Shown one piece after another: positions 1 to 64,000 of a stretch of DNA of 64,000 nt. The position numbers and the translations under genes were made by a program. Source of the DNA: Chloropicon primus (taxonomy: Eukaryota > Chlorophyta > Chloropicophyceae > Chloropicales > Chloropicaceae); NCBI GenBank assembly GCA_023205875.1, contig CP060762.1, positions 248,001-312,000 of the forward strand. The letters run 5' to 3'. The notes beneath the pieces are model-generated. The model ran no database searches. It worked only from the letters and a program-made list of their open reading frames with translations, and had not been told where the DNA came from. The first letter of the stretch is position 1. Each line of letters opens with the position of its first letter.

Positions 1-3
1 TTT

Positions 4-607
4 TTACTCGGCCTCGGGCTGATCCTTGCTCTGGTCGTCCTCGCTGGCCTTCTCGGCGGCTTCCTCCCTCGCGGCGAGAGACTCTTCTTCCGCTTGGAGC
101 ATGATGCCATAATACTCTGCATTCTCCTCCATGCATTCCTTCAAAAGCTTCGTCTGATTCAGGCAGTTCTCAACGAAATCCCCGCCTTCCTTGTCCCTGC
201 AAGAGTCGACGCACTCCTCCCATGCCACGAACACGTCCTTGCACGCCCCTCCCTTCATGAACTTGCAGAAGCCACAAGTCTCCTCCTCCTCCTCCTCCTC
301 CTCCTGAAAAAGAAAAGAATGAAATATGTCAGTGAGACGATTCCCGGCATCACGGATCCCCAACCCCTTTGGTCGCACGCCTCTCGAGCGATGCCAAACA
401 CGTACGTACCTCTCCCTCTCCCTCTCCTCCTCCTTCCTTGTGCTCCACACTTTTTCCCGTCGTTGGAGTTGCTTCCCTCTCATCGCCAGCCTTCGTCGAG
501 GTGGCGTCGGCATCGACATCGTCGTCGGTGCGAGGTGCTTCCCTCCCCGATGCCTCCCTCGCGTCGTCGTCCCCCTCCTTGGCCTTGCTCCTGGCCATCC
601 CCTCCAT
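4..607 (-). CDS. GCK-domain protein
   Basis: Two exons, 607..410 and 303..4, joined in phase 0, give 165 residues. The intron has donor GTACGT at 409 and a pyrimidine-rich acceptor ending at 304. The first 66 residues are charged and low in complexity, and a Glu run follows the junction. The C-terminal half matches the GCK domain (glycine, cysteine, lysine), a small Cys-rich domain of algal and plant proteins. CGFCKFMKGGACKD, a paired Cys block around EECVDSC and a third around ECMEE are visible, followed by an acidic coiled tail. The biochemical role of this family is not established; the spaced cysteines suggest a helical-hairpin, CHCH-like fold. The start ATG at 607 is the first in frame. 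Family assignment is good, function unknown. Confidence 0.8.
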
Positions 608-783
608 GGCGGCTCACCAGCAGATCTGATCAGATCGCAAAATGGAGGAAGAGGATGAGCGCAAGGGGCTTGAGGTGAGGGGATGATGATCATGCGTGGA
701 GCAAGGACATTGTTCTCTGTCTGTCTGTCTCTGTGTCACTTGGTCTCTCTCTCCGTCTCATCGGACTTGCTGCAGTCTCCTTT

Positions 784-786
<3 letters not shown>

Positions 787-819
<33 letters not shown>
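787..819. repeat. (GA)n microsatellite
   Basis: About 16 uninterrupted AG units between the first two genes. Similar purine or pyrimidine dinucleotide runs recur in other 5' or intergenic stretches of this window. Confidence 0.95.
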
Positions 820-822
<3 letters not shown>

Positions 823-847
823 TCCTCGCGAGAGCATCTAATCTGTG

Positions 848-852
848 TTACA
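848..852 (-). terminator. TGTAA poly(A) signal of the 873..1925 gene
   Basis: Minus-strand TGTAA about 20 bases beyond the stop codon, the spacing usual for green-algal 3' ends. Confidence 0.55.
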
Positions 853-872
853 AGCCTGATCCGTTTTTCTCT

Positions 873-1925
873 CTAAAAGTAAGAGTTCCAACTTTTTTCA
901 GTCGCTGCCTTCTCCTTTTCGGTCTCCTTTGAGCAAAGGAGCTGTATGTGAACGCTCGAGGCGAGGACGGGCATCTGTGAAGTGCGTTCTCTTTCCTTCC
1001 TTGCCTTCTTCTCAAACTTGATGGTCTCGTTCTGCTGGCACGCCAAGTACAGCACCCGCTGGAGAAGCTGGTTCGACCCGCAGCCAGCGAGGGAGAAGAT
1101 GTTTGGGTTCTGAAACGGGTACTCTGGCTGAAGGGGGTTCCCATTCGTGTCGTGCTTGTTGTTGTACCTCGCCGCCCTGTAATCGGTCCTGCTCGCTTGG
1201 GTTGGCAAAGATAACCGCCTCGCCTTGCTCCAAGCCTTCTTGGCTGAGAAAGACGTGTCCACCTGAGCCACGGACGCACTCCTCTCCCGGAATAATCCAG
1301 ACCCATCCACACTTTCCGGTCGCTTCCTTTCCTTCTTGCTCTTCTTGGGCTTCTTCCCCGTGGTCTCGAACTCCTGGAGCGTCTTGGCCTCCTTCATCAG
1401 GGCCCCGAAGTTGTAGACGCCAGTAGAGTGCCCGCTTCCGCCGGTGATGCCGTTGGCACCGTCCCCCCCGGGAGCATCGACCTTCTTCCTCTCCCGCGTC
1501 CTCTCTTTCCTCTCCTTCGAGGCCTGCCTGCCGTTCCTTTGAAGTAGCTTCGAGGCCGGGGCGCCACCGCGCGTCGCCGCCGCCGTCGTCGTCGTGGAAT
1601 TCAGGCCGTTCCCACCGATTCGCTTCTTCTTCGAGGCCTCTGCCCTGTTAGATCCGTGGCCCCTTGCCGAGGACGATGTCACACTCTTCTTCTCCAGCAG
1701 CATGGCTTCCCTCTTGTTGTGTTCCCCTTCCCACAAGTCCTGCTGGTATAGCTCCAGGCACTCAATAATCTTGGGCTCTGACCTCACCGCCTCCCGGTAC
1801 GCCACGTGCTCGACAATCCGCCGCATTAGCTTCTCCACATACGTCCTGTTCTCCTGTGCACTCTCACCCTTCCTCCCTAAGGACTTGAGACTCTTCGTGA
1901 GCCCCTTCCCTTCCCTCTTGCTCAT
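873..1925 (-). CDS. uncharacterised basic protein, 350 aa
   Basis: One open exon from an ATG at 1925 to TAG at 873. I do not recognise a family. The N-terminal 70 residues look folded and helical (VEKLMRRIVEHVAYREAV, then CLELYQQDLWEGEHNKREAM). The middle is rich in Lys, Arg, Ser and Thr and probably disordered, with several nuclear-localisation-like basic clusters. A second conserved-looking block lies around residues 235-320 and includes DYRAARYNNKHDTNGN and PNIFSLAGCGSNQLLQRV. The composition suggests a nuclear or RNA-associated protein, which is inference only. A TGTAA lies just downstream. It is likely a real gene because the frame is long, starts with ATG and ends in a normal 3' signal. 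Confidence 0.65.
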   Translation of the reverse strand: MSKREGKGLTKSLKSLGRKGESAQENRTYVEKLMRRIVEHVAYREAVRSEPKIIECLELYQQDLWEGEHNKREAMLLEKKSVTSSSARGHGSNRAEASKKKRIGGNGLNSTTTTAAATRGGAPASKLLQRNGRQASKERKERTRERKKVDAPGGDGANGITGGSGHSTGVYNFGALMKEAKTLQEFETTGKKPKKSKKERKRPESVDGSGLFRERSASVAQVDTSFSAKKAWSKARRLSLPTQASRTDYRAARYNNKHDTNGNPLQPEYPFQNPNIFSLAGCGSNQLLQRVLYLACQQNETIKFEKKARKERERTSQMPVLASSVHIQLLCSKETEKEKAATEKSWNSYF

Positions 1926-2043
1926 CTTGGCCTTATCCTTTCCACAAAATCAATCCTATCAACCAACAGCAACCAACTAAGCGAACGTTCGTCGTCTAAA
2001 GTCAATCCCTGGCCATCTTCTCCGCATCTCAAAGTACCTTGGC

Positions 2044-2320
2044 AGCCGCTCACTCCTCCTCCTTGAATTCAACACTCTGCACCACCTTGCCTTGCTGCCC
2101 TTCCTGTCACCTCTCTGGTGCTGCAGAGCTGTTCTGTCCTTGTCCTTTTCAAACCTTTTTGGGACGAGAAAACAAAAAAGGCGGAACCTTTGACTACTCC
2201 ATGGAGAGAAAAACGAGGCAAGCCCTCGCGAAGATCGTGCAAGCCGCTCACTCCTCCTCCTTGAGTTCACAACCTCGCCTTGCTGCTCCTCCTGTCACCT
2301 CTCTGGTGCTGCAGAACAAG
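2044..2320. repeat. direct duplication, period 198 bp
   Basis: A segment of about 75-80 bases starting AGCCGCTCACTCCTCCTCC at 2044 recurs, with small changes, at 2242. Both copies end with CTCTGGTGCTGCAGA. On the minus strand each copy carries a CTGCAG acceptor-like end, CACCAGAGAG and then GTGACAGG, so each could sit at an exon/intron border of the leader of the 873..1925 gene. Confidence 0.85.
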
Positions 2321-2660
2321 AATTTTTTGAAATTCTGCTGGCTTGCTGTTTCTCTCTGGCAGAGAGACAGAGAGACGAAGGTAGGGACAAGCAATGTAGA
2401 GGCACGAGGGCATCGAGGAGGGATGCCTCCTTTGAACCTTTTCGGAGCCCCGATTCGGGGTTGTCGCTAGTCTTGGGTTTGGAGAAGGAACGAGGAGGCC
2501 AAGGTGGGGCGGACGCGAGCCAGGCGGGTGTTCTCACCAAGAGGGAGGGTGGGCCAAGGGTGGACCCTGTCGTTTGATACGTTTCGTGGTTCCTTCCACT
2601 TTCTAACATCATGTAATACACACATCGTCGTTAGAGGCTTGCGGGGGTCGAGATATAGAG

Positions 2661-2665
2661 TTACA
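2661..2665 (-). terminator. TGTAA poly(A) signal of PSMA2
   Basis: Minus-strand TGTAAC about 25 bases past the PSMA2 stop codon. Confidence 0.6.
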
Positions 2666-2690
2666 AGGTGGTCTGGTGCAGCGTCCAAGC

Positions 2691-3778
2691 TCAAAGAATT
2701 TCCTCAAGGTAGTCCTTGATCTCCGACTTGCTCAGGGAGCGGAACTCGTGGTCTTTCCCGACGATGCCGACCTCAATATTATCCTCGTCCATGGCACCTT
2801 CGAAGCCTTCCTTGAGAGTCAAGAGCGCCGCACCGATGGCATCTTCGAGCAACATATCCTCAGAATACCTCTTCTCCAGGAACTCCTTGGCATCCGTCAT
2901 GTTCTTGCCAATCGCACTCGCCTTCCAAGCAAAGTACGTCCCCGAAGGATCGGCCTGGTAGAGTTGAGGGCCGTGCGAGTCGTATCCAGCGATAAGCAGG
3001 GAGACTCCAAACGGTCTGACGCCACCCGACTGGGTGAACTCCTGCATGACCGTGGCAACCTCCCTCACGAGCTGGGCCACGGGAATCCTCTCGTTGTATG
3101 TCATGAAGTACATCTGAGCTGCCTTCCTCGCCTTCCTCACGAGTATCCTCGAGTCTGGCCCCATGCCGCTGTAGATGACCCCGATCTCTGGCGTCAGCTG
3201 GACGATCTTCTTCACGCTCTCCTTGTCCACAAGAACGCTCGGAAGCTTCTTCTCCGTCGCGATGACGACGCCGTCCCTCGCCTTGATGCCGAGCGAGGTC
3301 GCCCCTTGGTTCACGGCGTTCAGGGCATGCTCTATCTGCACAAGCTTCCCTGAGGGGCTGAACGTCGTCAGAGAAAAGGAGTAAGCCTAACGATGATGAA
3401 GTTGATGTTGATAACAGTGACGACGAGAACGATGATGATGATGATGATGATGATGATGCCCAGCGAAGAAGTTGCACAAAAACAAAACGAAGAAGAAGAC
3501 GACGGTAAAGGTGTCAGCAAAGCCGCTCCTTTCGCATGGCACCGCACAAGAGTTCGCTCCCGCCAAGAACGAAGACATACAACTCGGTGGTTGTCGATCT
3601 ACGACGACAAGCGGCAGATCGATCTGTCCGATCCCTCTACACGAAGCCGCTTCTCTTTCCGCAAGAGGGAAAGGAGGATCGAAGGGTGGAGATCGAAGCC
3701 AAGCGGTGGTCGAAGGATCACCCGCCTTCCCCTCCTCCCTCGTCGCCGTCGGAGCCTCCCACTTACGCTTTCCGCCAT
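2691..3778 (-). CDS. PSMA2: 20S proteasome subunit alpha2 (PSMA2/PAB)
   Basis: Two coding exons, 3778..3767 (12 bases, MAES) and 3386..2691, joined in phase 0, give 235 residues, the normal length. The spliced N-terminus reads [19 protein letters not shown], the alpha-subunit signature that regulates the gate of the core particle. Further family landmarks are [38 protein letters not shown] and [20 protein letters not shown]. The subunit belongs to the outer alpha ring and is not catalytic. The 380-base intron has donor GTAAGT at 3766 and acceptor TTAG at 3387. The minute first exon would be missed by a simple gene finder, and the next in-frame ATG (3341) would lose the conserved N-terminus. 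A relative of the recurring 5'-intron motif lies in the intron. Confidence 0.95.
3387..3766 (-). promoter_or_regulatory. PSMA2 intron 1 with a motif resembling the recurring 5'-intron module
   Basis: The intron is bounded by two coding exons, so it is secure. On the minus strand, about 70-95 bases from the GTAAGT donor (plus positions 3671-3700), it reads TTCGATCTCCACCCTTCGAT. That resembles the ATCTC...CTTTCGAT block of the 5'UTR-intron module at other genes here, at the same distance from the donor. The rest is rich in GATGAT runs near the acceptor. Confidence 0.5.
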
Positions 3779-3932
3779 GGTCTTGTGTGTTTTTTGATCT
3801 CTCTCTAGGTTTTCCTTTTCCTGGGGAGAGAGCGAGAGAGAGGAGGCCAGGAGGAGGATCATCCTGGATGATGATGATGATGGATGGATGAAAGCAAAGT
3901 AAAGTGGATAGGAAAGATGTGATCTTGAATGA

Positions 3933-5978
3933 TTAGACTTCATGGGTGAGGCTGTCCATCGTCACGACGCTTGTGTTCGATCGTACTGTGTCGACGACCT
4001 CGTCCTCTGGGTTGGCGTCGCCACCGCCTTCCTCGGTCTTCGTGCCACGTTGGTGAGAAGCACGCTTCGTGCAAGCTAACTGAAGCTTGGATCTGATCTG
4101 GGAGGGCTTCTCGATGAAGAGAGAAGGAAGACCAAATGCCAAGGTGGGGATCACCAGGCAAGGGATCCACCCAAAGCACACCAATGCCCAGTGCTGGTAT
4201 CCGTTGTACGGCCTCATACAATCCCGGACGAAATTATAACCGAAAAGCAGGGCAAGCACCAACGGGGTGAAGAACTTGATCATGTGGGCCCACAAGAAGG
4301 GAAGCCAGAAGGCGTCCTCCCCGCTGTTTTCCCTGACTTGTCTCACCAGCTTGTCCGCGGGATAGAGCCACCCAACCACAAATGCAGAGAGGCCTCCTCC
4401 CATCAACATCAAATACGTCGAGGAGAAGTGATCGAGGATGTCCAGGACATAGTAGCCCGATTTGGTCGCCATAATAAAAGAGAAGAGGAAACCGATCGAG
4501 CAAAAGACGAAAACCACCAGGGGCACGTGCTTCCTGCAGAAGGTGTTGTTGTCGATGAAGGCCTGGGTGCCAAGAGAGGAGGGGCAGAAGGCAGAATCGA
4601 TGATCATCAGTACGACGGGTTACCGCACAGCCAACCCAAGCTTGGGTCACGCGAAGGAGCTTACCTCGCAGACAGCCTCCACGAGGCTCATCGCAGAGTC
4701 AATCCCCAGCAAGAGCAGGGTAAGGAAGAACAGCACCGAGAACGCTTGGGGTGCGCCCTTGCCTGAGAACGAGGAAAAGGTGGCGGGAAACGTTTGAAAA
4801 CTCAGAATGTACCCACTCGACGCCACGGAGTCCACCGACTCGTTCTGGATGAAAGCAAAATGACCCAGCAAGGCAAATACGGCGAACCCGGCCACAATGC
4901 TCGTCATCGAGTTCCCGATAGCAATGATCCAGGTGTTCCTAACCATCTTCGAATCTTTGGCCTGATGGGACGAGTACCCGATCATCACGGCGGTCGAAAG
5001 GGAAAGCCCGAAAAAGATTTGCCCGCAGGCGTCCACCCAAGCATCGAGCGAGAGGAGAGCTCCCGGGTTGTTCGTCGGATTGATGTACGCCATCACGCCA
5101 CTGGATGCACCCTCTTTGGTCAAGCCGTAGATCGTCATGACCGCGATCAGCAAGAACGGCAAAGGCACCGTAACGGTCACGACCCATTGCACTGTCTTGG
5201 TCAATTTGAAGACGCAGATAAAGATCAGGGCCCACTGGCCCAAGAGAGAGAGCAAGAGCGGCCAGTTCAAGGGCCCCATTCCGTCTTTCAGGGTCCAAAG
5301 CTCGCCATCGCTTCCCCGCATCCGAAGCACCGTACCGAAGAAAAATTCTTCCGCGGTCTTCGTGGTCGAGCCCCAGGGCAGTGGAGTTTGAAAGGAGTAG
5401 TATAGGTACTGGAGGGACCAGGCCATGATGACGTTGTAGTACGAAACGACCATGAATGCGGCCCAGGTCACGTAGGCTCCCAAGCCCCACAGGAAAGGGC
5501 GGATGCGGCCGAAAGCCTTCACCGCCGAGCGTTGGGAGATCGTACCAAACATGATTTCCATTCCAAGCATGGGCACCCCGATGAAGACCAAGGCGAAGAG
5601 ATAAGGCAGGAGGAACCCGAACCCATTGTACTTGGTCCCCCCCATGCAGTCAGAAACCGAATCGGCGTGTTGGCGTTGAAGGCGGGGAGGCGAAGAGGGA
5701 GACCACCGGCGTGGCGAGCCTTGCCTTACCTTGTAACAAAGATTCGGGAAGCGCAGGAGGTTGCCGAGTCCAACGGCGCTGCCCAGACATGCCAATATGT
5801 ACTGGGCATCCGTCTTGAACTTGGAGCCGGACTCTCTCTCGCGCATGGAAGACTGCTTTTCCCCAACTGAGCACACGACCACCGTGCTCGGGTCCGTCGG
5901 GGAAACTTTGCAAGTGTCGAGGCCCAGGCTGCAGTTCGACGAGGACCGGCCCAGCCTCCAAGACTTGAGCAAGGGCAT
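3933..5978 (-). CDS. neurotransmitter:sodium symporter (SLC6/NSS) family transporter
   Basis: Three exons, 5978..5730, 5630..4665 and 4562..3933, all joined in phase 0, give 614 residues, close to the usual 500-650. TM1 carries LGSAVGLGNLLRFPNLCYK, the Na+- and substrate-binding unwound segment. GVPMLGMEIMFGTISQRSA, SLSTAVMIGYSSHQAKDS and LLLGIDSAMSLVEAV are further NSS landmarks, and about 12 membrane segments can be traced. The protein should be a sodium-coupled importer of amino acids or related amines at the plasma membrane; the substrate cannot be read. The family usually has NVWRFPYL where this protein has NLLRFPNL. Intron 1 (5631..5729) is 99 bases and stop-free in frame, so it can be mistaken for coding sequence; it would insert 33 residues inside TM1. 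Intron 2 is 4563..4664. Confidence 0.9.
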
Positions 5979-6332
5979 CTCCGTTCTCGCTCTAGCGATC
6001 GCCTATGCTCTCTGGAAAGGAGTCGAGATGAAGGAGCGTAAGCGTCAGCCCTTGTTTTCACGTCGCTTCAGTTCGGCGACGCGTCGTGCGAGGAAAAGGT
6101 ATAGGCGTCGGACGAAAGAAAGAAGACGAGAAGAGGAAGAAGAAGAAGAAGGTCAAGCTCGAGGCTCTCCTCCGCGTTCCCAAGCGCCTCACCTCTCACC
6201 TCTCGATCGATCGACACAGCTTCTTGACAAGAGCTGTCTTCGATTTTTGAATCATCATAACGGCTAAGCTTGAGAGGTCAAAAAATCATTTCTTTTTTTT
6301 TATTTTCCTCAGGACGAGAGGACTGGTGATGA
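5979..6332. other. 5' region of the NSS transporter
   Basis: No gene seen. It contains a TAACGG motif at 6258-6263 (a MYB-type core) and a poly-T/A stretch near 6290. It should hold the promoter of the minus-strand transporter. Confidence 0.4.
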
Positions 6333-7024
6333 CGATGCTGGTGATGACGACGCTGTGGACGACGATGATGGCATCACCATCATCACTCTCCTCCTCAATT
6401 GGGTTGTTGGCCTTGGTGCCCCCTGAAGGTCTCGACCAGGGACGGTTGTGACAGGCAAAATCATTATTTTCTTGGTGACGACGACGCTGTTGTTTATGAT
6501 GATGATGACGATGATGGCATCACCATCATCACTCTCCTCCTCAATTGGGTTGTTGGCCTTGGTGCCCCCTGAAGGTCTCGACCAGGGACGGTTGTGACAG
6601 GCAAAATCATTATTTTCTTGGTGACGACGACGCTGTTGTTTATGATGATGATGACGATGATGGCATCACCATCATCACTCTCCTCCTCAATTGGGTTGTT
6701 GGCCTTGGTGCCCCCTGAAGGTCTCGACCAGGGACGGTTGTGACAGGCAAAATCATTATTTTCTTGGTGACGACGACGCTGTTGTTTATGATGATGATGA
6801 CGATGATGGCATCACCATCATCACTCTCCTCCTCAATTGGGTTGTTGGCCTTGGTGCCCCCTGAAGGTCTCGACCAGGGACGGTTGTGACAGGCAAAATC
6901 ATTATTTTCTTGGTGACGACGACGCTGTTGTTTATGATGATGATGACGATGATGGCATCACCATCATCACTCTCCTCCTCAATTGGGTTGTTGGCCTTGG
7001 TGCCCCCTGAAGGTCTCGACCAGG
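6333..7024. repeat. 146-bp tandem array built from the 3' end of the aldolase gene
   Basis: Four full units start at 6441, 6587, 6733 and 6879, each exactly 146 bases and identical as far as I can read, preceded by a diverged partial unit from about 6333. The last unit (6879-7024) contains the final 14 codons and stop of the aldolase reading frame. The other units repeat those codons and the 3' flank downstream of the gene. The period is not a multiple of three. Unique aldolase sequence resumes at 7025. Runs of GAT/GAC triplets inside the unit may have promoted slippage. Confidence 0.95.
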
Positions 7025-8079
7025 CTAGCTGTGGAAGGAGAAGGGTGGGGTGGCTGGTACAATCCCTCGCAGGCCTTGGAGTTCGCCTGGGCGAGAGCGA
7101 GGGATTGCTCCCTGCAAGCGGGGGCGTTCGAGGGGTCGCCCTTCCACAGCTTGAGCACGCTCGCCTGGAGGGCCCTGCCGAACGAGAAAGAGAGCTTCCA
7201 GGGCTGGGCGTTGTTGTACCTCTCCCGGGCGAGCAGGTTGATCTTGTTCAAGTTCACGGTCGCTTGCTCCTCGGTGAGGCCGCCGCTCAGGAAGAAGACC
7301 CCCGCGAGGTCGCCGGGCAAGCACTCGTCGAACACGTCCAGGGTCGCCGCCGCGACCTCGTCCGACCCCGCCTGGGTCGGGCAGTCGGACCCCGGCATGA
7401 CCATCTGCGGCTTCAGCAGGCAGAGCTTCATGTCCACCTTGTGCTCCTGCAGCCTCCTCACGACTTCCTTCAAGACCTGGGTCGAGACCTCCCTCGACCT
7501 TGCCATGTCGTAGTCGCTCGTGATCAGGATCTCTGGCTCGACGATGGGGACGAGTCCCTGCTCCTGGCATATCCTCGCGTACCGGGCGAGCTGCTCCGCG
7601 TTCTCCTCGATGCACTGCCGGGAGGGCAGGGACCCCGTGACTTTGAGGGCGGACCTCCACTTGGCGAATCTCGCTCCCTGCTCGCGGTACTTGGCGCACC
7701 TCTCCTCCAAAGTGTCCAGCCCCTTTGTCACCGTCTCTTCCTCGCCCAAAGGAGCCAGGCCCTGATCAACTTTGATCCCCGGGAGCACCCCCTTCCCCTT
7801 CAGGATCTCCACAAACGGCTTCCCGTCCTTGGTCGATTGCAGGAGCGTCTCCTCGTGAAGGATGATCCCCCCGAAGCACGACCCCGTCTCGCTCGTCACC
7901 AATATTTCTCTGTACTGCCTCCTCGTCTCTTCCACGTTCTCCAGGTGGCTCAGCTCCGGCGTGTTCTTCAGCCTCTTCCCCAACGTCCCCGGGCTCTCAT
8001 CGGCGGCCAGGATCCCCTTGCCTCGGCCGCACAGGTGGCTCACGCTCTCCGCAAGCGAACCCTGGTACTTGAATGCCAT
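6979..8079 (-). CDS. FBA: class I fructose-bisphosphate aldolase
   Basis: One coding exon of 366 residues from ATG 8079. It catalyses cleavage and formation of fructose 1,6-bisphosphate (glycolysis, gluconeogenesis or Calvin cycle) through a Lys Schiff base. Visible landmarks are GKGILAADESPGTLGKRL, GIILHEETL, GARFAKWRS, IVEPEILI, LLKPQMVMPGS (Schiff-base Lys) and FFLSGGLTEEQATVNLN. A 64-base intron (8131..8194) probably splits the leader. In the preceding exon the frame joining at 8195 is open and Ser/Arg-rich like a transit peptide but has no ATG, so plastid targeting is unproven. The C-terminus is odd. After CEGLY, where the family ends in a short tail finishing in a catalytically important Tyr, the frame runs into about 25 unrelated residues ending GHQGQQPN, the last part encoded by the tandem array. 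Confidence 0.92.
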   Translation of the reverse strand: MAFKYQGSLAESVSHLCGRGKGILAADESPGTLGKRLKNTPELSHLENVEETRRQYREILVTSETGSCFGGIILHEETLLQSTKDGKPFVEILKGKGVLPGIKVDQGLAPLGEEETVTKGLDTLEERCAKYREQGARFAKWRSALKVTGSLPSRQCIEENAEQLARYARICQEQGLVPIVEPEILITSDYDMARSREVSTQVLKEVVRRLQEHKVDMKLCLLKPQMVMPGSDCPTQAGSDEVAAATLDVFDECLPGDLAGVFFLSGGLTEEQATVNLNKINLLARERYNNAQPWKLSFSFGRALQASVLKLWKGDPSNAPACREQSLALAQANSKACEGLYQPPHPSPSTASLVETFRGHQGQQPN

Positions 8080-8486
8080 CGCGTCGTCTGGTTCCCCTAC
8101 TGCTCCTAATGGCAAGGACTCACACGAGATCTGAGGAGCAAAAAACGAAATCAGCCACACAAGCGAGGGAGGAAACCCAGCAACGCAAGCTCACACTCGC
8201 CTCAGCACGGCGATGGACTGTGGGCACGGCAGCAGCAGCAGCTGTGGAGAAGTATCCTGATTGGCGGTGAGAAGGAAGACGCGATGGAGGTCGAGTCAGA
8301 AACACCTGGCGCGATGACGATGATGATGACGATGACGATGGCGATGGCGATGGACGGGCCACACTACCCGCGCGCGGCGTCAAGGAGGACAAACTCAAAC
8401 TCAGGACAAAGTGCCAGGTGTCCTCCAAAAAGCAAAACGTTTGATGCCACTACGTCCCCACCCGTGGTCCAATTCCTCCGATCGAC

Positions 8487-8582
8487 GGCTCTATCGAAAG
8501 ACCAGGAGATGAAGCGTCGCGTCATGCAGTTCCCTTCGACCCAAGATCCCGTTCTACGTCCTTATCCTTGGCCTGAACTCAC
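8487..8582 (-). promoter_or_regulatory. 5'UTR-intron module of the aldolase gene
   Basis: Minus-strand donor AG/GTGAGTTC starts at 8582. About 85 bases on lies ATCTCCTGGTCTTTCGATAG (8510-8491) followed by AGCCGTCGATCGG. The spacing matches the same module at the receptor kinase, SET/MYND, tomosyn, ARPC5, MPDU1 and elongin C genes. The acceptor is not fixed; candidates lie near 8430-8410. Confidence 0.55.
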
Positions 8583-8694
8583 CTCGCTCGGTCTATCGCC
8601 CTTTCACAGCTCGAGCCTTATCCCCAGGAGATCCTTTCCATTTTTTCCATTTGGGCCAAGGGCTTCGACTCGAAAACACGAGACCGCCGACTTG

Positions 8695-8980
8695 GCGATC
8701 GACTATCGGTGCCAGGGAGGCGGAGGGAGGGGAGGACGTCGTGGTATCGGGAAAGTACATCTCGCGGGCTTTCCATCGGTACCTCGCTTGACCGGTTTGT
8801 CGAGAATTGGTGCAATCGGCGGGCTCCAAAAGGGTGGCGAGTTTCCTGCGAGGGAGAGGCGTAGGGCATTACCTTTGCGATCGATTATCGGTGCCAGGGA
8901 GGCGGAGGGAGGGAGAGGCGTCGTCGTCTCGGGAAATTACATCTCGCGGGCTTTCCATCGGTACCTCGCTTGACCGGTTT
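8695..8980. repeat. direct duplication, period 182 bp, upstream of VPS72
   Basis: About 104 bases at 8695-8798 recur at 8877-8980 with a few changes. Each copy ends in ATCTCGCGGGCTTTCC, then ATCGGTACCTCGCTTGACC. A diverged copy of this last part lies on the minus strand at about 27905-27945, and a weaker one upstream of the S6 kinase. Confidence 0.9.
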
Positions 8981-9067
8981 CGTCGCGGAGGAGGATTATT
9001 GACGAGAGTTTGGATCGCTGAGGCGTAGGGGTGTTGGTTTTGTGGAGGTGGACCATACTTGACGAAG

Positions 9068-10066
9068 ATGCAGAGGGGGGACGAGGGGATGGCGTCCAAG
9101 CTGACGCTTCCCGTGAGGTCCACACGCGGGAAGAGGATGTCCGCGCTCATCGGGGAGGCGGAGGAGGCGGACAAGGAGTTCTGGAACCAGGACTTCTTCG
9201 CGGAGGAGACGAGGGACCAGGAGTACGAGAAGAGTGACAGCGAGACGAGTGTGTACGACAGCGATTTCGACGACAAGGAGGACCACGGGGACGAGGACGG
9301 GGACGAGGACAGTGACGATGAGGAGAGGAGGGAGAGGCTTCGGAAGAAGAAGAAGCTCCTGCCTCCGGGGCGGGCCAAGCCCAAGCCCAAGGCGCAGGCG
9401 GGTCCCGGGTCTGCGAGGCCGAGCTCGCGGAGGAGGTCGACGCAGGGCGTCGAGGTTGTGGAAATCGTTCGAAAGTCCTCGAGGGCGTCCGTGATGGAAG
9501 CGACCGCGAGGCACGAGGAGCACAAGCGGATGCAGCAGGTCGAGCAGAGGATCAGAAAGTTCAAGCGCGAGTCGGAGTCCTTCAGCCGGCCCAAGACGAT
9601 GGCCGTGGGAATGGAGGACCTTCTCAAGGAGAGCTGCTTGCTCACGGAAGTTCACAACTCGCAGAGCCTGAACTACCTTCTGGAGAGGGAGGAGGAGGCC
9701 AAGAGGCGGCACGCCGTCCAGAGCAGGAAGGTTTACACGGGGCCGAAAGTCAAGTACCACTCCTTCAGGGACAAGGATGGCTTGTCTCGCACAGAGCTGG
9801 TGTACACGGGAGGGGCTCAGAGCCCCAGCGAGGGGGTGCGGGGCCTGGTGCAGAGCCCCCCTTCGGCAGGGCAGCCGCCAAAGTGCGAAATTACGGGAAA
9901 GCCCGCGAGGTACCGCGACCCTCTTTCGGGCTTGTATTTCAGCAGCGTGGAATCCTTCAAGGAGGTCAGGGCCAGGAAGCCGCAGAGCAGCCGACTGCAG
10001 AACAGCGGTCGGCCGCCGAAGCTGATGAAGCTGAAAATCAAGCTGGACTTGAGCAAAAAGCAGTAA
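9068..10066 (+). CDS. VPS72: VPS72/YL1, SWR1/SRCAP chromatin-remodelling subunit
   Basis: Single exon, 332 residues from ATG 9068. The YL1 N-terminal domain begins at about residue 12 with LPVRSTRGKRMSALIGEAEE and continues through an acidic stretch, DFDDKEDHGDEDGDEDSDDE, that in relatives binds H2A.Z-H2B. The YL1 C-terminal domain is seen in PPKCEITGKPARYRDPLSGL and FSSVESFKEVR near residues 275-310. The protein delivers H2A.Z to the SWR1-type remodeller in the nucleus. The length fits the family. It is convergent with ALB3, with only 52 bases between stop codons. Its TGTAA signal sits 15 bases past the stop, so the two 3'UTRs probably overlap. Confidence 0.95.
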   Translation: MQRGDEGMASKLTLPVRSTRGKRMSALIGEAEEADKEFWNQDFFAEETRDQEYEKSDSETSVYDSDFDDKEDHGDEDGDEDSDDEERRERLRKKKKLLPPGRAKPKPKAQAGPGSARPSSRRRSTQGVEVVEIVRKSSRASVMEATARHEEHKRMQQVEQRIRKFKRESESFSRPKTMAVGMEDLLKESCLLTEVHNSQSLNYLLEREEEAKRRHAVQSRKVYTGPKVKYHSFRDKDGLSRTELVYTGGAQSPSEGVRGLVQSPPSAGQPPKCEITGKPARYRDPLSGLYFSSVESFKEVRARKPQSSRLQNSGRPPKLMKLKIKLDLSKKQ

Positions 10067-10080
10067 TCCCAATACTGGCG

Positions 10081-10085
10081 TGTAA
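10081..10085 (+). terminator. TGTAA poly(A) signal of VPS72
   Basis: TGTAAC 15 bases after the stop, inside the 52-base gap to the convergent ALB3 gene. Confidence 0.6.
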
Positions 10086-10118
10086 CAAACAACAAAAAAA
10101 GCTTGATCATCCCCCTTC

Positions 10119-11810
10119 TCAAGTGCTGCTGCTGCTGCTCTCCTGGAGGGGAATCATTCCCTTTTGCATGAGGGCCATGGCCGATCCTGGCGCAGGGACG
10201 ATTCTCTTCCTCTTGCACCTCCTGTCGATGGCAGCCTCCTGCTCCTCCTCCGCGATTCCCTCCGTTTCCCCGACGGCTGCAAGGGCCAGCTGGTCAGCCT
10301 GCGCCGGCAGAGCCTCGTCTTCGCTGTCCTCCTCCTCCACCAAGATGACCTCCGACGCCACACTGGCGGCGCCCTCAATCAGGGGCTCTTGCTTGTCCGC
10401 TCGCCTCCTTCCCACTCCATACTTCTCCTCTGGCAGCTCGATTCCCAGGTCGACCTTGGCGCCACCAAGCTTCCTCAAGTAAATTTGCTGGGCAGCCAGC
10501 AAGGAAACGTTCGAAAAGTAGTAGAGCGTGAGCCCGGCAGGCACGTTGAGCGAGAACCACCCAAGCGTCAGCGGCAGGAGTTTCGTGACCACCTGCAGAG
10601 TCTTGTTCTCCTCGGCCTCGGGGTCCTTTGGCGGACTGATTAGTGCCGAGAGGGTGTACTGTATGACCACCAGCAGAGCCGGGAGGATCACGTAGGCCTG
10701 AGCGGCCTCCCAGCCGATCGGGGGATGGCCGTCCACGAATGGGAAGAGCCAGGAGGTGCCGGCTCCGGACTTTCTCAGAGCAAGGGAAGTCGGCCCGGCC
10801 AGGGAGGGTATCCAGAAGAATCCCTCGTTCTCCAGGAGGCCCTCGTTCGCCACGTTTCCGAGCGAGTAGTAGAGGCCCAAGAAGATGGGGATGGAGGCAA
10901 AGGTAGGCAAGCAGCCGGCCAAGGGGTTTATTTTCGTCATCTCGTACAGACGGGCCGTCTCCATGTTGATCCTGTCCTTGTCGTCCCCGAACCGCCTCTT
11001 GATGCGATCGATGGTGGGCTTCAGCTCCATCGCCGCCATGCTCACCTCCGCCTGCTTCTTCGTCAACGGGTACGTCGAGGCTCGCACAAAGACGGTAAGG
11101 AGAATGATGGAAAACCCGTAGGAATAAGGCACGTGAAGGAACTCCAAACCGTGCTGAAGGACCCCCAAGACTTGCTCCAGGGCATTCGAGAGCGGGGAGA
11201 GGAAGCCGTCGTACCTCATCGGGGCGTCGGCCACGGCTGCCGAGGCGCTCGCGGCCGCGCCGGCGAGGTCGGAAGCCGAGTCCGCCACGCTCGAGGCGGC
11301 CTCCGTGATGGCGTCCGAGACCCCCTCGATGGCGACCGGAGGTTGAATCCCCGCTTCCACCGCACCCTGTGCCGCGTCCACGGCCGCTCCGACGACGGCC
11401 GAAGGGTCTGCCCCGCCCTCTGCCCCCAAGCCGTCCAGCGGCACCGAACCGACAACATCCAGAGGAGCGGGACCGACCTCCGCTTCCAGTGGGCTCGCGC
11501 CCAAACCTTCCAGAACCTCTGGTGATTCGACGACCTCGAGGTCGCCCAGCGTCAAAATCCTCGAAAGGAACTCACGCATCTCCAGCGGGAGCCCTGCAAG
11601 CGGACCCAGTCCCGCTTCCTCTGGAAGAGCACGGCAGACCTCGCGCAGCCTTCCCCTCCCCTTTCGTCTAGACGACTCCTTCTGCAGCCTTCCTCCCGTC
11701 GCTCCCGCGCATCTGAACCCCTGGAGGCGATTCCCCGCACCTCTTGCCCCCTCGACGACTCGCCCACCTCCCACCGCCCTCCTCCCTTTCCTCCCCCCTC
11801 CCTTCATCAT
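10119..11810 (-). CDS. ALB3: ALB3-type YidC/Oxa1 insertase, plastid thylakoid
   Basis: Single exon, 563 residues from ATG 11810. Residues 1-60 are Arg/Gly-rich and fit a plastid transit peptide. A low-complexity Val/Gly/Ala region follows to about 195. The insertase core from about 197 shows the first membrane segment (YSYGFSIILLTVFVRASTYPLTKKQ), the coiled loop with INMETARLYEMTKINPLAGC, and later segments FASIPIFLGLYYSLGN, AYVILPALLVVIQYTL and LTLYYFSNVSLLAAQQIYLR. The hydrophilic tail is long and acidic, then basic (RRCKRKRI), where the homologues bind cpSRP43 or ribosomes. It inserts light-harvesting and other proteins into thylakoids. The tail and plant-like core favour ALB3 over mitochondrial OXA1. 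Confidence 0.92.
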   Translation of the reverse strand: MMKGGGRKGRRAVGGGRVVEGARGAGNRLQGFRCAGATGGRLQKESSRRKGRGRLREVCRALPEEAGLGPLAGLPLEMREFLSRILTLGDLEVVESPEVLEGLGASPLEAEVGPAPLDVVGSVPLDGLGAEGGADPSAVVGAAVDAAQGAVEAGIQPPVAIEGVSDAITEAASSVADSASDLAGAAASASAAVADAPMRYDGFLSPLSNALEQVLGVLQHGLEFLHVPYSYGFSIILLTVFVRASTYPLTKKQAEVSMAAMELKPTIDRIKRRFGDDKDRINMETARLYEMTKINPLAGCLPTFASIPIFLGLYYSLGNVANEGLLENEGFFWIPSLAGPTSLALRKSGAGTSWLFPFVDGHPPIGWEAAQAYVILPALLVVIQYTLSALISPPKDPEAEENKTLQVVTKLLPLTLGWFSLNVPAGLTLYYFSNVSLLAAQQIYLRKLGGAKVDLGIELPEEKYGVGRRRADKQEPLIEGAASVASEVILVEEEDSEDEALPAQADQLALAAVGETEGIAEEEQEAAIDRRCKRKRIVPAPGSAMALMQKGMIPLQESSSSST

Positions 11811-12030
11811 TCCCCAATCGCCGACGACGCTACGCTCCGTACGACGGTACCCGTGGCAAGTCTGGTATCAATCGAAAGCCCTCAAGACGCTCCGTCGCTT
11901 GGTCGACCTTCCCTCCCGTCTCTGTCCCTCCCCTCGTCCCTCTCGGCCCCTGTCCCCCGTCCCGTCCTCACCAACCCACTCGATTGACCTCCTTCTGGAT
12001 AAGGAAAGGATAAGGTATCGTGACGGACAG
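11811..12030. other. 5' region of ALB3
   Basis: About 220 bases with no gene, rich in pyrimidines on the plus strand, adjoining the minisatellite. It should contain the ALB3 promoter. Confidence 0.35.
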
Positions 12031-12760
12031 TTTGGTTTTGGTTTGTTCCTGAGGCGAGGAGGAAGGGGTTGAGGTTGTTGGAGAGGGAGGGGCACAGGTA
12101 GAGAGGGCTTGGAGGGGAACACATCCTTGATCTGGACTACGCTTGGCAGCTGGACTTCGTTTGGCTTGGCTTGGCTTGGCTTGGCATTTGGCATCTTGGT
12201 TTGGCTTGGTTTGGTTTGGTTTGGTTTGTTCCTGAGGCGAGGAGGAAGGGGTTGAGGTTGTTGGAGAGGGAGGGGCACAGGTAGAGAGGGCTTGGAGGGG
12301 AACACATCCTTGATCTGGACTACGCTTGGCAGCTGGACTTCGTTTGGCTTGGCTTGGCTTGGCTTGGCATTTGGCATCTTGGTTTGGCTTGGTTTGGTTT
12401 GGTTTGGTTTGTTCCTGAGGCGAGGAGGAAGGGGTTGAGGTTGTTGGAGAGGGAGGGGCACAGGTAGAGAGGGCTTGGAGGGGAACACATCCTTGATCTG
12501 GACTACGCTTGGCAGCTGGACTTCGTTTGGCTTGGCTTGGCTTGGCTTGGCATTTGGCATCTTGGTTTGGCTTGGTTTGGTTTGGTTTGGTTTGTTCCTG
12601 AGGCGAGGAGGAAGGGGTTGAGGTTGTTGGAGAGGGAGGGGCACAGGTAGAGAGGGCTTGGAGGGGAACACATCCTTGATCTGGACTACGCTTGGCAGCT
12701 GGACTTCGTTTGGCTTGGCTTGGCTTGGCTTGGCATTTGGCATTTGGCATCTTGGTTTGT
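12031..12760. repeat. 183-bp minisatellite, four units
   Basis: Units are marked by GTTCCTGAGGCGAGGAGG at 12045, 12228, 12411 and 12594, a period of exactly 183 bases and essentially identical copies. Each unit contains runs of TTGGC and TTGGT pentamers. The period equals 61 codons and the unit is free of stops in at least two minus-strand frames, so long artificial reading frames cross it. It fills the divergent promoter region between ALB3 and the GNAT gene. Confidence 0.95.
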
Positions 12761-12827
12761 TGCTTGTGGGCAGCAGCAGAAGAGGGAGGTTGATTGATGA
12801 TGGATTGATGTGGAGGAAGGGAGCCCC

Positions 12828-13370
12828 ATGGTGACGGAGATGGAGCTCGAGGTGGCGACGCCAAGCAGTCTGCACGGCGAGGAACTCGAGCGAGTGGTGG
12901 TTCTGATCAACCAGGTGTACCGCGTGGCCGAGAGGGGCATGTGGATTGACGAGACCTTCAAGCGGACGGACATCGAGGAAGTGTCTGGGATCGTGAGGGA
13001 CGGGGAGCTCATGGTCTGCAGGTCTGGCGGTCGAGTCGTTGGGTGCGTCCAGTGCCGCATGCTGAACCCCAGCGCGGCGTCGTTTGGCATGCTCGTTTGC
13101 GACGAAAAGTTTCGAGGCAGAGGAATAGGGAAAGCGCTGATCGCGAGGGCTGAGGAGCGAGCCAGGGAGAAGGGAGCAAAGACGCTTCAGCTCGAGCTCC
13201 TGCACCCCATCGAGTGGAAGCAGGAGACAAAGGCGGTGTTGGAGAAGTGGTACCCGAAGCTGGGGTTCAACAAGACAGAGGAGTGGAGCTTCGATGAGCT
13301 CTATCCTCACCTCGCCAAGGGCCTCGCCCACAAGTGTTTCTTCACGGTGTTCCTCAAGGAGCTGAGGTGA
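12828..13370 (+). CDS. GNAT-family N-acetyltransferase
   Basis: Single exon, 180 residues from ATG 12828, 68 bases past the minisatellite. The acetyl-CoA-binding motif A is clear: FGMLVCDEKFRGRGIGKALI and then ARAEERAREKGAKTLQLEL. Motif B follows with EKWYPKLGFNKTEEW. The N-terminal half (VVVLINQVYRVAERGMW) resembles stand-alone GNAT proteins of fungi and bacteria that lack a known substrate. The predicted activity is acetyl transfer to a small molecule or amine, and the substrate cannot be deduced. The 3' end converges on the GAF-domain gene with 124 bases between stop codons. Confidence 0.9.
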   Translation: MVTEMELEVATPSSLHGEELERVVVLINQVYRVAERGMWIDETFKRTDIEEVSGIVRDGELMVCRSGGRVVGCVQCRMLNPSAASFGMLVCDEKFRGRGIGKALIARAEERAREKGAKTLQLELLHPIEWKQETKAVLEKWYPKLGFNKTEEWSFDELYPHLAKGLAHKCFFTVFLKELR

Positions 13371-13449
13371 CGATACAAAGAATGATCCTGCTGCAATGCA
13401 ATATTATGAAGACTCGGGAAAATCCGTTCTTTATCGATAAGAATATACT

Positions 13450-13454
13450 TTACA
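13450..13454 (-). terminator. TGTAA poly(A) signal of the three-GAF gene
   Basis: Minus-strand TGTAAAG about 40 bases beyond the stop codon. Confidence 0.5.
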
Positions 13455-13494
13455 CAAGAAAGGTTTTTCCTCCCTGTCCTCGCTCGCCTCGCCC

Positions 13495-16248
13495 CTAAAT
13501 GTAATCGTCCTTCAAGCCCCCGATGTTCTCGATGGAGACGGCCGCGATGGAGGTGATGCACTCAGCGAGTTGCTCGTCGTGCTTGGAGAACACCGTGTGC
13601 GAGATGCTGATCTTGCTGCTGTTCTTCGACTTGATGGACCCTTTGATGAAATTGAAACGCTCGTCCGTGCCCCCGGAAGAGCTGTCCCCGATCAGGGAGT
13701 GGGAGATCTTGTTGATGCACTGCACCACACCTATGGTCGCCCCCGACCTCGATACGATGGGAACGCAGAGGATGGAGGTCGTGTTCATTCCAGACTTTCT
13801 GTCCATCTCCGCATCGAAGTAAGGGTCCTTGTTCACGTCCGTGACGTTCCTTATCTTCTGCGCCATGAAGACGTAACCCGCAATACCGGAGTCCCAAGGG
13901 ATGGAGAACTCCCTGGCGTCCAGGAGAGATCCGCGCCTCCTCGCCAAGAAAGACTCTTTCTCTCGGCTGGGCCCAGAGGACGACCGGTATGCTGGGCTGA
14001 CGCCATCGCCCCCTTCTGGGTCCTCCTCGCTGGGCCCTCCCTCGTCCTCCACCCAACCCGATCCCGCCATCTTCCTAAGCTGCTTGTTTGGCCTGTCAAC
14101 CAGGAACACGGTCGCCCTGTCGCAGTACAGGATGGCCCTGCAGCACCTCGCAATCTTCACCAGCAGCTGCCTCAGATCCTTCTCCAAGTACATCATCTTC
14201 ACGGACTCGAGGAACATGCTTCCGATGCTCTTTTCCTTGACGTACTCGGCCGACACCCTCGAGGAGTCGATGTAGTCGCTCACCAGGGTCGCGATGACTT
14301 CCACGAGACCCTTGTCCTCGAACGTGAACTCACTGGAGTCGTCCTCGGACTGCTTGTTCAGAAGCTGGATGGCCCCGAGGACCTGGGAGTGGGACTGGTT
14401 GTAAAGCGGGTAGCACAGCACGGACTTCGTCTTGAAACCGCTCAAGATGTCCATCTTTGGGTTGAAGCTGGCGTGCTGATTGGCATCCTGGACCATGATC
14501 ACTTCTCCGTACGTGACGCAGTGCACCGCAATGCCGTCCCTCTTGTGCTCCTTGTGATCCACCCCAAGGATGATGGGTGTGTCGTCCGTGACCCAGGCCC
14601 CGTCAATGGCGAGGGGCAGCCTTATTTCCGTCATGCCCTCCACCCCCGCGATCGGAGTCCACAGCTCCCTCCTCACGGGATCCACGACGTACAAGCTAGC
14701 TCTCTCCGCGCCGATCAGCTCCTTCACCACCGACATGGTGCGCAGAGCAGCCTCCCTGATGTTCGTCTGGAAAGTGTCCCCGGTCGTCATGTCCCGAATC
14801 GTCTTGCACAGCTTGTAGAGCTGGTCGGCCTTCTTCGTCATTTCTGCCCTCTCGATAGCCACCGCAGTCAAGCTAGCGGCAGCCTCGAGAATCTCTTGGT
14901 CAAAGATGGAGAACTGCTCCTCTCCCAGCTTGTTCAGGCACATGATGGCGCCCTTGGACTCCCTGGCGTGGGGCGCCACGACCGGAACGCAGAGGACGGA
15001 CTTGGTGCGATAGCCCAGCTTCTTGTCCACCCTGATGTCGAACCTGTCGTCGTTGTAAGCGTCCTCGATGTTCACGGATTCGCAATTCACCGTGACCGAT
15101 CCACTGATACCGTTCGGCTGCTTGTCCGCCTTGTACAGGGGAATTCTAATGTACTTTTGGTGGGTTCCACTCAAGCCTGTGGCCTCGCCCGCTTGCAACG
15201 CCCAGAGCTCGTTCGACTCCCTGCTGGCCAAGAACGCCGTGCAGCGATCCGCCTTCACAAGCTTTCTGATGTGAATGGTAACAAGCTTGACGAGGTTGTA
15301 GAGCTCCCCGCCAGTGGCCGAGGCGATGGCCTCCGCGAGCTCCTTGAGCTGAGGGTTCTTGTGAAGCAGCTGAGCGATTCTCGCCTCCGAAGCCATTTCC
15401 CCTCCACCCGTTTGCACCCCCCTGTGCCTCTTTCTGTTGAACCTGGGAACCTCATACCTCTGCTTTACCCTCTTGTAAGCAAGCATGCCACTCGCTCCAT
15501 CCACCCCGCTCTTCGGGGCCTGGGCTGCCGAGAGCTGCCCTTGCAAGTCCTCCTTCTCGATCTTCAGCTTCTCCACCTCGTTCAGCAACCGCGAGATCTG
15601 GCCCTGGAGCTTACCGACTTCCGTGTCCAAGAACAGGGAGCTGTCGACCTCCTTCCCTGCCCTCCTCAGGCCGCCTTGCCTCACCTTGTTCGGGCTTCCC
15701 TGCTGTGGTGCGGTCATCGGCGGCCGCCTATTCATTCCCCCGTCCCTCCGCTTCAGATTCCTCAGCGCCGAGCTGTTGAAACTGTACCGGTTGCTCGTCT
15801 TGTCCTCCTTCGCTCCTCCAAAGATACTCGCAGTCTTCGTCCTCCGCCTTCGCATTGGCTTGGGACTCCCCATTGCGTTCTCGTCGGTCTCCCCAAGCGC
15901 CCCAAGACTGTCCTCTGCTCCGGTCGTATTCAAGCTATCCATAGGCGTGTTGAAGTTCAAGCCCGACTTCCTCGACCTCCTGCCCTGTGGGGCGCTCCCC
16001 GGAGCCATGTCTCCGTAGATGCTTTGCCTCTGTCCGCTGAAGACGGTCGAGGGCCTCTCTCGGCTCTCCAGTGCCGTCATGATGTTCCTCGAGTAACTCG
16101 TCTCCGGCGAACCGATAGGCGTGTTGAAGGAAGGGGTATCAGCGCTAGCGGCTCCGTCCCGAGCAAGGACCCCTTTCCACACGTGCTTCGGCATCAGGCC
16201 GAGTCCTCCCGTATTGGAGATGTTCTGCCTCTGGCCCGGAGAATTCAT
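13495..16248 (-). CDS. protein with three GAF domains
   Basis: Single exon, 917 residues. Residues 1-210 are Ser/Arg-rich and probably disordered, and a coiled coil follows at about 210-245. GAF1 spans about 300-480 (VKADRCTAFLASRESNELW, SVNIEDAYNDDRFDIRVD), GAF2 about 490-665 and GAF3 about 670-905 (ILYCDRATVFLVDRPNKQL, GMNTTSILCVPIV). The pattern of GAF1 and GAF3, with NVxDAYxDxRFD-like segments and RTKSVLCVPV, is that of cyclic-nucleotide-binding GAF domains of PDE2/5/6/11 and of GAF adenylyl cyclases. No catalytic PDE, cyclase or kinase domain follows. A regulatory cGMP/cAMP sensor or scaffold is likely, and ligand binding is inference. A membrane guanylyl cyclase lies 5 kb away. Confidence 0.9.
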   Translation of the reverse strand: MNSPGQRQNISNTGGLGLMPKHVWKGVLARDGAASADTPSFNTPIGSPETSYSRNIMTALESRERPSTVFSGQRQSIYGDMAPGSAPQGRRSRKSGLNFNTPMDSLNTTGAEDSLGALGETDENAMGSPKPMRRRRTKTASIFGGAKEDKTSNRYSFNSSALRNLKRRDGGMNRRPPMTAPQQGSPNKVRQGGLRRAGKEVDSSLFLDTEVGKLQGQISRLLNEVEKLKIEKEDLQGQLSAAQAPKSGVDGASGMLAYKRVKQRYEVPRFNRKRHRGVQTGGGEMASEARIAQLLHKNPQLKELAEAIASATGGELYNLVKLVTIHIRKLVKADRCTAFLASRESNELWALQAGEATGLSGTHQKYIRIPLYKADKQPNGISGSVTVNCESVNIEDAYNDDRFDIRVDKKLGYRTKSVLCVPVVAPHARESKGAIMCLNKLGEEQFSIFDQEILEAAASLTAVAIERAEMTKKADQLYKLCKTIRDMTTGDTFQTNIREAALRTMSVVKELIGAERASLYVVDPVRRELWTPIAGVEGMTEIRLPLAIDGAWVTDDTPIILGVDHKEHKRDGIAVHCVTYGEVIMVQDANQHASFNPKMDILSGFKTKSVLCYPLYNQSHSQVLGAIQLLNKQSEDDSSEFTFEDKGLVEVIATLVSDYIDSSRVSAEYVKEKSIGSMFLESVKMMYLEKDLRQLLVKIARCCRAILYCDRATVFLVDRPNKQLRKMAGSGWVEDEGGPSEEDPEGGDGVSPAYRSSSGPSREKESFLARRRGSLLDAREFSIPWDSGIAGYVFMAQKIRNVTDVNKDPYFDAEMDRKSGMNTTSILCVPIVSRSGATIGVVQCINKISHSLIGDSSSGGTDERFNFIKGSIKSKNSSKISISHTVFSKHDEQLAECITSIAAVSIENIGGLKDDYI

Positions 16249-17161
16249 CCTGCGGCGTGCGTCCTGGTACTACTGCACAAGTCCTCGCCCTATCCACAAC
16301 CTTGGTGTGCCTCAATTCCACCTTGGTCGCCTCACAACAGGGTTGGCGCACTTGTTGTCCTTGCTCTCCTGTTGGTCTTCCTTCCCTCGGGTAACGACGT
16401 GACAGAGATGCCACGACGCTCTCCTCCCAACCGGGACCAATCCTCAGTCCTCTCTTCTCCTTCCCTCGGTCACAACCTCAAGCAAGGTCACCTCACAACA
16501 GGGTTGGCACTCCAGTGTGCCTGCGTCTGTGTGTGTGTTGGTCTGGACTATGTCACTAGCCAATGCCAATGCCAATGAAGGGATGCCACAACACTCTCCT
16601 CCCAACCGGGACCAATCCTCAGTCCTCTCCCCTCCTCTCCCCTCCTCTCCTCTCTGACCCAAGGCCTTGGGATGTCCTTCTCATCAACGAACCCTTTGCT
16701 TTGACTTCGGTGGTTACTGGAAATGTTGGAAATGTGAATGACTTTGACCTCTGCTCCGTTTTGGTCTTGACTCAAGACTCTTGAGGCGTGGAGCAAGACA
16801 GACGGCCGTCCCCTGTCCTACCCCATGCGCACGACACCCTCTCCCTCTCCCTCTCTCCCTCTCCCTCTCCCTCTTTCTCATGAAGTGGCCAAGAGGGCAC
16901 GCGGGTTGAGGAGGGACTGTGTCACGGTGGACCACAGACCCTAATCATCAAGTCTTTGGTTCGATCTGTTTCAACAAGACTAGTTTTGTCTTGCTTGCAC
17001 AATCCCGTCATCGTGATCGCACTCCCTTCCACCTCCACCCCTCCCACTTCCTCTCCTCCTCACCTTTGCCTCCGCGAACCCGAGCGTTAATGTTTTCATC
17101 TCCATTTCATTCAGGGGAAGCCCATCGGTTACATCACTGGCACTCGAGGAGGGAGAGAGAG
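16249..17161. other. divergent 5' region of the GAF gene and receptor kinase
   Basis: No gene seen. It carries a diverged duplication on the GAF side, a CTCTCC-type simple run at 16826-16872, and the first exon of the receptor kinase leader ending at 17161. Confidence 0.5.
16330..16640. repeat. diverged direct duplication, offset 161-175 bp
   Basis: CCTCACAACAGGGTTGGC occurs at 16330 and 16491. A longer block containing CTCCCAACCGGGACCAATCC occurs from 16407 and from 16582. On the minus strand each copy reads CTGTTGTGAG, then GTGACC or GCGACC, so the copy at 16490 offers a donor-like border in the leader of the three-GAF gene. Confidence 0.85.
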
Positions 17162-17344
17162 GTGAGTTCGGGGCGGAAGGAAAGGCGGAGGGTGCGGTAG
17201 AAAGGAAAGAGGGAAGGGGTAGCGTGAATCCTCATCTCTTGCTCTTTCGAAAGAGCCCTCGCTCGAAAAGGATGGTGGCCTGAGGAGGAAGGGAAGGACT
17301 GAAAGGTGTTTTGTGGTGTGTGTTTCTTTTGTGGGAGACAGCAG
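17162..17344 (+). promoter_or_regulatory. predicted 5'UTR intron of the receptor kinase with palindromic module
   Basis: Donor AG/GTGAGTTCG at 17162 and acceptor GACAGCAG ending at 17344 give a 183-base intron, 22 bases before the ATG. At 17231-17262 it contains CTCATCTCTTGCTCTTTCG followed by AAAGAGCCCTCGCTCG. The TTCGAA centre lies about 85 bases from the donor. This is the cleanest example of the recurring module. Confidence 0.65.
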
Positions 17345-17366
17345 GGGAGGAGTGAGGCGGAGGGGC

Positions 17367-19865
17367 ATGGCGAGGGGAAGGGGCGAGAGGGGGCGGAGGG
17401 GCTTGGGTGGCCTCGCCCTCGTGGCGCTCTTCGTCCTACATGCGGAGGCGCAGCAGCAGGGGGTGGGGGAGCTGAACACGACGGTCATCCAAGAAGGCGC
17501 GGACTTCAACCCGCTGGCGTCGAACGCCCTCGAGTGCGAGATAGAGCTGACGTACAGCGCTTCGGCGATCAATATGCCGAAGTTCGACGCGACTTTCGCG
17601 ATTCGGAACAACAGGCCCTCGGAGCTGAGCGCGTGGCAAGTGGTGTGGAGGTACGAGAACGAGAAGCTGATCCCGGGAAGCGTGGAGGGCGCTATCTTGC
17701 TCGCGACGGGGACGAGCAGCGGGCAGCCTGCCCGAGTCGTGAACACGAGGAACAACGCCCCGATCCAGGCCTTCTCCACCAAGGGCTTTGCTTTCCAGGC
17801 CTACAGCACTTTGGAGGACACCGCAGGCAGGAACACCTCGAGGGCGCCGAGCTCGGTGAGCGTGAACGGTCTTTCCTGTGCGGCGCTCTACTCGTCCGAG
17901 GGAATCGAAGGGATCAGAGAGGAGTTCTCTGACAGCGTGACGAGCATCGAGCAGTGCATCCCCCCCGGGGAGACGAATTCCTCGGAGGTGCTGTTCTTGC
18001 CGAGTTGCGAGCAAACCTACTGCTGCGGCCTCCTGACGTCGTCGGGGACCACGAACTCCCAGCAAGTAGAAGACCTGCAGAAGCAGAGGGCCCGCAAGAG
18101 TCTGCTCCCCACCAAGATCATCGAGGAGGAGAATGACATAGCATGGGTGGACTGCAGCTATAAATCAAAAGTAGTCTTGGTGCAGAACGCCACGTCGGGG
18201 GGGGAGGGGAAGTCCGGCAGCACGTCGGGGGAGGACGTTCTGACCGCCGCGATGATCGAGCCGGGCGGTTACTTTGGGGTGTGCACGAACACAAGCGTCG
18301 GCCCTTTGTTCGGGGAGGATTATTTTGACTTTTACATGCTGTCAAACAAGGAGCAGGCAGTGTCCTTGAACGTTGCGTTGGGGGTGTCGACGCAAGGACC
18401 GAAAACTGCCCTGCAGCAGCTCATCGAGACAGAGAAGCCCATGTATGCCGTCACTGACCTCAACCAGGCCGACCCTTGGACGTACGTGAACCTGGATCTG
18501 AACGACTTGGGGGTCCCCGGGTGGGCTTTCTTCGGAATAAAGAACACGGAAGAGAACACGCCGATCCCGGTCTTCATTTATGACATGGGACTTTACGCGG
18601 CAGTAGACGAGCCGGTTGGCAAGGCCCAAAAACCAAAGGGCCTGAACTGGGAGTACCTAAAGAACAACGCCAACTTGACAGTCCTTGCGGGGCAGATAGA
18701 AGCCAGCGGGAAGACGGCTGGAGGGAGCAATGCCTACCTCCCGGCCATCCTCTTCACGATTAGCGCCGTGCTTGTGATCATCGTGATAGGCCTGGCGTCC
18801 ACAATCATCGTGAGGAAGAGGCAGCAAAAGATCGGAAAGCTAGACATGAGTGCAAGCTCGATGAGCGGAAGCGGCTTTTTCAACAAGCTGGATCTGAGGG
18901 GCTTGAAGGACGCGATCATTCAGAGGTATGAGAGGAAAACGAGCATATCGTCCAACGTGCAGCTTGACGGAGCTCCTGAGGACGGTATATTTGATATCGA
19001 CTTTGACGCAGAGATCAAGCTTCAGGAAATCTTGGGTTCCGGTGGTTTTGGCACGGTCCACAAAGGTGTGTGGAAGGGCGACAGCGTTGCTGTGAAGATC
19101 ATGCATGGCATGAACGAGGGATCGAGCCTGCTGGAGGCATTCAAAAAGGAAGTCTTCCTGCTCAGTAGACTGAAGCACCCTGGAATTGTGAATTTTTTGG
19201 GGGCCTCTCTCACGCCACCGAACGTGTGCATCGTGCAGGAGCTGGCCGAGGGAGGCTCTCTCTACACACTTTTGCACGGAGATGGTTCCGAGAACAAGCC
19301 CATGAAGTACGTGGAGCTCCTGCAGTATGGGCTTGACATCGCTGATGCCATGGCGTACTTGCATCCCACGGTCGTTCACAGGGACCTCAAGTCACAGAAC
19401 GTCCTTCTGGATGTCAACAAGAGAGCAAAGGTTTGCGACTTTGGCATTGCGAAGCTGAAGGAGAAGACTCTCTTGACCACAGTGAACAGCCAGGCGGGAA
19501 CACCGGCTTATATGGCCCCCGAATTATTCGCGGCAGGCAACGTCAGCGAGAAGGTTGACGTCTTCTCCTACGGGGTCCTCCTGTGGGAGTGCTTTACTGG
19601 TTGCGTGCCCTGGGACGAATTGTGCACGCCCATGCAAGTGATATTCGCTGTCGGGGTACAAAAGCAGCGGCTTCCGATCCCACCGCACTGCCCTACCTTC
19701 CTCGCCAATCTGATGCAAGACTGTTGGAGGGAGGAGCCTGAAAACAGGCCGTCCTTCAACCAAATTTTAGGATGGATGGAAACAGAATACGACAAGTATG
19801 TCGCTGCGAAGTCTCTTCTTGTGGCAGAAGGACTGAGCCCACGGAGTGACGCTTCTTCTCCATGA
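17367..19865 (+). CDS. receptor-like TKL kinase with a CBM2/COBRA-like ectodomain
   Basis: Single coding exon, 832 residues. ATG 17367 is chosen because it starts a signal peptide (basic MARGRGERGRRG, then GLALVALFVLHAEA). The ectodomain to about 455 has paired cysteines. Its first part (ECEIELTYSA, FAIRNNRPSELSAWQVVW, GFAFQAYST) follows the pattern of CBM2/COBRA-type beta-sandwiches, which is an inference. One membrane segment lies at about 457-483 (AILFTISAVLVIIVIGLAS). The kinase domain (about 548-815) is TKL/Raf-like and looks active: GSGGFGTVHKG, VAVKIM, HRDLKSQN, CDFGIAK, GTPAYMAPE. It is probably a plasma-membrane receptor that senses an extracellular or wall ligand. The leader contains a predicted 183-base intron. 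It is convergent with MKKS, 70 bases between stops. Confidence 0.88.
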   Translation: MARGRGERGRRGLGGLALVALFVLHAEAQQQGVGELNTTVIQEGADFNPLASNALECEIELTYSASAINMPKFDATFAIRNNRPSELSAWQVVWRYENEKLIPGSVEGAILLATGTSSGQPARVVNTRNNAPIQAFSTKGFAFQAYSTLEDTAGRNTSRAPSSVSVNGLSCAALYSSEGIEGIREEFSDSVTSIEQCIPPGETNSSEVLFLPSCEQTYCCGLLTSSGTTNSQQVEDLQKQRARKSLLPTKIIEEENDIAWVDCSYKSKVVLVQNATSGGEGKSGSTSGEDVLTAAMIEPGGYFGVCTNTSVGPLFGEDYFDFYMLSNKEQAVSLNVALGVSTQGPKTALQQLIETEKPMYAVTDLNQADPWTYVNLDLNDLGVPGWAFFGIKNTEENTPIPVFIYDMGLYAAVDEPVGKAQKPKGLNWEYLKNNANLTVLAGQIEASGKTAGGSNAYLPAILFTISAVLVIIVIGLASTIIVRKRQQKIGKLDMSASSMSGSGFFNKLDLRGLKDAIIQRYERKTSISSNVQLDGAPEDGIFDIDFDAEIKLQEILGSGGFGTVHKGVWKGDSVAVKIMHGMNEGSSLLEAFKKEVFLLSRLKHPGIVNFLGASLTPPNVCIVQELAEGGSLYTLLHGDGSENKPMKYVELLQYGLDIADAMAYLHPTVVHRDLKSQNVLLDVNKRAKVCDFGIAKLKEKTLLTTVNSQAGTPAYMAPELFAAGNVSEKVDVFSYGVLLWECFTGCVPWDELCTPMQVIFAVGVQKQRLPIPPHCPTFLANLMQDCWREEPENRPSFNQILGWMETEYDKYVAAKSLLVAEGLSPRSDASSP

Positions 19866-19935
19866 CAAAACACAATGTTTTATATTTTATGTACAATTGA
19901 TAAAAAAGGAACCTTCTTCTTTTCCAAAGCCTCTA

Positions 19936-21561
19936 TTATTGGTACACTATCGTACGGTCGACCCTTGCCAAATTACACGCAGCATCTACTGCGTACTCGA
20001 TTGCCCCAAGCTTGGATAACACCAGATCAAGCAAGCCACGCTGCTTTGAAGTCAAACCCCTCGAGGTCTTCCAGAGTCTTGCGAAGGATTCCTGGTGGTG
20101 GTGGTCCTCCCCCGCGTTCTCTTGCTCCGCGCATCCGCCGACTCGCCTGCTTCCCATAACCTTGCGTGCAACGGACGCCAAGGTGCTCGCAAAGGACTCC
20201 AGAACCTTTGCAGTAAGTCGTTCTTCTCTGGAAAGGGCTCCAGCGGCAGGAATTTGGCTTTTGATCAGCATGGACAAGATGAGTTCTATGCACCCGCCGC
20301 CCGGCACAACGTACGGAGAATGAAGTGCAGAGGCAAGCAACTCAAAGACGGCCCTGCAAGACGATGCCAATTCTTCCATGACAAGTTCATTTGGGGCAGT
20401 CAAGACTACTGTCTGCATGCTTCGGTCGACTGCAGGCTCGAAATTCAAAACAGCTTTCCTCTTCATCCTCCTCAGGTGAATCCCCTTCACCGTGCCGATG
20501 TGAGACTTCAGAGCCCCCAGAGTGGTTCGGGAGAGCGCACTGACGGGCTGGACACCGCAGCAGGCTGCCACTGCATCGATGTGAATCCTAGAGACCCTCT
20601 CGATCGGAATAATGCTCCTCCTCACGAGCTCCTGCTTGATGTATGGGTGGATTGTTTTCTGGCAAGCCACCACCGAGACCCCCTCCGCCGCGAGCAAGCT
20701 CACGACATCGGAAAGCAGGCCCAGCTCAAAGTTCATGGTCGCCTCCCCCGAAGTCAGCGCTCCGTCCACTGTTTCAACGCTCACCCCCGAGTATTGAGAC
20801 AAGTTCTCGCTGACCGCGTTTCTCTCCATATCGACGTCGAGGGAGGTGTTGAAAACGGCAACGGAAGGGCTCTCTATTGGCAAGAGCCTCTCCGTCTCGC
20901 AAGATATGGGAATGTCCACGATAACGCTGGACGTTCTGTACGTCTCCTTTGTGCTGGGCCCGGTCACGGTCACCAGACCTACGTGTGGCTTCTCGAACGT
21001 ATTCGCTGGTATCGAGAGCACAAAGGCTTCTGCCAGGGTCCTGCAAACGTGGTCGACCTCCACCTCGGTCGTGCCAAGCTTCGCCTTTGGCGAGACAACT
21101 GCTCGAGTCAACGCGACGAGTGACTCCATGTCGCTCCAATTCAGCTCTTGTATCGGCCGAACGACACCGACACCGTCCAGCTCGAGGGTCAAGTCCATCT
21201 TCAGCTTGGTTCTCAAATAATCTAAAACACTCTCGAGGCTTTGCGTCATGTGGAAGGAGTCGAAGGGTGACCGCGAGTTCGACCGGATTGCACGGACCAG
21301 ACTCGCCGCAACGACCGCCGCGAGGAGTCCGCCATCGCCAAAGGACTCCACTTGGGCCTGGACGGTCAGCCTCACCAGGGCTCTCGCATACCAAGACTTC
21401 CACCGCAGGGATTCGAACAAGCGTCTGCTTCCGCTGGACAACAGCACTGTGCTCTTGGAGTTGGCTTGGACGCCTTGGACCGAGCCGAGCGGACCAAGAC
21501 TCGACAACGCCACGCGGGAGATGACACCGAGCTCCTCGTCCCACGTCTCCTCCTCCTCCAT
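19936..21561 (-). CDS. MKKS: MKKS/BBS6-like chaperonin
   Basis: Single exon, 541 residues from ATG 21561. It is a divergent group II chaperonin (CCT/TCP-1 fold). The best match from memory is MKKS/BBS6 rather than a CCT subunit. Shared segments are VVACQKTIHPYIKQELVRR, IIPIERVSRIHIDAVAA, GVQPVSAL and VVPGGGCIELILSMLI. The canonical CCT ATP-site GDGTT motif is replaced (SFGDGGLLAAVV), as in BBS-type chaperonins. In animals BBS6 with BBS10 and BBS12 assembles the BBSome core, so the gene implies cilia. The guanylyl cyclase gene lies directly upstream on the same strand, 81 bases away. Confidence 0.8.
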   Translation of the reverse strand: MEEEETWDEELGVISRVALSSLGPLGSVQGVQANSKSTVLLSSGSRRLFESLRWKSWYARALVRLTVQAQVESFGDGGLLAAVVAASLVRAIRSNSRSPFDSFHMTQSLESVLDYLRTKLKMDLTLELDGVGVVRPIQELNWSDMESLVALTRAVVSPKAKLGTTEVEVDHVCRTLAEAFVLSIPANTFEKPHVGLVTVTGPSTKETYRTSSVIVDIPISCETERLLPIESPSVAVFNTSLDVDMERNAVSENLSQYSGVSVETVDGALTSGEATMNFELGLLSDVVSLLAAEGVSVVACQKTIHPYIKQELVRRSIIPIERVSRIHIDAVAACCGVQPVSALSRTTLGALKSHIGTVKGIHLRRMKRKAVLNFEPAVDRSMQTVVLTAPNELVMEELASSCRAVFELLASALHSPYVVPGGGCIELILSMLIKSQIPAAGALSREERLTAKVLESFASTLASVARKVMGSRRVGGCAEQENAGEDHHHQESFARLWKTSRGLTSKQRGLLDLVLSKLGAIEYAVDAACNLARVDRTIVYQ

Positions 21562-21642
21562 GGACGCCAGCTGTCGATGAAAACTGGATCAGATGATCAG
21601 ATGTCAATCCATCCATCCCTTGGGAAGGGTCAGCGTCAGCAA

Positions 21643-23502
21643 TCAACGAAGCAACGAAGGATTCCTCGTGCTGAGCAAGTAGGTTTGCATCTTCCCTTTG
21701 CCTTTCACTTCCATCTTGGCGAGCCTCTCCCAGGGCTCGCCAGGGACGAGATCGACGACGTCTTGCGTGGTGTGTATGCAATCCGGGAGACCTTTTTGCT
21801 CCATCCTGGCCGCAGTGTTCATCGCATCGCCGAACAAGCAAAACCTCAAGTTTTTTGTTCCGACAATGCCACTCATGCAGGGGCCTGTGTGGATCCCGAC
21901 TCGCAATGCAGGTCGGGCGCCAGCACCCGATGGACAATCCACGTCCTTTGCGCTCCGCATGGTTGCCTTTGCGAAGGCAATCATTTGCGTTGTGTTGAAC
22001 TGGGACGCGCTTGTCAGGGCCTGGTCGTGCTCCACGTTGGAGGCAGACGTCATGATGGAACCGGTCACGACGCCAACAGCTGCGACATAACAGTCCCCCA
22101 CGGTCTCGACCTTGTACACATTGAAGTCATCGCACACGTTGTCGAACGTGTAGAACAGTTCATTCAAGAACGACATCACCAAAAGAGGTTCTACTGTCGA
22201 GGACATGGTGGTGAAGCCTACGACGTCCGCAAACATGATGGACACGCCATAGTGCTTGCTGCTCAAGTCTCGAAGATCACTGAGGTTGTCTACTCTCATC
22301 AAGCCCTTCAGGATGCAAGGTGGCAGCAGATTCTCCAAAAGCTTCTTCTGCAACGTCTTTATTCGTTCCTTCTCGCGAATAATCCTGCGATCCTGGTAAG
22401 ATATCATAACCTTGGCAAGAAACCTTCTCCGGCACATTTGCTCGTCGATCCAGGAGCCAAAGAGCAAGATGAAACAGAAGAGAAAGTTCATGGGCGCCAT
22501 GTTCAAGTAAAGCACCGTCTGCATAAACGCTCTCACGGACTGCCACCCATCTTCCCCTGCTCCCCTTGCGAAGGACGTGACAATCGGAATCGAGAGCGCA
22601 AAGTAGAGGACGCCTCCCCCGACAAATAGGGCACAGTTCTGGAGGAAGAGAGTTCCGGTGAACCAGAGGCAGATCGTGAAGAGAGCCACGTACGCCAGGA
22701 AGAGCAAGATTGGCCACAGGTACCAGTCCTTTTTCCCAACGAGGATTGTGATCGTGATGAAGGCAAGTTCGGCGGCGTACACAGAGAACACGATCCACGT
22801 TGCAGCGAACTTCTTTTCTCTCGGCAGGCGCCTGTGCGCAATCCAGTGAAGAATGATGCCCCCGACGTTGAATACGAACAGCACTGCCGTCATAATGACA
22901 AAGAAAGACATGTACTGGAAGGCAAAGTCCTCCACCTGTTCCTCCTCCAGCAGAAACATGTTTTGGCAGAAGGCCTCTCCGGTCCCTCCTGGCGCGACTG
23001 CTACCTGCTTGGTGCAGAAGGCGCTCCGATAAAACTCCATCAGCCCGCTTTGCAACACGAAGAAGAGGATCACCCCCAGCTGCAACAAGTATCCTTTGTA
23101 CACGGCGTCTTTGCAGAGCTCCGCAAGGTTGTTCCTGAAGGCCTCCTCCACCCCATCGCCCTTGAACTTGAGACCGCACCATTTCGTGTGCTGCTTGTAC
23201 ACCTCGTCGTCTATAATGTCCACCCCTCGGCCACCCGCTCCGAGGTAGAGGCCCTTGTAAAAGTCCTTGGCAACGCGTGTCATCGAGTCACTGTCCTTGG
23301 CCTCCTCCTCCTCTCCAGCAGCAGCCGCGGCGCTCGTCGTGAGGAGCATCCGGAGCGAGGCCCTTGGCAGACCCTTCCCATCCTCGGACTCCGACGAGGA
23401 CTCCTCGCCCCAGGACTCGTTCACGATTCGGGTGAACCGTGCCGTCGTGAGCTCGGACCCACCACTCGGCGAGTCCTCCTCCTCCTTGCTTCTGCTTCCC
23501 AT
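21643..23502 (-). CDS. six-TM membrane guanylyl cyclase (class III)
   Basis: Single exon, 619 residues from ATG 23502; the frame is open further upstream but without ATG. An acidic N-terminus precedes six membrane segments at about residues 130-355, then a linker helix (EKERIKTLQKKLLENLLPP) and one class III cyclase domain at about 415-605. Metal-binding Asp residues are in FADVVGFTTM and ETVGDCY. The purine-specifying positions are Glu in YKVETVGD and Cys in FCLFGDAMNTAARM, the pair that selects GTP, whereas adenylyl cyclases have Lys and Asp. The product is therefore probably cGMP. The protein should dimerise to form two sites. Only 81 bases separate it from MKKS downstream, and 227 bases lie between its ATG and that of the divergent gene at 23730. 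Confidence 0.9.
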   Translation of the reverse strand: MGSRSKEEEDSPSGGSELTTARFTRIVNESWGEESSSESEDGKGLPRASLRMLLTTSAAAAAGEEEEAKDSDSMTRVAKDFYKGLYLGAGGRGVDIIDDEVYKQHTKWCGLKFKGDGVEEAFRNNLAELCKDAVYKGYLLQLGVILFFVLQSGLMEFYRSAFCTKQVAVAPGGTGEAFCQNMFLLEEEQVEDFAFQYMSFFVIMTAVLFVFNVGGIILHWIAHRRLPREKKFAATWIVFSVYAAELAFITITILVGKKDWYLWPILLFLAYVALFTICLWFTGTLFLQNCALFVGGGVLYFALSIPIVTSFARGAGEDGWQSVRAFMQTVLYLNMAPMNFLFCFILLFGSWIDEQMCRRRFLAKVMISYQDRRIIREKERIKTLQKKLLENLLPPCILKGLMRVDNLSDLRDLSSKHYGVSIMFADVVGFTTMSSTVEPLLVMSFLNELFYTFDNVCDDFNVYKVETVGDCYVAAVGVVTGSIMTSASNVEHDQALTSASQFNTTQMIAFAKATMRSAKDVDCPSGAGARPALRVGIHTGPCMSGIVGTKNLRFCLFGDAMNTAARMEQKGLPDCIHTTQDVVDLVPGEPWERLAKMEVKGKGKMQTYLLSTRNPSLLR

Positions 23503-23729
23503 CGACGACGACGACGACAACGACGACGACGGAGGTGGCGAGTGAGACCAATTGCCAAGCGACGGCGTCAATGCAAAGGTAGGCTTCTGCGTGCGACGGG
23601 CTCTCCCTTCGCTCCGTCTCCGTCCACCCTTCGGGCTTCCAGGGCTTCCAAGCTCGAGCTCGAGCGTTAAGAAAATCGGAGTCTCCTGTAACGGCCGATC
23701 GATTGAGAAGAGTGCGGAGCTGAAGGGCG

Positions 23730-24298
23730 ATGGTTGGAACGAGGGCGAAGGGAGCGACGAGGAGGTGGGAGGCGATGGGGGAGGACGCGGAGGATCGTGG
23801 TGCCGGATTGAGGCCTCGCCTTGCCACGGCCAAGGAGGAGGAGCTGGACGACTTGGAGAAAGCGATAGAGAGGGTGGAGACGGATACGCGAACGAGGAGC
23901 CAATTGGCGGAGCTCGAGCTGAGGATGGCCAGGTACAAGTGCGTGGTTCATTCCGCGGACGCCATCGTGGAGGCGATCGACACAGTTTTCACGGAGTGAG
24001 TCCTCTCTTTTTTCTTTCTTGCACGTCGCTCGCATCCCCTGACACGACGTACGACGACGGACGCGGACGGTCTTCGTCTTCTCTCTCTCTCTCTCTTCTT
24101 CGTCTTCGTCTTCATCTTCTTCGACCGACCGAAAGGAGCGAGGACGACGCGGGGGGCAAAGGGCGGGCCGGTGAGGATTCCTCCTGCGGCACCTTCTCCG
24201 CATCGAGCTGGTCCTCCGCCTCCGACGAGGAAGGGACCGTCGCGGACGGCGACACCGCGAGCAGCTCGGTGTCCTTCCTTTCCGAAGGGGATTGCTGA
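23730..24298 (+). CDS. small coiled-coil protein of unknown function, 142 aa
   Basis: Two exons, 23730..23995 and 24136..24298, joined in phase 2 with donor GA/GTGAGT and acceptor GAAAG, give 142 residues. Residues 30-88 form a heptad-rich helix (KEEELDDLEKAIERVETD, ELELRMARYKCVVHSADAI). The tail is acidic and Ser-rich. I recognise no family. The size and helix would fit a subunit of a small helical complex such as BLOC-1, which is only a guess. It shares a short bidirectional promoter, with a TAACGG MYB-type core at 23689, with the guanylyl cyclase gene. Confidence 0.6.
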
Positions 24299-24903
24299 GA
24301 TGACGGAGGGCGCGCAGTCAGTCAGTCAGTCAGGCAGGCAGAGAGAGAGGCAACCACGCCATCCAAGTAATCAAGCAAGACTTTTGTCCATGTGCCAGAG
24401 GCACTTATAGACTCCATATGTATATATATCCCAGAAAAGATTATGGGTAGCTAGCTCGGTCTCCATCATCACACGAAAAGAGCAGAAAGAGGAGAAAGAC
24501 TCGCTCTCCGTCGTCCCACGAGAGACACCTCGTGCCCAGCCTTCTCAGCCCTCGTCGTTTTCCTCCCTCCATGGTGATGATGATGATTCTGCTGATCCTT
24601 CAGTGCTCTCTTTGAGGCCTCGGAAGCTCAGGAAGGCAAGAAGCGTGGGCCTAAAAGTAATGCCAGTGGAACAAAACAAAACTGCAAGTGTCATGGGAAA
24701 AGGGAATCCAACCAAGCCTCTCCCTTCCTCCTCCCCTCCTCCCCTCCCTCCCTCCCTTTTTTGGCTGGGGCGGGATCTCCGAATCAATGGCCGAGAGAGC
24801 ATCTGGCTGCTACAATAATCGTAACGCCCAAGAGGCCTCTCGTAACGCCTGAGACCTCGGCTCCTCGTTTGTTGTTCTTGTTGTTGGGGGTCGGTCGGTC
24901 GTC
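24299..24903. other. intergenic region with simple repeats
   Basis: No convincing gene. It contains a CAGT/CAGG tetranucleotide run at 24318-24343, a TATATAT stretch at 24418-24430, and GTAACGCC at 24821 and 24842 shortly before the next start codon. Confidence 0.4.
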
Positions 24904-25797
24904 ATGGTGCTGGACTCCGTGGGCGCGAACGCTTGGGCTGCGTCTCACGAGCCCTTTCGAAGGACGTTCCCCCGCGCGATGCGTCGGTTGGCCAGCTCGA
25001 GCATGCTGAAGCGGGCCACGAGCGAGGGGAAGGAGGGGAGGATGCCCCTCCGGTCGAGGCCAGACTTCACGGGGGTGTGGAAGCAGGTCCACCACGAGAA
25101 CGCGGACGCGTACTTCCAGGCGATGGGGTACCCTTTCGCGACGCGGCGGATCATGCTGCTCGCCATCGGGCAGTCGACCGAGGTGTTGTACCACGAGGGG
25201 GAGAGCATCCACACGAACTCGATCAACAAGCGAGGGGAGTGGCAGCGGACGTACTTGGAGAACGAGGAGAACGTCCCGATGAAGCTGGCGGACGGCCAGT
25301 CTGTGAAGACCAGGTCCTGGTGGGAAAAGGACGAGGGACTCGGCGTGGACGTCCACAAGACCAGGCTCGTGGGGGCCAAGCAAGGCGTCCTCGAGACGTG
25401 GAGGTGGGTCCACGACGGCGACGGCGACGGGGAGGGGGACGACGGGAAGGAGAACGTCGATCCGAGGGGCGGGAAGCCTCCGCCGAGGAAGCCCGGGAAG
25501 ATGGTCGTCAAGTCGATCGTGTACCCGGAGGGAAGGGACGAGGAGAGCATGCTTTGGCACTTTGAGCCGGTGGACGATCAGGGGGGAGCGGCGCCTCACT
25601 TGCTGAAGAGGTTCGAGGAGAGCTACGTGAGGGGATTCCAGCAGGAGGGCGGGGCCGGGGCGTCGTCGCAGGATCCTCGGAAGGATCCGATGCGGGGGGG
25701 GCACAGCAACGAGCGCACGTCGTGGCTCGAGAGGTTCTCGAGAAGCTTGGAGAAATCCTTTGTTGTCACCGCCCCCTCGTTAACGTTCTGGAATTGA
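24904..25797 (+). CDS. FABP/lipocalin-like (calycin) protein
   Basis: Single exon, 297 residues. After about 48 basic residues, a calycin-type start is visible: PDFTGVWKQVHHENADAYFQ, AMGYPFATRRIMLLAIGQS. The GxW motif and the FATR helix match intracellular fatty-acid-binding proteins, whose ligand sits in a ten-stranded barrel. The following strands (TEVLYHEGESIHTNSINKRG, VLETWRWVH) fit. An insert of about 35 acidic residues interrupts the barrel near residues 178-212, and the last 80 residues are extra. The family match is by pattern, and ligand and location are unknown. The basic, Arg/Ser-rich N-terminus could be an organelle presequence. Confidence 0.65.
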   Translation: MVLDSVGANAWAASHEPFRRTFPRAMRRLASSSMLKRATSEGKEGRMPLRSRPDFTGVWKQVHHENADAYFQAMGYPFATRRIMLLAIGQSTEVLYHEGESIHTNSINKRGEWQRTYLENEENVPMKLADGQSVKTRSWWEKDEGLGVDVHKTRLVGAKQGVLETWRWVHDGDGDGEGDDGKENVDPRGGKPPPRKPGKMVVKSIVYPEGRDEESMLWHFEPVDDQGGAAPHLLKRFEESYVRGFQQEGGAGASSQDPRKDPMRGGHSNERTSWLERFSRSLEKSFVVTAPSLTFWN

Positions 25798-25869
25798 CGG
25801 GAGGCCGTCGTTGCCCGGCTGCCACAGCAGGTAACAGACATAAGAAACGTGAAAAAAAAACTAAAATCC

Positions 25870-25874
25870 TGTAA
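25870..25874 (+). terminator. TGTAA poly(A) signal of the FABP-like gene
   Basis: TGTAAACC about 73 bases after the stop, in the gap to the convergent F-box gene. Confidence 0.4.
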
Positions 25875-25951
25875 ACCTAAAAATTAGAAACAGCACTTCG
25901 AGGCGCGTGAGTTGTCGTCTCGTCTCTATGATCTCTATGAAACCTAAAATA

Positions 25952-27760
25952 TCACGTGGATCTCCTGACCAGCGTGAGGACGCTCGTGTTCCCTTGGAGG
26001 ACGGTGTTGATCTGGGGGGTGCCGCTCACCCTCGGCAAGTCTCCTTCCTGCGCCACGCTCGCCCAAGCTGCCAGGTGGTTGTACTCGCGGTAGGGCATAG
26101 GTCCCACCTCGCCGTTCGCGAAGAAGCCGATGATGGGCGTCTTGGGCAGAGCCTTCACGAGCGCGCTGCTCTCCACGTTCTGCTTGCCGTTGTGCAGGTA
26201 GGTCCCCCTCGCGTTGCAGATCACGAGAAACCCCCCGAAGCAGTCCTTCTCCCCGCCCCCCACGGTCTCAATGATCTCATCCAACTCCTTGAGGCTCTCC
26301 TCGGAAGAGTACGTGTAGAAGGAGCAGATGTCCCCGGGCTTCAAGTTCAGCGGCACCACGATGGCTTCCAGCCTGGACGCCCCGGGCGTGGTGGCATCCC
26401 ACACGCCCCTGATGATGTCCACGCTCTCGACCTGAGTCATGGTCTGGCCCCCCTCGGCTTCCCGGCTGCTAACCCCGCGCTCCATCAGGCAAGGGTCCTG
26501 CGAATCGATGGAGACGGTGGAGAGGCGCTTGACCCCAAAGGTCACCCCGTGGAGACTGCCGTGGACCTCCTCGAGCTCCTTGAGGACCTCGTGCATGGGG
26601 ATCGGGCGGCCGTAAGTTCCCTTGCTCTCGCTCAGCTTCCTCAGGGAGTGAAGCTTGGCCCCGTCCTCGTCCATCTCGACTCGCTCCACCTTGTAGTCGC
26701 ACATCAGTTGCTGGATCCCCCTGTAGGACGCCCTCATGGTCCGCATGTTGCAGATGAAGAGGGCGACCGAGCTGATTCGGGGCCTCTTCCACTGCTTCCC
26801 CTCAGAGGCGCGGCTCGACCTCGTGCGCGGACCTTCGTCCCTCCCCCTCTTGGACCCCTCCCTCATCCCCTCCTCGTGCTTCCTGGATTCCGGCGAGGAG
26901 TAGTACACGGCCTGCTTCCTCGTGTCGTAGCCGCAAAGACCCCCCATCAAGTGAATGTTCTGAAACTTCTTCTCGATTTTCGTCTTCATGTCCGACACGT
27001 CGTAGACGTTGTCCCCGACGAGGAAGCACATGATGCTCCTCTCCCTCTTGCAGGTGCACGTCCACGTCCTCGTGCCCACACTGCCGCAGCAGTCCAGCGA
27101 GGTGTTACGCCTCATGAACTGTGCCATCTCCTCCAAAGTGGAGTCTTGCACTTGCGACTCGTCCGACCCGATGAACTTCTTCTTCCTCCGCCTCGCGGAA
27201 GAGTTATTTTCCGCCATGCTGAACACCTTCTGGTCGGGTCCCAGGTGTAGCAGGGCGATGGCGATGGCGTCCGCCTCCGTGGCCCCGTCCTCGATCTCGT
27301 GAACCTCGCCCTTCTCGTCCGTCCCGATGATGCCGACCGCCACGCAGCACACCACGTGGACGCTCTTCCCGTTCGGCAGAATCTCCAGCAACGCGTCCGA
27401 AATCAGCTGAAGCTTCGGCTCCCAGCTTGGCGTTACGGTCACCACCACAAGGTCCGGCCTCGTCGACTTGTCCAGGTACCCAGACCCCTTGAGGAGCTCC
27501 TTCACGAACTCCGCCTCCGCACCGGGAAGGGACTTGGGCCCCCCCCTCAGCAGCGCGCTATCCGCGGGGCTTCCCCTGAACATGGCATTGCTCCACTCCA
27601 ACCCGCAGCTCGAGCTCCTCGTGTGCCTCGACACAGCAACCGCCCAAGCCTTGCACGCCAAAGCTGCCTTGGGCAAAGATATCCAGTCGAGTCCTGCCAA
27701 TATCTTCTGCTGGACGTCCAGGGGAAGGTCCGTCACGTTCAATTCTCTGTCCACTTCCAT
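25952..27760 (-). CDS. F-box/FIST domain protein (FBXO22-like)
   Basis: Single exon, 602 residues from ATG 27760. The F-box is at about residues 8-45 (LPLDVQQKILAGLDWISLPKA). FIST-N follows at about 95-170 (VVVTVTPSWEPKLQLISDAL, VVCCVAVGIIGTD). FIST-C lies at the end, around residues 465-595 (GGFLVICNARGTYLHNGKQN, LPKTPIIGFFANGEVGPMP). This order is that of FBXO22, a substrate receptor of SCF ubiquitin ligases; the FIST part is thought to sense small ligands. About 190 residues between the FIST halves are specific to this protein. Elongin C at 51.6-52.0 kb is another ligase adaptor in the window, for a different cullin class. Confidence 0.85.
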   Translation of the reverse strand: MEVDRELNVTDLPLDVQQKILAGLDWISLPKAALACKAWAVAVSRHTRSSSCGLEWSNAMFRGSPADSALLRGGPKSLPGAEAEFVKELLKGSGYLDKSTRPDLVVVTVTPSWEPKLQLISDALLEILPNGKSVHVVCCVAVGIIGTDEKGEVHEIEDGATEADAIAIALLHLGPDQKVFSMAENNSSARRRKKKFIGSDESQVQDSTLEEMAQFMRRNTSLDCCGSVGTRTWTCTCKRERSIMCFLVGDNVYDVSDMKTKIEKKFQNIHLMGGLCGYDTRKQAVYYSSPESRKHEEGMREGSKRGRDEGPRTRSSRASEGKQWKRPRISSVALFICNMRTMRASYRGIQQLMCDYKVERVEMDEDGAKLHSLRKLSESKGTYGRPIPMHEVLKELEEVHGSLHGVTFGVKRLSTVSIDSQDPCLMERGVSSREAEGGQTMTQVESVDIIRGVWDATTPGASRLEAIVVPLNLKPGDICSFYTYSSEESLKELDEIIETVGGGEKDCFGGFLVICNARGTYLHNGKQNVESSALVKALPKTPIIGFFANGEVGPMPYREYNHLAAWASVAQEGDLPRVSGTPQINTVLQGNTSVLTLVRRST

Positions 27761-28364
27761 TCGAGTCCTCTGCAACTCCACGACGCTTCAGCCTCAACCC
27801 CTCGCCTCCATTCGGTCCCCTCTGCTCCTCCTTCCCCTCGGCCTCCTCGCGAAACAACCACAAGAAGAATCCCGTCGAGCAACTTCGAAAACGCGTCGAA
27901 CGGGGTCAAGTGGGGTACCACTGCGAAGCCCGCGAGATGTCGCGCACACTGGTCTCGGTATCCGACGCCCTCGGTCGCCTCCCTGCGCGGTCTTCGCGCC
28001 CCAACTTCTTCTGGCCCCCGAACCCGCACGTGACTTTTTTTGGGGACGATTGATTGTTTGTGGAGACCAAACTAAGAGTAACGGATTGGAGATGGGCTTA
28101 TGGCTTTGGGTTTGGGCTCTTCTTCTCTTTGGCTCCTTGGGGGTTGAAGCAAGTCAACCCAGTCAGTGGAAAGGGCCAACTGCACCTCCTGGCCGGTTTG
28201 CTCTCACTCAAGAGTCTTGCTTTTCATCGAGAGTTTGTTTTTACGACGACGACCGAGGCCGATGTGTTCTGCTTGGCTTTGGCAAGGTTGAGAGAGTTAC
28301 AATTACAGGAATTACACAAAAAAAAACGCATTCTTTCTTCTCTTTTTTTTTTTGGGGGGGGTTC
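27761..28364. other. 5' region of the F-box gene and 3' region of the bHLH gene
   Basis: No gene seen. On the minus strand at about 27945-27905 it carries a diverged copy of the ATCTCGCGGGCTT...GGTACC...CTTGACC block found twice at 8.75-8.98 kb, here 145-185 bases before the F-box start. A G/T-rich stretch precedes the bHLH 3' signal. Confidence 0.5.
28297..28316 (-). terminator. triple TGTAA poly(A) signal of the bHLH gene
   Basis: Three minus-strand TGTAA cores (28297, 28303, 28312) within 20 bases, about 50-70 bases beyond the stop. Confidence 0.6.
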
Positions 28365-29615
28365 TCAGGTGCGGGAGCGCTTGCTCCCGGGGGACTTGCT
28401 CGACGTGTAGAAGATGCTCTGCGCCTCCTCGAGAATCTCGGTGAGCTGGTCCCGGAGGGTGTTCAGGTTGACCTCCTCCAGGGGCTCCTCCAGGTCCACC
28501 TCAAAGGTGTCCTTGACGAAGCCGTTTCGGTTGGGGTTGGAGACGTTGCCGACCTTGATGTTCATGCCCAGGGATCGCATGGCGACGCACTGGTCCGCGA
28601 GGAAGCCCCTCCTGTCGAAGTAGGCTATCGTCACGACGAGGCTGGATGCCGCCCCGGGCTTGTCGTTGAGGGACACTTCGACGTCGACCCTCCTCATGTT
28701 CTCCTCCCCGAACGTCTCTCCGGCCTCGACGCAGGCGCCGGTGTCCTCCGGGGGCGTCACCACCTCCCCCGCCTTCGACACGACGTCCACCTGCTGCTCC
28801 AGCACCTTGACGTACTTCATCAGCTCCTCTATGCTGGAGATCGAGTCCATCAGCACGGCCCTCTTGGTCCTCTTGTCCCTCTTGGGCTCCCTGCCGCTGT
28901 GGATGGTCTCCAGGGCGTTCCTCAACGAAGTCGTCTTCATGAACCCGGCGGAGGGGCGCTTCCACCCCCCCTCCTGCACCACCTCCCTCAGGTCCTCGAT
29001 CAGGGCGTTGATGCCGTCCCTCCTGGCCTTCTCCACCACGGGGTGGGGCTTCCTCGGCTTGTGCTGGTACCCCGTCCTGGTCTGGGTCGCCTTCAGCTTC
29101 GGCCTTTCCTTCTTGCCCTCCGGGGAGATGCCCCCCACGCTCTTGCCCGCCAGAGCGATCCGGTCGAACGTCATGGGGTCGTGCTGCTGCGGGTCGATCG
29201 AGGCCTGGGGGTTCATCATGGGCGCCGCCGGGGACCCGTACCCGTAGTCATCGTACCCTGGCGTGAAGTACTGGGGGAAGGCTCCGCCCACGGGGGGGCA
29301 CCTCCCGAGCTCCTGGAAGCGCTTCGAGCTCCTGCCGAGCTCTCGGATCGCAGAGCTCGTCTGAAACAGGTTCGCCTGGGGCTGGATCGTCCCCACGGGC
29401 TGCGTGTTGTCCTTCTCCTGCATCTGGTCCCCCAGCGGGGGAAGCGAGGGGTCCGTGAACGAATTCAGGATGTCCAGAAGGTCCCGACCCGAAAGCTTGA
29501 GAGAGCCGCTGTCCATCTGGATGCCCATCGTCGCAGGACCCCGCATCCCTCCCGGGGGCTCGTTCGCATTGTTGTTGTGCATCATCTCGAACGCAGCTTC
29601 TGCAGCACTGCTCAT
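28365..29615 (-). CDS. bHLH transcription factor with long loop and ACT-like domain
   Basis: Single exon, 416 residues from ATG 29615. The basic region and helix 1 read KPHPVVEKARRDGINALIED with the HxxxExxxR E-box contact pattern. Helix 2 is RAVLMDSISSIEELMKYVKV and runs into a short zipper. Between the helices lies a loop of roughly 45-50 residues (the family normally has 5-25), with TTSLRNALETIHSGREPKRD inside it. The C-terminus from about 315 (VDVEVSLNDKPGAASSLVVT, FDRRGFLADQCVAMRSLGM) resembles the ACT-like dimerisation domain of plant bHLH factors. The N-terminal 200 residues are disordered. It is a nuclear DNA-binding regulator; its target pathway is unknown. Confidence 0.85.
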   Translation of the reverse strand: MSSAAEAAFEMMHNNNANEPPGGMRGPATMGIQMDSGSLKLSGRDLLDILNSFTDPSLPPLGDQMQEKDNTQPVGTIQPQANLFQTSSAIRELGRSSKRFQELGRCPPVGGAFPQYFTPGYDDYGYGSPAAPMMNPQASIDPQQHDPMTFDRIALAGKSVGGISPEGKKERPKLKATQTRTGYQHKPRKPHPVVEKARRDGINALIEDLREVVQEGGWKRPSAGFMKTTSLRNALETIHSGREPKRDKRTKRAVLMDSISSIEELMKYVKVLEQQVDVVSKAGEVVTPPEDTGACVEAGETFGEENMRRVDVEVSLNDKPGAASSLVVTIAYFDRRGFLADQCVAMRSLGMNIKVGNVSNPNRNGFVKDTFEVDLEEPLEEVNLNTLRDQLTEILEEAQSIFYTSSKSPGSKRSRT

Positions 29616-30445
29616 CCTCTCAGCAGCCGCCACTCGTCGTCGCCGCGTCTCGTGCTTTGCGAACTGGGTTCACAAGGAGGGCTAACCTTATCCCAGTCTC
29701 TCTCACGTTCTCTTGCTGAAACGTAACACAAGAGAAATAGCAATCGCCACGCCGTCCTTCAGCAGGAGTGCGGTACGTCAAGCGTCAAGCGTCAAGTGGT
29801 CTCCGCTCCTCGGCACGTACTCGCGTTAACTGGACTGGACTGGACTCTTCCCTTCCGTCGGTCTCTCCTTAACTCATCGAGGCGTGACTCCGCATACAAG
29901 GTCCTTTCGGAGACGGATTGTCTCCGTGCCCGTTACACCCATGCAATCTTACGTTACACCCGTAGCGTAGCTCAATCCTGCGTCACTGGTGATGCATTGG
30001 ACAAGAGAGAGGGGTCCGGTGGGGAGGAGCAAGCGGCGTGGTCTGGTCCAGGGTCCCTCCACTCGCTCCCCTCCTCCCCCTGATCCTCCTCGCACCAAAG
30101 GTCAAGCCGAAACTCCAGCACTTTCTGCATCCTCTGTCGACGGATCACCTCCACCTCAATCCTTCGTCACTGGTGATGCATTGGACAAGAGAGAGGGGTC
30201 CGGTGGGGAGGAGCAAGCGGCGTGGTCTGGTCCAGGGTCCCTCCACTCACTCCCATTGTCCTCCACCTCCATCTTGGCTTGGGTTTCATGCAGTAGCACA
30301 AGAGACAGAGACAGAGACAGAGAGAAAGAGGAAATGATCTTGCAGGAGCATTGTCCGCATTGACGGCTGACGGCATCTGGGAGTGAGGTGGAGGCGGTTC
30401 GTTTTGGTTTGATTGAGACACGACGAGACGAGACCCTTGGCAGGG
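29616..30445. other. divergent 5' region of bHLH and TRM61
   Basis: About 830 bases with no gene. It holds the 184-bp duplication and short TGGAC, CAAGCGT and GTTACACCCGTA runs. CAGAGACAGAGACAGAGA lies at 30305-30322. Confidence 0.45.
29971..30254. repeat. direct duplication, period 184 bp
   Basis: A 100-base block beginning CTCAATCCT at 29971 recurs at 30155 with only about two mismatches. It includes GTCACTGGTGATGCATTGG and GGTCCGGTGGGGAGGAGC. The copies are separated by about 84 unique bases. The near identity indicates a recent event. Confidence 0.95.
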
Positions 30446-31843
30446 ATGGAGACGGAGCAGGAGCTGAACCAGTTGCTGGAGGAGGAGGAGGACGGCCTGG
30501 AGGAGGAGGAGGACGGCGTGGACGAGGTGCTGGTCGAGGAGGAGGAGAATGAGGACACGGGGAGGGTGGAGAATGACGTGACGTCGATGGACGAGGACGC
30601 GTTGGAGGAGGACGAGGAGGCTCCGACGAGGAAGAGAAAGGCGGAGAGGGATCCCCCCGCAGCCGATCAGGAGAAACCTCAAGGGGATGCTGAAGGTTCG
30701 GACCTTTCCAATGACGAGGAGGGGGCGGAGGTGATCGAGGAGGAGGAGGAGGAGGAGGAGGCTCAGGTGCTGGCGGACGCGATACCGTGGCGCTCCAGCG
30801 CTGGTGCGGCGACTAGCGGTGTCGAGAGCCTGGTTCGAGACGGCGACCTCGTTGTGGTGTACGAGAGGCACGATAGGATGAAGGCCCTCAGGGTGACCAA
30901 GGGCGGGATCTTGCAGAACAGGTACGGGGTCTTCGATCAAGGCGCCTGGATAGACAAACTGCACTTTGGCAGCGTCGCGTACGCGAAGCAGTTCCCGAAG
31001 AAGGACGGGGCGAAGAAGGAAGCTTCCAAGCGGGGGGGTCAGCGGAAGAGGATGAACGGCTCGAGGCAGGACGGCTTCGTGTACGTTCTCCGCCCGACTT
31101 CGGAGCTCTGGTCCCTTGTCCTGCCGCACAGAACCCAAATTCTCTACGTCGCAGACATCTCGACGGTCGTTATGCACCTCAGGCTCAGGCCAGGAATGCG
31201 GGTCGTGGAGAGTGGGACCGGGAGCGGCTCGCTCACCCACGCTCTCTACAGGGCGGTTGCGCCGTCTGGATCGGTCTTCACCTTCGAGTACCACGGAGTC
31301 CGCGCGGACAAGGCGAGGGAGGAGTTCGTGGACCATGGCATCGATCTGAAGAGCGCTGCCGCGGACTCGGGAAAGGGCGGTGTGTGGGTGGAGCAGAGGG
31401 ACATCGAGCAGCTGGGGTTCCCGACGGATGGCGAGTTGTACCCGGAGGGCTCCGTTGACGCCGTGTTTCTCGACCTTCCCGGACCCTGGAAAGCCATTCC
31501 CAGCGCGACAAAGTGCCTCAAAGTGGGAGGCACCCTCTGCAGCTTCTCCCCGTGCATCGAGCAAGTCCAGAAGACGCTGGAGGCGATGAACGAGGAGAAC
31601 GTGTTTTACAGGATGAGAACCATGGAGATTTTGCTGAGGCCCTACGAGCTGAGGACGGAGAAGTTCAACCTAATGACGGAGCCGGGAGAGCTCGTGGCTC
31701 CGAGGACTTTTTCCGCCGGGAAAGATCCGAGCCGATTCGTGCGCCAGCCCTCGGAGTCGAGGCTGATGGCTATCCCCTCCGAGGACATGAGGGGCCACAC
31801 CGGCTACTTGACCTTTGCACAGAAGGTTAAGTTCGACAAATAA
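30446..31843 (+). CDS. TRMT61A: tRNA (adenine58-N1)-methyltransferase catalytic subunit
   Basis: Single exon, 465 residues from ATG 30446. Residues 1-110 are extremely acidic (Glu runs), an unusual extension. The TRM61/GCD14 domain follows: LVRDGDLVVVYERHDRMKAL, then LPHRTQILYVADISTVVMHL, the SAM-binding motif GMRVVESGTGSGSLTHALYR, and VDAVFLDLPGPWKAIP (motif IV region). With its partner TRM6 it forms m1A58 in initiator and other tRNAs in the nucleus. The partner is not in the window. The stop codon is 49 bases from that of the convergent ARPC5 gene, and no TGTAA is visible in the gap on this strand. Confidence 0.93.
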   Translation: METEQELNQLLEEEEDGLEEEEDGVDEVLVEEEENEDTGRVENDVTSMDEDALEEDEEAPTRKRKAERDPPAADQEKPQGDAEGSDLSNDEEGAEVIEEEEEEEEAQVLADAIPWRSSAGAATSGVESLVRDGDLVVVYERHDRMKALRVTKGGILQNRYGVFDQGAWIDKLHFGSVAYAKQFPKKDGAKKEASKRGGQRKRMNGSRQDGFVYVLRPTSELWSLVLPHRTQILYVADISTVVMHLRLRPGMRVVESGTGSGSLTHALYRAVAPSGSVFTFEYHGVRADKAREEFVDHGIDLKSAAADSGKGGVWVEQRDIEQLGFPTDGELYPEGSVDAVFLDLPGPWKAIPSATKCLKVGGTLCSFSPCIEQVQKTLEAMNEENVFYRMRTMEILLRPYELRTEKFNLMTEPGELVAPRTFSAGKDPSRFVRQPSESRLMAIPSEDMRGHTGYLTFAQKVKFDK

Positions 31844-31892
31844 ATAATACTAAAAAAAGCGTCCACGAATTATTTACTCTTTCTCCTTGAGT

Positions 31893-32434
31893 TCACTTTG
31901 CGCAAACCGCCCTCACGATGCATCCCAGACCCGCCTTCTTCGTAAGAGCCTCGTGGACTTTGAAGAGGGGCGAGCTCAATGCCGCGTCTTTCATGCTGAG
32001 CCCCAAGTAAACAAACCTGCGAAAGAAAAGGGCAAGGAGAGAGAGAGAGAGAGAACACCGTGGTCAGCGAACGATTCTACTCCCCCAAACCCAAAGAAAA
32101 AATGCAAAGCCTCGTTGTCCATCGCCGCGATCGCGATCGATCCAGGAGTTGGAGCCAAACGACAATCGATCGAGGACGACTCGGTTCGAAATCTTCCTTA
32201 CTTCATGAGGTTGTCCTCCTCGTCAGGCTCCAGGGCACTGACGCAGTCCGCGATAGCCTTCTCCGTCTTGAGCTGGCCGACCACCATGGTCACCGCCTTG
32301 ACTTGTTCTTTCCGCAAGTCCTCGTTCTCCACCGGCCCGAGTCGCGACGCCTCCCTCATGGCCTCGTTTAGCCTCATGCTCCCGGCCTGAAGGCTCACGC
32401 TCTCCAGCTGCCTCCTCACCTCCGCTTCACTCAT
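31893..32434 (-). CDS. ARPC5: Arp2/3 complex subunit 5 (ARPC5/p16)
   Basis: Two coding exons, 32434..32202 and 32016..31893, joined in phase 2 (donor AA/GTAAGG, acceptor CGCAG), give 118 residues. Family landmarks are LNEAMREASRLGPVENEDLR, KAVTMVVGQLKTEKAIADCV, EDNLMKFVYLGLS across the junction, and LGCIVRAVCAK at the end. These align with human DLLMKYIYKGF and VGSIVRVLTARK. The subunit stabilises the seven-member Arp2/3 complex that nucleates branched actin. It is shorter than the animal protein (151) because the N-terminal tail is reduced. Upstream lie two tandem copies of a 5'UTR-intron-like element. It diverges from TIM13. Confidence 0.85.
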
Positions 32435-32435
32435 C

Positions 32436-32617
32436 TCTCTTCCCAACGCCAATGAATCATCAAACACAGCAAACAACTTTCTCTTTCAGTTTGTTGTCCT
32501 TTCCTCAAAACGCAACCAAATCTTTCGACCGAGGGCTCTTTCGAAACACCAACTGAAGATGCTTTCCACTCACGAGCCGCCTTCCCCTTTCCCCTCATCC
32601 CCTTCACCAACACTCAC
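32436..32617 (-). promoter_or_regulatory. proximal 5'UTR-intron module of ARPC5
   Basis: Minus-strand donor AG/GTGAGTGTTGG at 32617. The core TTTCGAAAGAGCCCTCGG is centred near 32541, about 76 bases from the donor. The acceptor is uncertain, just before the ATG at 32434. Confidence 0.55.
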
Positions 32618-32840
32618 CTTTTCCCTTCTGTCTCTCTGTCATCAACAAGGGCAAACCAGCTTTGTTCAGTACGTCATTTCCTCAAAACGCAACCAAATCT
32701 TTCGACCGAGGGCTCTTTCGAAACACCAACTGAAGATGCTTTCCACTCACGAGCCGCCTTCCCCTTTGTCCTCGTCCCCCGTCATCAACACTCACCTCTT
32801 CCCTTCTGTCTCTCCTCTGGCCCTCTGTCAATCGCCGCAG
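32501..32840. repeat. direct duplication, period 177-178 bp, of an intron-like unit
   Basis: TTCCTCAAAACGCAACCAAA starts at 32501 and again at 32678, followed by near-identical sequence of more than 100 bases through GAGCCGCCTTCCCCTTT and a shared CTCACCT...CCCTTCTGTC end. Read on the minus strand, each unit begins with a GTGAGT donor (32617 and 32795) and contains the palindromic module. Confidence 0.95.
32636..32795 (-). promoter_or_regulatory. distal 5'UTR-intron module of ARPC5
   Basis: Donor AG/GTGAGTGTTG at 32795 and acceptor TTGATGACAG ending at 32636 give a 160-base intron. The 18-base segment 32635-32618 would be a mini-exon before the proximal copy's donor. The module core is centred near 32719, 76 bases from the donor. 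Confidence 0.55.
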
Positions 32841-32869
32841 GGAGGAAGAGCAATCAACAGAGAGCGAGC

Positions 32870-32872
<3 letters not shown>

Positions 32873-32901
<29 letters not shown>
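32873..32901. repeat. (GA)n run touching the TIM13 start codon
   Basis: About 14 GA units end directly at the ATG of TIM13, so they lie in its 5'UTR. Confidence 0.9.
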
Positions 32902-32906
<5 letters not shown>

Positions 32907-33432
32907 CTTCGCAGGAGGGCAGCAGAGCCACGGGATGCCGAGTGAGAGCGACATGATGCATCAGGTGAAGGCAGAACTCGCCACGGCATACGCTCAAGAG
33001 TTCTACAACGTAAGTGGTCAACCCCGAACATGGAGAGGGAGAGCTTTCCTTTCCTTTTGTTGTTGTTGTTGTGCGGGCCATGGGGTCAAGCCATGCTGTG
33101 ATCTGGCAAGAGACTGAAAGGAATTGGATTTGTTTTGCTTTTGCTTTTGTTTTTTTTGTTGTTGATAAAATATGATGATGTTGTTTCAGACGGTGAGGCA
33201 CAAGTGTTTCAAGGCGTGCGTGACAAGCCCGAGCTCGAGCCTGAGCAGCAGCGAGAGGACCTGTCTCGAGCGTTGCGTGGACAGATACGTGGAGGTGAGT
33301 CTGGAGGTCCCATGCCTTTGCAAGTTTCGTGGAGTTCTAGGGATTGACTGAACTCCGAATGTTTTTTTCCTGCTTCAGGCCACTCAAGTTGTATCGCAGA
33401 GCGCCATCAAGGCGCTTCAGGGGCATTCCTAG
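32902..33432 (+). CDS. TIM13: mitochondrial small TIM chaperone Tim13
   Basis: Three exons, 32902..33009, 33190..33294 and 33379..33432, all in phase 0, give 88 residues, the family length. Twin CX3C motifs are CFKAC and CLERC, which form the two disulphides of a small TIM. The context MMHQVKAELATAYAQEFYN, then TVRHKCFKACVTSPSSSLSS and CVDRYVEATQVVSQ is that of Tim13 rather than Tim8, 9 or 10. With Tim8 it escorts hydrophobic precursors across the intermembrane space. Introns are 180 and 84 bases with GTAAGT and GTGAGT donors and TTTCAG/TTCAG acceptors. For its size it is the most intron-rich gene here. Confidence 0.93.
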
Positions 33433-33550
33433 AGCTGTGGTCCAACCAAGGAGCGAGAGGTTGGCTCGGTGTTCGCCGCCACGATGGGTGTTATTGGGAA
33501 GGAGTGAGCGGCTCACAAAGGAACGGGGTCTAAAAGAATAAATGCTATTG

Positions 33551-33555
33551 TTACA
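33551..33555 (-). terminator. TGTAA poly(A) signal of the S6 kinase
   Basis: Minus-strand TGTAAC about 70 bases beyond the S6K stop codon. Confidence 0.5.
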
Positions 33556-33624
33556 AACGGCGAGACCGAAATAATAAACCACACAAAGCAGTGTATACAC
33601 CCCCACCGTCGACGAAGACGAGAG

Positions 33625-35085
33625 TTACTCGGCGGCTTCCCCGTTGGCTCCTTCCCCGTTGGGTCTCGCCCAGCCCGTGAAGGAGAGCTCGACGGAAGAA
33701 TCTTGCTTCACTTGCAATCCTTGGAAAGTCTCCAAGAGGCTCGGCTCGCAGTAGGTGAACCCCTTGAAAGGGTCCCCGTTTTCCTTCAAAGCCGCCTTGA
33801 GGGCCGGGCTCTGCACGTCCGGCGTCCCGCACGGCGAGTCCAGGGGCGGCAGCTCAGTGTACTCCTTGTCAAAGTTGTTCACGCAATCCACGCCAGAGAC
33901 GACTGGCTTGAATGGGCTGGGTATCTCCAAGTTCTCCAGCTTCTTCCAATGGATTGTCTTGAAGAAGGGGTGCTTTTTGATCTGCTCAAATCCCGACGGC
34001 CCGTAACCCAACCTCTTCGAGGGGTCCCTCTGCAGCAAGGCCTTGATGAGGGAGTGCGCCTCGCTCGTGAGGTACTTGGGCAGCTTAATCTTGTCTCGGG
34101 TTATCTTCTTCTTCAGGGTGTTCTTGTTCTTGCTCCGGAACGGTGGAAGGCCCACCAGCATCTCGTAAAGCAGGATCCCGATGCTCCACCAGTCCACAGT
34201 CTTCCCGTGCCCGTTGCCCAAGATCACTTCGGGGGCCATGTACTCTATTGTGCCGCACATGCTGTTCGTTCTCGGCTCGTCCGTCATGTTACACTTGGCC
34301 AGACCAAAGTCGGTCACTTTCAGGTGCCCGTCCGCGCCAAGGAGAACGTTCTCCGGCTTCATATCCCGGTGAACAAACCCCAAGCTGTGGAGGTGACCCA
34401 CCGCGAGGACCATCTCCGCCGCGAAGAACCTCGCAATGTCCTCCGTGAAGAGCCCCTGGTCGTACAACTGGAAGAAGAGATGCCCCCCGTTGATGAACTC
34501 CATCACCATGTACAGCTTGCTGCTCGTCTGAAACGTGTTGTAGAGCGTCACGATGAACGGGTGGTTCACGCTCGTCAATATCTCCCTCTCCACCCGCATG
34601 TAATCGATGTGGTCCTTCTCCAGGATCTGGCTCTTCTTCAGCACCTTCATCGCGTAAATCTCATCCGTGCGCTTCAGCCTCACCTGGAACACCTTGCCGA
34701 ACGCCCCTTGGCCCACCACCCTCAGCAGCTCAAAGTCCTTCGACCCGAGCTTCGTCGGCGCACCACTCGAACTCGACGACGAAGCTCCCCCTGACCCCTC
34801 GCCGCCCCCTTCCGCCATCGACGGCGAGTCAGTCTCCCTCACCTCCTCCTCCTCGTCGAAGCAGCCATCCTCCTCCTCGTCCTCGATCCTCGAGACGCTG
34901 CGCGAGATAATCCCTGGCTGGACCAAACGAACCGAGTCGCTATCGCTGCACTGACTGTTCAGCGAATTCCGCCGCGAGACGTCCCTCGAACCAAAGGTGA
35001 ACATGTCCTCCATGTCGAGCTCAACCGCGTCGCCCTCGCTCCTCACCAGCGTCACCGGAGAACCGCCCTTCTCCTCCATGTTCAT
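33625..35085 (-). CDS. S6K: AGC-family ribosomal S6 kinase
   Basis: Single exon, 486 residues from ATG 35085; ATG 35079 is equally possible, and the frame is open upstream without ATG. The kinase domain (about 115-375) is complete: GQGAFGKVFQVRLK, YAMKVLKKS, HRDMKPENVLLG, VTDFGLAK, and activation loop TNSMCGTIEYMAPE, whose Ser would be the PDK1 site. The AGC C-terminal tail carries FKGFTYCEP, the hydrophobic motif with Thr as the TORC1-type site. The N-terminal 110 residues are acidic and Ser-rich. It should act in the TOR-S6K growth pathway. Kinase-tail spacing and the T-loop favour S6K over PKA or PKG. Confidence 0.9.
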   Translation of the reverse strand: MNMEEKGGSPVTLVRSEGDAVELDMEDMFTFGSRDVSRRNSLNSQCSDSDSVRLVQPGIISRSVSRIEDEEEDGCFDEEEEVRETDSPSMAEGGGEGSGGASSSSSSGAPTKLGSKDFELLRVVGQGAFGKVFQVRLKRTDEIYAMKVLKKSQILEKDHIDYMRVEREILTSVNHPFIVTLYNTFQTSSKLYMVMEFINGGHLFFQLYDQGLFTEDIARFFAAEMVLAVGHLHSLGFVHRDMKPENVLLGADGHLKVTDFGLAKCNMTDEPRTNSMCGTIEYMAPEVILGNGHGKTVDWWSIGILLYEMLVGLPPFRSKNKNTLKKKITRDKIKLPKYLTSEAHSLIKALLQRDPSKRLGYGPSGFEQIKKHPFFKTIHWKKLENLEIPSPFKPVVSGVDCVNNFDKEYTELPPLDSPCGTPDVQSPALKAALKENGDPFKGFTYCEPSLLETFQGLQVKQDSSVELSFTGWARPNGEGANGEAAE

Positions 35086-35456
35086 CCTTCCCTCGGTTTT
35101 TTTTCCGTCCCTTTCCCTTTCTCCTTTGCCTGCCTCCAACCTCGAGCGAACGAAACCAAACCCTTTCAATGGTGGTACGAGTGGAAAGGTCGTGAGACAA
35201 GCTCTCCGCTGGTTCCGCTCTCCTCCCCCTTGGCGTTCCCTGCCGCTCTCTACGCCCCTCACAACAACAAGGCACGCCACGCCTCGCCGTCAAAAGTCTG
35301 CTGACCGCTCAAAATGATCATGTCACAAACCAAACCCAGGGAGAGGGTCAAGGAGGTTGCGGAAGAAGGCAGGGTTCCTCGGTGCAGCACCTCTGGAAGA
35401 GTTCGAGTGAAGTCCTAGATACGATGGATGAATTAAAGTTACACACAAGGCTTTTC
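35086..35456. other. 5' region of S6K and 3' flank of PSMB1
   Basis: No gene seen. On the minus strand around 35210-35180 is GTCTCACGACCTTTCCACTC, then GTACCACCATTG, which resembles the ATCTCGCGGGCTTTCC...GGTACC block upstream of VPS72. Confidence 0.4.
35439..35443 (-). terminator. TGTAA poly(A) signal of PSMB1
   Basis: Minus-strand TGTAAC 13 bases past the PSMB1 stop codon. Confidence 0.6.
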
Positions 35457-36516
35457 TCAGTCCCTCCTGAGGGGAAGGATCTCCTTCTGAACGCCATGCT
35501 CCGGGGTGAGTATGAATATCTCCACGGCATCCCCGGTGTATATGTCCCTCTCGCTCGCTGCCGAGAAGGCGATCTTGACGGTCTCGATGGCCTCGGCTTG
35601 AGACAAGCTCGTCACCGCAACCTGGGGGGGGGGGGCGGGGAGAAAGAGCAGCTCCGTCAGCACAGCCCAGACTTTTCGACAACTCTCTAGGAAAGAAGGA
35701 GGAGGAGGAGGAGAAAGCACACGCCGGAGGAGCGTCATCCTTACCTTTGGTGGGAGCTCCAAAATGCTCGGCGCCTTCAGCTGGTTGTCCAGGACTGGCT
35801 GGACGAGGTCCTTGCCCGAACCCTGGCACGAATAACCCACCCTTTCGTGCGATCCTATGGCGTCGTAAGTGTACACGCAACCTCTTCCTTGGTCATCCAA
35901 ACCCGCACAAAGGTTAAAAGTGTAGTAAGGAAAGAACCTCTTGTAGTACAGGGTGTTGCCAAGCATCTGGGCCATCGCGGGACAGCTCATGGGCTTCTTG
36001 TGGAAGTGCTCGTAGTTCTCGGACCTGAACGTGAGCACCTTGTGGAGCTGAGACCTGTCCCCATCAAAACCCGCGCTCGCGATGAGACACTTGTCGTTCA
36101 CCTCGAGGATCATCGACTTGTCCGCAGTCAGGATGCTGAACCCTGTCGAAAGCCTGTTGAACAAGCAAAGCAAGAGACACGGACAGATCCGATCAGCAAA
36201 ACGGAAGAGCCAGAAAGGAAAACGTCTTCACGATGGACGTGGACTCACCTCGTGCTGGCGGCGACGATGCAGTAGCCTTCGCCACCAATAGCAATACACG
36301 TCCCTCCATTCAGGTCGTAACTGCGAACCGAACGAACAAAAAGAAACACGAGCAAGTGACACGTTTGAGTTAGGTGAGATCATTGCCTCAAGGGGGCAGA
36401 GACAAGACGCGTTCGTTCGTTTCGTTTCGGCTTTGGAAACGGAAAGAAGCGAATCGGCGCGTCTCGCCCTCGTGGGTGATGCCTTCGGTCGTTACGTACG
36501 GGCTCCAGCGCGACAT
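35457..36516 (-). CDS. PSMB1: 20S proteasome subunit beta6 (PSMB1/PBF)
   Basis: Four exons, 36516..36500 (17 bases), 36320..36249, 36153..35745 and 35621..35457, give 220 residues. The spliced start reads MSRWSPYDLNGGTCIAIGGE, matching plant PBF. Later landmarks are RLSTGFSILTADKS, RRFFPYYTFN-type YKRFFPYYTFNLCAGLDD, and SAASERDIYTGDAVEIFILT. The subunit is a non-catalytic member of the inner beta ring, and there is no propeptide Thr. Intron 3 (35622..35744) is 123 bases and open in frame, so 41 spurious residues would appear if it were read as coding. The first two coding exons are very short. The normal length is about 220-240. Confidence 0.93.
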
Positions 36517-36640
36517 CTCGTCTCGTCTCGTCTCGTCTCGTCTCTCTCTCTCTCTCGTCTCTTCTCTCTCCTCCCCCGGCGCCTCGCTCCTGAAAAATTG
36601 AAAAACAAGGACCCTAGCGGCCAGGATGGAGAGGCATTGC

Positions 36641-36940
36641 CAGTGATATGGAGAGCGGATGCCGAGGAGGAGGGGGGGAGGGGGGAGGTGTGGGCATGGG
36701 TGGGTGGATATTTTGTCTCTCGCTCTTTCCAAAGAGCCCTCGCTTGCCAGGAATGGCGTGGAGGAAAGGCATTGCTGGTGGTGGTGCTGGTGGGTAGTGG
36801 TGATGATGATGAGGGGGTGGACAGTGATATGGAGAGCGGATGCCGAGGAGGAGGGGGGGAGGGGGGAGGTATGGCATGGGTGGGTGGATATTTTGTCTCT
36901 CGCTCTTTCCAAAGAGCCCTCGCTTGCCAGGAATGGCGTT
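36641..36940. repeat. direct duplication, period 180-181 bp, with the palindromic motif
   Basis: About 119 bases at 36641-36759 recur at 36822-36939. Each copy has CAGTGATATGGAGAGCGGA, a GGGGGAGG run, and the plus-strand motif CTCTTTCCAAAGAGCCCTCG followed by CTTGCCAGGAATGGCG. Unlike other sites, the motif here lies antisense to the nearest downstream start (PSMB1) and has no GTGAGT donor about 80 bases before it. Confidence 0.95.
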
Positions 36941-37003
36941 GATTAAGGGCATCGGTGGTGCTGTGAGTGGAGGGGAAGGCAGGTGGTTTAGTGGTGAGAT
37001 AAA

Positions 37004-37008
37004 TTACA
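37004..37008 (-). terminator. TGTAA poly(A) signal of MPDU1
   Basis: Minus-strand TGTAATTT about 90 bases beyond the stop codon. Confidence 0.4.
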
Positions 37009-37098
37009 AAGAACAGAACGAAAGCTCGCGTCAACATACATGCGTGCGTGCGTGCGTGCGGAAAAGTTGGCTGGTTGTGCTCCTCTGGTGGGAACTTC

Positions 37099-38224
37099 TT
37101 AGGCTCTCTTCGTCCTGCGCCTTCTCCTCACGGCTGACTCGGGCTCCTCGTCAGAGCTGCTGTCCTCGTCACCCGAGTCATCCTTCTTCGCTGGAGCCTT
37201 CTTCGCGGCAGCCTTTGGGGAAAATGGCTTGGCCTTGGCCTTCTTCGCCGGCGTCTTTCCTTTTGCGGGCGCCTTCTTGCCGCTGCCGTAGAAAAGGATC
37301 TGGAGCGCAATAATAAAGTTCAAGGTCGTGGACATGCAGTAGCCAACCACCATGGTGAAGCCAGCGTTGTCAGTGTAGCTGGTGAATATCCTGACAGACC
37401 CGCCGAAAACAGTGATGAGGTAGCTGAATATCGAGAGCTGCCCCGTGCCTTTCGCGACGAAGTTGGCGTAAATCTGAGGCAGCCTGGCGAACATGATCGT
37501 CACGAAGCTCGCTCCGCTCAAGACTCGCATCACTTCGTCGCCCAGCTGACCCGAAAGGAGGACGGCAAGGCCGCCCGCGTAAAGGGCCGTGGCGATACCC
37601 ACGTGAGACATAGGGGTCTCGGCGTACTTGTAGATCAGCGCAAGGAGGAAAACATCCTGGACGCTCATGATGATCGCCTCTCCGTACCCCGTGAAGGGCA
37701 ACTTGAAGTGCAACCCGTAGGCGAACGTGAGGGTGTAAGCAACGAGCTCGGTCTCGAAACCCGTCAGGCTCAGGCCTTCGGCGCTCTTCGACCGCAACAG
37801 GGCCATGATCTGCGGAAGCTTAATGATACAAGACATGAGGACGATCGCGCTTCCCAAAAGCCTCGACATGAGCAGTGCAATGACCTCCATCGTGGGAAGC
37901 TCCCCCTTGAGCAACCTGGAAGAAATCAAATCAAAACATCATCGTGAACAAGCACAGACAGAGACAAAGAGAGCAACCTGGTGAGTCGAGGTTCTCCCCG
38001 GCAACCCTTCGCGAGACGAGGAACCGAGGCCAAGTAACGAGCCGAGGTTCGCACGGCTCGATGCCCCATCCAGAGCCAGAACAGAACCCTCCTCCTCTGT
38101 TTCTGTTTGTTGTCGTCCCGGGGGAGAGACCCATCCGTCCACGAGGCGGAGATCTTGGGACAGAAGCAATGGCACCGAACACTTACCCTGTGGCTACCCC
38201 CATTCCCAACTCTATCGCGTCCAT
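37099..38224 (-). CDS. MPDU1: MPDU1-like PQ-loop membrane protein
   Basis: Two coding exons, 38224..38187 and 37915..37099, joined in phase 2 with donor GG/GTAAGT and acceptor TTCCAG, give 284 residues starting MDAIELGMGVATGLLKGELP. Seven membrane segments carry the two PQ-loops, CIIKLPQIMALLRSKSAEGL and IMFARLPQIYANF, and the family segment GQLSIFSYLITVFGGSVRIF. In animals MPDU1 is needed for use of dolichol-linked mannose and glucose in ER glycosylation. The last 70 residues are a Lys/Ala/Pro-rich tail (KKAPAKGKTPAKKAKAK) ending RRRRRTKRA, absent from the animal protein and reminiscent of histone H1 tails. The leader upstream holds the intron module at 38334-38438. Confidence 0.88.
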
Positions 38225-38722
38225 CGTCACTTGGTTGGCTCTTCCCATCCCCAAACCACGAGACGAGACCCAGAAAAAAAAAAGAATCGCAAACGTTTCA
38301 GTCTCTCCCATCCTCAACACGGCGTCATTCTCACCGAGCGAGAGCTCTATCGAAAGCTCGTGAGATGAGTCACGAGACTACGTCCTCCTCTTTCGGCATC
38401 AGCTCCGTCTCCGTGTTCGACATGCCCGCCAAACTCACCTCGTTCCTCCTTTTTCCTCCGAGGGGAAAACTGATCGGTGGTTTCCCTCCAAAAGCAAAGC
38501 GGAGGCTGGCGGCTGCGATCGGCGGAGAAGAGGGAAAGGATCGCCCCTTGGACGCGCAACACGGGAAGGGAAGGGCGGGAGAGGCTCATGCGTCGAAAGA
38601 ACATCTCGAGATCTTTCGATTGACGCCTTCCTCGTCCTTTTTGGCAACCGGAGTCGTCGGAAGGTTTCGGATCGAAGAGGTGGAGACCCGACGGCGGCTC
38701 GATCGCTTGGACTCTCAAGGTG
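38225..38722. other. divergent 5' region of MPDU1 and the plastid hydrolase
   Basis: About 500 bases without a gene. It holds the MPDU1 leader module and, on the plus strand at 38600-38630, a block GAACATCTCGAGATCTTTCG that resembles part of the module. Confidence 0.4.
38334..38438 (-). promoter_or_regulatory. 5'UTR-intron module of MPDU1
   Basis: Minus-strand donor AG/GTGAGTTTGG at 38438. About 84 bases on lies ATCTCACGAGCTTTCGATAG followed by AGCTCTCGCTCGG. The acceptor is probably in the AG-rich segment around 38240. Confidence 0.55.
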
Positions 38723-40099
38723 ATGGTTACCGTGTTGCGTCCTCAACGGGGCGGCCGTTACGTCCGCTCGAGCGGGAGGGAGATTGCTTCGCAATCGACT
38801 TGCCGCGTTCTCGTTCCGTCCACTTCGGGATGGAAAAGGAGAGCAACGAGATCGAGTTGGAGTTCTGTAGGGTTCTTGGCAGCAGCCAACACGGGTGCGA
38901 ATGCGGCGCCAGAGTCGTACAAGAGCCTCTTGGACTACGAAACGTACGAGTGGAATGGGTACAAGATCAACAGCGCGGTACGTCGATCTCTGTCTGTCTC
39001 TCTGTCTGTCCTCGGACTTCGTTTTTGTTTCACTGCGTGTGATGACCAACTTTAGATGACGAGACCGATCCATTCATTCATTCAAAAATATGAGGACAAC
39101 TCGAGGCATTTGTCTGACGCTAAGAAGGAAACGAACGAGAGCAACAGAACAACCGAAACTACCCGGTCCTGAGTTTGGTGTACTGACGTGTGGACCCTGT
39201 CCCGTCTCTTCCTCTAGGTGGGCGCGTCGAACAAGCCAGGTGCGTTGGATGTGCTCCTCGTCCACGGATTTGGGGCGTCCATAGGCCACTTCCAGAAAAC
39301 CATCATTGCGCTTTCCAGGGCGGGCCACAACGTTCACGCCTTGGACCTGCTGGGGTTCGGGAAATCGGAGAAGCCTCTTGATTACGACTACCAAATGGAA
39401 GGTTGGAGGGATCTCCTCGTGAGCTACGCCAAGGAGAGAATCTTCGCCCAAGGGAAGGGCGGCAAGCTGGTCATCATGGGCAACAGCATCGGTTCCCTGG
39501 CCAGCTTGATGGCAGCGCGGGAGCTCGTGGAGCAGTCCCTCGAGAGGAACCTGAAAGGCGTGGTCCTGCTGAACTGCGCCGGGGGGATGAACAATGCTGC
39601 CACCTTGGACGACGATTGGAGGGTGAAGCTCGCTTACCCGATATTCGCGTTGATCAATGCTTTGCTCAAGATCGAGCCGGTGGCGAGGTTTCTCTTCGGC
39701 AAGTTCAGCACCAAGGAGAACATCGAGAACGTCCTTCGACAGGTGTACCGAAACCAGGACAGCGTTGACGACGACCTCGTGGACCTGATCCACGAGCCAG
39801 CGACAACGCCCGGTGCTCTCGAGGCGTTCGTGTCCATACTGACTGGGCCGCCAGGACCCAGGCCGGAGGAGCACATGCCAACCCTCACGAAGGCAAGCGT
39901 GCCCTTGCTTGTTCTCTGGGGCTCGAGCGACCCCTTCACTCCAATTGACGGCCCGGTGGCAAAGTATTTCCTGGACACGCTGGAGCCCGCGCACGAGTTC
40001 GTATCCAAGGCCATCCTCGAGGATGTTGGCCACTGCCCGCACGACGACAGACCCGAAGCAGTGCACGGGGCACTGCTTCCGTGGCTTGAGCAGCTGTGA
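38723..40099 (+). CDS. plastid-targeted alpha/beta hydrolase
   Basis: Two exons, 38723..38977 and 39218..40099, joined in phase 0 (donor GTACGT, acceptor CCTCTAG), give 378 residues. The first 55-60 residues are rich in Arg and Ser and end FLAAANTGANA, a plausible transit peptide. The fold begins with YETYEWNGYKINSAVGAS. The oxyanion/HG motif is LLVHGFGASIGHF, the nucleophile Ser is in VIMGNSIGSLASL, the Asp in WGSSDPFTPID and the His in VGHCPHDDRPE. It resembles plant chloroplast hydrolases of the At4g36530 group and, more distantly, pheophytinase. The substrate is unknown. Confidence 0.85.
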
Positions 40100-40134
40100 G
40101 GCATACATACCAAGACACAATCCTTTTTTTTGCA

Positions 40135-40160
40135 TGTAAGCTTTTGTTTTTTGTCTGTAA
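40135..40160 (+). terminator. paired TGTAA poly(A) signals of the hydrolase
   Basis: TGTAA at 40135 and 40156, 36 and 57 bases after the stop. Confidence 0.55.
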
Positions 40161-40226
40161 CTGTATTTGTTAATCTACTTTTGTTCTCAATAATATATAA
40201 AAAACATCTTGCGTACTTCGCTTCCA

Positions 40227-41660
40227 TTAAATGTTTGCTGCCGCAAAGATGTTGAACCCATCGTACGCCGTGCTGACCACCGCGCCCTTGATCTGCTCGT
40301 GCCAATGCACTTCCTTCACGTTGTCCTGGCCTCCATGAACGAAGAGGAGCTGCGGGGGAATGTCCACTGGTATCTCAACCTCGCCGCCTTCCGCGGCGGC
40401 ATTGATGTGCTCCACCTCTTCTGCCGCGTCCCTCTCCACGGAAAGGTCCCAGAAGCATATCTGGTTATCCGCGCTCGAGGTCGCCACCATCGAGCCCTCG
40501 TAAGGCGACCACTCGATGGAGGTGATGGCCTTCTTGCAGTAGTCAAAGTTCGCGACGTACTGCTTGTTGCTGATGAACCTCATGTCCCAGATTCGCATCG
40601 TTCCGTCGTCCCCGCCAGAGGCAATCATGCAGCTCGTGAGGGAGTTCCACGAGATGACATTGATGTCCGTCTCGTGGGCCTCGTAGGAAAGGCCAGGCTT
40701 CCCTCTCTGCCTCGTGTCCCAAATTTTGATCGTCTTGTCCACGGAGCACGAGGCGAAGACGGAGTCCTCGGCGGGACTCCACTGGAGGTCCTCCACGGAA
40801 GCAGAGTGACCCGCGAAACCCTGCGAATCCGTCTGCCAGTTCACCAGGGTGCCGTCGTGGCGCGTGAGCATGATCTTCCCGCTGCAATCGCCAGTCAGCA
40901 AGCTCGAGTTGGTCCTGGACCAGTCCAAGGCGTACCCCTCGACGGCGTGCTGCGCGATATGCAAAGGCGTTTGGTGGACTTGCTTCACCTTGTTCTTCTG
41001 AGTCCTCGGCCCTATCTTCTCCTCGGAGAGCATCTTCATGTGGGACGAGAGGTCCCAGACTTGAACGTGCCCCGTTTCTCCCCAAGAGGCAACGATGCAG
41101 CTCCCTTGCTGCTTCAAGCACCTTATTCTGTTGATACCCCCCCTGTGGTGAACCTCCACCGCCGAGAAGTATGGCTGCTCGCCCTCCTCCTCCTCCGAGT
41201 CGGACTCCGAGTCGGAGCTCGAGACGTCCATCTCCATGTCCATCTCATCGCCAGCCCCGTCCTCGTCCCGGGCCTTCTTCGACTTTCTCTTCGCACCGTG
41301 CTTCCCCTGGCACACGTTGGACAGGCGTGCCAGGCACACCGCGTTCTCGTTCGGGTCTCCGGCCTGCGTTCCAGCCACCACCGTGCACTCGTAAGGAAAC
41401 TGAGTCTTCTCCCTCTCGCCGAGCCCGTCCACGGCCACGTCAAACGACAGGCAAGGCCAAGAGAACCGAAACCTGTGCAGGCACTCGTACGCCGTGGGGT
41501 CGTAGCTCAGCTCCTCCCCCTCCTCGATGGGGTCAACCCCGGCACGCCACACCGTCTGCGTTCCGAATCCAGCGCTTCCACCACCCGTCGAGCCCTTGCT
41601 GGACCCTCCACCTCCCTTGGGCTTCTTCTTCTTCCCCTTGGGTGCCTTCCTCCTCGCCAT
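40227..41660 (-). CDS. GRWD1: GRWD1/RRB1 WD-repeat ribosome-assembly chaperone
   Basis: Single exon, 477 residues from ATG 41660, chosen because MARRKAPKGKKKKPK is the usual basic start; upstream in-frame codons lack an ATG. The CAF1C/H4-binding-type N-terminal segment is SYDPTAYECLHRFRFSWPCL. An acidic insert (SSSDSESDSEEEEGEQ) precedes about six WD repeats, with SCSVDKTIKIWDTR and SGGDDGTMRIWDMR typical. The yeast homologue Rrb1 chaperones ribosomal protein L3 in the nucleolus, and GRWD1 also binds histones. Length and order fit the family. Confidence 0.93.
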   Translation of the reverse strand: MARRKAPKGKKKKPKGGGGSSKGSTGGGSAGFGTQTVWRAGVDPIEEGEELSYDPTAYECLHRFRFSWPCLSFDVAVDGLGEREKTQFPYECTVVAGTQAGDPNENAVCLARLSNVCQGKHGAKRKSKKARDEDGAGDEMDMEMDVSSSDSESDSEEEEGEQPYFSAVEVHHRGGINRIRCLKQQGSCIVASWGETGHVQVWDLSSHMKMLSEEKIGPRTQKNKVKQVHQTPLHIAQHAVEGYALDWSRTNSSLLTGDCSGKIMLTRHDGTLVNWQTDSQGFAGHSASVEDLQWSPAEDSVFASCSVDKTIKIWDTRQRGKPGLSYEAHETDINVISWNSLTSCMIASGGDDGTMRIWDMRFISNKQYVANFDYCKKAITSIEWSPYEGSMVATSSADNQICFWDLSVERDAAEEVEHINAAAEGGEVEIPVDIPPQLLFVHGGQDNVKEVHWHEQIKGAVVSTAYDGFNIFAAANI

Positions 41661-41870
41661 GTTCAGCCTTGCCTCGTTCCGGTCTTCACGCAACCTCACC
41701 CTCTCCCTCTCCCTCGCCCTCCTGCAACGGCAGATCCAACGCCTCCGGTGTCGTAACGACCGGTCAGTCGCCAAGACAAGTAATCAAGGAAGCGTCCAGA
41801 CGATCCCGCGCTCCTCTTCCTCACGTTCCTCTTCCTCAATCCTTCTCAGACAATCCTTCTGTCCAATCCA

Positions 41871-41907
<37 letters not shown>

Positions 41908-42427
41908 GGTCTCCACCCTCCCAGGTCACTCGGAGCGTCAACGCAGGCAAATGAGGGATCAAACGGAAGCCCACGAGGTCTACCTTCGTTCTATGATGGT
42001 CCCGTCGATCAAAACACTCGATATCGTCGCCAAATTCTCGCCCAAAGTCGACAGCAGCCTCCGCGTCCTCTGCGTCCTGCTCTCTCTCTTCTCTGCAGCC
42101 GCCAGGTTCGGCCCGAAACAAATTCAACACTACGAGAGGAGAATTTGCTATTAGATTTGAAGTTCAAATGTGAAGTAGGAAAATCAAAATCCTCGCTTCT
42201 CGAGAGAGGCTGAGGAGGGCGAGAGAGAGGAGGTCTATGACGGGGTGTGGCCGACGCGTTTGGCGTCGAGAGGGGAGGACGGCTTGATAAAACGAAGCGT
42301 CTCTTCGAGATCTTTCCGTAGACCTATCACATGCCCAGCTTTGAGGTTTCCTCGGTCGAGTGTCTTGCGATGATGGTGGAAGTGAACGGAATGAGGCTCC
42401 GACTCCAGCCTTGTGTGGCGCGTGGAG
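41661..42427. other. 5' region of GRWD1 and first part of the SET/MYND leader
   Basis: No secure gene. A (CT)n run lies at 41876-41904. One ATG frame, 41952..42154 plus, encodes 67 residues with a hydrophobic middle (LRVLCVLLSLFSAAARFG) but no family match, so I do not annotate it. One member of a dispersed 74-bp direct repeat lies at 42244-42317. Confidence 0.4.
42244..42317 (+). repeat. dispersed 74-bp repeat, copy 1
   Basis: GTGTGGCCGACGCGTTTGG, CGTCGAGAGGGGAGGACGGC and GAAGCGTCTCTTCGAGATCT in order. A second copy with about five changes is at 44479-44552, same orientation. Each lies 110-185 bases before a GTGAGT donor of a plus-strand gene. Confidence 0.9.
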
Positions 42428-42595
42428 GTGAGTTTGGACCGAGTATGAGGGCAAGAGGAGGGCGAAGTGACGATTTCAGATTCGATATCTCCTCCTCTTT
42501 CGAAAGAGCCCGCGATCGAAGAGAACAGAGCTCTGGTGAGGACTTGAGAGACTGAGACGTCGTCCTTTCCCCACTGGTTTTGGTTGTTATGGCAG
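42428..42595 (+). promoter_or_regulatory. predicted 5'UTR intron of the SET/MYND gene with palindromic module
   Basis: Donor GAG/GTGAGTTTGG at 42428 and acceptor GTTATGGCAG ending at 42595 give 168 bases. The core CTCTTTCGAAAGAGCCCGCG begins at 42495, 73 bases from the donor to its centre. A second, weaker unit follows: GTGAGGGCG at 42613, and CTCTGAAGAGCACTCGCTTG about 65 bases later, suggesting an older tandem copy. Confidence 0.55.
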
Positions 42596-43015
42596 GTACA
42601 CAGGCGGGTGAGGGCGACGAGGCAGGGGTCTGAGAGGGATTGAGGAGGCGTGGATGAAAGGATCGTGATGTAATCTCTCTGAAGAGCACTCGCTTGGGAT
42701 GACTTCTGCCCTGGTGAAGGTTTTGAGAGTCTGAAACAAGGTTGGTCTCTGTGTCCCTTACTCTTGTCTGTCGCGGTGCACTGGTGGTGGCCGACCTGCT
42801 GAACCTAGGAAGGCCAAGTGGCCCTTGGATTGGCTTCGCGTTGTCGAGGAGAGAGGCCACCAAGCCAGCTCGCCCATCACCTGCCTGTACCTTGGCCTGA
42901 AACACAAACTTGTATCAAACTTGTATCGATATAAGAGAGAGTGGGTCGAGAGCAGCCAGGTGTTGAGGCCTCGCGGTGCAGCAGAGCTCAAGTGGGTACC
43001 GGCGATGAGCTAGCC
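42596..43015. other. remaining leader of the SET/MYND gene
   Basis: No gene seen. It contains the possible second intron-like unit from 42613 and ends with the presumed 5'UTR directly before ATG 43016. Confidence 0.35.
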
Positions 43016-44239
43016 ATGGAGGAGGCCGGCGTGAAAGGGCTCCTTTGCGGGCTACCATTGTACGAGAAGCTGGTCACCGGAAGCGTCGAGTGCAAAGATG
43101 GAGAACCGGTTGCGGTTGTGTCCTTCGACGAGGCCAGGGGGAGGTACCTCGTAGCAGGCTCGAGCTTGAAGCAAGGTGATGTCGTCTTGAGGAGTGATGC
43201 TTTCGAGAGAGGCATCCTGGGCAATTACAAGAAGAGAGTCTGCAGTTTTTGCTTCAAGGACGCGAAGAAACGCCTCCACATTCATTGCAGGGACTGCGAG
43301 CAAGCGTGGTATTGCAGCGAAGCATGCAGAGAGGCTCACAAGCGGAGTGGAGGTCACTCGCTTCTCCACTGCAAGATCTTGAGCGGTTTTGGGAGCTCCA
43401 AGTTCAATGGTGCTATGGAGAGCATCATCAAGATACTTCTCGCCGTCTTACTCAAGCGCGTTGAGGCCGAACCATCTCGGCGAGGCGGCGGCGGGGGCAC
43501 CGGTTACGAACTGTTCAATCACCTGCAGAGCCACGCTGATGACCTCCTGCCACGTTCAAAGAAAGACTTGAAGGATGCTTGCTCCTTCCTTAGGAAGCAG
43601 ATGCAAAGGCACCACGAGGAAGCTCCCCTCCCCTTGGACGAGCTCGTGCACCACGCGAGCCGCATCGAGTCCAACTGTTTCGGAATCTTCGAAGAGGCGG
43701 CAGAAGCAGGGGACCAAGGTCCAAGCACCAGTGCTGAAGGGGGCGAGGGTGACGCCCCCAGAGGTGAAGCAAGTGGCGGTGTGAATGGCAGCAGCCAACA
43801 GCAGCGGGGTCCCCAGAGAGACGTAATGCTGGGGCGCGAGGTCTACTTGGAAGCTTCCATGTTTAATCACTCTTGCGAACCGACTTGTGTGATGTCGAGG
43901 TCGAGCGGTGCCTGCGAAGTCAGTCTCCTGCGCGATGTCGATCAAGGGGAGGAGCTGACGATCAGCTACATCGACGAGACAAAGCCTGGGGCGCACCGTC
44001 GGAAGGAACTCAAGAGAAACTACCACTTTGATTGTCACTGCCGCAAGTGTGAGCTGGACTTGCTGGCTCTGAGGGGAGGAAAGAAGTACAATCATCTTCA
44101 CAAGAAGAAAGCGAAGAAGAAGGGCAAGGGGAGGGCATCGAAGGAAGGGTCAGCGGGAAGCGGCGGAGGTGCGGCTCCACCGGCCATGAACTTTGAGTCG
44201 CAAGTGGACCAAGCCATGCAAAAGTTTCTGGCACTGTAA
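43016..44239 (+). CDS. SMYD-type SET and MYND domain protein
   Basis: Single coding exon, 407 residues from ATG 43016. The SET domain is split, as in SMYD proteins. The N-terminal SET part (YLVAGSSLKQGDVVLRSDAF) is followed at about residues 76-121 by the MYND zinc finger, with Cys/His pairs in CSFCFKDA, HCRDCEQAWYCSEACREAH and LLHC. After an acidic and Gln-rich insert comes the SET core (EASMFNHSCEPTCVMSR, EELTISYID) and the Cys-rich post-SET (HFDCHCRKCELD). It is a predicted lysine methyltransferase of histones or other proteins. A Lys-rich tail (HKKKAKKKGKGRASK) follows, then a short end helix. Confidence 0.9.
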   Translation: MEEAGVKGLLCGLPLYEKLVTGSVECKDGEPVAVVSFDEARGRYLVAGSSLKQGDVVLRSDAFERGILGNYKKRVCSFCFKDAKKRLHIHCRDCEQAWYCSEACREAHKRSGGHSLLHCKILSGFGSSKFNGAMESIIKILLAVLLKRVEAEPSRRGGGGGTGYELFNHLQSHADDLLPRSKKDLKDACSFLRKQMQRHHEEAPLPLDELVHHASRIESNCFGIFEEAAEAGDQGPSTSAEGGEGDAPRGEASGGVNGSSQQQRGPQRDVMLGREVYLEASMFNHSCEPTCVMSRSSGACEVSLLRDVDQGEELTISYIDETKPGAHRRKELKRNYHFDCHCRKCELDLLALRGGKKYNHLHKKKAKKKGKGRASKEGSAGSGGGAAPPAMNFESQVDQAMQKFLAL

Positions 44240-44242
44240 AAC

Positions 44243-44247
44243 TGTAA
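44243..44247 (+). terminator. TGTAA poly(A) signal of the SET/MYND gene
   Basis: TGTAACAG four bases after the stop codon, with another TGTAA overlapping the stop itself. Confidence 0.5.
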
Positions 44248-44478
44248 CAGTAACATGTATCCTTCTTCATGGATGGAGAGAGAGGCAGGCAGGCACAGAG
44301 AGAAAGAGAGAGATCATCTCAGATCATTTTGCAGGTGGCAGACGATGTTGAAGATCAAAAGAGACACAATCCACCCATTCATCACTCCTCTTCTGCTCCC
44401 CTTCTGCTCCCATATCATTATCATTCTCCTGAAAAGTGGAGGAGTTGTCGAGGCAGAGGAGCTTTGTTGTTGTGCCGA

Positions 44479-44552
44479 GTGTGGCCGACGAGTTTGGCGT
44501 CGAGAGGGGAGGGCGGCTTGATAAAAGGAAGCGTCTCTTCGAGATCTTTTCA
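44479..44552 (+). repeat. dispersed 74-bp repeat, copy 2
   Basis: Same order of blocks as 42244-42317. The repeat is followed by TTTTCAGCGGTACCC, which again recalls the GGTACC block upstream of VPS72. Confidence 0.9.
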
Positions 44553-44641
44553 GCGGTACCCAACATCGAGGGATTTGACCTCTTTCGTGTCACACGACCA
44601 GGGAGATCACTCCACCCGGAGGGAGGGGAGCACGAGCAAGG

Positions 44642-44808
44642 TGAGTTCGCGGTGGTTTTCGACGGGGAGGACGGGTGACAAGGCAGCGTGCGGAGGCACA
44701 GGCGAAAGGATCACCTCCTCCTCTTTCCAACGACCCGCCGCTGGAACGAGTTGCGAAGGTATCGAGGAAGTTCTGACTTGCATGATGGTTTGTCCTGCTC
44801 GCTCGCAG
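44642..44808 (+). promoter_or_regulatory. predicted 5'UTR intron of the tomosyn gene with module
   Basis: Donor CAAG/GTGAGTTCG at 44642 and acceptor GCTCGCTCGCAG ending at 44808 give 167 bases, 15 bases before ATG 44824. A diverged module, CCTCCTCTTTCCAACGACCC, lies about 82 bases from the donor. Confidence 0.6.
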
Positions 44809-44823
44809 TGAGTCGATGGCAAG

Positions 44824-47800
44824 ATGCACAGGCTGAAAGGCTTCAAGAGGAACTCGCCCCGTGGAGCGACGGAGAAGGCAGCGCATCAGGATGAAGCCCT
44901 GGATGGCGGGGAGTCCCTCTCGGTGGCACCTCGGATGATTGGTCAGTGCGGGATACCAAGCAACGCTACGGTGGTGGTCTATGACTTTTACCAGAGGCTT
45001 CTCGCGATAGGGACGAGGGACGGGAGGCTTAAAATCGTTGGAGGTGATGGGGTCGAGGCCCTCTTCATATCTTCGAGGGGAACGAGGACGAAGCAGGTCG
45101 GGCTTACGGCTCAGGGGGGCGTGCTGAGGCTCGCGGACACGGGTTGCCTGGAACTCTGGAGCTTGCCCGAGGAGATGATCTTGTCCTTCGTCGACGAGGA
45201 GGAGATAGAGTGCTTTGAGCTGATGCACACGACGCCTTTTGTTGTCGTCGGGTCGAAGGACGGGAGCTTGAGGATGGCTCAAGTCGTCCTTGGCGCCGGG
45301 GACAACCCGGAAGACTTCAAATTGCTTCCTTACAGGATAGACTGCGATGCGTTGGCCGGGTCTGGAAGTATTGTTAGGGTGGCGTTGCAGCCCGGAGCGA
45401 GCACGAACAGGGTGCTGATAGGCTTCTCCGAGGGCGACGTGTCCTTGTGGTCACTCTACGAGAAGAAGCTTGTGATGACAGGGAGCTCTGAACTGAACGT
45501 CAATGGTGCCAAGTTGAGCGACGTCCAGTGGCTTGGAAACGAGGGTGACAAATTTGTGTCTGGCTACGATGACGGGTCGATCTGGCTGTGGACCGTGCCC
45601 AACGAGGCCCTGCCAAAGTACGCCCCTCCCAGCAAGCCTACCAACGTCACGCCCCTCTGCAGAATCAACTACCCTTCCAGTTCCATGGCCTTTGCTTCCA
45701 TCTTGTCTCTGAAGTGTGGGCAAGCGGGATCGTACGGCGAGGGGGGGAAACTCCATATCGTTGCCCACGGAGTGAACCAGGATGGCATGAAGGCTGTGAT
45801 GAGCGTGGAGCTGGAGAAGGACAAGATAGACGGGATCAAGGGCTCGTCTCAGCAAGAATTTAGTGCACAAGCATGCAAAACCCTGCCTTGGTTTGGCAAC
45901 GTCGAGTCCATGTGCGTGATCGAGTCTATCTCCTCCAATTTGGAGCTCGAGATTAGTGCCATTGTCACCCTGGCGGAGTTCTCGACCGTCCATATTTACG
46001 ACATCGAGCAGTACATGCCTTTCCAGGTGGACACGCCTTTTCAGCGATGCACGTCATTGCAATGCGTGTACGTGGACAGGACGGAGAGTCGAGTTCATTC
46101 GACAATGTATCATAGGTTGGTCGAGAAGCCAGAGGAGATCTTTCGCCCTCCTCCTGTTTTGGCTTCGGGGGGTCCTTGGCCCATCACCGGCGGGCGCGCC
46201 ACCGAAATCGAATCGACGTCTGATATGCCGGTGGAGTGGGGACTCATGGTCAGCGGACACCAAGATGGGGTGGCCCGTGTGTGGGATACTGGAATCAACT
46301 CCATCAGGTTGCTTGGGAGCTTTCCGTCCGAGAATGCTCCAGCTTCTGTGATCACGTGCCTCTGTGTATCTTCAAACCTTTTTGTCCTTGGGTACGACAA
46401 CGGAGAAATGAGAGTCTTTGTCTCGGCCTCTGAAGAAAAGATTGCATACGAGCAGCTCGTCATCAACGAGGAGCTGGAGATCGAAAACTCCACTCACGAT
46501 GGCTCCCCGTTCGCGTGCTTGATCAGAAGCAGCACGCACCGCCATCCAATTAGCGCTCTTCAGTGCAGTGTGGATTTGGGTCTGATAGCTTGTGGGGACG
46601 AGAGCGGAACGATTTCTGTGATCGGTCTTGAGGGGAACATGCTGTTCTGCGGTGAGGTTCTTCCAGCATCGATATCATCCGTTCTCCTGGCCACGAGGGA
46701 GTTTGTTGGGGGCGAGGTCCACAGGTGCGTCGTGGTTTCGTCAGAATCGTGTTCAGTCAGCTTGATCGACTTGGATGACCCGAAGACCATGCCAGAGGTC
46801 ATGACTCCCAAAAACATTGCGTATTTATTGTATGCTGGCCTGCTCGACCAGCAGTCCAACCTCATCGAGTCGAACATGAGCGATTCGGAGCTCTTTTTCC
46901 CAGGCATGACAAGGAAAACGAGGGGGAAAGAGAGCGTCGTCGAAAGAGATTTGGAGGAAAGCACCTCGGAAGATGAAGCAGATGCACTGCCTTGTGAGGA
47001 AGAGAACAGCGTCGTAGTATCTGCCCAGCACCTTGTTCAGTGTTCTTCAGGCTACCTCCGCATCTACCCCTTGCATGGGATAGCGAAGGGGGAGCGAACG
47101 ACGTTGAAGAAGGTGAGAACAGAAGCACCTTTCCAAGCAGCGCACGCCGTGAACAGGTCGAACATGAATCACGAAGGATCGAGCATGGTGACAATAGACG
47201 AGGGCGGGACTTTGTCCGTGTGGTCCATACCCAGCTTTGAAAAGTATTGGAGCAGGGAAATCAGTGATGTCCTGGGATGGAAGTGGAGTCTCGGGGAAGA
47301 TGCGAGGATCACGTTCTCAAGTGATGGCCAGGTCGTGCTACTGCTGCACGATGAAATCGTTCGAATCAGCCTTCCCTCGGACGACCGGAGGAATCCCGTG
47401 CCTTCCTTGTGCTTGCACGACAAGGAAGTTGCAGATGCGCTCGAAGCCGCTCTGGCTGCCATTGCGATCTCGAGCCAGACAGACGAGGAAGCAATGCCAA
47501 CGGCAAAGAAGCAGTCTAAGTTCGGCTCGTTCCTCTCGAGCGCGACTTCCATGATGACGGGTCAAGCCATACTTCAGCCTGCCACCCGGCCTTCCGTCCA
47601 GCAGCTTCACACGGTCTTCTCCAAGTCCATCATCCCCCCTTCTGCGGCGGCTTCGTCATCCAAGTCCAGGACGTACGCCAAATCTGATCCAGTCGCGAGC
47701 GCACAGAAGAGCCCCTGGTCGTCGTACATGGGCGGCTCCTCGAGGCCCGAGTCGAAGCCCAAGGAAAAGCCAGGGCGGAGGACGGTCGACGAGATCAAGG

Positions 47801-47994
47801 CAGCCTACGGGAGAGACACCTCCAAGGTGAAGAACATCATGGCAGAGAATATGAACAAGCTGGCCGAGCGCGGTGAGAAACTGAGTCAGATCCAGGACAA
47901 GACACAGCAGCTGGAGAACGATGCCGAGGACTTTATGACGATGGCAAAGAAGCTTGCTGAGCGAGAAAAGAACAGAAAGTGGTACGAATTCTAA
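44824..47994 (+). CDS. tomosyn/Lgl-type WD protein with C-terminal R-SNARE motif
   Basis: Single coding exon, 1056 residues. The body contains two successive seven-bladed beta-propellers with degenerate WD repeats (RLLAIGTRDGRLKIVGGDG, KFVSGYDDGSIWLWTVP, GLMVSGHQDGVARVWDTG). The last 70 residues form a VAMP-like R-SNARE helix (SKVKNIMAENMNKLAERGEK, LSQIQDKTQQLENDAEDF), with Arg of LAERGEK at the ionic zero layer. There is no C-terminal membrane anchor; the chain ends KNRKWYEF. This is the tomosyn/STXBP5 (yeast Sro7, plant TYN1) arrangement. It binds Qa-SNAREs and tunes exocytosis at the plasma membrane. The length fits the family. Confidence 0.9.
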   Translation: MHRLKGFKRNSPRGATEKAAHQDEALDGGESLSVAPRMIGQCGIPSNATVVVYDFYQRLLAIGTRDGRLKIVGGDGVEALFISSRGTRTKQVGLTAQGGVLRLADTGCLELWSLPEEMILSFVDEEEIECFELMHTTPFVVVGSKDGSLRMAQVVLGAGDNPEDFKLLPYRIDCDALAGSGSIVRVALQPGASTNRVLIGFSEGDVSLWSLYEKKLVMTGSSELNVNGAKLSDVQWLGNEGDKFVSGYDDGSIWLWTVPNEALPKYAPPSKPTNVTPLCRINYPSSSMAFASILSLKCGQAGSYGEGGKLHIVAHGVNQDGMKAVMSVELEKDKIDGIKGSSQQEFSAQACKTLPWFGNVESMCVIESISSNLELEISAIVTLAEFSTVHIYDIEQYMPFQVDTPFQRCTSLQCVYVDRTESRVHSTMYHRLVEKPEEIFRPPPVLASGGPWPITGGRATEIESTSDMPVEWGLMVSGHQDGVARVWDTGINSIRLLGSFPSENAPASVITCLCVSSNLFVLGYDNGEMRVFVSASEEKIAYEQLVINEELEIENSTHDGSPFACLIRSSTHRHPISALQCSVDLGLIACGDESGTISVIGLEGNMLFCGEVLPASISSVLLATREFVGGEVHRCVVVSSESCSVSLIDLDDPKTMPEVMTPKNIAYLLYAGLLDQQSNLIESNMSDSELFFPGMTRKTRGKESVVERDLEESTSEDEADALPCEEENSVVVSAQHLVQCSSGYLRIYPLHGIAKGERTTLKKVRTEAPFQAAHAVNRSNMNHEGSSMVTIDEGGTLSVWSIPSFEKYWSREISDVLGWKWSLGEDARITFSSDGQVVLLLHDEIVRISLPSDDRRNPVPSLCLHDKEVADALEAALAAIAISSQTDEEAMPTAKKQSKFGSFLSSATSMMTGQAILQPATRPSVQQLHTVFSKSIIPPSAAASSSKSRTYAKSDPVASAQKSPWSSYMGGSSRPESKPKEKPGRRTVDEIKAAYGRDTSKVKNIMAENMNKLAERGEKLSQIQDKTQQLENDAEDFMTMAKKLAEREKNRKWYEF

Positions 47995-48299
47995 ACGAAA
48001 CAGCGGATTTCATGCAACACAAACGTGGAGAGAGAGAGAGAGAAAGAAAGAAGGAGAGAGAGAGAGAGAGAGAGAGAGTTGGGTGTGTATCCATTATTCA
48101 CTTACCCCTCCCTTCACCCCTCCCTCATCCCTCATCACCACCCTCACCCTCACCCTCACCCTACCATCACCTACCATTCCTGCAGGGAAGAGATCGATCT
48201 GCATCTCACTTTTTTCAACTCAGCCGCCGCGAGCGAGTGGAGCGAAGCGGAGTGGAGCGGAGTGCATTCGCTTGCTCTAGAGGGAAGCCAAGGGACGCC
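47995..48299. other. 5' region of the amino-acid transporter
   Basis: No gene seen. It holds a GA-rich run at 48029-48078, CACCCT repeats at 48139-48160, and GAGTGGAGCGGA-type pentamers at 48234-48262 shortly before the ATG. Confidence 0.4.
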
Positions 48300-50237
48300 A
48301 TGGGAACGGACTCGGGTTCAATTACCCTCAAGGACGTCGACCTGAACGAAACAGGCAAAGGCGTTGACCTGGAAAGGGATGGGACAGGTGCCCAAACAAG
48401 CAGCGCCGAAGCGGATGTCATGAGGAACAACAACTCGTTTCATGGCAACGGCGTTAGGCAGCACAGCAGCGAGGTGCTTCATCACGAGCCGTACTTGACG
48501 ATGCGATGGAAAGCGTTCAAGCGCAAGGCTTTGGTCCGGAGGAGGGCGGTGCCTGTGGACACGACGGAAGGGACTCCGCTGACGAGGGGAGAGAAGAGCA
48601 TGCCCAATGGTTCAACCTCTTCTCCTTCGAGCAACTCTGCGCCGGAAGCGAACGGCGAGGGGGGAGGGGAGCCGGAGATGAAGCGTGTGCTCGGCGCGTG
48701 GGACCTGATCATGTTTGGCATCGGTGGCATAGTGGGAGCTGGCGTGTTCGTTCTGACCGGAGTGGGAGCACACGATGCAGCTGGACCGGCTATCATCGTG
48801 TCGTACCTCATCGCTTCCTTTGCAGCGGGTCTGTCTGCGCTGTGTTACACCGAGTACGCGGTGGACATGCCGGTTGCCGGGGGTGCCTTCAATTACGTGG
48901 CCATTGAGTGCGGCGAGCTCTTCGGTTGGATCGCAGGGTGGAACCTCGTCCTCGAATACACCCTGTCCAGCGCCGCTGTCGGCAGAGGCTTCACGTCGTA
49001 TGCCAGCACCATGCTGGGTTTCCAGCCGGATCAGTGGAGGGTGAGCTTTGGCCCGTTGAACTTGGACTTTCCTGGCCTCTTCATGGTCCTCGCCGTGACA
49101 GCGCTTCTGTGTTACGGCACAAAGGAGAGCGCGAGGTTCAACACGATAGTGACCGCGGTGAACGTGGCCGTGATCCTCTTTGTGATTTTTGTGGGTCTGC
49201 CCGAGTGCAGCGCTTCGGACTTCAAGCCCTTCAGCCCCATGGGACTCACGGGAGTCTTCAACGGAGCCGCCATTGTATTCTTCTCTTACGTTGGCTTCGA
49301 TACCGTTGCGACGACTGCAGAGGAGACGAGGAACCCGTCGAGAGATCTCCCCATCGGCATCGTGGGCTCGCTCATCGTGTGCACCATCCTGTACGCGGCG
49401 ATGTGCGCAGCGCTTACAGGAATGGTGTACTACGAAGACATTGACGTGAACGCGCCGTTTGCGGACGCCTTCATGAGGATCGATATGGGTTGGGCGACGG
49501 AGGTGGTTTCCATTGGCGCAGTCACTGGAATCGTGACTGCCTTGCTTGTGGCTCTCTTGGGTTGTGCGAGGATCTACACGATACTCGGGAGGACGGGACT
49601 CCTTCCTCCCTCGATGTCCAAGATCAGCAAGTCCAGGGGGACCCCAATAAATGCCACTGTCATTACTGGCATGTCCTCCGGCCTCCTGACGTTCCTCTTC
49701 GACATTGAGATCCTGGCCGAGCTCGTTTCCATTGGGACCCTCTTCGTTTTCTCCTTCGTCGCGGGGAGTATCATGATCAAGCACTACGGCCAAGAGGTGA
49801 TGGGGAAGAGCAACATCCCGTCGCTTGTCGTGCGATTGGTGGTGCAGGTCGCTCTGGCCCTCGTCATGTGCGTGCTTGTCCAGGCCGAGAAGTGGATTCC
49901 TGTGGCCATCCTTGCGCTCCTGTACGGCGCGGTCATCATTTCCTACTACTTCATCCCAAGGAATCAGATTGCTCTCAAGTTCAGGGTGCCTCTCATTCCC
50001 TGGGTCCCCTCGTTGTGCATCCTTTGCAACGTTTACCTCATCGGGAGCTTGGGCATTTGGGCTTACGTGCGATTCTTCATCTGGAACTTCATCGGCGTGT
50101 GTGTCTACTTCTTTTACGGTGCGATCCACACCAGCGAGGTCCTCCCTTCGCAGCTCAAGTCCATCGCCCTCGTTGGTGTCCGGAGGGACAGTCAGAGGGA
50201 GGATGCCAACCTTCTGTCCGACTCTGAGAGAAGCTAA
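48300..50237 (+). CDS. cationic amino-acid transporter (CAT, APC superfamily)
   Basis: Single exon, 645 residues from ATG 48300. A hydrophilic N-terminus of about 125 residues includes LTMRWKAFKRKALVRRR, resembling the pre-TM1 segment of CATs. TM1 carries MFGIGGIVGAGVFVLTGVG, the substrate loop of the APC fold. CYTEYAVDMPVAGGAFNYV, FVIFVGLPECSASDF, FFSYVGFDTVATTAEETRNP and CARIYTILGRTGLLP are further hallmarks, and 14 membrane segments fit. It should move cationic or neutral amino acids across the plasma or vacuolar membrane. Specificity cannot be read. Confidence 0.93.
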   Translation: MGTDSGSITLKDVDLNETGKGVDLERDGTGAQTSSAEADVMRNNNSFHGNGVRQHSSEVLHHEPYLTMRWKAFKRKALVRRRAVPVDTTEGTPLTRGEKSMPNGSTSSPSSNSAPEANGEGGGEPEMKRVLGAWDLIMFGIGGIVGAGVFVLTGVGAHDAAGPAIIVSYLIASFAAGLSALCYTEYAVDMPVAGGAFNYVAIECGELFGWIAGWNLVLEYTLSSAAVGRGFTSYASTMLGFQPDQWRVSFGPLNLDFPGLFMVLAVTALLCYGTKESARFNTIVTAVNVAVILFVIFVGLPECSASDFKPFSPMGLTGVFNGAAIVFFSYVGFDTVATTAEETRNPSRDLPIGIVGSLIVCTILYAAMCAALTGMVYYEDIDVNAPFADAFMRIDMGWATEVVSIGAVTGIVTALLVALLGCARIYTILGRTGLLPPSMSKISKSRGTPINATVITGMSSGLLTFLFDIEILAELVSIGTLFVFSFVAGSIMIKHYGQEVMGKSNIPSLVVRLVVQVALALVMCVLVQAEKWIPVAILALLYGAVIISYYFIPRNQIALKFRVPLIPWVPSLCILCNVYLIGSLGIWAYVRFFIWNFIGVCVYFFYGAIHTSEVLPSQLKSIALVGVRRDSQREDANLLSDSERS

Positions 50238-50577
50238 ATCATTATTATTTTGTGCACACAATCAATCAATCGCTCCCTCACTCATTCAGAGAGAGAGAGA
50301 GGGAGGGAGAGAGAGATCCTCTCCCCATTGCCTCCGTCACTCACCTTCATCCATCCATCACCTTTGCCCCTTTACCCATCAAGTGAGGGCTCTTTGGAAC
50401 GAAGGAGAGCAAGCCATGGAGGAAGGGCAAGAGATCAAAGAGACAGTCACACCACCACCCCTTTGCCTCCATCACCATCACCACCATGGATCGCCCATCA
50501 CATCACAATGTCCTCCTTCACTTCTTCAGTTGCACAGAAGCGGAGGCGGAGGAGGCTGGAGGCTGGAGGCGAAGAAG
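50238..50577. other. region between the amino-acid transporter and the nucleosidase
   Basis: No gene. A GA-rich run lies at 50288-50317. GTGAGGGCTCTTTGGAACG at 50381 is a half-match to the palindromic motif without a donor at the usual distance. An in-frame ATG at 50416 would lengthen the nucleosidase by 54 low-complexity residues including six consecutive His. Confidence 0.4.
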
Positions 50578-51458
50578 ATGACGAAGACGGTGGTGATCGT
50601 GATGGCAATGGAGGCAGAGGCGAAGCCCTTCGTCGAGCATCTCCAACTGAAGAAGGATGAAACGATATTTCCCAAGGGATTCAAGGCGGAGTGTTATGCT
50701 GGGAGTTTGGACACCACAAAGGTTTACCTCATCCTGAACGGAAAGTGTCACAAATACAACGTCGATATCGTGGGAACCGTCGGAGGAGCCGTCACCACCT
50801 TCGCGGCGATTCAAGCCCTGCATCCTGACGTCATCATCAACGCCGGGACTTGCGGTGGCTTCAAAGCAATGGGTGGAGAGGTCGGATCGATCTACCTCTG
50901 CACGAGATTCCTGAACCACGACAGGAGGATAGCGATCCCAGGCTTTGATGCCTTTGGTGTGGGAGAATTGAAGACGGTGGACCTCAATCAGGGGCTCTTG
51001 GATCACGTTGGTGCGAAGAACGGCGTGGTGAGCACGGGAAACTCTTTGGATATGGTGAAGGAGGATGAGCACTACATCAAGCTTCACAAGGCCACTTGCA
51101 AGGATATGGAAGGTGAGTTCACTCCATATTATGAAGGGGATGGATGGTTTTGTCACTCCCCCTCCTCATCGGTTAGACTCTCGTTCGTCTCGAATTCGCC
51201 GAAGGGCACTGCGCTTAACCACGGGCCTTCCACTCCTCGCTCTCGCTCTGCGTTCGAACAGGGGCCGCTGTTGCTTACATCTGCGACCAGCTGGGGGTTC
51301 CTATGTTCGCACTCAAGTCGGTCACGGACATTGTGGACGGCGAGCACCCTACGCCGGAGGAGTTCCTGAAAAACTTGGGCACGGCCGCAAAGTGCCTCCA
51401 GGAGGCCCTTCCCAAGGTGTTGTCTTACATCTCACAAAACTCGTTCGAGGCTTGAAGC
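50578..51458 (+). CDS. MTN: 5'-methylthioadenosine/S-adenosylhomocysteine nucleosidase
   Basis: Two exons, 50578..51112 and 51262..51458, joined in phase 1 (donor GTGAGT, acceptor GAACAG), give 243 residues. Features are VVIVMAMEAEAKPFVEHL at the start, VGTVGGAVTTFAAIQALHPD, INAGTCGGFKAMGGEVGSIY, and after the junction AAVAYICDQLGVPMFALKSV, TDIVDGEHPTPEEF. The catalytic Asp is in VTDIVDG, and the nucleobase-binding region precedes it. The enzyme removes adenine from methylthioadenosine in the methionine (Yang) cycle, as plant MTN1/2 do. ATG 50578 gives the usual length; the upstream ATG at 50416 is less likely. Confidence 0.92.
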
Positions 51459-51563
51459 TTGAAGAGGGGGTCACGTTTAAGGTTTGGTGATTCTTATAAA
51501 ATACAAAATGATGTTTGCTCTGCTTCTTAGTCGTGCGCCAGGCGGGCCACACCCACCCATCCA

Positions 51564-52002
51564 TCAGGTGTCGAGGTAGTTCGAAGCCATCAGGAGCTCC
51601 AGGGCGTATTCTGGCGCGATATCAAAAGGTGGTATGTCGTGAGTGCTGAGGAAGGGACACGCGCGCGCGCGCGCGAGAGAGAGAGAGACAGAAACAAGAG
51701 GTTTCAGTACTTTGTGTGTGTTCAATCGAATCGGATCGCTTTCTTTCGGTCGTTCCAGGCCCTCTCGGGCACCCAACTCACCTGTTGGTGTACCGGAGCT
51801 TGTAGTAAAAGTACTGGCAAACTTTTTCCAAGATGGGCGTGGATATCTCTGGAAACTTGATTTCCCCGAGCTCCGACTCCGTGAAGCTCCCTTGGGAGCT
51901 CAGCATGTTCTTAATCGTGTTGGACACGCAAGCAGCCTCATAGTCGATCACGAACTCGAACCCCTCTGCGCTTATCAACCTCACAGTGTTTTCCTTGGAC
52001 AT
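51564..52002 (-). CDS. ELOC: elongin C (Skp1-like adaptor)
   Basis: Two exons, 52002..51782 and 51645..51564, joined in phase 2 (donor AG/GTGAGT, acceptor CCTCAG), give 100 residues. VRLISAEGFEFVIDYEAACV, SNTIKNMLSSQGSFTESEL, CQYFYYKLRYTNSTHDIPPF and IAPEYALELLMASNYLDT follow human elongin C closely, including the BC-box-binding groove. It links substrate receptors to CUL2/CUL5-type ligases, and in plants and algae it acts as a stand-alone SKP1/BTB-fold protein. An ATG at 52068 is not present; the frame above 52002 is open but without Met. The leader module lies at 52427-52514. Confidence 0.93.
51659..51688. repeat. (CG)n-(GA)n run in the elongin C intron
   Basis: Eight CG units followed by GA units, just upstream of the acceptor on the minus strand. 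Confidence 0.9.
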
Positions 52003-52769
52003 CCTAACTGACTTCTCAAGAGGCAGAGAGTGAGTCCAACGAAAGCAACGAAGAACGATTCTAGACAAGCGACGTTACGAGGAGGATCCCAATCTGCCGC
52101 CAGCTCCTGCGACTGGAAAGCAAAAGGAGGACGCCGAGTTAGGTGACGAGGGCAAAAAGATGGCTGAAGAATACACACAGGCCCAAGCCCAAGCCCAAGA
52201 AGGATTCTTGTCCAATCCCCCGTCCCCTCGCTCGAATGAGGGGTCGACGGAAAGAGAAAGACCCCCCCTTTCGTTCTGCAGACCTCTCCGGTGCCAAAAC
52301 TTCCCCCAACTCACCTCTCTTCTCCTCGTCCTCGAGCTTCAAACCAAAACCAACCTTGCGAGAGCAAACCCACACGACGTTTCAGTTCCTAAAATCCTCA
52401 AAACTCCGCCATTCCCTTCGAGGGACGGCTCTTCGGAAAGAACGCGAGACGACGCTTCGATCCATTGCATCCCTCCGTCACGACACGCTCTCCCTCGTCG
52501 CACACTCCACTTACCCGCTCGCTCTCTGGCTCCGGCTCTGATCGATTTTTGTATTTTGTTTGGTCAACTGGCTTGGCTTGGTTGAGAGAGCGACACGATC
52601 GGAGCGGCGGTGGCAGAGCGAGGCGGGAGAGGGAGGAAAGAGGGAAGGGAAGCGATCGATCTCATCGTTCGTTTGATCGGTACCGATCGATCTATAGGCT
52701 TCCACGCGATCTTTCGATCGGTGTGCGCCTTGTTCAGGTTGGATCTTTATAGGCAACCATCTCAAGGTG
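52003..52769. other. divergent 5' region of elongin C and COX11
   Basis: No secure gene. It holds the elongin C leader with its module and a cluster of GATC palindromes at 52654-52720 (for example GATCGGTACCGATCGATC) near the COX11 side. Confidence 0.45.
52427..52514 (-). promoter_or_regulatory. 5'UTR-intron module of elongin C
   Basis: Minus-strand donor CGG/GTAAGTGG at 52514. About 78 bases on lies GTCTCGCGTTCTTTCCGAAG followed by AGCCGTCCCTCG. A plausible acceptor, CTCGCAAG, lies near 52357. Confidence 0.5.
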
Positions 52770-53585
52770 ATGATGTTGCGTTGCGTGAGGACAGCGTCGA
52801 GGCTGGTGAGTGCAGCAGAGGCGACGACGTCGCAAGCGGCGGTGTTGAGGAAGGAGGTCGTCGGGATGAAGCCGCTGGAGGGTCCCCTCGTTGGAAGTGT
52901 GAGGACGGTGGGTTCTCCTCGGTGGTTCAGCGGCAGTGGTGCGCAGACGGGGAGCAAGCAAGCGAGGCTGCACCTGGAGCAGAAGAGCAGAGAGGCTCGG
53001 CGGAAGGCGGTGGAGAATGCATCGTACTTGACGGCAATCGTGATCGGGATGGTTGGGTTGACGTACGCGTCGGTGCCTTTGTACAGAATGTTTTGCCAGG
53101 CCACCGGGTACGGCGGGACCACGCAGAGGGCTCTGACGCTGGAGGAGAAGCTCGCCAGGGAGGACGCGGAGGAGGACCTCTCCGCGAGCGCTGCGGCTGC
53201 GGAGAGGAGTCTCACCGTGCACTTCAACGCGGACATCACCAGCGGGATGCACTGGAAGTTCACGCCGACGCAGAAGAAGGTCAGGACGACTCCGGGAGAG
53301 AGCACCTTGGCGTTCTACACGGTGAAGAATCTGAGCGACAAGGCGGTCACCGGAGTTTCCACGTACAACGTGACTCCCCAGAAAGCTGGCGTGTACTTCA
53401 ACAAGATCCAGTGCTTTTGCTTCGAGGAGCAGAGGCTTCGGCCGAACGAGGAGATCGACATGCCGGTGTTCTTTTACATCGATCGGGAGTTTGCGACGGA
53501 CCCAAACATGAGCGACGTCACCTCCTTGACTCTGTCTTACACCTTCTTCAAAGTCAGCGAGGAGGACGGGGACGAGGAGGAATAA
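52770..53585 (+). CDS. COX11: COX11, copper chaperone of cytochrome c oxidase
   Basis: Single exon, 271 residues from ATG 52770. The first 60 residues (MMLRCVRTASRLVSAAEATT, SPRWFSGSG) form a mitochondrial presequence. One membrane segment follows (ASYLTAIVIGMVGLTYASVP, then LYRMFCQATGYGGT). The C-terminal domain carries the copper motif NKIQCFCFEEQRL with CFC, and MHWKFTPTQKKVRTTPGEST and SYTFFKVSE are typical. It delivers Cu(B) to COX1 in the inner membrane. An acidic insert of about 25 residues after TTQRA is longer than in plants. The length fits. Confidence 0.95.
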   Translation: MMLRCVRTASRLVSAAEATTSQAAVLRKEVVGMKPLEGPLVGSVRTVGSPRWFSGSGAQTGSKQARLHLEQKSREARRKAVENASYLTAIVIGMVGLTYASVPLYRMFCQATGYGGTTQRALTLEEKLAREDAEEDLSASAAAAERSLTVHFNADITSGMHWKFTPTQKKVRTTPGESTLAFYTVKNLSDKAVTGVSTYNVTPQKAGVYFNKIQCFCFEEQRLRPNEEIDMPVFFYIDREFATDPNMSDVTSLTLSYTFFKVSEEDGDEEE

Positions 53586-53941
53586 TTACCCCTGGCACTT
53601 GTACTCGATTCTTTCATTCTTTTCTCACCTCCTGTTGCCGGTTCCTGCTTGCAGTCGTCGTCCCTCTCGCTCGCTCGCTCCCTCCTTCGGCTGGATCGCG
53701 AACAAACAAACAAACAAACACAGAGAGAGAGAGAGAGAAGGGATGGAGGATGAATGATGATGGATCACGGAAGAGATCCATCCCACGTGGTTCCCTCCCC
53801 GCTTCCCCTCCCTTCCTCGATCACTCCACACTCTCGATCGAGGAGCATCGATCGATCGCGATCGATCACAGAGAGCGGGAAGGGGAGGCGGAGGCAGAGG
53901 CCAGGCGCTTGGATCGATCGATCGATCGCAGAGGCAGAGGG
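53586..53941. other. 5' region of the coiled-coil gene
   Basis: No gene. AAACAAACAAACAAAC and a GA run lie at 53703-53738. GATCGATCGATCGATC clusters occur at 53844-53872 and 53912-53930 just before the start codon. Confidence 0.4.
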
Positions 53942-54874
53942 ATGACTGGGGAGGGTGAGGGTTCCGGAGGAAGGTCAGTGCAAAGCATGCAAGGCCTCGC
54001 CAAGTTTTCGTGCGGGATCGAAGCTCTTTGCGACGATTACGTGAAGCTTCAGAGAGGTGCGATCGTGCAACGCGAGGAGGCAGAGAGGAGGGCGAGGGAC
54101 TTGGAGATCCTGCGAGGGGAGAGCCTCCGGTACCAGGACGCGGTGAAGGCCCTGAGCCACGAGAACGAGGTGCTCAGAGGTCAGGTGGACTTTCTGCAAA
54201 GGAAAGAGAGGGAGAGGGAGGGGGTGACAGGGAAGTCTGCAGACTTGAGCTTGGGCGAGGCCAGCTGCCACTCCGTGCACGAGGTCGAGGAGATCAAGAA
54301 GCTGGAGCGCGATCGGTGCCACTACAAGCACTGCCTCGCAGAGAGCGAGCAGAAGCACGCGTCTCTGCAGAGGCGGTTAGAAGGCAAGTCGGCCATTGTG
54401 GACGCGCTGTCGAAGGAGCTCACCGAGCTGCAGGCGATGCTCTCCAAGGGGCTCGGCGAGCTCACGGACACGAAGAAGCACTTGTGCGACCTTGCAAAGC
54501 ACCAGTACGAGAACGTTCTGAAGATCAAGCAAGTGAGCACCGAGGTGCAGGAGAAAGAAGCCGGCAGGCGGGAATTGGAGCTCGCGCTCGCGAAGGAGAC
54601 GATAGAGAAGGAGAGAACAATCCAAGCAAAGAAGGACGTGGAGTGGGAGTTGCAGAAGTGCAAACAGCAGGTGCAGGCTCTTGCCCAGGAGAGGGGGGAG
54701 CTCAGCTCCATTCTCAAGGGCAAAGACAGAGAGAAGGATGCCCACGCCGCCAGTCTTGCCGAGCAGAGCAAGGAGATCGAGATCATGATTGAAGAGCTGC
54801 GGAGGCACTTGAAGGCCGACGCGATTGAGGAGGGCGACGCGCTTGTCTTGAACCTCAAGATCGAGGCGTCGTGA
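53942..54874 (+). CDS. long coiled-coil protein of unknown function, 310 aa
   Basis: Single exon from ATG 53942. After about 15 Gly/Ser residues and FSCGIEALCDDYVKLQRG, almost the whole chain (residues 40-300) is heptad-patterned coiled coil (ERRARDLEILRGESLRYQDA, SLQRRLEGKSAIVDALSKEL, EIMIEELRRHL). I recognise no family. Such chains occur in cytoskeletal, centrosomal and golgin proteins, but nothing here decides between them. It is convergent with the LamG gene, with 69 bases between stops. Confidence 0.75.
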   Translation: MTGEGEGSGGRSVQSMQGLAKFSCGIEALCDDYVKLQRGAIVQREEAERRARDLEILRGESLRYQDAVKALSHENEVLRGQVDFLQRKEREREGVTGKSADLSLGEASCHSVHEVEEIKKLERDRCHYKHCLAESEQKHASLQRRLEGKSAIVDALSKELTELQAMLSKGLGELTDTKKHLCDLAKHQYENVLKIKQVSTEVQEKEAGRRELELALAKETIEKERTIQAKKDVEWELQKCKQQVQALAQERGELSSILKGKDREKDAHAASLAEQSKEIEIMIEELRRHLKADAIEEGDALVLNLKIEAS

Positions 54875-54915
54875 ACGGGCAGGCGGTCTGAAGCTGCAAA
54901 GCAAAGCTTTCTTAA

Positions 54916-54920
54916 TTACA
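54916..54920 (-). terminator. TGTAA poly(A) signal of the LamG gene
   Basis: Minus-strand TGTAATTAAG about 24 bases beyond the stop codon, inside the 69-base convergent gap. Confidence 0.6.
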
Positions 54921-54943
54921 ACATGTGTGAAAAGAACTTGTGT

Positions 54944-57900
54944 TTAACGAAGAGTGTTATCGGGGCTCAGCGGACTCGTGGCCGTTTCTGGCTGTTCCTG
55001 AGGAGGTCTGTAGTTTCCAGGGCCAGGTTGCATCCCAACAAACTCGGGGGCGAGGATGTCTGCCTCTCCTGCATCCAGGTGAAGCATGTCGTACTGCCTG
55101 TTCCTCCTGAAAACCTTGTCCTGGATGTTGCTGACAGCAATTCTCAGCTTTGGGAACCTGTCGTAGAGATCCTCTCTCTTGACATAGGCTACGGTTCCCA
55201 CGGCCCCCATGATGGCGACGAAGACGAAGAAGGTTACAACCCCGGCGTGGCCTCCCTTCTTAGACGAATTGCCAGGATCCTGCGATGACGAGGAATCGGG
55301 ACTGTAAGGAGGGGCGTAGCCACCATCTCCGCCGGAACCGTGTCGCCCCCCGCTCGGCGGTGCGGGTGTCGGGGAGTAACCACCTTTGTGGTCGTCGTGG
55401 CTGTAGTCCTTGTGGTCACCTGGCCTGGTGCACACGCTTGGCCTCTCTTGGGTGCAGAACCAACCTGGCTCGTGCTGGCACATGTGGTCGCAGCCATCCC
55501 CGTCGTTCACGTTTCCGTCGTCGCACTCCTCGGCGCCCTCGACAATTCCATTGCCGCAAATAGAAAGCCAGTTCACGACCCTCCAGTGAGGGATGAAAGA
55601 CATCCTGAGGTCGTGCCCGTTCCCTGTGGCATCAATCACATTGTACCCGTTGCCCGCGTCGAACCTCCAGTACGCCACAAGATCTGGGTGGTTGGGATCC
55701 AGCCCTGGGTTGTTGTAGCCATGAGAATTGGACAATCCGTCGTCTGCTCGCATGCCCTCGTTGATTTCTGCTTCAGTCCTCACGACCTTCCACAGCCTCA
55801 TCTCCTCGATCATTCCAAAAAAGTCCTCCGATCCGTACTCGTTGACTTCCTTGGCCTGAGTGTCGCCCTTGGCACCCTCGTCAGAGTCAAAGCAGCCTCC
55901 AAGGCAATCTTGCTCCCTTCCGATGACGAGAGTCCCGCCCGAAGGGATGCTCTTTCCCTTGCCCCGCATGGCAGTCCAGACTCTCCTTCCGTTGTCATAC
56001 AGGATGGTCTCGCCCGTCCTGGACTCCCAAGTCACAGCGATGTGATGCCACTGGCCGTCCGTCGCTGAAATACCAGAGTGGTGGTCCTTGTAGGTACCTT
56101 CATCCTCCATAACCGACACGCCCCAGTCATTGTAATCAAACAGCAAAAAGGAGTTATCAGCTTTCTCGTAGCCACCAGTGGCATAAGAGAACGGGGTGCC
56201 CTTTCTGCACTTGTCCGCAGACCACATCCAAAACTCAAGGGTGACAGCGTGCGCGGGGAATTGCTCAAAGTTTTCGAGCATGAGCACCTGCTGGTCGTCG
56301 AGCTCCAGGGCGTAACCCGCGGTCCCGGGCCTCGGGAGCTCGACGGGCTGTCCATCCTCCCTCTCCAGGGGGCAGTAAGACAGGTGCCACGTGGGTCCGC
56401 TTCCTCCCAGCTTGAGGTTGTTGATGTACCTCGGGATCATCTGGCCGTTGTAGTTGGTGTCCACCTGGTTCTCGATCTTGCTGTCGTACGCCCTGAATTC
56501 GTATTGGAATGCGAGGCCCCTCTCGTTGCTGCCGCTCAGCTGTCGGGTCATCGCGTCCTTGATCTCCCTGGCGCTGCGAACCGTGTCCCAGATTCTCAGG
56601 TCTGCCATGCTGCCGTGGTACCCATTCGTCGGGGAGAAGCACCCTGCGAAGCACTCCTGGTTCTGCCCGAGGACCAAGGACCCAGAGGCCGTTCTGTCAG
56701 TGCCGCTGGCGATGTGGGGGTCGACGCCCCCCTTGGTGGGAGACTTGTGCTTCACCACGTGCTTGTCCGAACTCCAGAAAGGCTTGTACTCGACGCCGTC
56801 AAAGTACAGCTTGGTCTCTCCCGTGGAGTAGCTCCACGTGACCGCGATGTGGTGCCACTGGTCGTCCCTCCAATCCACGGCAAAGTCGATCCAGTTGTCA
56901 AACTTGAATCCGTTCCCCTGCCTGTTGGCGTTGATGTGAACGGAGATCGTGCCCAGAGTCGACTTGAGGTCGGACTTTTTGATGTCAGGGAGCCAGCCGG
57001 AATCGATGAACTCGTTGTTGTACTTCTCGATCAGGATGGCATCGTCCATGAAGACGGCATCCGCGTACCCGCCGTCGTCGTCGACCCTCCCGTTCCCCTT
57101 CTTGATCGCCGCGAAGGAGAAGAGCTCCTGGTACTTGTCCCTGTCCTCGGCCGCGTCGCTCACGCGGGGGGTCTTGCTCCAGAACTCGACGGTGATGTCC
57201 TTGGTGGGCATTCCCTGGAAGTACGCGTTCATCGCGTAGTTGTTCTGGAAGTCAAGCGCCGGGAACCCGAGGTCCTTGCCTCGGTAGATCACGTTGTCCT
57301 CCGACTGCTTTGGCGTCGTCAGGATGTTCAAGTTGTTGTTCCTCCCGCTCGAGTCCTTGGCCTGGTAGTGGGTGGTCATGATCCCCCTGTCCCCGACCAG
57401 GTCGTCGAACTTCCAGTAGGCGACGAGGTCGCTGTCCCTGATCTCCGGGCCCGAGTACCTGAAGTGCTTCAAGACCTCGGTCTGCGTGAGCTCCCTGCTC
57501 CAGATCCTCACCTCGTCCATCATGCCGTAGAACGCCTGCTGCTTCTCGAAGCAGCCGTTGTAGCAGTCCTGCTCGGCCCCAAGGACGAGGGCCCCCCCGG
57601 GCTTGATCTCCTGGGTGTTCCCAGTCTCCGCCTGGGCCCTCTTCATGCCGTCGACGTACACGGTGGTGAGGCCCTTCTTCCTCGAGTTCCAGGTCACCGC
57701 GAGGTGGTGCCACTGGCCGTCCGCGAGGTTGATCTTCTGGTCCGTCGACTCCTTGGACTTCTTGAACGCCGACCTGCAGCTCAGGTTCTCCGGGTCCGGG
57801 ATGCGGTCCAGGAGCTCGAAACCCCTGCACGCGAGGAGGTCCTGGATGTCCCAGATCACGAACGAGTTCGCGGCCTTCACCCTCTCCGCGGCGTCCTTGG

Positions 57901-58162
57901 AGTCCGTCTTCTCCGCGTACGACACCACCGCACCGGTATGGCACTTGTCCGACGTCCTCAGCCACGCCTCGAACGTCAGCTCCGTCGTCGGCATGTCGTG
58001 AAACGGCTCCACCGTCGCGATGTTGTCCGAGAAAAGCAGGGCGTACCCCGCACCTCCGGGGATCGAGGGGTCCGCACGAGCCACGCAGGCCGTAGCCGCA
58101 GCCACGAGAACCTGCACCACCAGCAGCAGGCGACGACGGCGCCAACACCAAGAAGGCATCAT
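54944..58162 (-). CDS. type I membrane protein with three LamG-like domains and a Cys-rich repeat
   Basis: Single exon, 1072 residues. ATG 58162 (or 58159) is chosen for the signal peptide (RRRRLLLVVQVLVAAATACV). Three LamG/pentraxin-like jellyroll domains follow at about 30-280, 295-535 and 610-865. Each has an FEAW/FEFW strand, WHHLAVTW or WHHIAVTW, a LGAEQDC..GCF-type Cys pair and a DEVRIW/ADLRIW/EEMRLW strand. At about 868-915 is a Cys-rich unit CGNGIVEGAEECDDGNVNDG, DGCDHMCQ, the DGN..DGDGC repeat known from bacterial and protist surface proteins. A Ser/Pro/Gly linker, one membrane segment near 972-993 (VVTFFVFVAIMGAVGTVAYV) and an 80-residue cytoplasmic tail end the protein. It is probably a surface receptor or adhesin binding glycans; the ligand is unknown. 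Confidence 0.88.
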   Translation of the reverse strand: MMPSWCWRRRRLLLVVQVLVAAATACVARADPSIPGGAGYALLFSDNIATVEPFHDMPTTELTFEAWLRTSDKCHTGAVVSYAEKTDSKDAAERVKAANSFVIWDIQDLLACRGFELLDRIPDPENLSCRSAFKKSKESTDQKINLADGQWHHLAVTWNSRKKGLTTVYVDGMKRAQAETGNTQEIKPGGALVLGAEQDCYNGCFEKQQAFYGMMDEVRIWSRELTQTEVLKHFRYSGPEIRDSDLVAYWKFDDLVGDRGIMTTHYQAKDSSGRNNNLNILTTPKQSEDNVIYRGKDLGFPALDFQNNYAMNAYFQGMPTKDITVEFWSKTPRVSDAAEDRDKYQELFSFAAIKKGNGRVDDDGGYADAVFMDDAILIEKYNNEFIDSGWLPDIKKSDLKSTLGTISVHINANRQGNGFKFDNWIDFAVDWRDDQWHHIAVTWSYSTGETKLYFDGVEYKPFWSSDKHVVKHKSPTKGGVDPHIASGTDRTASGSLVLGQNQECFAGCFSPTNGYHGSMADLRIWDTVRSAREIKDAMTRQLSGSNERGLAFQYEFRAYDSKIENQVDTNYNGQMIPRYINNLKLGGSGPTWHLSYCPLEREDGQPVELPRPGTAGYALELDDQQVLMLENFEQFPAHAVTLEFWMWSADKCRKGTPFSYATGGYEKADNSFLLFDYNDWGVSVMEDEGTYKDHHSGISATDGQWHHIAVTWESRTGETILYDNGRRVWTAMRGKGKSIPSGGTLVIGREQDCLGGCFDSDEGAKGDTQAKEVNEYGSEDFFGMIEEMRLWKVVRTEAEINEGMRADDGLSNSHGYNNPGLDPNHPDLVAYWRFDAGNGYNVIDATGNGHDLRMSFIPHWRVVNWLSICGNGIVEGAEECDDGNVNDGDGCDHMCQHEPGWFCTQERPSVCTRPGDHKDYSHDDHKGGYSPTPAPPSGGRHGSGGDGGYAPPYSPDSSSSQDPGNSSKKGGHAGVVTFFVFVAIMGAVGTVAYVKREDLYDRFPKLRIAVSNIQDKVFRRNRQYDMLHLDAGEADILAPEFVGMQPGPGNYRPPQEQPETATSPLSPDNTLR

Positions 58163-58614
58163 CTTCTTCAGGAACCCTTCCGTCTCGTGACGACAAGACC
58201 GAGAAGAAGAAGAAAAGAAAGACGGAGAGAAAGAGAAAAGGAAACAAAAAAAAAAGCGGAAGCGGAACCGGAAGCGGCTCTTGGTGTCGCGCGCGCTTCC
58301 CTTGGCGGCCCAGTCGTGGCGTCTCCCCCACCCCACCCGAGCGCGCGCGAGTGTTCACGTCGTCGTCAGGACGTCGCGCGATCGATCACCTCTTTTTTTT
58401 TTTTTTTTTTTACGTGGCCGTTACTTTGTCTCGAGGGCTCCGAACACAGGGATTTCTGTAACGGCTAAAAACAGTGAGAGGGAGGGCTGATCCAAGGAGG
58501 GAGAGGGAGGGTGAAGAAGGAAGGTCCTCGTCCTCGCGCCCGGAGGTGAGGTCCCTCCCGTGCTGCCAAGGCCAAAGGGGGATTGCCGTTTTGGTGCCTC
58601 TCTCTCTTTCTCTC

Positions 58615-58641
58615 TGTGTGTGTGTGTGTGTGTGTGTGTGT
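58615..58641. repeat. (GT)n microsatellite
   Basis: Thirteen or so uninterrupted GT units. Confidence 0.95.
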
Positions 58642-59440
58642 TCGAACCTTTTCGGTCGAAGCGAAGCAGGAGCCAAGGTGGTCACACGATTACGATGAGG
58701 AGGACAGAGAGAGAGAGAGGATAGCCAGCAGCAAGGGATCCATCCCTTGGTGTGGTTGAGGTTGAGGTTTGCGCAACGACAAGAAGAAGCAAGCTCGATC
58801 ACAACATAAAGAGGCGAGGGAGGAGGATGCAGGGGCACTGGGCCGTGGCCAATCGACGACGATCTGCGTGCCAAAGAGAGGACCCCCCGAGGGTGTGGCC
58901 AAGCGAGCGGGAGTATCCAACAAAAGGTTGAACGTTCATCACCCTCACCAAAGAGAGAAAGAGAGAGAGAATGAGAAAGAGAGAGGGAGGACTCGACATT
59001 ACCCAGGGTAACCAGTGTCCAAGTGTGCAAGAAAACAAGGCAGGATGGAGAAAGGTCGTCGGCTGTGGTCCATGGTCCTCCTCCTCCTCCTCGTGCCGCT
59101 CCGTTGCTCCAGGTTTCGGGTTTCGGGTTCCTCGTTTTTCGAGTGCTTGGATGCTTTGCACGGAGATCCTCGCGCCGCATTTAGAGCCGCTCGTCCTCAT
59201 TGGCTCTCGAAGAGCCACCGCGCGCCAACCGTGAGACTCTTGGTCGGTCAACCTTCGTGGTCGTCCTTCCTCCTCGTCGCGAAACCAATCGCTCGCTTGA
59301 GATCGAAGCGTCTGCTCGGGACCTTTCGATCAACCCATTGCTCGGTCCGTGCATCGCAGCGCGCTCGAGCCAAGCCCACGGCCGGTGGTTTTGAATCAAA
59401 GGCATCGCGGTGACGTGTCTGCCATTGCAAACTGCAATTG

Positions 59441-59486
59441 GTTTGGTTTGGTTTGGTTTTGGTTTTGGTTTTTGGTTTTGGTTTTG
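59441..59486. repeat. GGTTT/GGTTTT run before the desaturase start
   Basis: Eight or nine TTGGT-type units in a row ending 13 bases before ATG 59499, therefore in the leader or 5' flank. Confidence 0.9.
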
Positions 59487-59498
59487 CTCGCGTGAAAG

Positions 59499-60797
59499 AT
59501 GCCGCCGTACGCTGAGCCTGACAAGGCGATCACGTCGTCCGGCGTGAAAGAGAGCGACCCGAAGACGAGGAAGTACGTTCGCATTGGGAACTTCGAGTAC
59601 GACGTGACGGACTTCAAGCACCCGGGAGGGAGCGTGATAAATTACATGTTGACGTCGCTCGGTGCGGATGCCACGGAGACGTTCAAGGAGTTTCACATGA
59701 GGTCGAGGAAGGCGCAGAAGATGCTGAACTCCTTGCCGAAGAGGATCGCCGGCGCCAGGGAGTTCGTGGACAAGAAGGAGCAGGAGCTGCTGGAGGCGTT
59801 CAAGCAGTTCAGGACGGAGCTCTCGAGGGAGGGCTTCTTCAAGACGGATGTGAAGCACGTGGTGATGCGTATGGTGGAGCTGGCGATGATGTTCGCCCTC
59901 GGCATGTACCTCTTCTCCGTCAAGGGCTTCATGGCGAAGGGCCTCGCGATTATCGTTCTGGGGATCTTCGGAGCGAGGTGCGGCTGGCTCCAGCACGAGG
60001 GGGGGCACAACTCCCTGACTGGCAACATGTGGGTCGACAAGAGGATCCAGAGAGCCTTCATCGGGTTCGGCTTGGGGTCCTCCGGATCGATGTGGAACAG
60101 CATGCACGAGAAGCACCACGCGACGCCCCAGAAGATCGGCTACGACATGGACCTCGACACCGTGCCCCTCGTCGCTTTCTTCAACACGGCCATCGAGAAG
60201 AACAGGAGCAGGACTTACTCCAAGATCTGGATCAAGCTCCAGGCGTGGACCTTCCTGCCCGTGACCTCGGGCTGCTTCGTCATGCTCTTCTGGCTGTTCT
60301 ACTTGCACCCAAGGAAGGTCCTGAGGGAGAAGAGCATCGAGCAGGCGCTGTGGATGCTCTCCTCGCACACGGTCCGCCCCGCCCTCATGGCCGCCGTCTC
60401 CGGGCTCGGGTTCTGGCAGTGCTACGGCCTCCACTGGGTCACCCTGTGGATCGCGGGCCAGTACCTCTTCGGGCACTTCTCCCTGTCCCACACCCACACC
60501 GACACCGTGGCCGATGACAAGTTCAAGAACTGGGTGGAGTTCGCCGTCCACCACACCGTGGACATCAACCCCCAGAACCCCCTCATCAACTGGGTCATGG
60601 GCTACTTGAACTGCCAGGTCGTGCACCACTTGTTCCCAAACATGCCTCAGTACAAGCAGCCTGAGGTGTCCAAGAGGCTGGTCAAGTTCTGCAAGGAGAA
60701 CGGTCTCCAGTACACCGTCATCTCCTACTGGGAGGCTTGGAAGAGGACTTTCAAGAACTTGAACGAGGTCGGAGACCATTACTTCACCATGGGATGA
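59499..60797 (+). CDS. front-end fatty-acid desaturase with cytochrome b5 domain
   Basis: Single exon, 432 residues. The cytochrome b5 domain at the N-terminus shows DFKHPGGSVINYML (haem His). Three His boxes follow: QHEGGH near residue 167, HEKHH near 204 and QVVHH near 375, where Gln replaces the first His as in all front-end desaturases. The sequence around WLQHEGGHNSLTGNMWVDKR, HHATPQKIGYDMDLDTVPLV and GYLNCQVVHHLFPNMPQ matches acyl-CoA-type delta-6 enzymes of Ostreococcus and Mantoniella. Delta-6 (or delta-8) is therefore most likely, but regiochemistry cannot be read safely from sequence. It acts in the ER in long-chain polyunsaturated fatty-acid synthesis. Confidence 0.93.
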   Translation: MPPYAEPDKAITSSGVKESDPKTRKYVRIGNFEYDVTDFKHPGGSVINYMLTSLGADATETFKEFHMRSRKAQKMLNSLPKRIAGAREFVDKKEQELLEAFKQFRTELSREGFFKTDVKHVVMRMVELAMMFALGMYLFSVKGFMAKGLAIIVLGIFGARCGWLQHEGGHNSLTGNMWVDKRIQRAFIGFGLGSSGSMWNSMHEKHHATPQKIGYDMDLDTVPLVAFFNTAIEKNRSRTYSKIWIKLQAWTFLPVTSGCFVMLFWLFYLHPRKVLREKSIEQALWMLSSHTVRPALMAAVSGLGFWQCYGLHWVTLWIAGQYLFGHFSLSHTHTDTVADDKFKNWVEFAVHHTVDINPQNPLINWVMGYLNCQVVHHLFPNMPQYKQPEVSKRLVKFCKENGLQYTVISYWEAWKRTFKNLNEVGDHYFTMG

Positions 60798-60925
60798 CGA
60801 TGATGTTGAGGGGACTCCTTCCTTCCTTCCTCGATCACGGTGGTGGAACCAGAAAGAATCTTTCATTATATGAACCCAGTATTTTTTTCGTTGTCGTCTG
60901 CTTTATTGGACGGGCAACGCTGTCT

Positions 60926-60930
60926 TGTAA
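60926..60930 (+). terminator. TGTAA poly(A) signal of the desaturase
   Basis: TGTAA about 130 bases after the stop, followed directly by an A run. Confidence 0.4.
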
Positions 60931-61136
60931 AAAAAAAACATAACATAACATCCCCTCCCCCAGTCCAGTGGCGTGTGACTGCGAGCCTCCTCCCGTTCCT
61001 CCCCCCCCACCCTCGGAGAGAAGAAGTGGCTCAGTCGTAGCAGAGACAACAACGCTTTCCCTTCTCACGCGCGCCGCTCTTCATCGCTTGATGATGCTTG
61101 CCCCTCCTCCTCGCCAGGGCAGAGGACTCCAACGAA

Positions 61137-61429
61137 AGCAGAAACAGAAGGGGAAGATGATCCAAATCCAAATCCAAATCCTTTCCTCCTCCTCGCCACC
61201 CACCTCCACCCTTCCTTGCCCGCCCACTCCCTTCATCCATCCTTGTTCCTGATGCAATGCCTGCAAAGCAGAGGGAGAGAGCGAGGCAGCAGTGCAGCAA
61301 AGCGATGCAGAAGAAGCAGAAGGGGAAGATGATCCAAATCTAAATCCAAATCCAAACTCTTTCCTCCTCCTCGCCACCCACCTCCACCCTTCCTTGCCCG
61401 CCCACTCCCTTCATCCATCTTGTTCAGCA
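61137..61429. repeat. direct duplication, period 172-174 bp, upstream of CDK11
   Basis: About 110 bases beginning CAGAAGGGGAAGATGATCC at 61145 recur from 61317, both ending CTCCCTTCATCCATC(C)TTGTTC. CAAATC hexamers vary in number between the copies. Confidence 0.9.
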
Positions 61430-61463
61430 GCAGCAGCAGAGCAGCAGGCAGAGCAGGAGCAGG

Positions 61464-62783
61464 ATGGCGTTTGCGACCCGCCAGGCTGCGGAGCTCGAGT
61501 CCTTTCGCAGCGAGCAGCGAGGCGAAGGGGAGGAGGGAGGGAGCGGCAGGGGTGATTGCGTCGAGGAATGCAAGCGGCAGAGGCTCGGGGGCGACGGGGA
61601 CCGAGGCGTCGTTCCGGCAGGAGGTGATCTGGTTCTGGATCAGAAGCCGAGGCAGGAAGTCCATGGGGGTGGTGGTGAAGAGGAGCCAGGTTTGTACATT
61701 CCTGGGCCGCTGGAGGGGTGCCGGTCGGTGGATGAGTTCGAGAAGCTGAACCACATCGATGAGGGGTCGTATGGCGTGGTGTACCGGGCGAGGGACAAGA
61801 GGAGCGGCAAGGTCGTGGCGTTGAAGAAGATAAAGATGTCGAAGCAGAAGGAAGGGTTCCCGCTCACCTCCGTGCGGGAGATCAACATCCTTCTCGGTCT
61901 CGACCACCCGAACATCCTGAACGTGAGCGAGGTCGTGGTGGGCAAGAGCCTGGACTCGATATTCCTGGTCATGGAGTTCATGGAGCACGACCTGAAGGGC
62001 CTGCTGGAGGAGCTGAGGAAGCCGTTCTCGACCGCGGAGGTGAAGGCGCTGATGAAGCAGCTCCTCTCCGGCTTGGCGTACATGCACGACAACTGGGTGT
62101 TTCACAGGGACCTGAAGACTTCGAACATCCTGTACAATAACAAGGGTGAGGTGAAGATATGCGACTTTGGCCTCGCGAGGACGTACGGCTCGCCCCTCAA
62201 GGCGTACACCCAGCTGGTGGTGACCCTGTGGTACAGGGCGCCCGAGCTCCTCCTGTCGGAGGGGGTCTACTCACCGGGGATCGACGTCTGGTCGATGGGG
62301 TGCATCATGGCGGAGCTCCTGACGAGGAAGCCGCTGTTCAAGGGGAAGACGGAGATCGAGCTGATCGACAAGGTCTTCGCCCTGCTGGGGACTCCCACGG
62401 ACGAGTCCTGGCCAGGGTTCTCGGAGATGAAGCTGGTGAAGAAGGTGAAGTTCAAGAACCACCCGTGCTCCCAGCTCAGACAGAAGTTCCCAAAGTTCGC
62501 CTTCAGCGCCGGCCAAGTCACCCTGAGCGACAAGGGCTTCGACCTCCTGGAGAGGATGCTGTGCTACGACCCGGCCAAGCGCATCACGGCGAGGGAGGCG
62601 GCGGACCACGAGTGGTTCAAGGAGGTTCCCCGGCCGCAGGACCTGTTCCTCATGCCGACCATCTCGTACAGCACGGCGCCGAGGAAGGCGAGGCACGACT
62701 CCCCCGACCCCCTCGAGGAGCAGCGCCGGAGGGAGCAGCTCCAGGACCACAACCAGGAGGGCGGGGGCCTCTTCCAGTTCTGA
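61464..62783 (+). CDS. CDK11: CDK11/CDKG-type cyclin-dependent kinase
   Basis: Single exon, 439 residues. About 90 Glu/Gly/Arg-rich residues precede the kinase domain (about 93-395). The cyclin-binding helix reads PLTSVREIN, the PITSLRE-class signature. [52 protein letters not shown] and [13 protein letters not shown] are intact; the Thr of [13 protein letters not shown] is the T-loop neighbourhood. The end [24 protein letters not shown] resembles plant CDKG. The kinase acts with cyclin L in pre-mRNA splicing and transcription. It lacks the very long RS/Glu N-terminus of animal CDK11, like plant CDKG. Confidence 0.93.
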
Positions 62784-63314
62784 CATGGCATCGTTACGGG
62801 GTCTCGGTTGGGGGAGGAGGGGAGGAGGCAGTGGCGGGGCGGGGCAACGTGGGAAGGGGGTTCTCACGTCCAGTTCCAGCGTCTTCGTCATCCTCCCAAT
62901 GGCGTTGTGGAGTGAAATCCGGATTTCATCCCCAGTCCTTTTAAGTTTATTCGTTTATCATGAATCAATACACAGCAGAGCAAGAGATCTGAAGCTCGGG
63001 TTGTTGCGTCAAGTCAGTCTCAACTTGTTGCTCGACGGATCAATCTCTCCTCGAAGACATCCCCTTCTCACTCTCACTCTCACACAGACTTTGGGGATCT
63101 TGGATCTCTCTCGGACTCGGCGGAAAAACCTAAAAAGCATTTTTGGCACAGAATTTGACGGAGAGGTTGGCTCGACCTTACCTTCGGGTGGACGGAAGCC
63201 TTCGCGAGAGGGACGCGCGCCAAGGAGCAACGCATTCGTTCCTCGCGTCACGCTCGCGCACGGACACACACACGCACACGCACGCACGCACTTTTTTTTC
63301 TTTCATTCCATTCA
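62784..63314. other. region between CDK11 and the BASS transporter
   Basis: No gene seen. ACACACGCACACGCACGCACGC and a poly-T run lie at 63262-63300, close to the BASS start. Confidence 0.4.
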
Positions 63315-64000
63315 ATGTGTTCCTTGGTGTCCTCGAAAGGACACTTGGGTTCCGTGATGCCCACGACCAAAGGGTTTCTTCCAAGCGTCTCGCCGCGGTG
63401 TTCGGTCAGCGCTCTTGGGCAGAGGCACCTCAGGAGGGCAAGAGACAAGGCTGTCCTCGCTCTCGCGTCCAGGAGGTCGGAGAGACGCACCACCCCCATC
63501 AACAACAACTCGAGGCCTGTGCTGCTAGCGGAGAAGCAACAGGAGGGCGTGAGAGGCTCGACCCTACGGGCCGCCAACTCGTCACCAAAGGAGACCGAGT
63601 CACGGTAAGGCGTGTTCCCTCCTTCTGCTCGTGCTTGCTCGTCCCTCCGATGCTGGTGAGCAGCGAACAACAAAACGGACCCGCTGACCGGATCGCGGAT
63701 CGCTTCTCGCTCTTCTTCTTCTTCTTGTTGCTCGATCGAACGTTCCAGCTTGTTCCAAACGTACCTCAAGGTGTCCAACGTGTTCGCCAACCTCTTCCCC
63801 ATCTGGACGGTCGCGGCGGCGGCGGCTGGGTTGGCGAACCCGTCCCTGTTCTCTTGGCTCACGACGTCTTACTTCACTGCTGGGCTCGGGATACTTATGT
63901 TCAGCATGGGTATCACGCTTACGCTGCAGGACTTTAAGAGAGTCCTGTCCAAACCAGGGCCGGTGACCATCAACTTCTTGTGCTGCTACGTTCTGATGCC
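63315..64000 (+). CDS. plastid BASS-family sodium symporter, 3' end beyond the window
   Basis: Exon 1 is 63315..63604 and exon 2 starts at 63749 and runs off the window. They join in phase 2 (donor CG/GTAAGG, acceptor GTTCCAG). Exon 1 encodes about 96 Ser/Arg-rich residues that fit a transit peptide (RARDKAVLALASRRSERRTT). Exon 2 reads LFQTYLKVSNVFANLFPIWT, ANPSLFSWLTTSYFTAGLGI and LMFSMGITLTLQDFKRVLSK, the first membrane segments of the bile acid:sodium symporter (BASS/SLC10) family. Plant plastid members carry pyruvate and other organic acids with Na+. The start could also be ATG 63357. Substrate class cannot be fixed from this part. Confidence 0.88.

Follow-up and report, generated by a model that had tools for sequence, protein, structure and literature searches.

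An oriented element in gene leaders of Chloropicon primus that may encode a positioned nucleosome

Gene leaders of Chloropicon primus carry an oriented element of about 70 bp, built on CTTTC, with 56 copies in 264 kb of sequence and no control matches at the cut-offs used. An earlier note had described a splice donor followed by a palindrome upstream of seven genes in the window (the whole analysed stretch of 64,000 nucleotides, C9:248001-312000); that observation is real, and larger than first described. The existence of the element, its predominant sense orientation, its placement in leaders and its spacing are firm. It lies mostly in the 5' leaders of genes, mostly in the sense direction and some 130 bp inside the putative transcription start, and it is often repeated about 180 bases further on, which suggests that the DNA itself may mark the sites of first nucleosomes. 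We give an even chance to the reading that the module is a DNA-level, oriented leader element encoding one positioned nucleosome.

The green alga Chloropicon primus RCC138 belongs to the picoplankton; 8,683 genes are predicted in its genome, with introns averaging 0.54 per gene and 152 bp in length (PMC12301720). The assembly comprises 17,584,162 bases in 20 contigs, of which C1 measures 1,855,637 bases. The sample consisted of the window and C9:1-200000, i.e. 264 kb in two pieces. A position matrix, seeded with the word from the earlier note, was iterated on this sample, and its sites were merged with those of a profile HMM (nhmmer) into a list of 56 copies, 22 of which lie in the window (Table 1). 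Order-3 Markov sequence and the reversed sequence served as controls for the matrix. The claim that the repeat is non-random is borne out by both models. At a score of at least 12 the matrix found 53 sites in the 264 kb and none in either control, and at a score of 8 it found 56 sites against one in Markov sequence and none in reversed sequence. With the HMM, 55 sites reached at least 12 bits, against zero control matches; five control matches appeared at 8 bits or more, and none at 10 or more. The HMM scores show a gap: 55 sites score at least 14 bits, the next two score 10.6 bits and are the antisense reading of both ARPC5 copies, and the remainder lie at 9.7 bits or below. The word CTTTCGAAAGAG, with up to two mismatches, had 27 matches against 9.9 expected (maximum among 100 shuffles 21).

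Table 1. Copies of the leader element in the window, with the candidate donor of the kinase leader. The element core is -26 to +46 around CTTTC.
Feature	Position	Strand	Remarks
Core, aldolase leader	8453..8525	-	donor GTGAGT at 8582; matrix, HMM
Core, YL1 leader, tandem first, divergent to aldolase copy	8744..8816	+	no donor-like hexamer at 66-92 bp
Core, YL1 leader, tandem second, 182 bp on	8926..8998	+	matrix
Core, 60KD_IMP (OXA1-type) leader	11831..11903	-	no donor-like hexamer at 66-92 bp
Candidate splice donor GTGAGT, 82 bp before CTTTC, kinase leader	17162..17167	+	use predicted
Core, receptor-type kinase leader	17219..17291	+	matrix 85, nhmmer 40.4 bits
Core, ARPC5 leader, tandem second	32500..32572	-	donor GTGAGT at 32617
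Core, ARPC5 leader, tandem first (177 bp)	32677..32749	-	donor GTGAGT at 32795
Core, leader of protein kinase with Pkinase_C tail	35141..35213	-	matrix
Core, tandem pair first (180 bp); adjoining predicted coding segments on opposite strand	36700..36772	+	
Core, tandem pair second (mate of 36700)	36880..36952	+	matrix
Core, PQ-loop (MPDU1-type) leader	38309..38381	-	donor GTGAGT at 38438
Core, probable alpha/beta hydrolase leader, divergent to 38355 (259 bp)	38588..38660	+	matrix
Core, RBBP4/WD40-type leader	41922..41994	-	matrix
Core, SET/MYND leader, first of three	42287..42359	+	matrix
Core, SET/MYND leader, second of three (185 bp)	42472..42544	+	donor GTGAGT at 42428
Core, SET/MYND leader, third of three (178 bp)	42650..42722	+	matrix
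Core, tomosyn-type leader, first of two	44521..44593	+	matrix
Core, tomosyn-type leader, second of two (177 bp)	44698..44770	+	donor GTGAGT at 44641
Core, antisense to adjoining predicted coding segments	50354..50426	-	weak: matrix 10.9, nhmmer 21.1
Core, elongin-C-type leader, second copy (186 bp)	52207..52279	-	matrix
Core, elongin-C-type leader, first copy	52393..52465	-	donor GTAAGT at 52514, 74 bp before CTTTC
Core, 172 bp before Cyt-b5/fatty acid desaturase gene	59298..59370	+	HMM 18.4 bits; missed by matrix

Conserved positions span about -26 to +46 around CTTTC; many positions are near background in the matrix. CTTTC itself is nearly invariant (TTTC 93-95% per base), and the right half of the palindrome is variable, occurring as GAAAG, CAAAG, GATTG, GTTTG or CATCG. 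The palindrome is one form of the core, optional and often broken. CG methylation was considered as the key to the element, but the core's CG shows only partial conservation (G 58%, C 38% at that place), and the idea was dropped for this reason.

The pattern TCTCNNNNNCTTTCNNNNGA has 1,004 matches in the genome, against 30 for the reversed pattern. It captures 20 of the 56 sample copies plus three other sites, which scales to about 2,400 copies genome-wide; if the density in the sample is extrapolated instead, the figure is about 3,700, probably too many because some regions are nearly empty of the element. We estimate 2,400-3,700 copies. On C1, positions 0.085-1.02 Mb form an element desert with two TCTCNNNNNCTTTCNNNNGA matches against 36 beyond it; a neutral pattern matched 34 times inside this desert and 30 times beyond it, so the stretch is readable. 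Further deserts on C2 (0.89-1.77 Mb) and C3 (0.79-1.25 Mb) are less secure, as the neutral matches listed reach only early C2. A subfamily marked by CTTTCCAAAGAACCCTCGCTTGATGGGG and close forms is very similar by eye at unlinked places and partly in tandem (C13:443021-443564, C18:26175-26347, C9:145843), which suggests recent dispersal. A 23-base form had no exact match among IMG/VR viral contigs, where this genome or its near kin may be absent.

All eight donors reported for the seven genes are present, although the one placed at 44642 was off by one (GTGAGT starts at 44641), and each is followed in the sense direction by a model-scored element, with CTTTC 69-82 bases after the donor G. Pfam agrees with the gene names (kinase, SET/MYND, aldolase, ARPC5, PQ-loop of MPDU1 type, Skp1/elongin-C type), and the tomosyn-type name is in line with a synaptobrevin match and a weak WD40 match. 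A relative of the block proposed for the PSMA2 intron was not recovered: GTAAGT, a good donor, is present at 3766 (minus strand), but the 120 best HMM matches include none between window positions 2758 and 6007. The seven genes stand, but 14 more copies in the window had been missed, 11 of them lacking a donor-like hexamer at 66-92 bp, as had the tandem spacing of about 180 bp, the divergent one of about 260 bp and the optional nature of the palindrome. The notion of a fixed donor-plus-palindrome unit has to be given up, since 40 of the 56 copies have no donor-like hexamer at that distance and the palindrome is so often broken.

Orientation was described correctly. GTGAGT precedes the core by 66-91 bp at 178 places genome-wide in the sense and 47 in the antisense reading; over the stretch of the 100 listed sense places there are 35 antisense ones, but 29 coincide with a sense place at a palindromic site and six remain. 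Over these 100 listed places the distance from GTGAGT to CTTTC is bimodal, with peaks at 82 bp (20 listed places) and 71 bp: 18 fall at 69-73, none at 74-77, 70 at 78-85 and 12 at 86-91. This search covered GTGAGT at 66-91 bp; other donor hexamers spread more widely (66-92), and the GTAAGT at 52514 in the window, at 74 bp, falls within the GTGAGT gap. A donor-like hexamer at 66-92 bp was found for 16 of the 56 sampled copies, a few of these hexamers being probably spurious. The supposedly constant donor spacing is therefore a clustered distance where a donor is present, but the donor is optional and present in a minority. Those present may be used in splicing.

The position upstream of coding starts is supported. 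Fifty-five copies were compared with coding segments from a home-made prediction: 33 follow an opposite-strand segment and precede a same-strand one, 13 have same-strand segments on both sides, three lie inside a same-strand predicted segment and six do not fit, among them the copy in the aldolase leader, which is separated from its gene by a short segment that is probably spurious. For 46 of the 55 the next downstream coding segment is on the same strand. In a survey of gene starts the element occurred at 30 of 101 usable starts, more often at divergent (25/62) than at tandem ones (5/39; Fisher p 0.0036). We use the strongest pyrimidine-to-purine switch as a stand-in for the putative transcription start; in 24 of these 30 genes it precedes the 5'-most element by 97-158 bp. 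The element is missing from 54 of the 81 gene starts that have at least 350 bp of upstream space and is therefore not required; the same count speaks against a universal +1 signal limited by leader space alone. Genes with and without the element did not differ significantly in leader and gap lengths (p 0.11 and 0.10), nor in codon score and GC3 as expression proxies (p 0.09 and 0.26).

Spacing was counted with the strict core CTTTCSAWHGA, which captures 28 of the 56 sample copies and with which palindromic pairs are countable on both strands. Same-strand pairs, measured start to start, number 180 at 166-196 bp, against 14 at 135-165 bp, 17 at 197-227 bp and zero in the control; the mean is 180.7 bp (SD 5.6; 88 distinct pairs among 100 listed places). 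Divergent copies cluster near 260 bp, with 69 pairs at a gap of 240-270 bp, nine at 209-239 bp and 30 at 271-301 bp. Helical quantisation of the spacings was not significant for 88 listed tandem pairs (p 0.11) or 89 listed divergent pairs (p 0.90). Tandem pairs lacking a donor have the same spacing as those with one and, since donorless copies also keep the helical phase described below, the view that a splice donor is part of the module is not supported.

Helical phase was examined in 79 non-redundant copies (45 from the contiguous sample and 34 locus copies; 17 of 96 with similar flanks were left out), 62 of which are donorless. Between -90 and -30, beyond the strongly conserved core, A+T shows a 10.5-bp period, both in the full set of 79 and in the 62 donorless copies; in the full set the phase was not significant at -230 to -130, +50 to +130 (p 0.23) and +130 to +230. 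Of the 42-bp windows with centres between -200 and +200, those at -80 to -30, 0 and +20 to +60 are alone in lying above every one of the 200 jittered nulls; -90, +10 and +110 pass the 95% point. The phase has two lobes (-80 to -30 and +20 to +60) and a weaker point at 0, with a minimum near -20 to -10, the right-hand lobe being partly the conserved motif itself. Single-base tests in some outer windows gave uncorrected p values of 0.008-0.03, so the confinement is imperfect.

In the canonical nucleosome register A+T falls at half-integer superhelix locations (PMC4081404). A score rewarding A+T at half-integer and G+C at integer locations peaked for a dyad at -10, where it reached 0.054; the maximum in block-shuffled sequence, the null, was 0.019 +/- 0.003. 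The 62 donorless copies and the 34 locus copies likewise peaked at -10, and two sequence classes gave -10 and -9; in the 45 contiguous-sample copies the best dyad was +1, with -10 close behind. With the conserved core masked, the best dyad was -9 (0.028 against 0.010 +/- 0.003). The dyad is resolved to about +/-10-20 bp, with weaker maxima every 10 bp, and the 11 later tandem copies alone scored 0.061, not clearly above their null maximum of 0.067. Within these limits, A+T periodicity of about 10 bp and the canonical register over about 147 bp, the marks of nucleosome positioning, were both found. Residual homology among copied cassettes could contribute to the phase despite the removal of similar flanks. 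With a dyad at -10, the donor peaks at 82 and 71 bp lie about 73 and 62 bp before it, and would correspond to the nucleosome edge and one turn inside.

The element resembles nucleosome positioning sequences, with their 10-bp AA/TT/GC periodicity (PMC4081404), in its helical A+T phase, canonical register and extent of about one nucleosome length. It is unlike them in having a specific, oriented motif near the dyad (best about 40 bits), in its reuse in thousands of leaders and in its tandem arrangement at nucleosome-repeat spacing. Nucleosome affinity alone requires neither a specific directional motif nor a single orientation, which counts against the nucleosome reading. A nucleosome acting as the ruler is the best fit to spacing and helical register together. 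We infer that the phase reflects a real nucleosome, the +1 nucleosome, and that the core is read by a histone complex, a remodeller or some other factor.

On this reading, in roughly a third of the genes on the sampled chromosome, and most frequently at divergent promoters, the first nucleosome downstream of the start would sit on a cassette of about 180-220 bp. The A+T pattern of the cassette would set the rotational phase, and the directional conserved core (CTTTC and its neighbours) would lie at or just past the dyad. In longer leaders a second or third cassette would follow, each after one nucleosome repeat (about 181 bp). A minority of cassettes would have a splice donor at the upstream nucleosome edge, and the predicted leader intron would thereby measure about one nucleosome repeat. 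We put forward more tentatively, as a possibility, that leaders are composed of copyable, oriented cassettes of nucleosome length, each specifying one nucleosome, counted inward from the transcription start, that they grew by the addition of such cassettes, and that donors at the nucleosome edge let an intron be removed as one repeat.

The question whether nucleosome positions at the starts of genes are written in the DNA sequence is long-standing, and thousands of aligned, oriented copies with a built-in register would provide a natural, testable case in a small genome with cultured strains. The proposal ties the size of leader introns, and where their borders fall, to the length of the nucleosome repeat, and bears on the origin of nucleosome-sized introns in picoalgae; on the more tentative reading, if true, promoter chromatin and leader splicing would share one DNA-encoded ruler. 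Among the open-licence papers listed on intron-mediated enhancement, promoter motifs, leaders, nucleosome repeat length, introners, and Chloropicon introns and promoters, we recognised no description of the leader element. The stems 'splic' and 'UTR' are absent from the main texts of PMC12301720 and of the 2019 genome paper (PMC6731263), and 'motif' from the main text of the former.

The strongest alternative, which we hold to be possible though doubtful, is that a lineage-specific transcription or architectural factor binds the core about 130 bp downstream of the start, as a downstream promoter element or enhancer, and that nucleosomes take their phase from it, or else that the complex itself leaves the helical pattern as a footprint. 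The strongly uneven conservation with its directional information, the preference for divergent promoters, the occurrence with or without a donor and the lack of conserved RNA structure would all suit such a factor. It accounts less well for an A+T phase that extends over about one nucleosome length, has a central minimum and fits the register with the core masked, or for a tandem spacing typical of the nucleosome repeat; with a factor bound in the linker, moreover, the phase should restart beside the core and not run through it. Downstream core promoter elements lie at a roughly fixed distance past the start (about +30) and depend on orientation. The leader element is alike in its orientation dependence and its roughly fixed distance from the putative start, and unlike them in lying at about +130 and being repeated about every 181 bp.

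Rather improbable, in our view, is that the cassettes are remnants of an introner-like or dispersed family in leaders, kept by drift and local duplication and lacking a chromatin role. Whole units have indeed been copied, their flanks being otherwise dissimilar in the stretches compared: loci L024 and L025, each of 3 kb, share 219 bp at 90% identity as their single blastn match, and C9 194478-194702 and 196508-196732 share 225 bp at 99%, again the single match in stretches of about 2 kb. The 71 bp ending at the TTT of the 44521 copy are 96% identical to the same part at 42313, i.e. between a tomosyn-type and a SET/MYND leader, while C9 183203 and 184555 lie inside a longer duplication of about 1.3 kb that extends beyond the leader. 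Among 16 adjacent tandem pairs, five show near-identity of the core or of the upstream flank, and some others resemble each other no more than randomly paired copies do. The unit size is near the nucleosome repeat, and some introners of Micromonas and Aureococcus are reported to prefer nucleosome linkers (PMC9860276). Against such a family stand the largely single orientation, the 40 of 56 copies lacking a donor-like hexamer at 66-92 bp, and conservation at particular positions instead of an even decay. Judged by distances and gene identities, none of the 13 copies between same-strand segments was recognised as intronic, about four of the 55 being ambiguous (C9 36783, 62414 and 89774; window 35187). 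No convincing target duplications (by script) or terminal repeats (by eye) were found at four copied units, where the short flanking repeats are purine-rich; some introner families are reported to lack such features (PMC9860276). Near end-to-end similarity, as expected of introners, is confined to a few whole-unit copies; random pairs had a mean identity of 0.51 in the core and 0.36 and 0.30 in the flanks.

An introner in the strict sense is unlikely, as no copy was recognised in a coding-sequence intron and neither target duplications nor terminal repeats were convincing at the copied units checked. From the earlier suggestion of an introner remnant, the spread into leaders survives, since whole units were copied between unrelated leaders. 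The likeness to the introners described in PMC9860276 lies in the high copy number, the size of about an intron or nucleosome, the picoplanktonic algal host, the donor in some copies and the copying of units between genes. The leader element is unlike them in being restricted to leaders as far as seen, mostly in one orientation and mostly donorless, with the core alone conserved and no convincing TSD or TIR at the units examined.

An RNA element, including the splicing element suggested earlier, is unlikely, and a signal acting in the nascent leader RNA, be it a structured RNA, a splicing enhancer or a translation control, is very unlikely: sense orientation and clustered donor distances would favour it, but RNAalifold on 79 copies gave zero consensus pairs and hence no conserved RNA structure, copies occur with and without a donor, the DNA spacings of 181 bp and about 260 bp are left unexplained, and SNOR75, which alone among Rfam families reaches its gathering score in the window, lies away from the elements. 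An RNA hairpin formed by the palindrome was rejected on the zero consensus pairs together with the variable right half. Rfam searches of loci L018, L023 and L024 to E 0.1 gave 25 matches, all in L024 1525-1764 and all below gathering scores, and ARAGORN found no tRNA-like element in the window. Plant intron-mediated enhancement motifs are short, and the leader element is much longer. It resembles first-intron enhancement in Chlamydomonas (PMC7419008) in its promoter-proximal, sense position in a presumably transcribed region, and differs in that 40 of 56 copies are without a donor-like hexamer at 66-92 bp.

Three further features of the window were observed. The SNOR75 match is a C/D-box snoRNA (60.9 bits) at 39034-39122 on the plus strand, perhaps in an intron of the alpha/beta hydrolase gene. 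A tandem array of a 183-bp unit (12030-12747; 3.9 copies at 99%) lies upstream of the element-bearing 60KD_IMP leader; its period is near the element spacing and it contains no scored elements, and the unit had no match among plasmid records, where this genome or its near kin may be absent. Past the 3' end of the aldolase gene, a 146-bp unit forms a second tandem array (6361-7024) of 4.5 copies at 100% identity.
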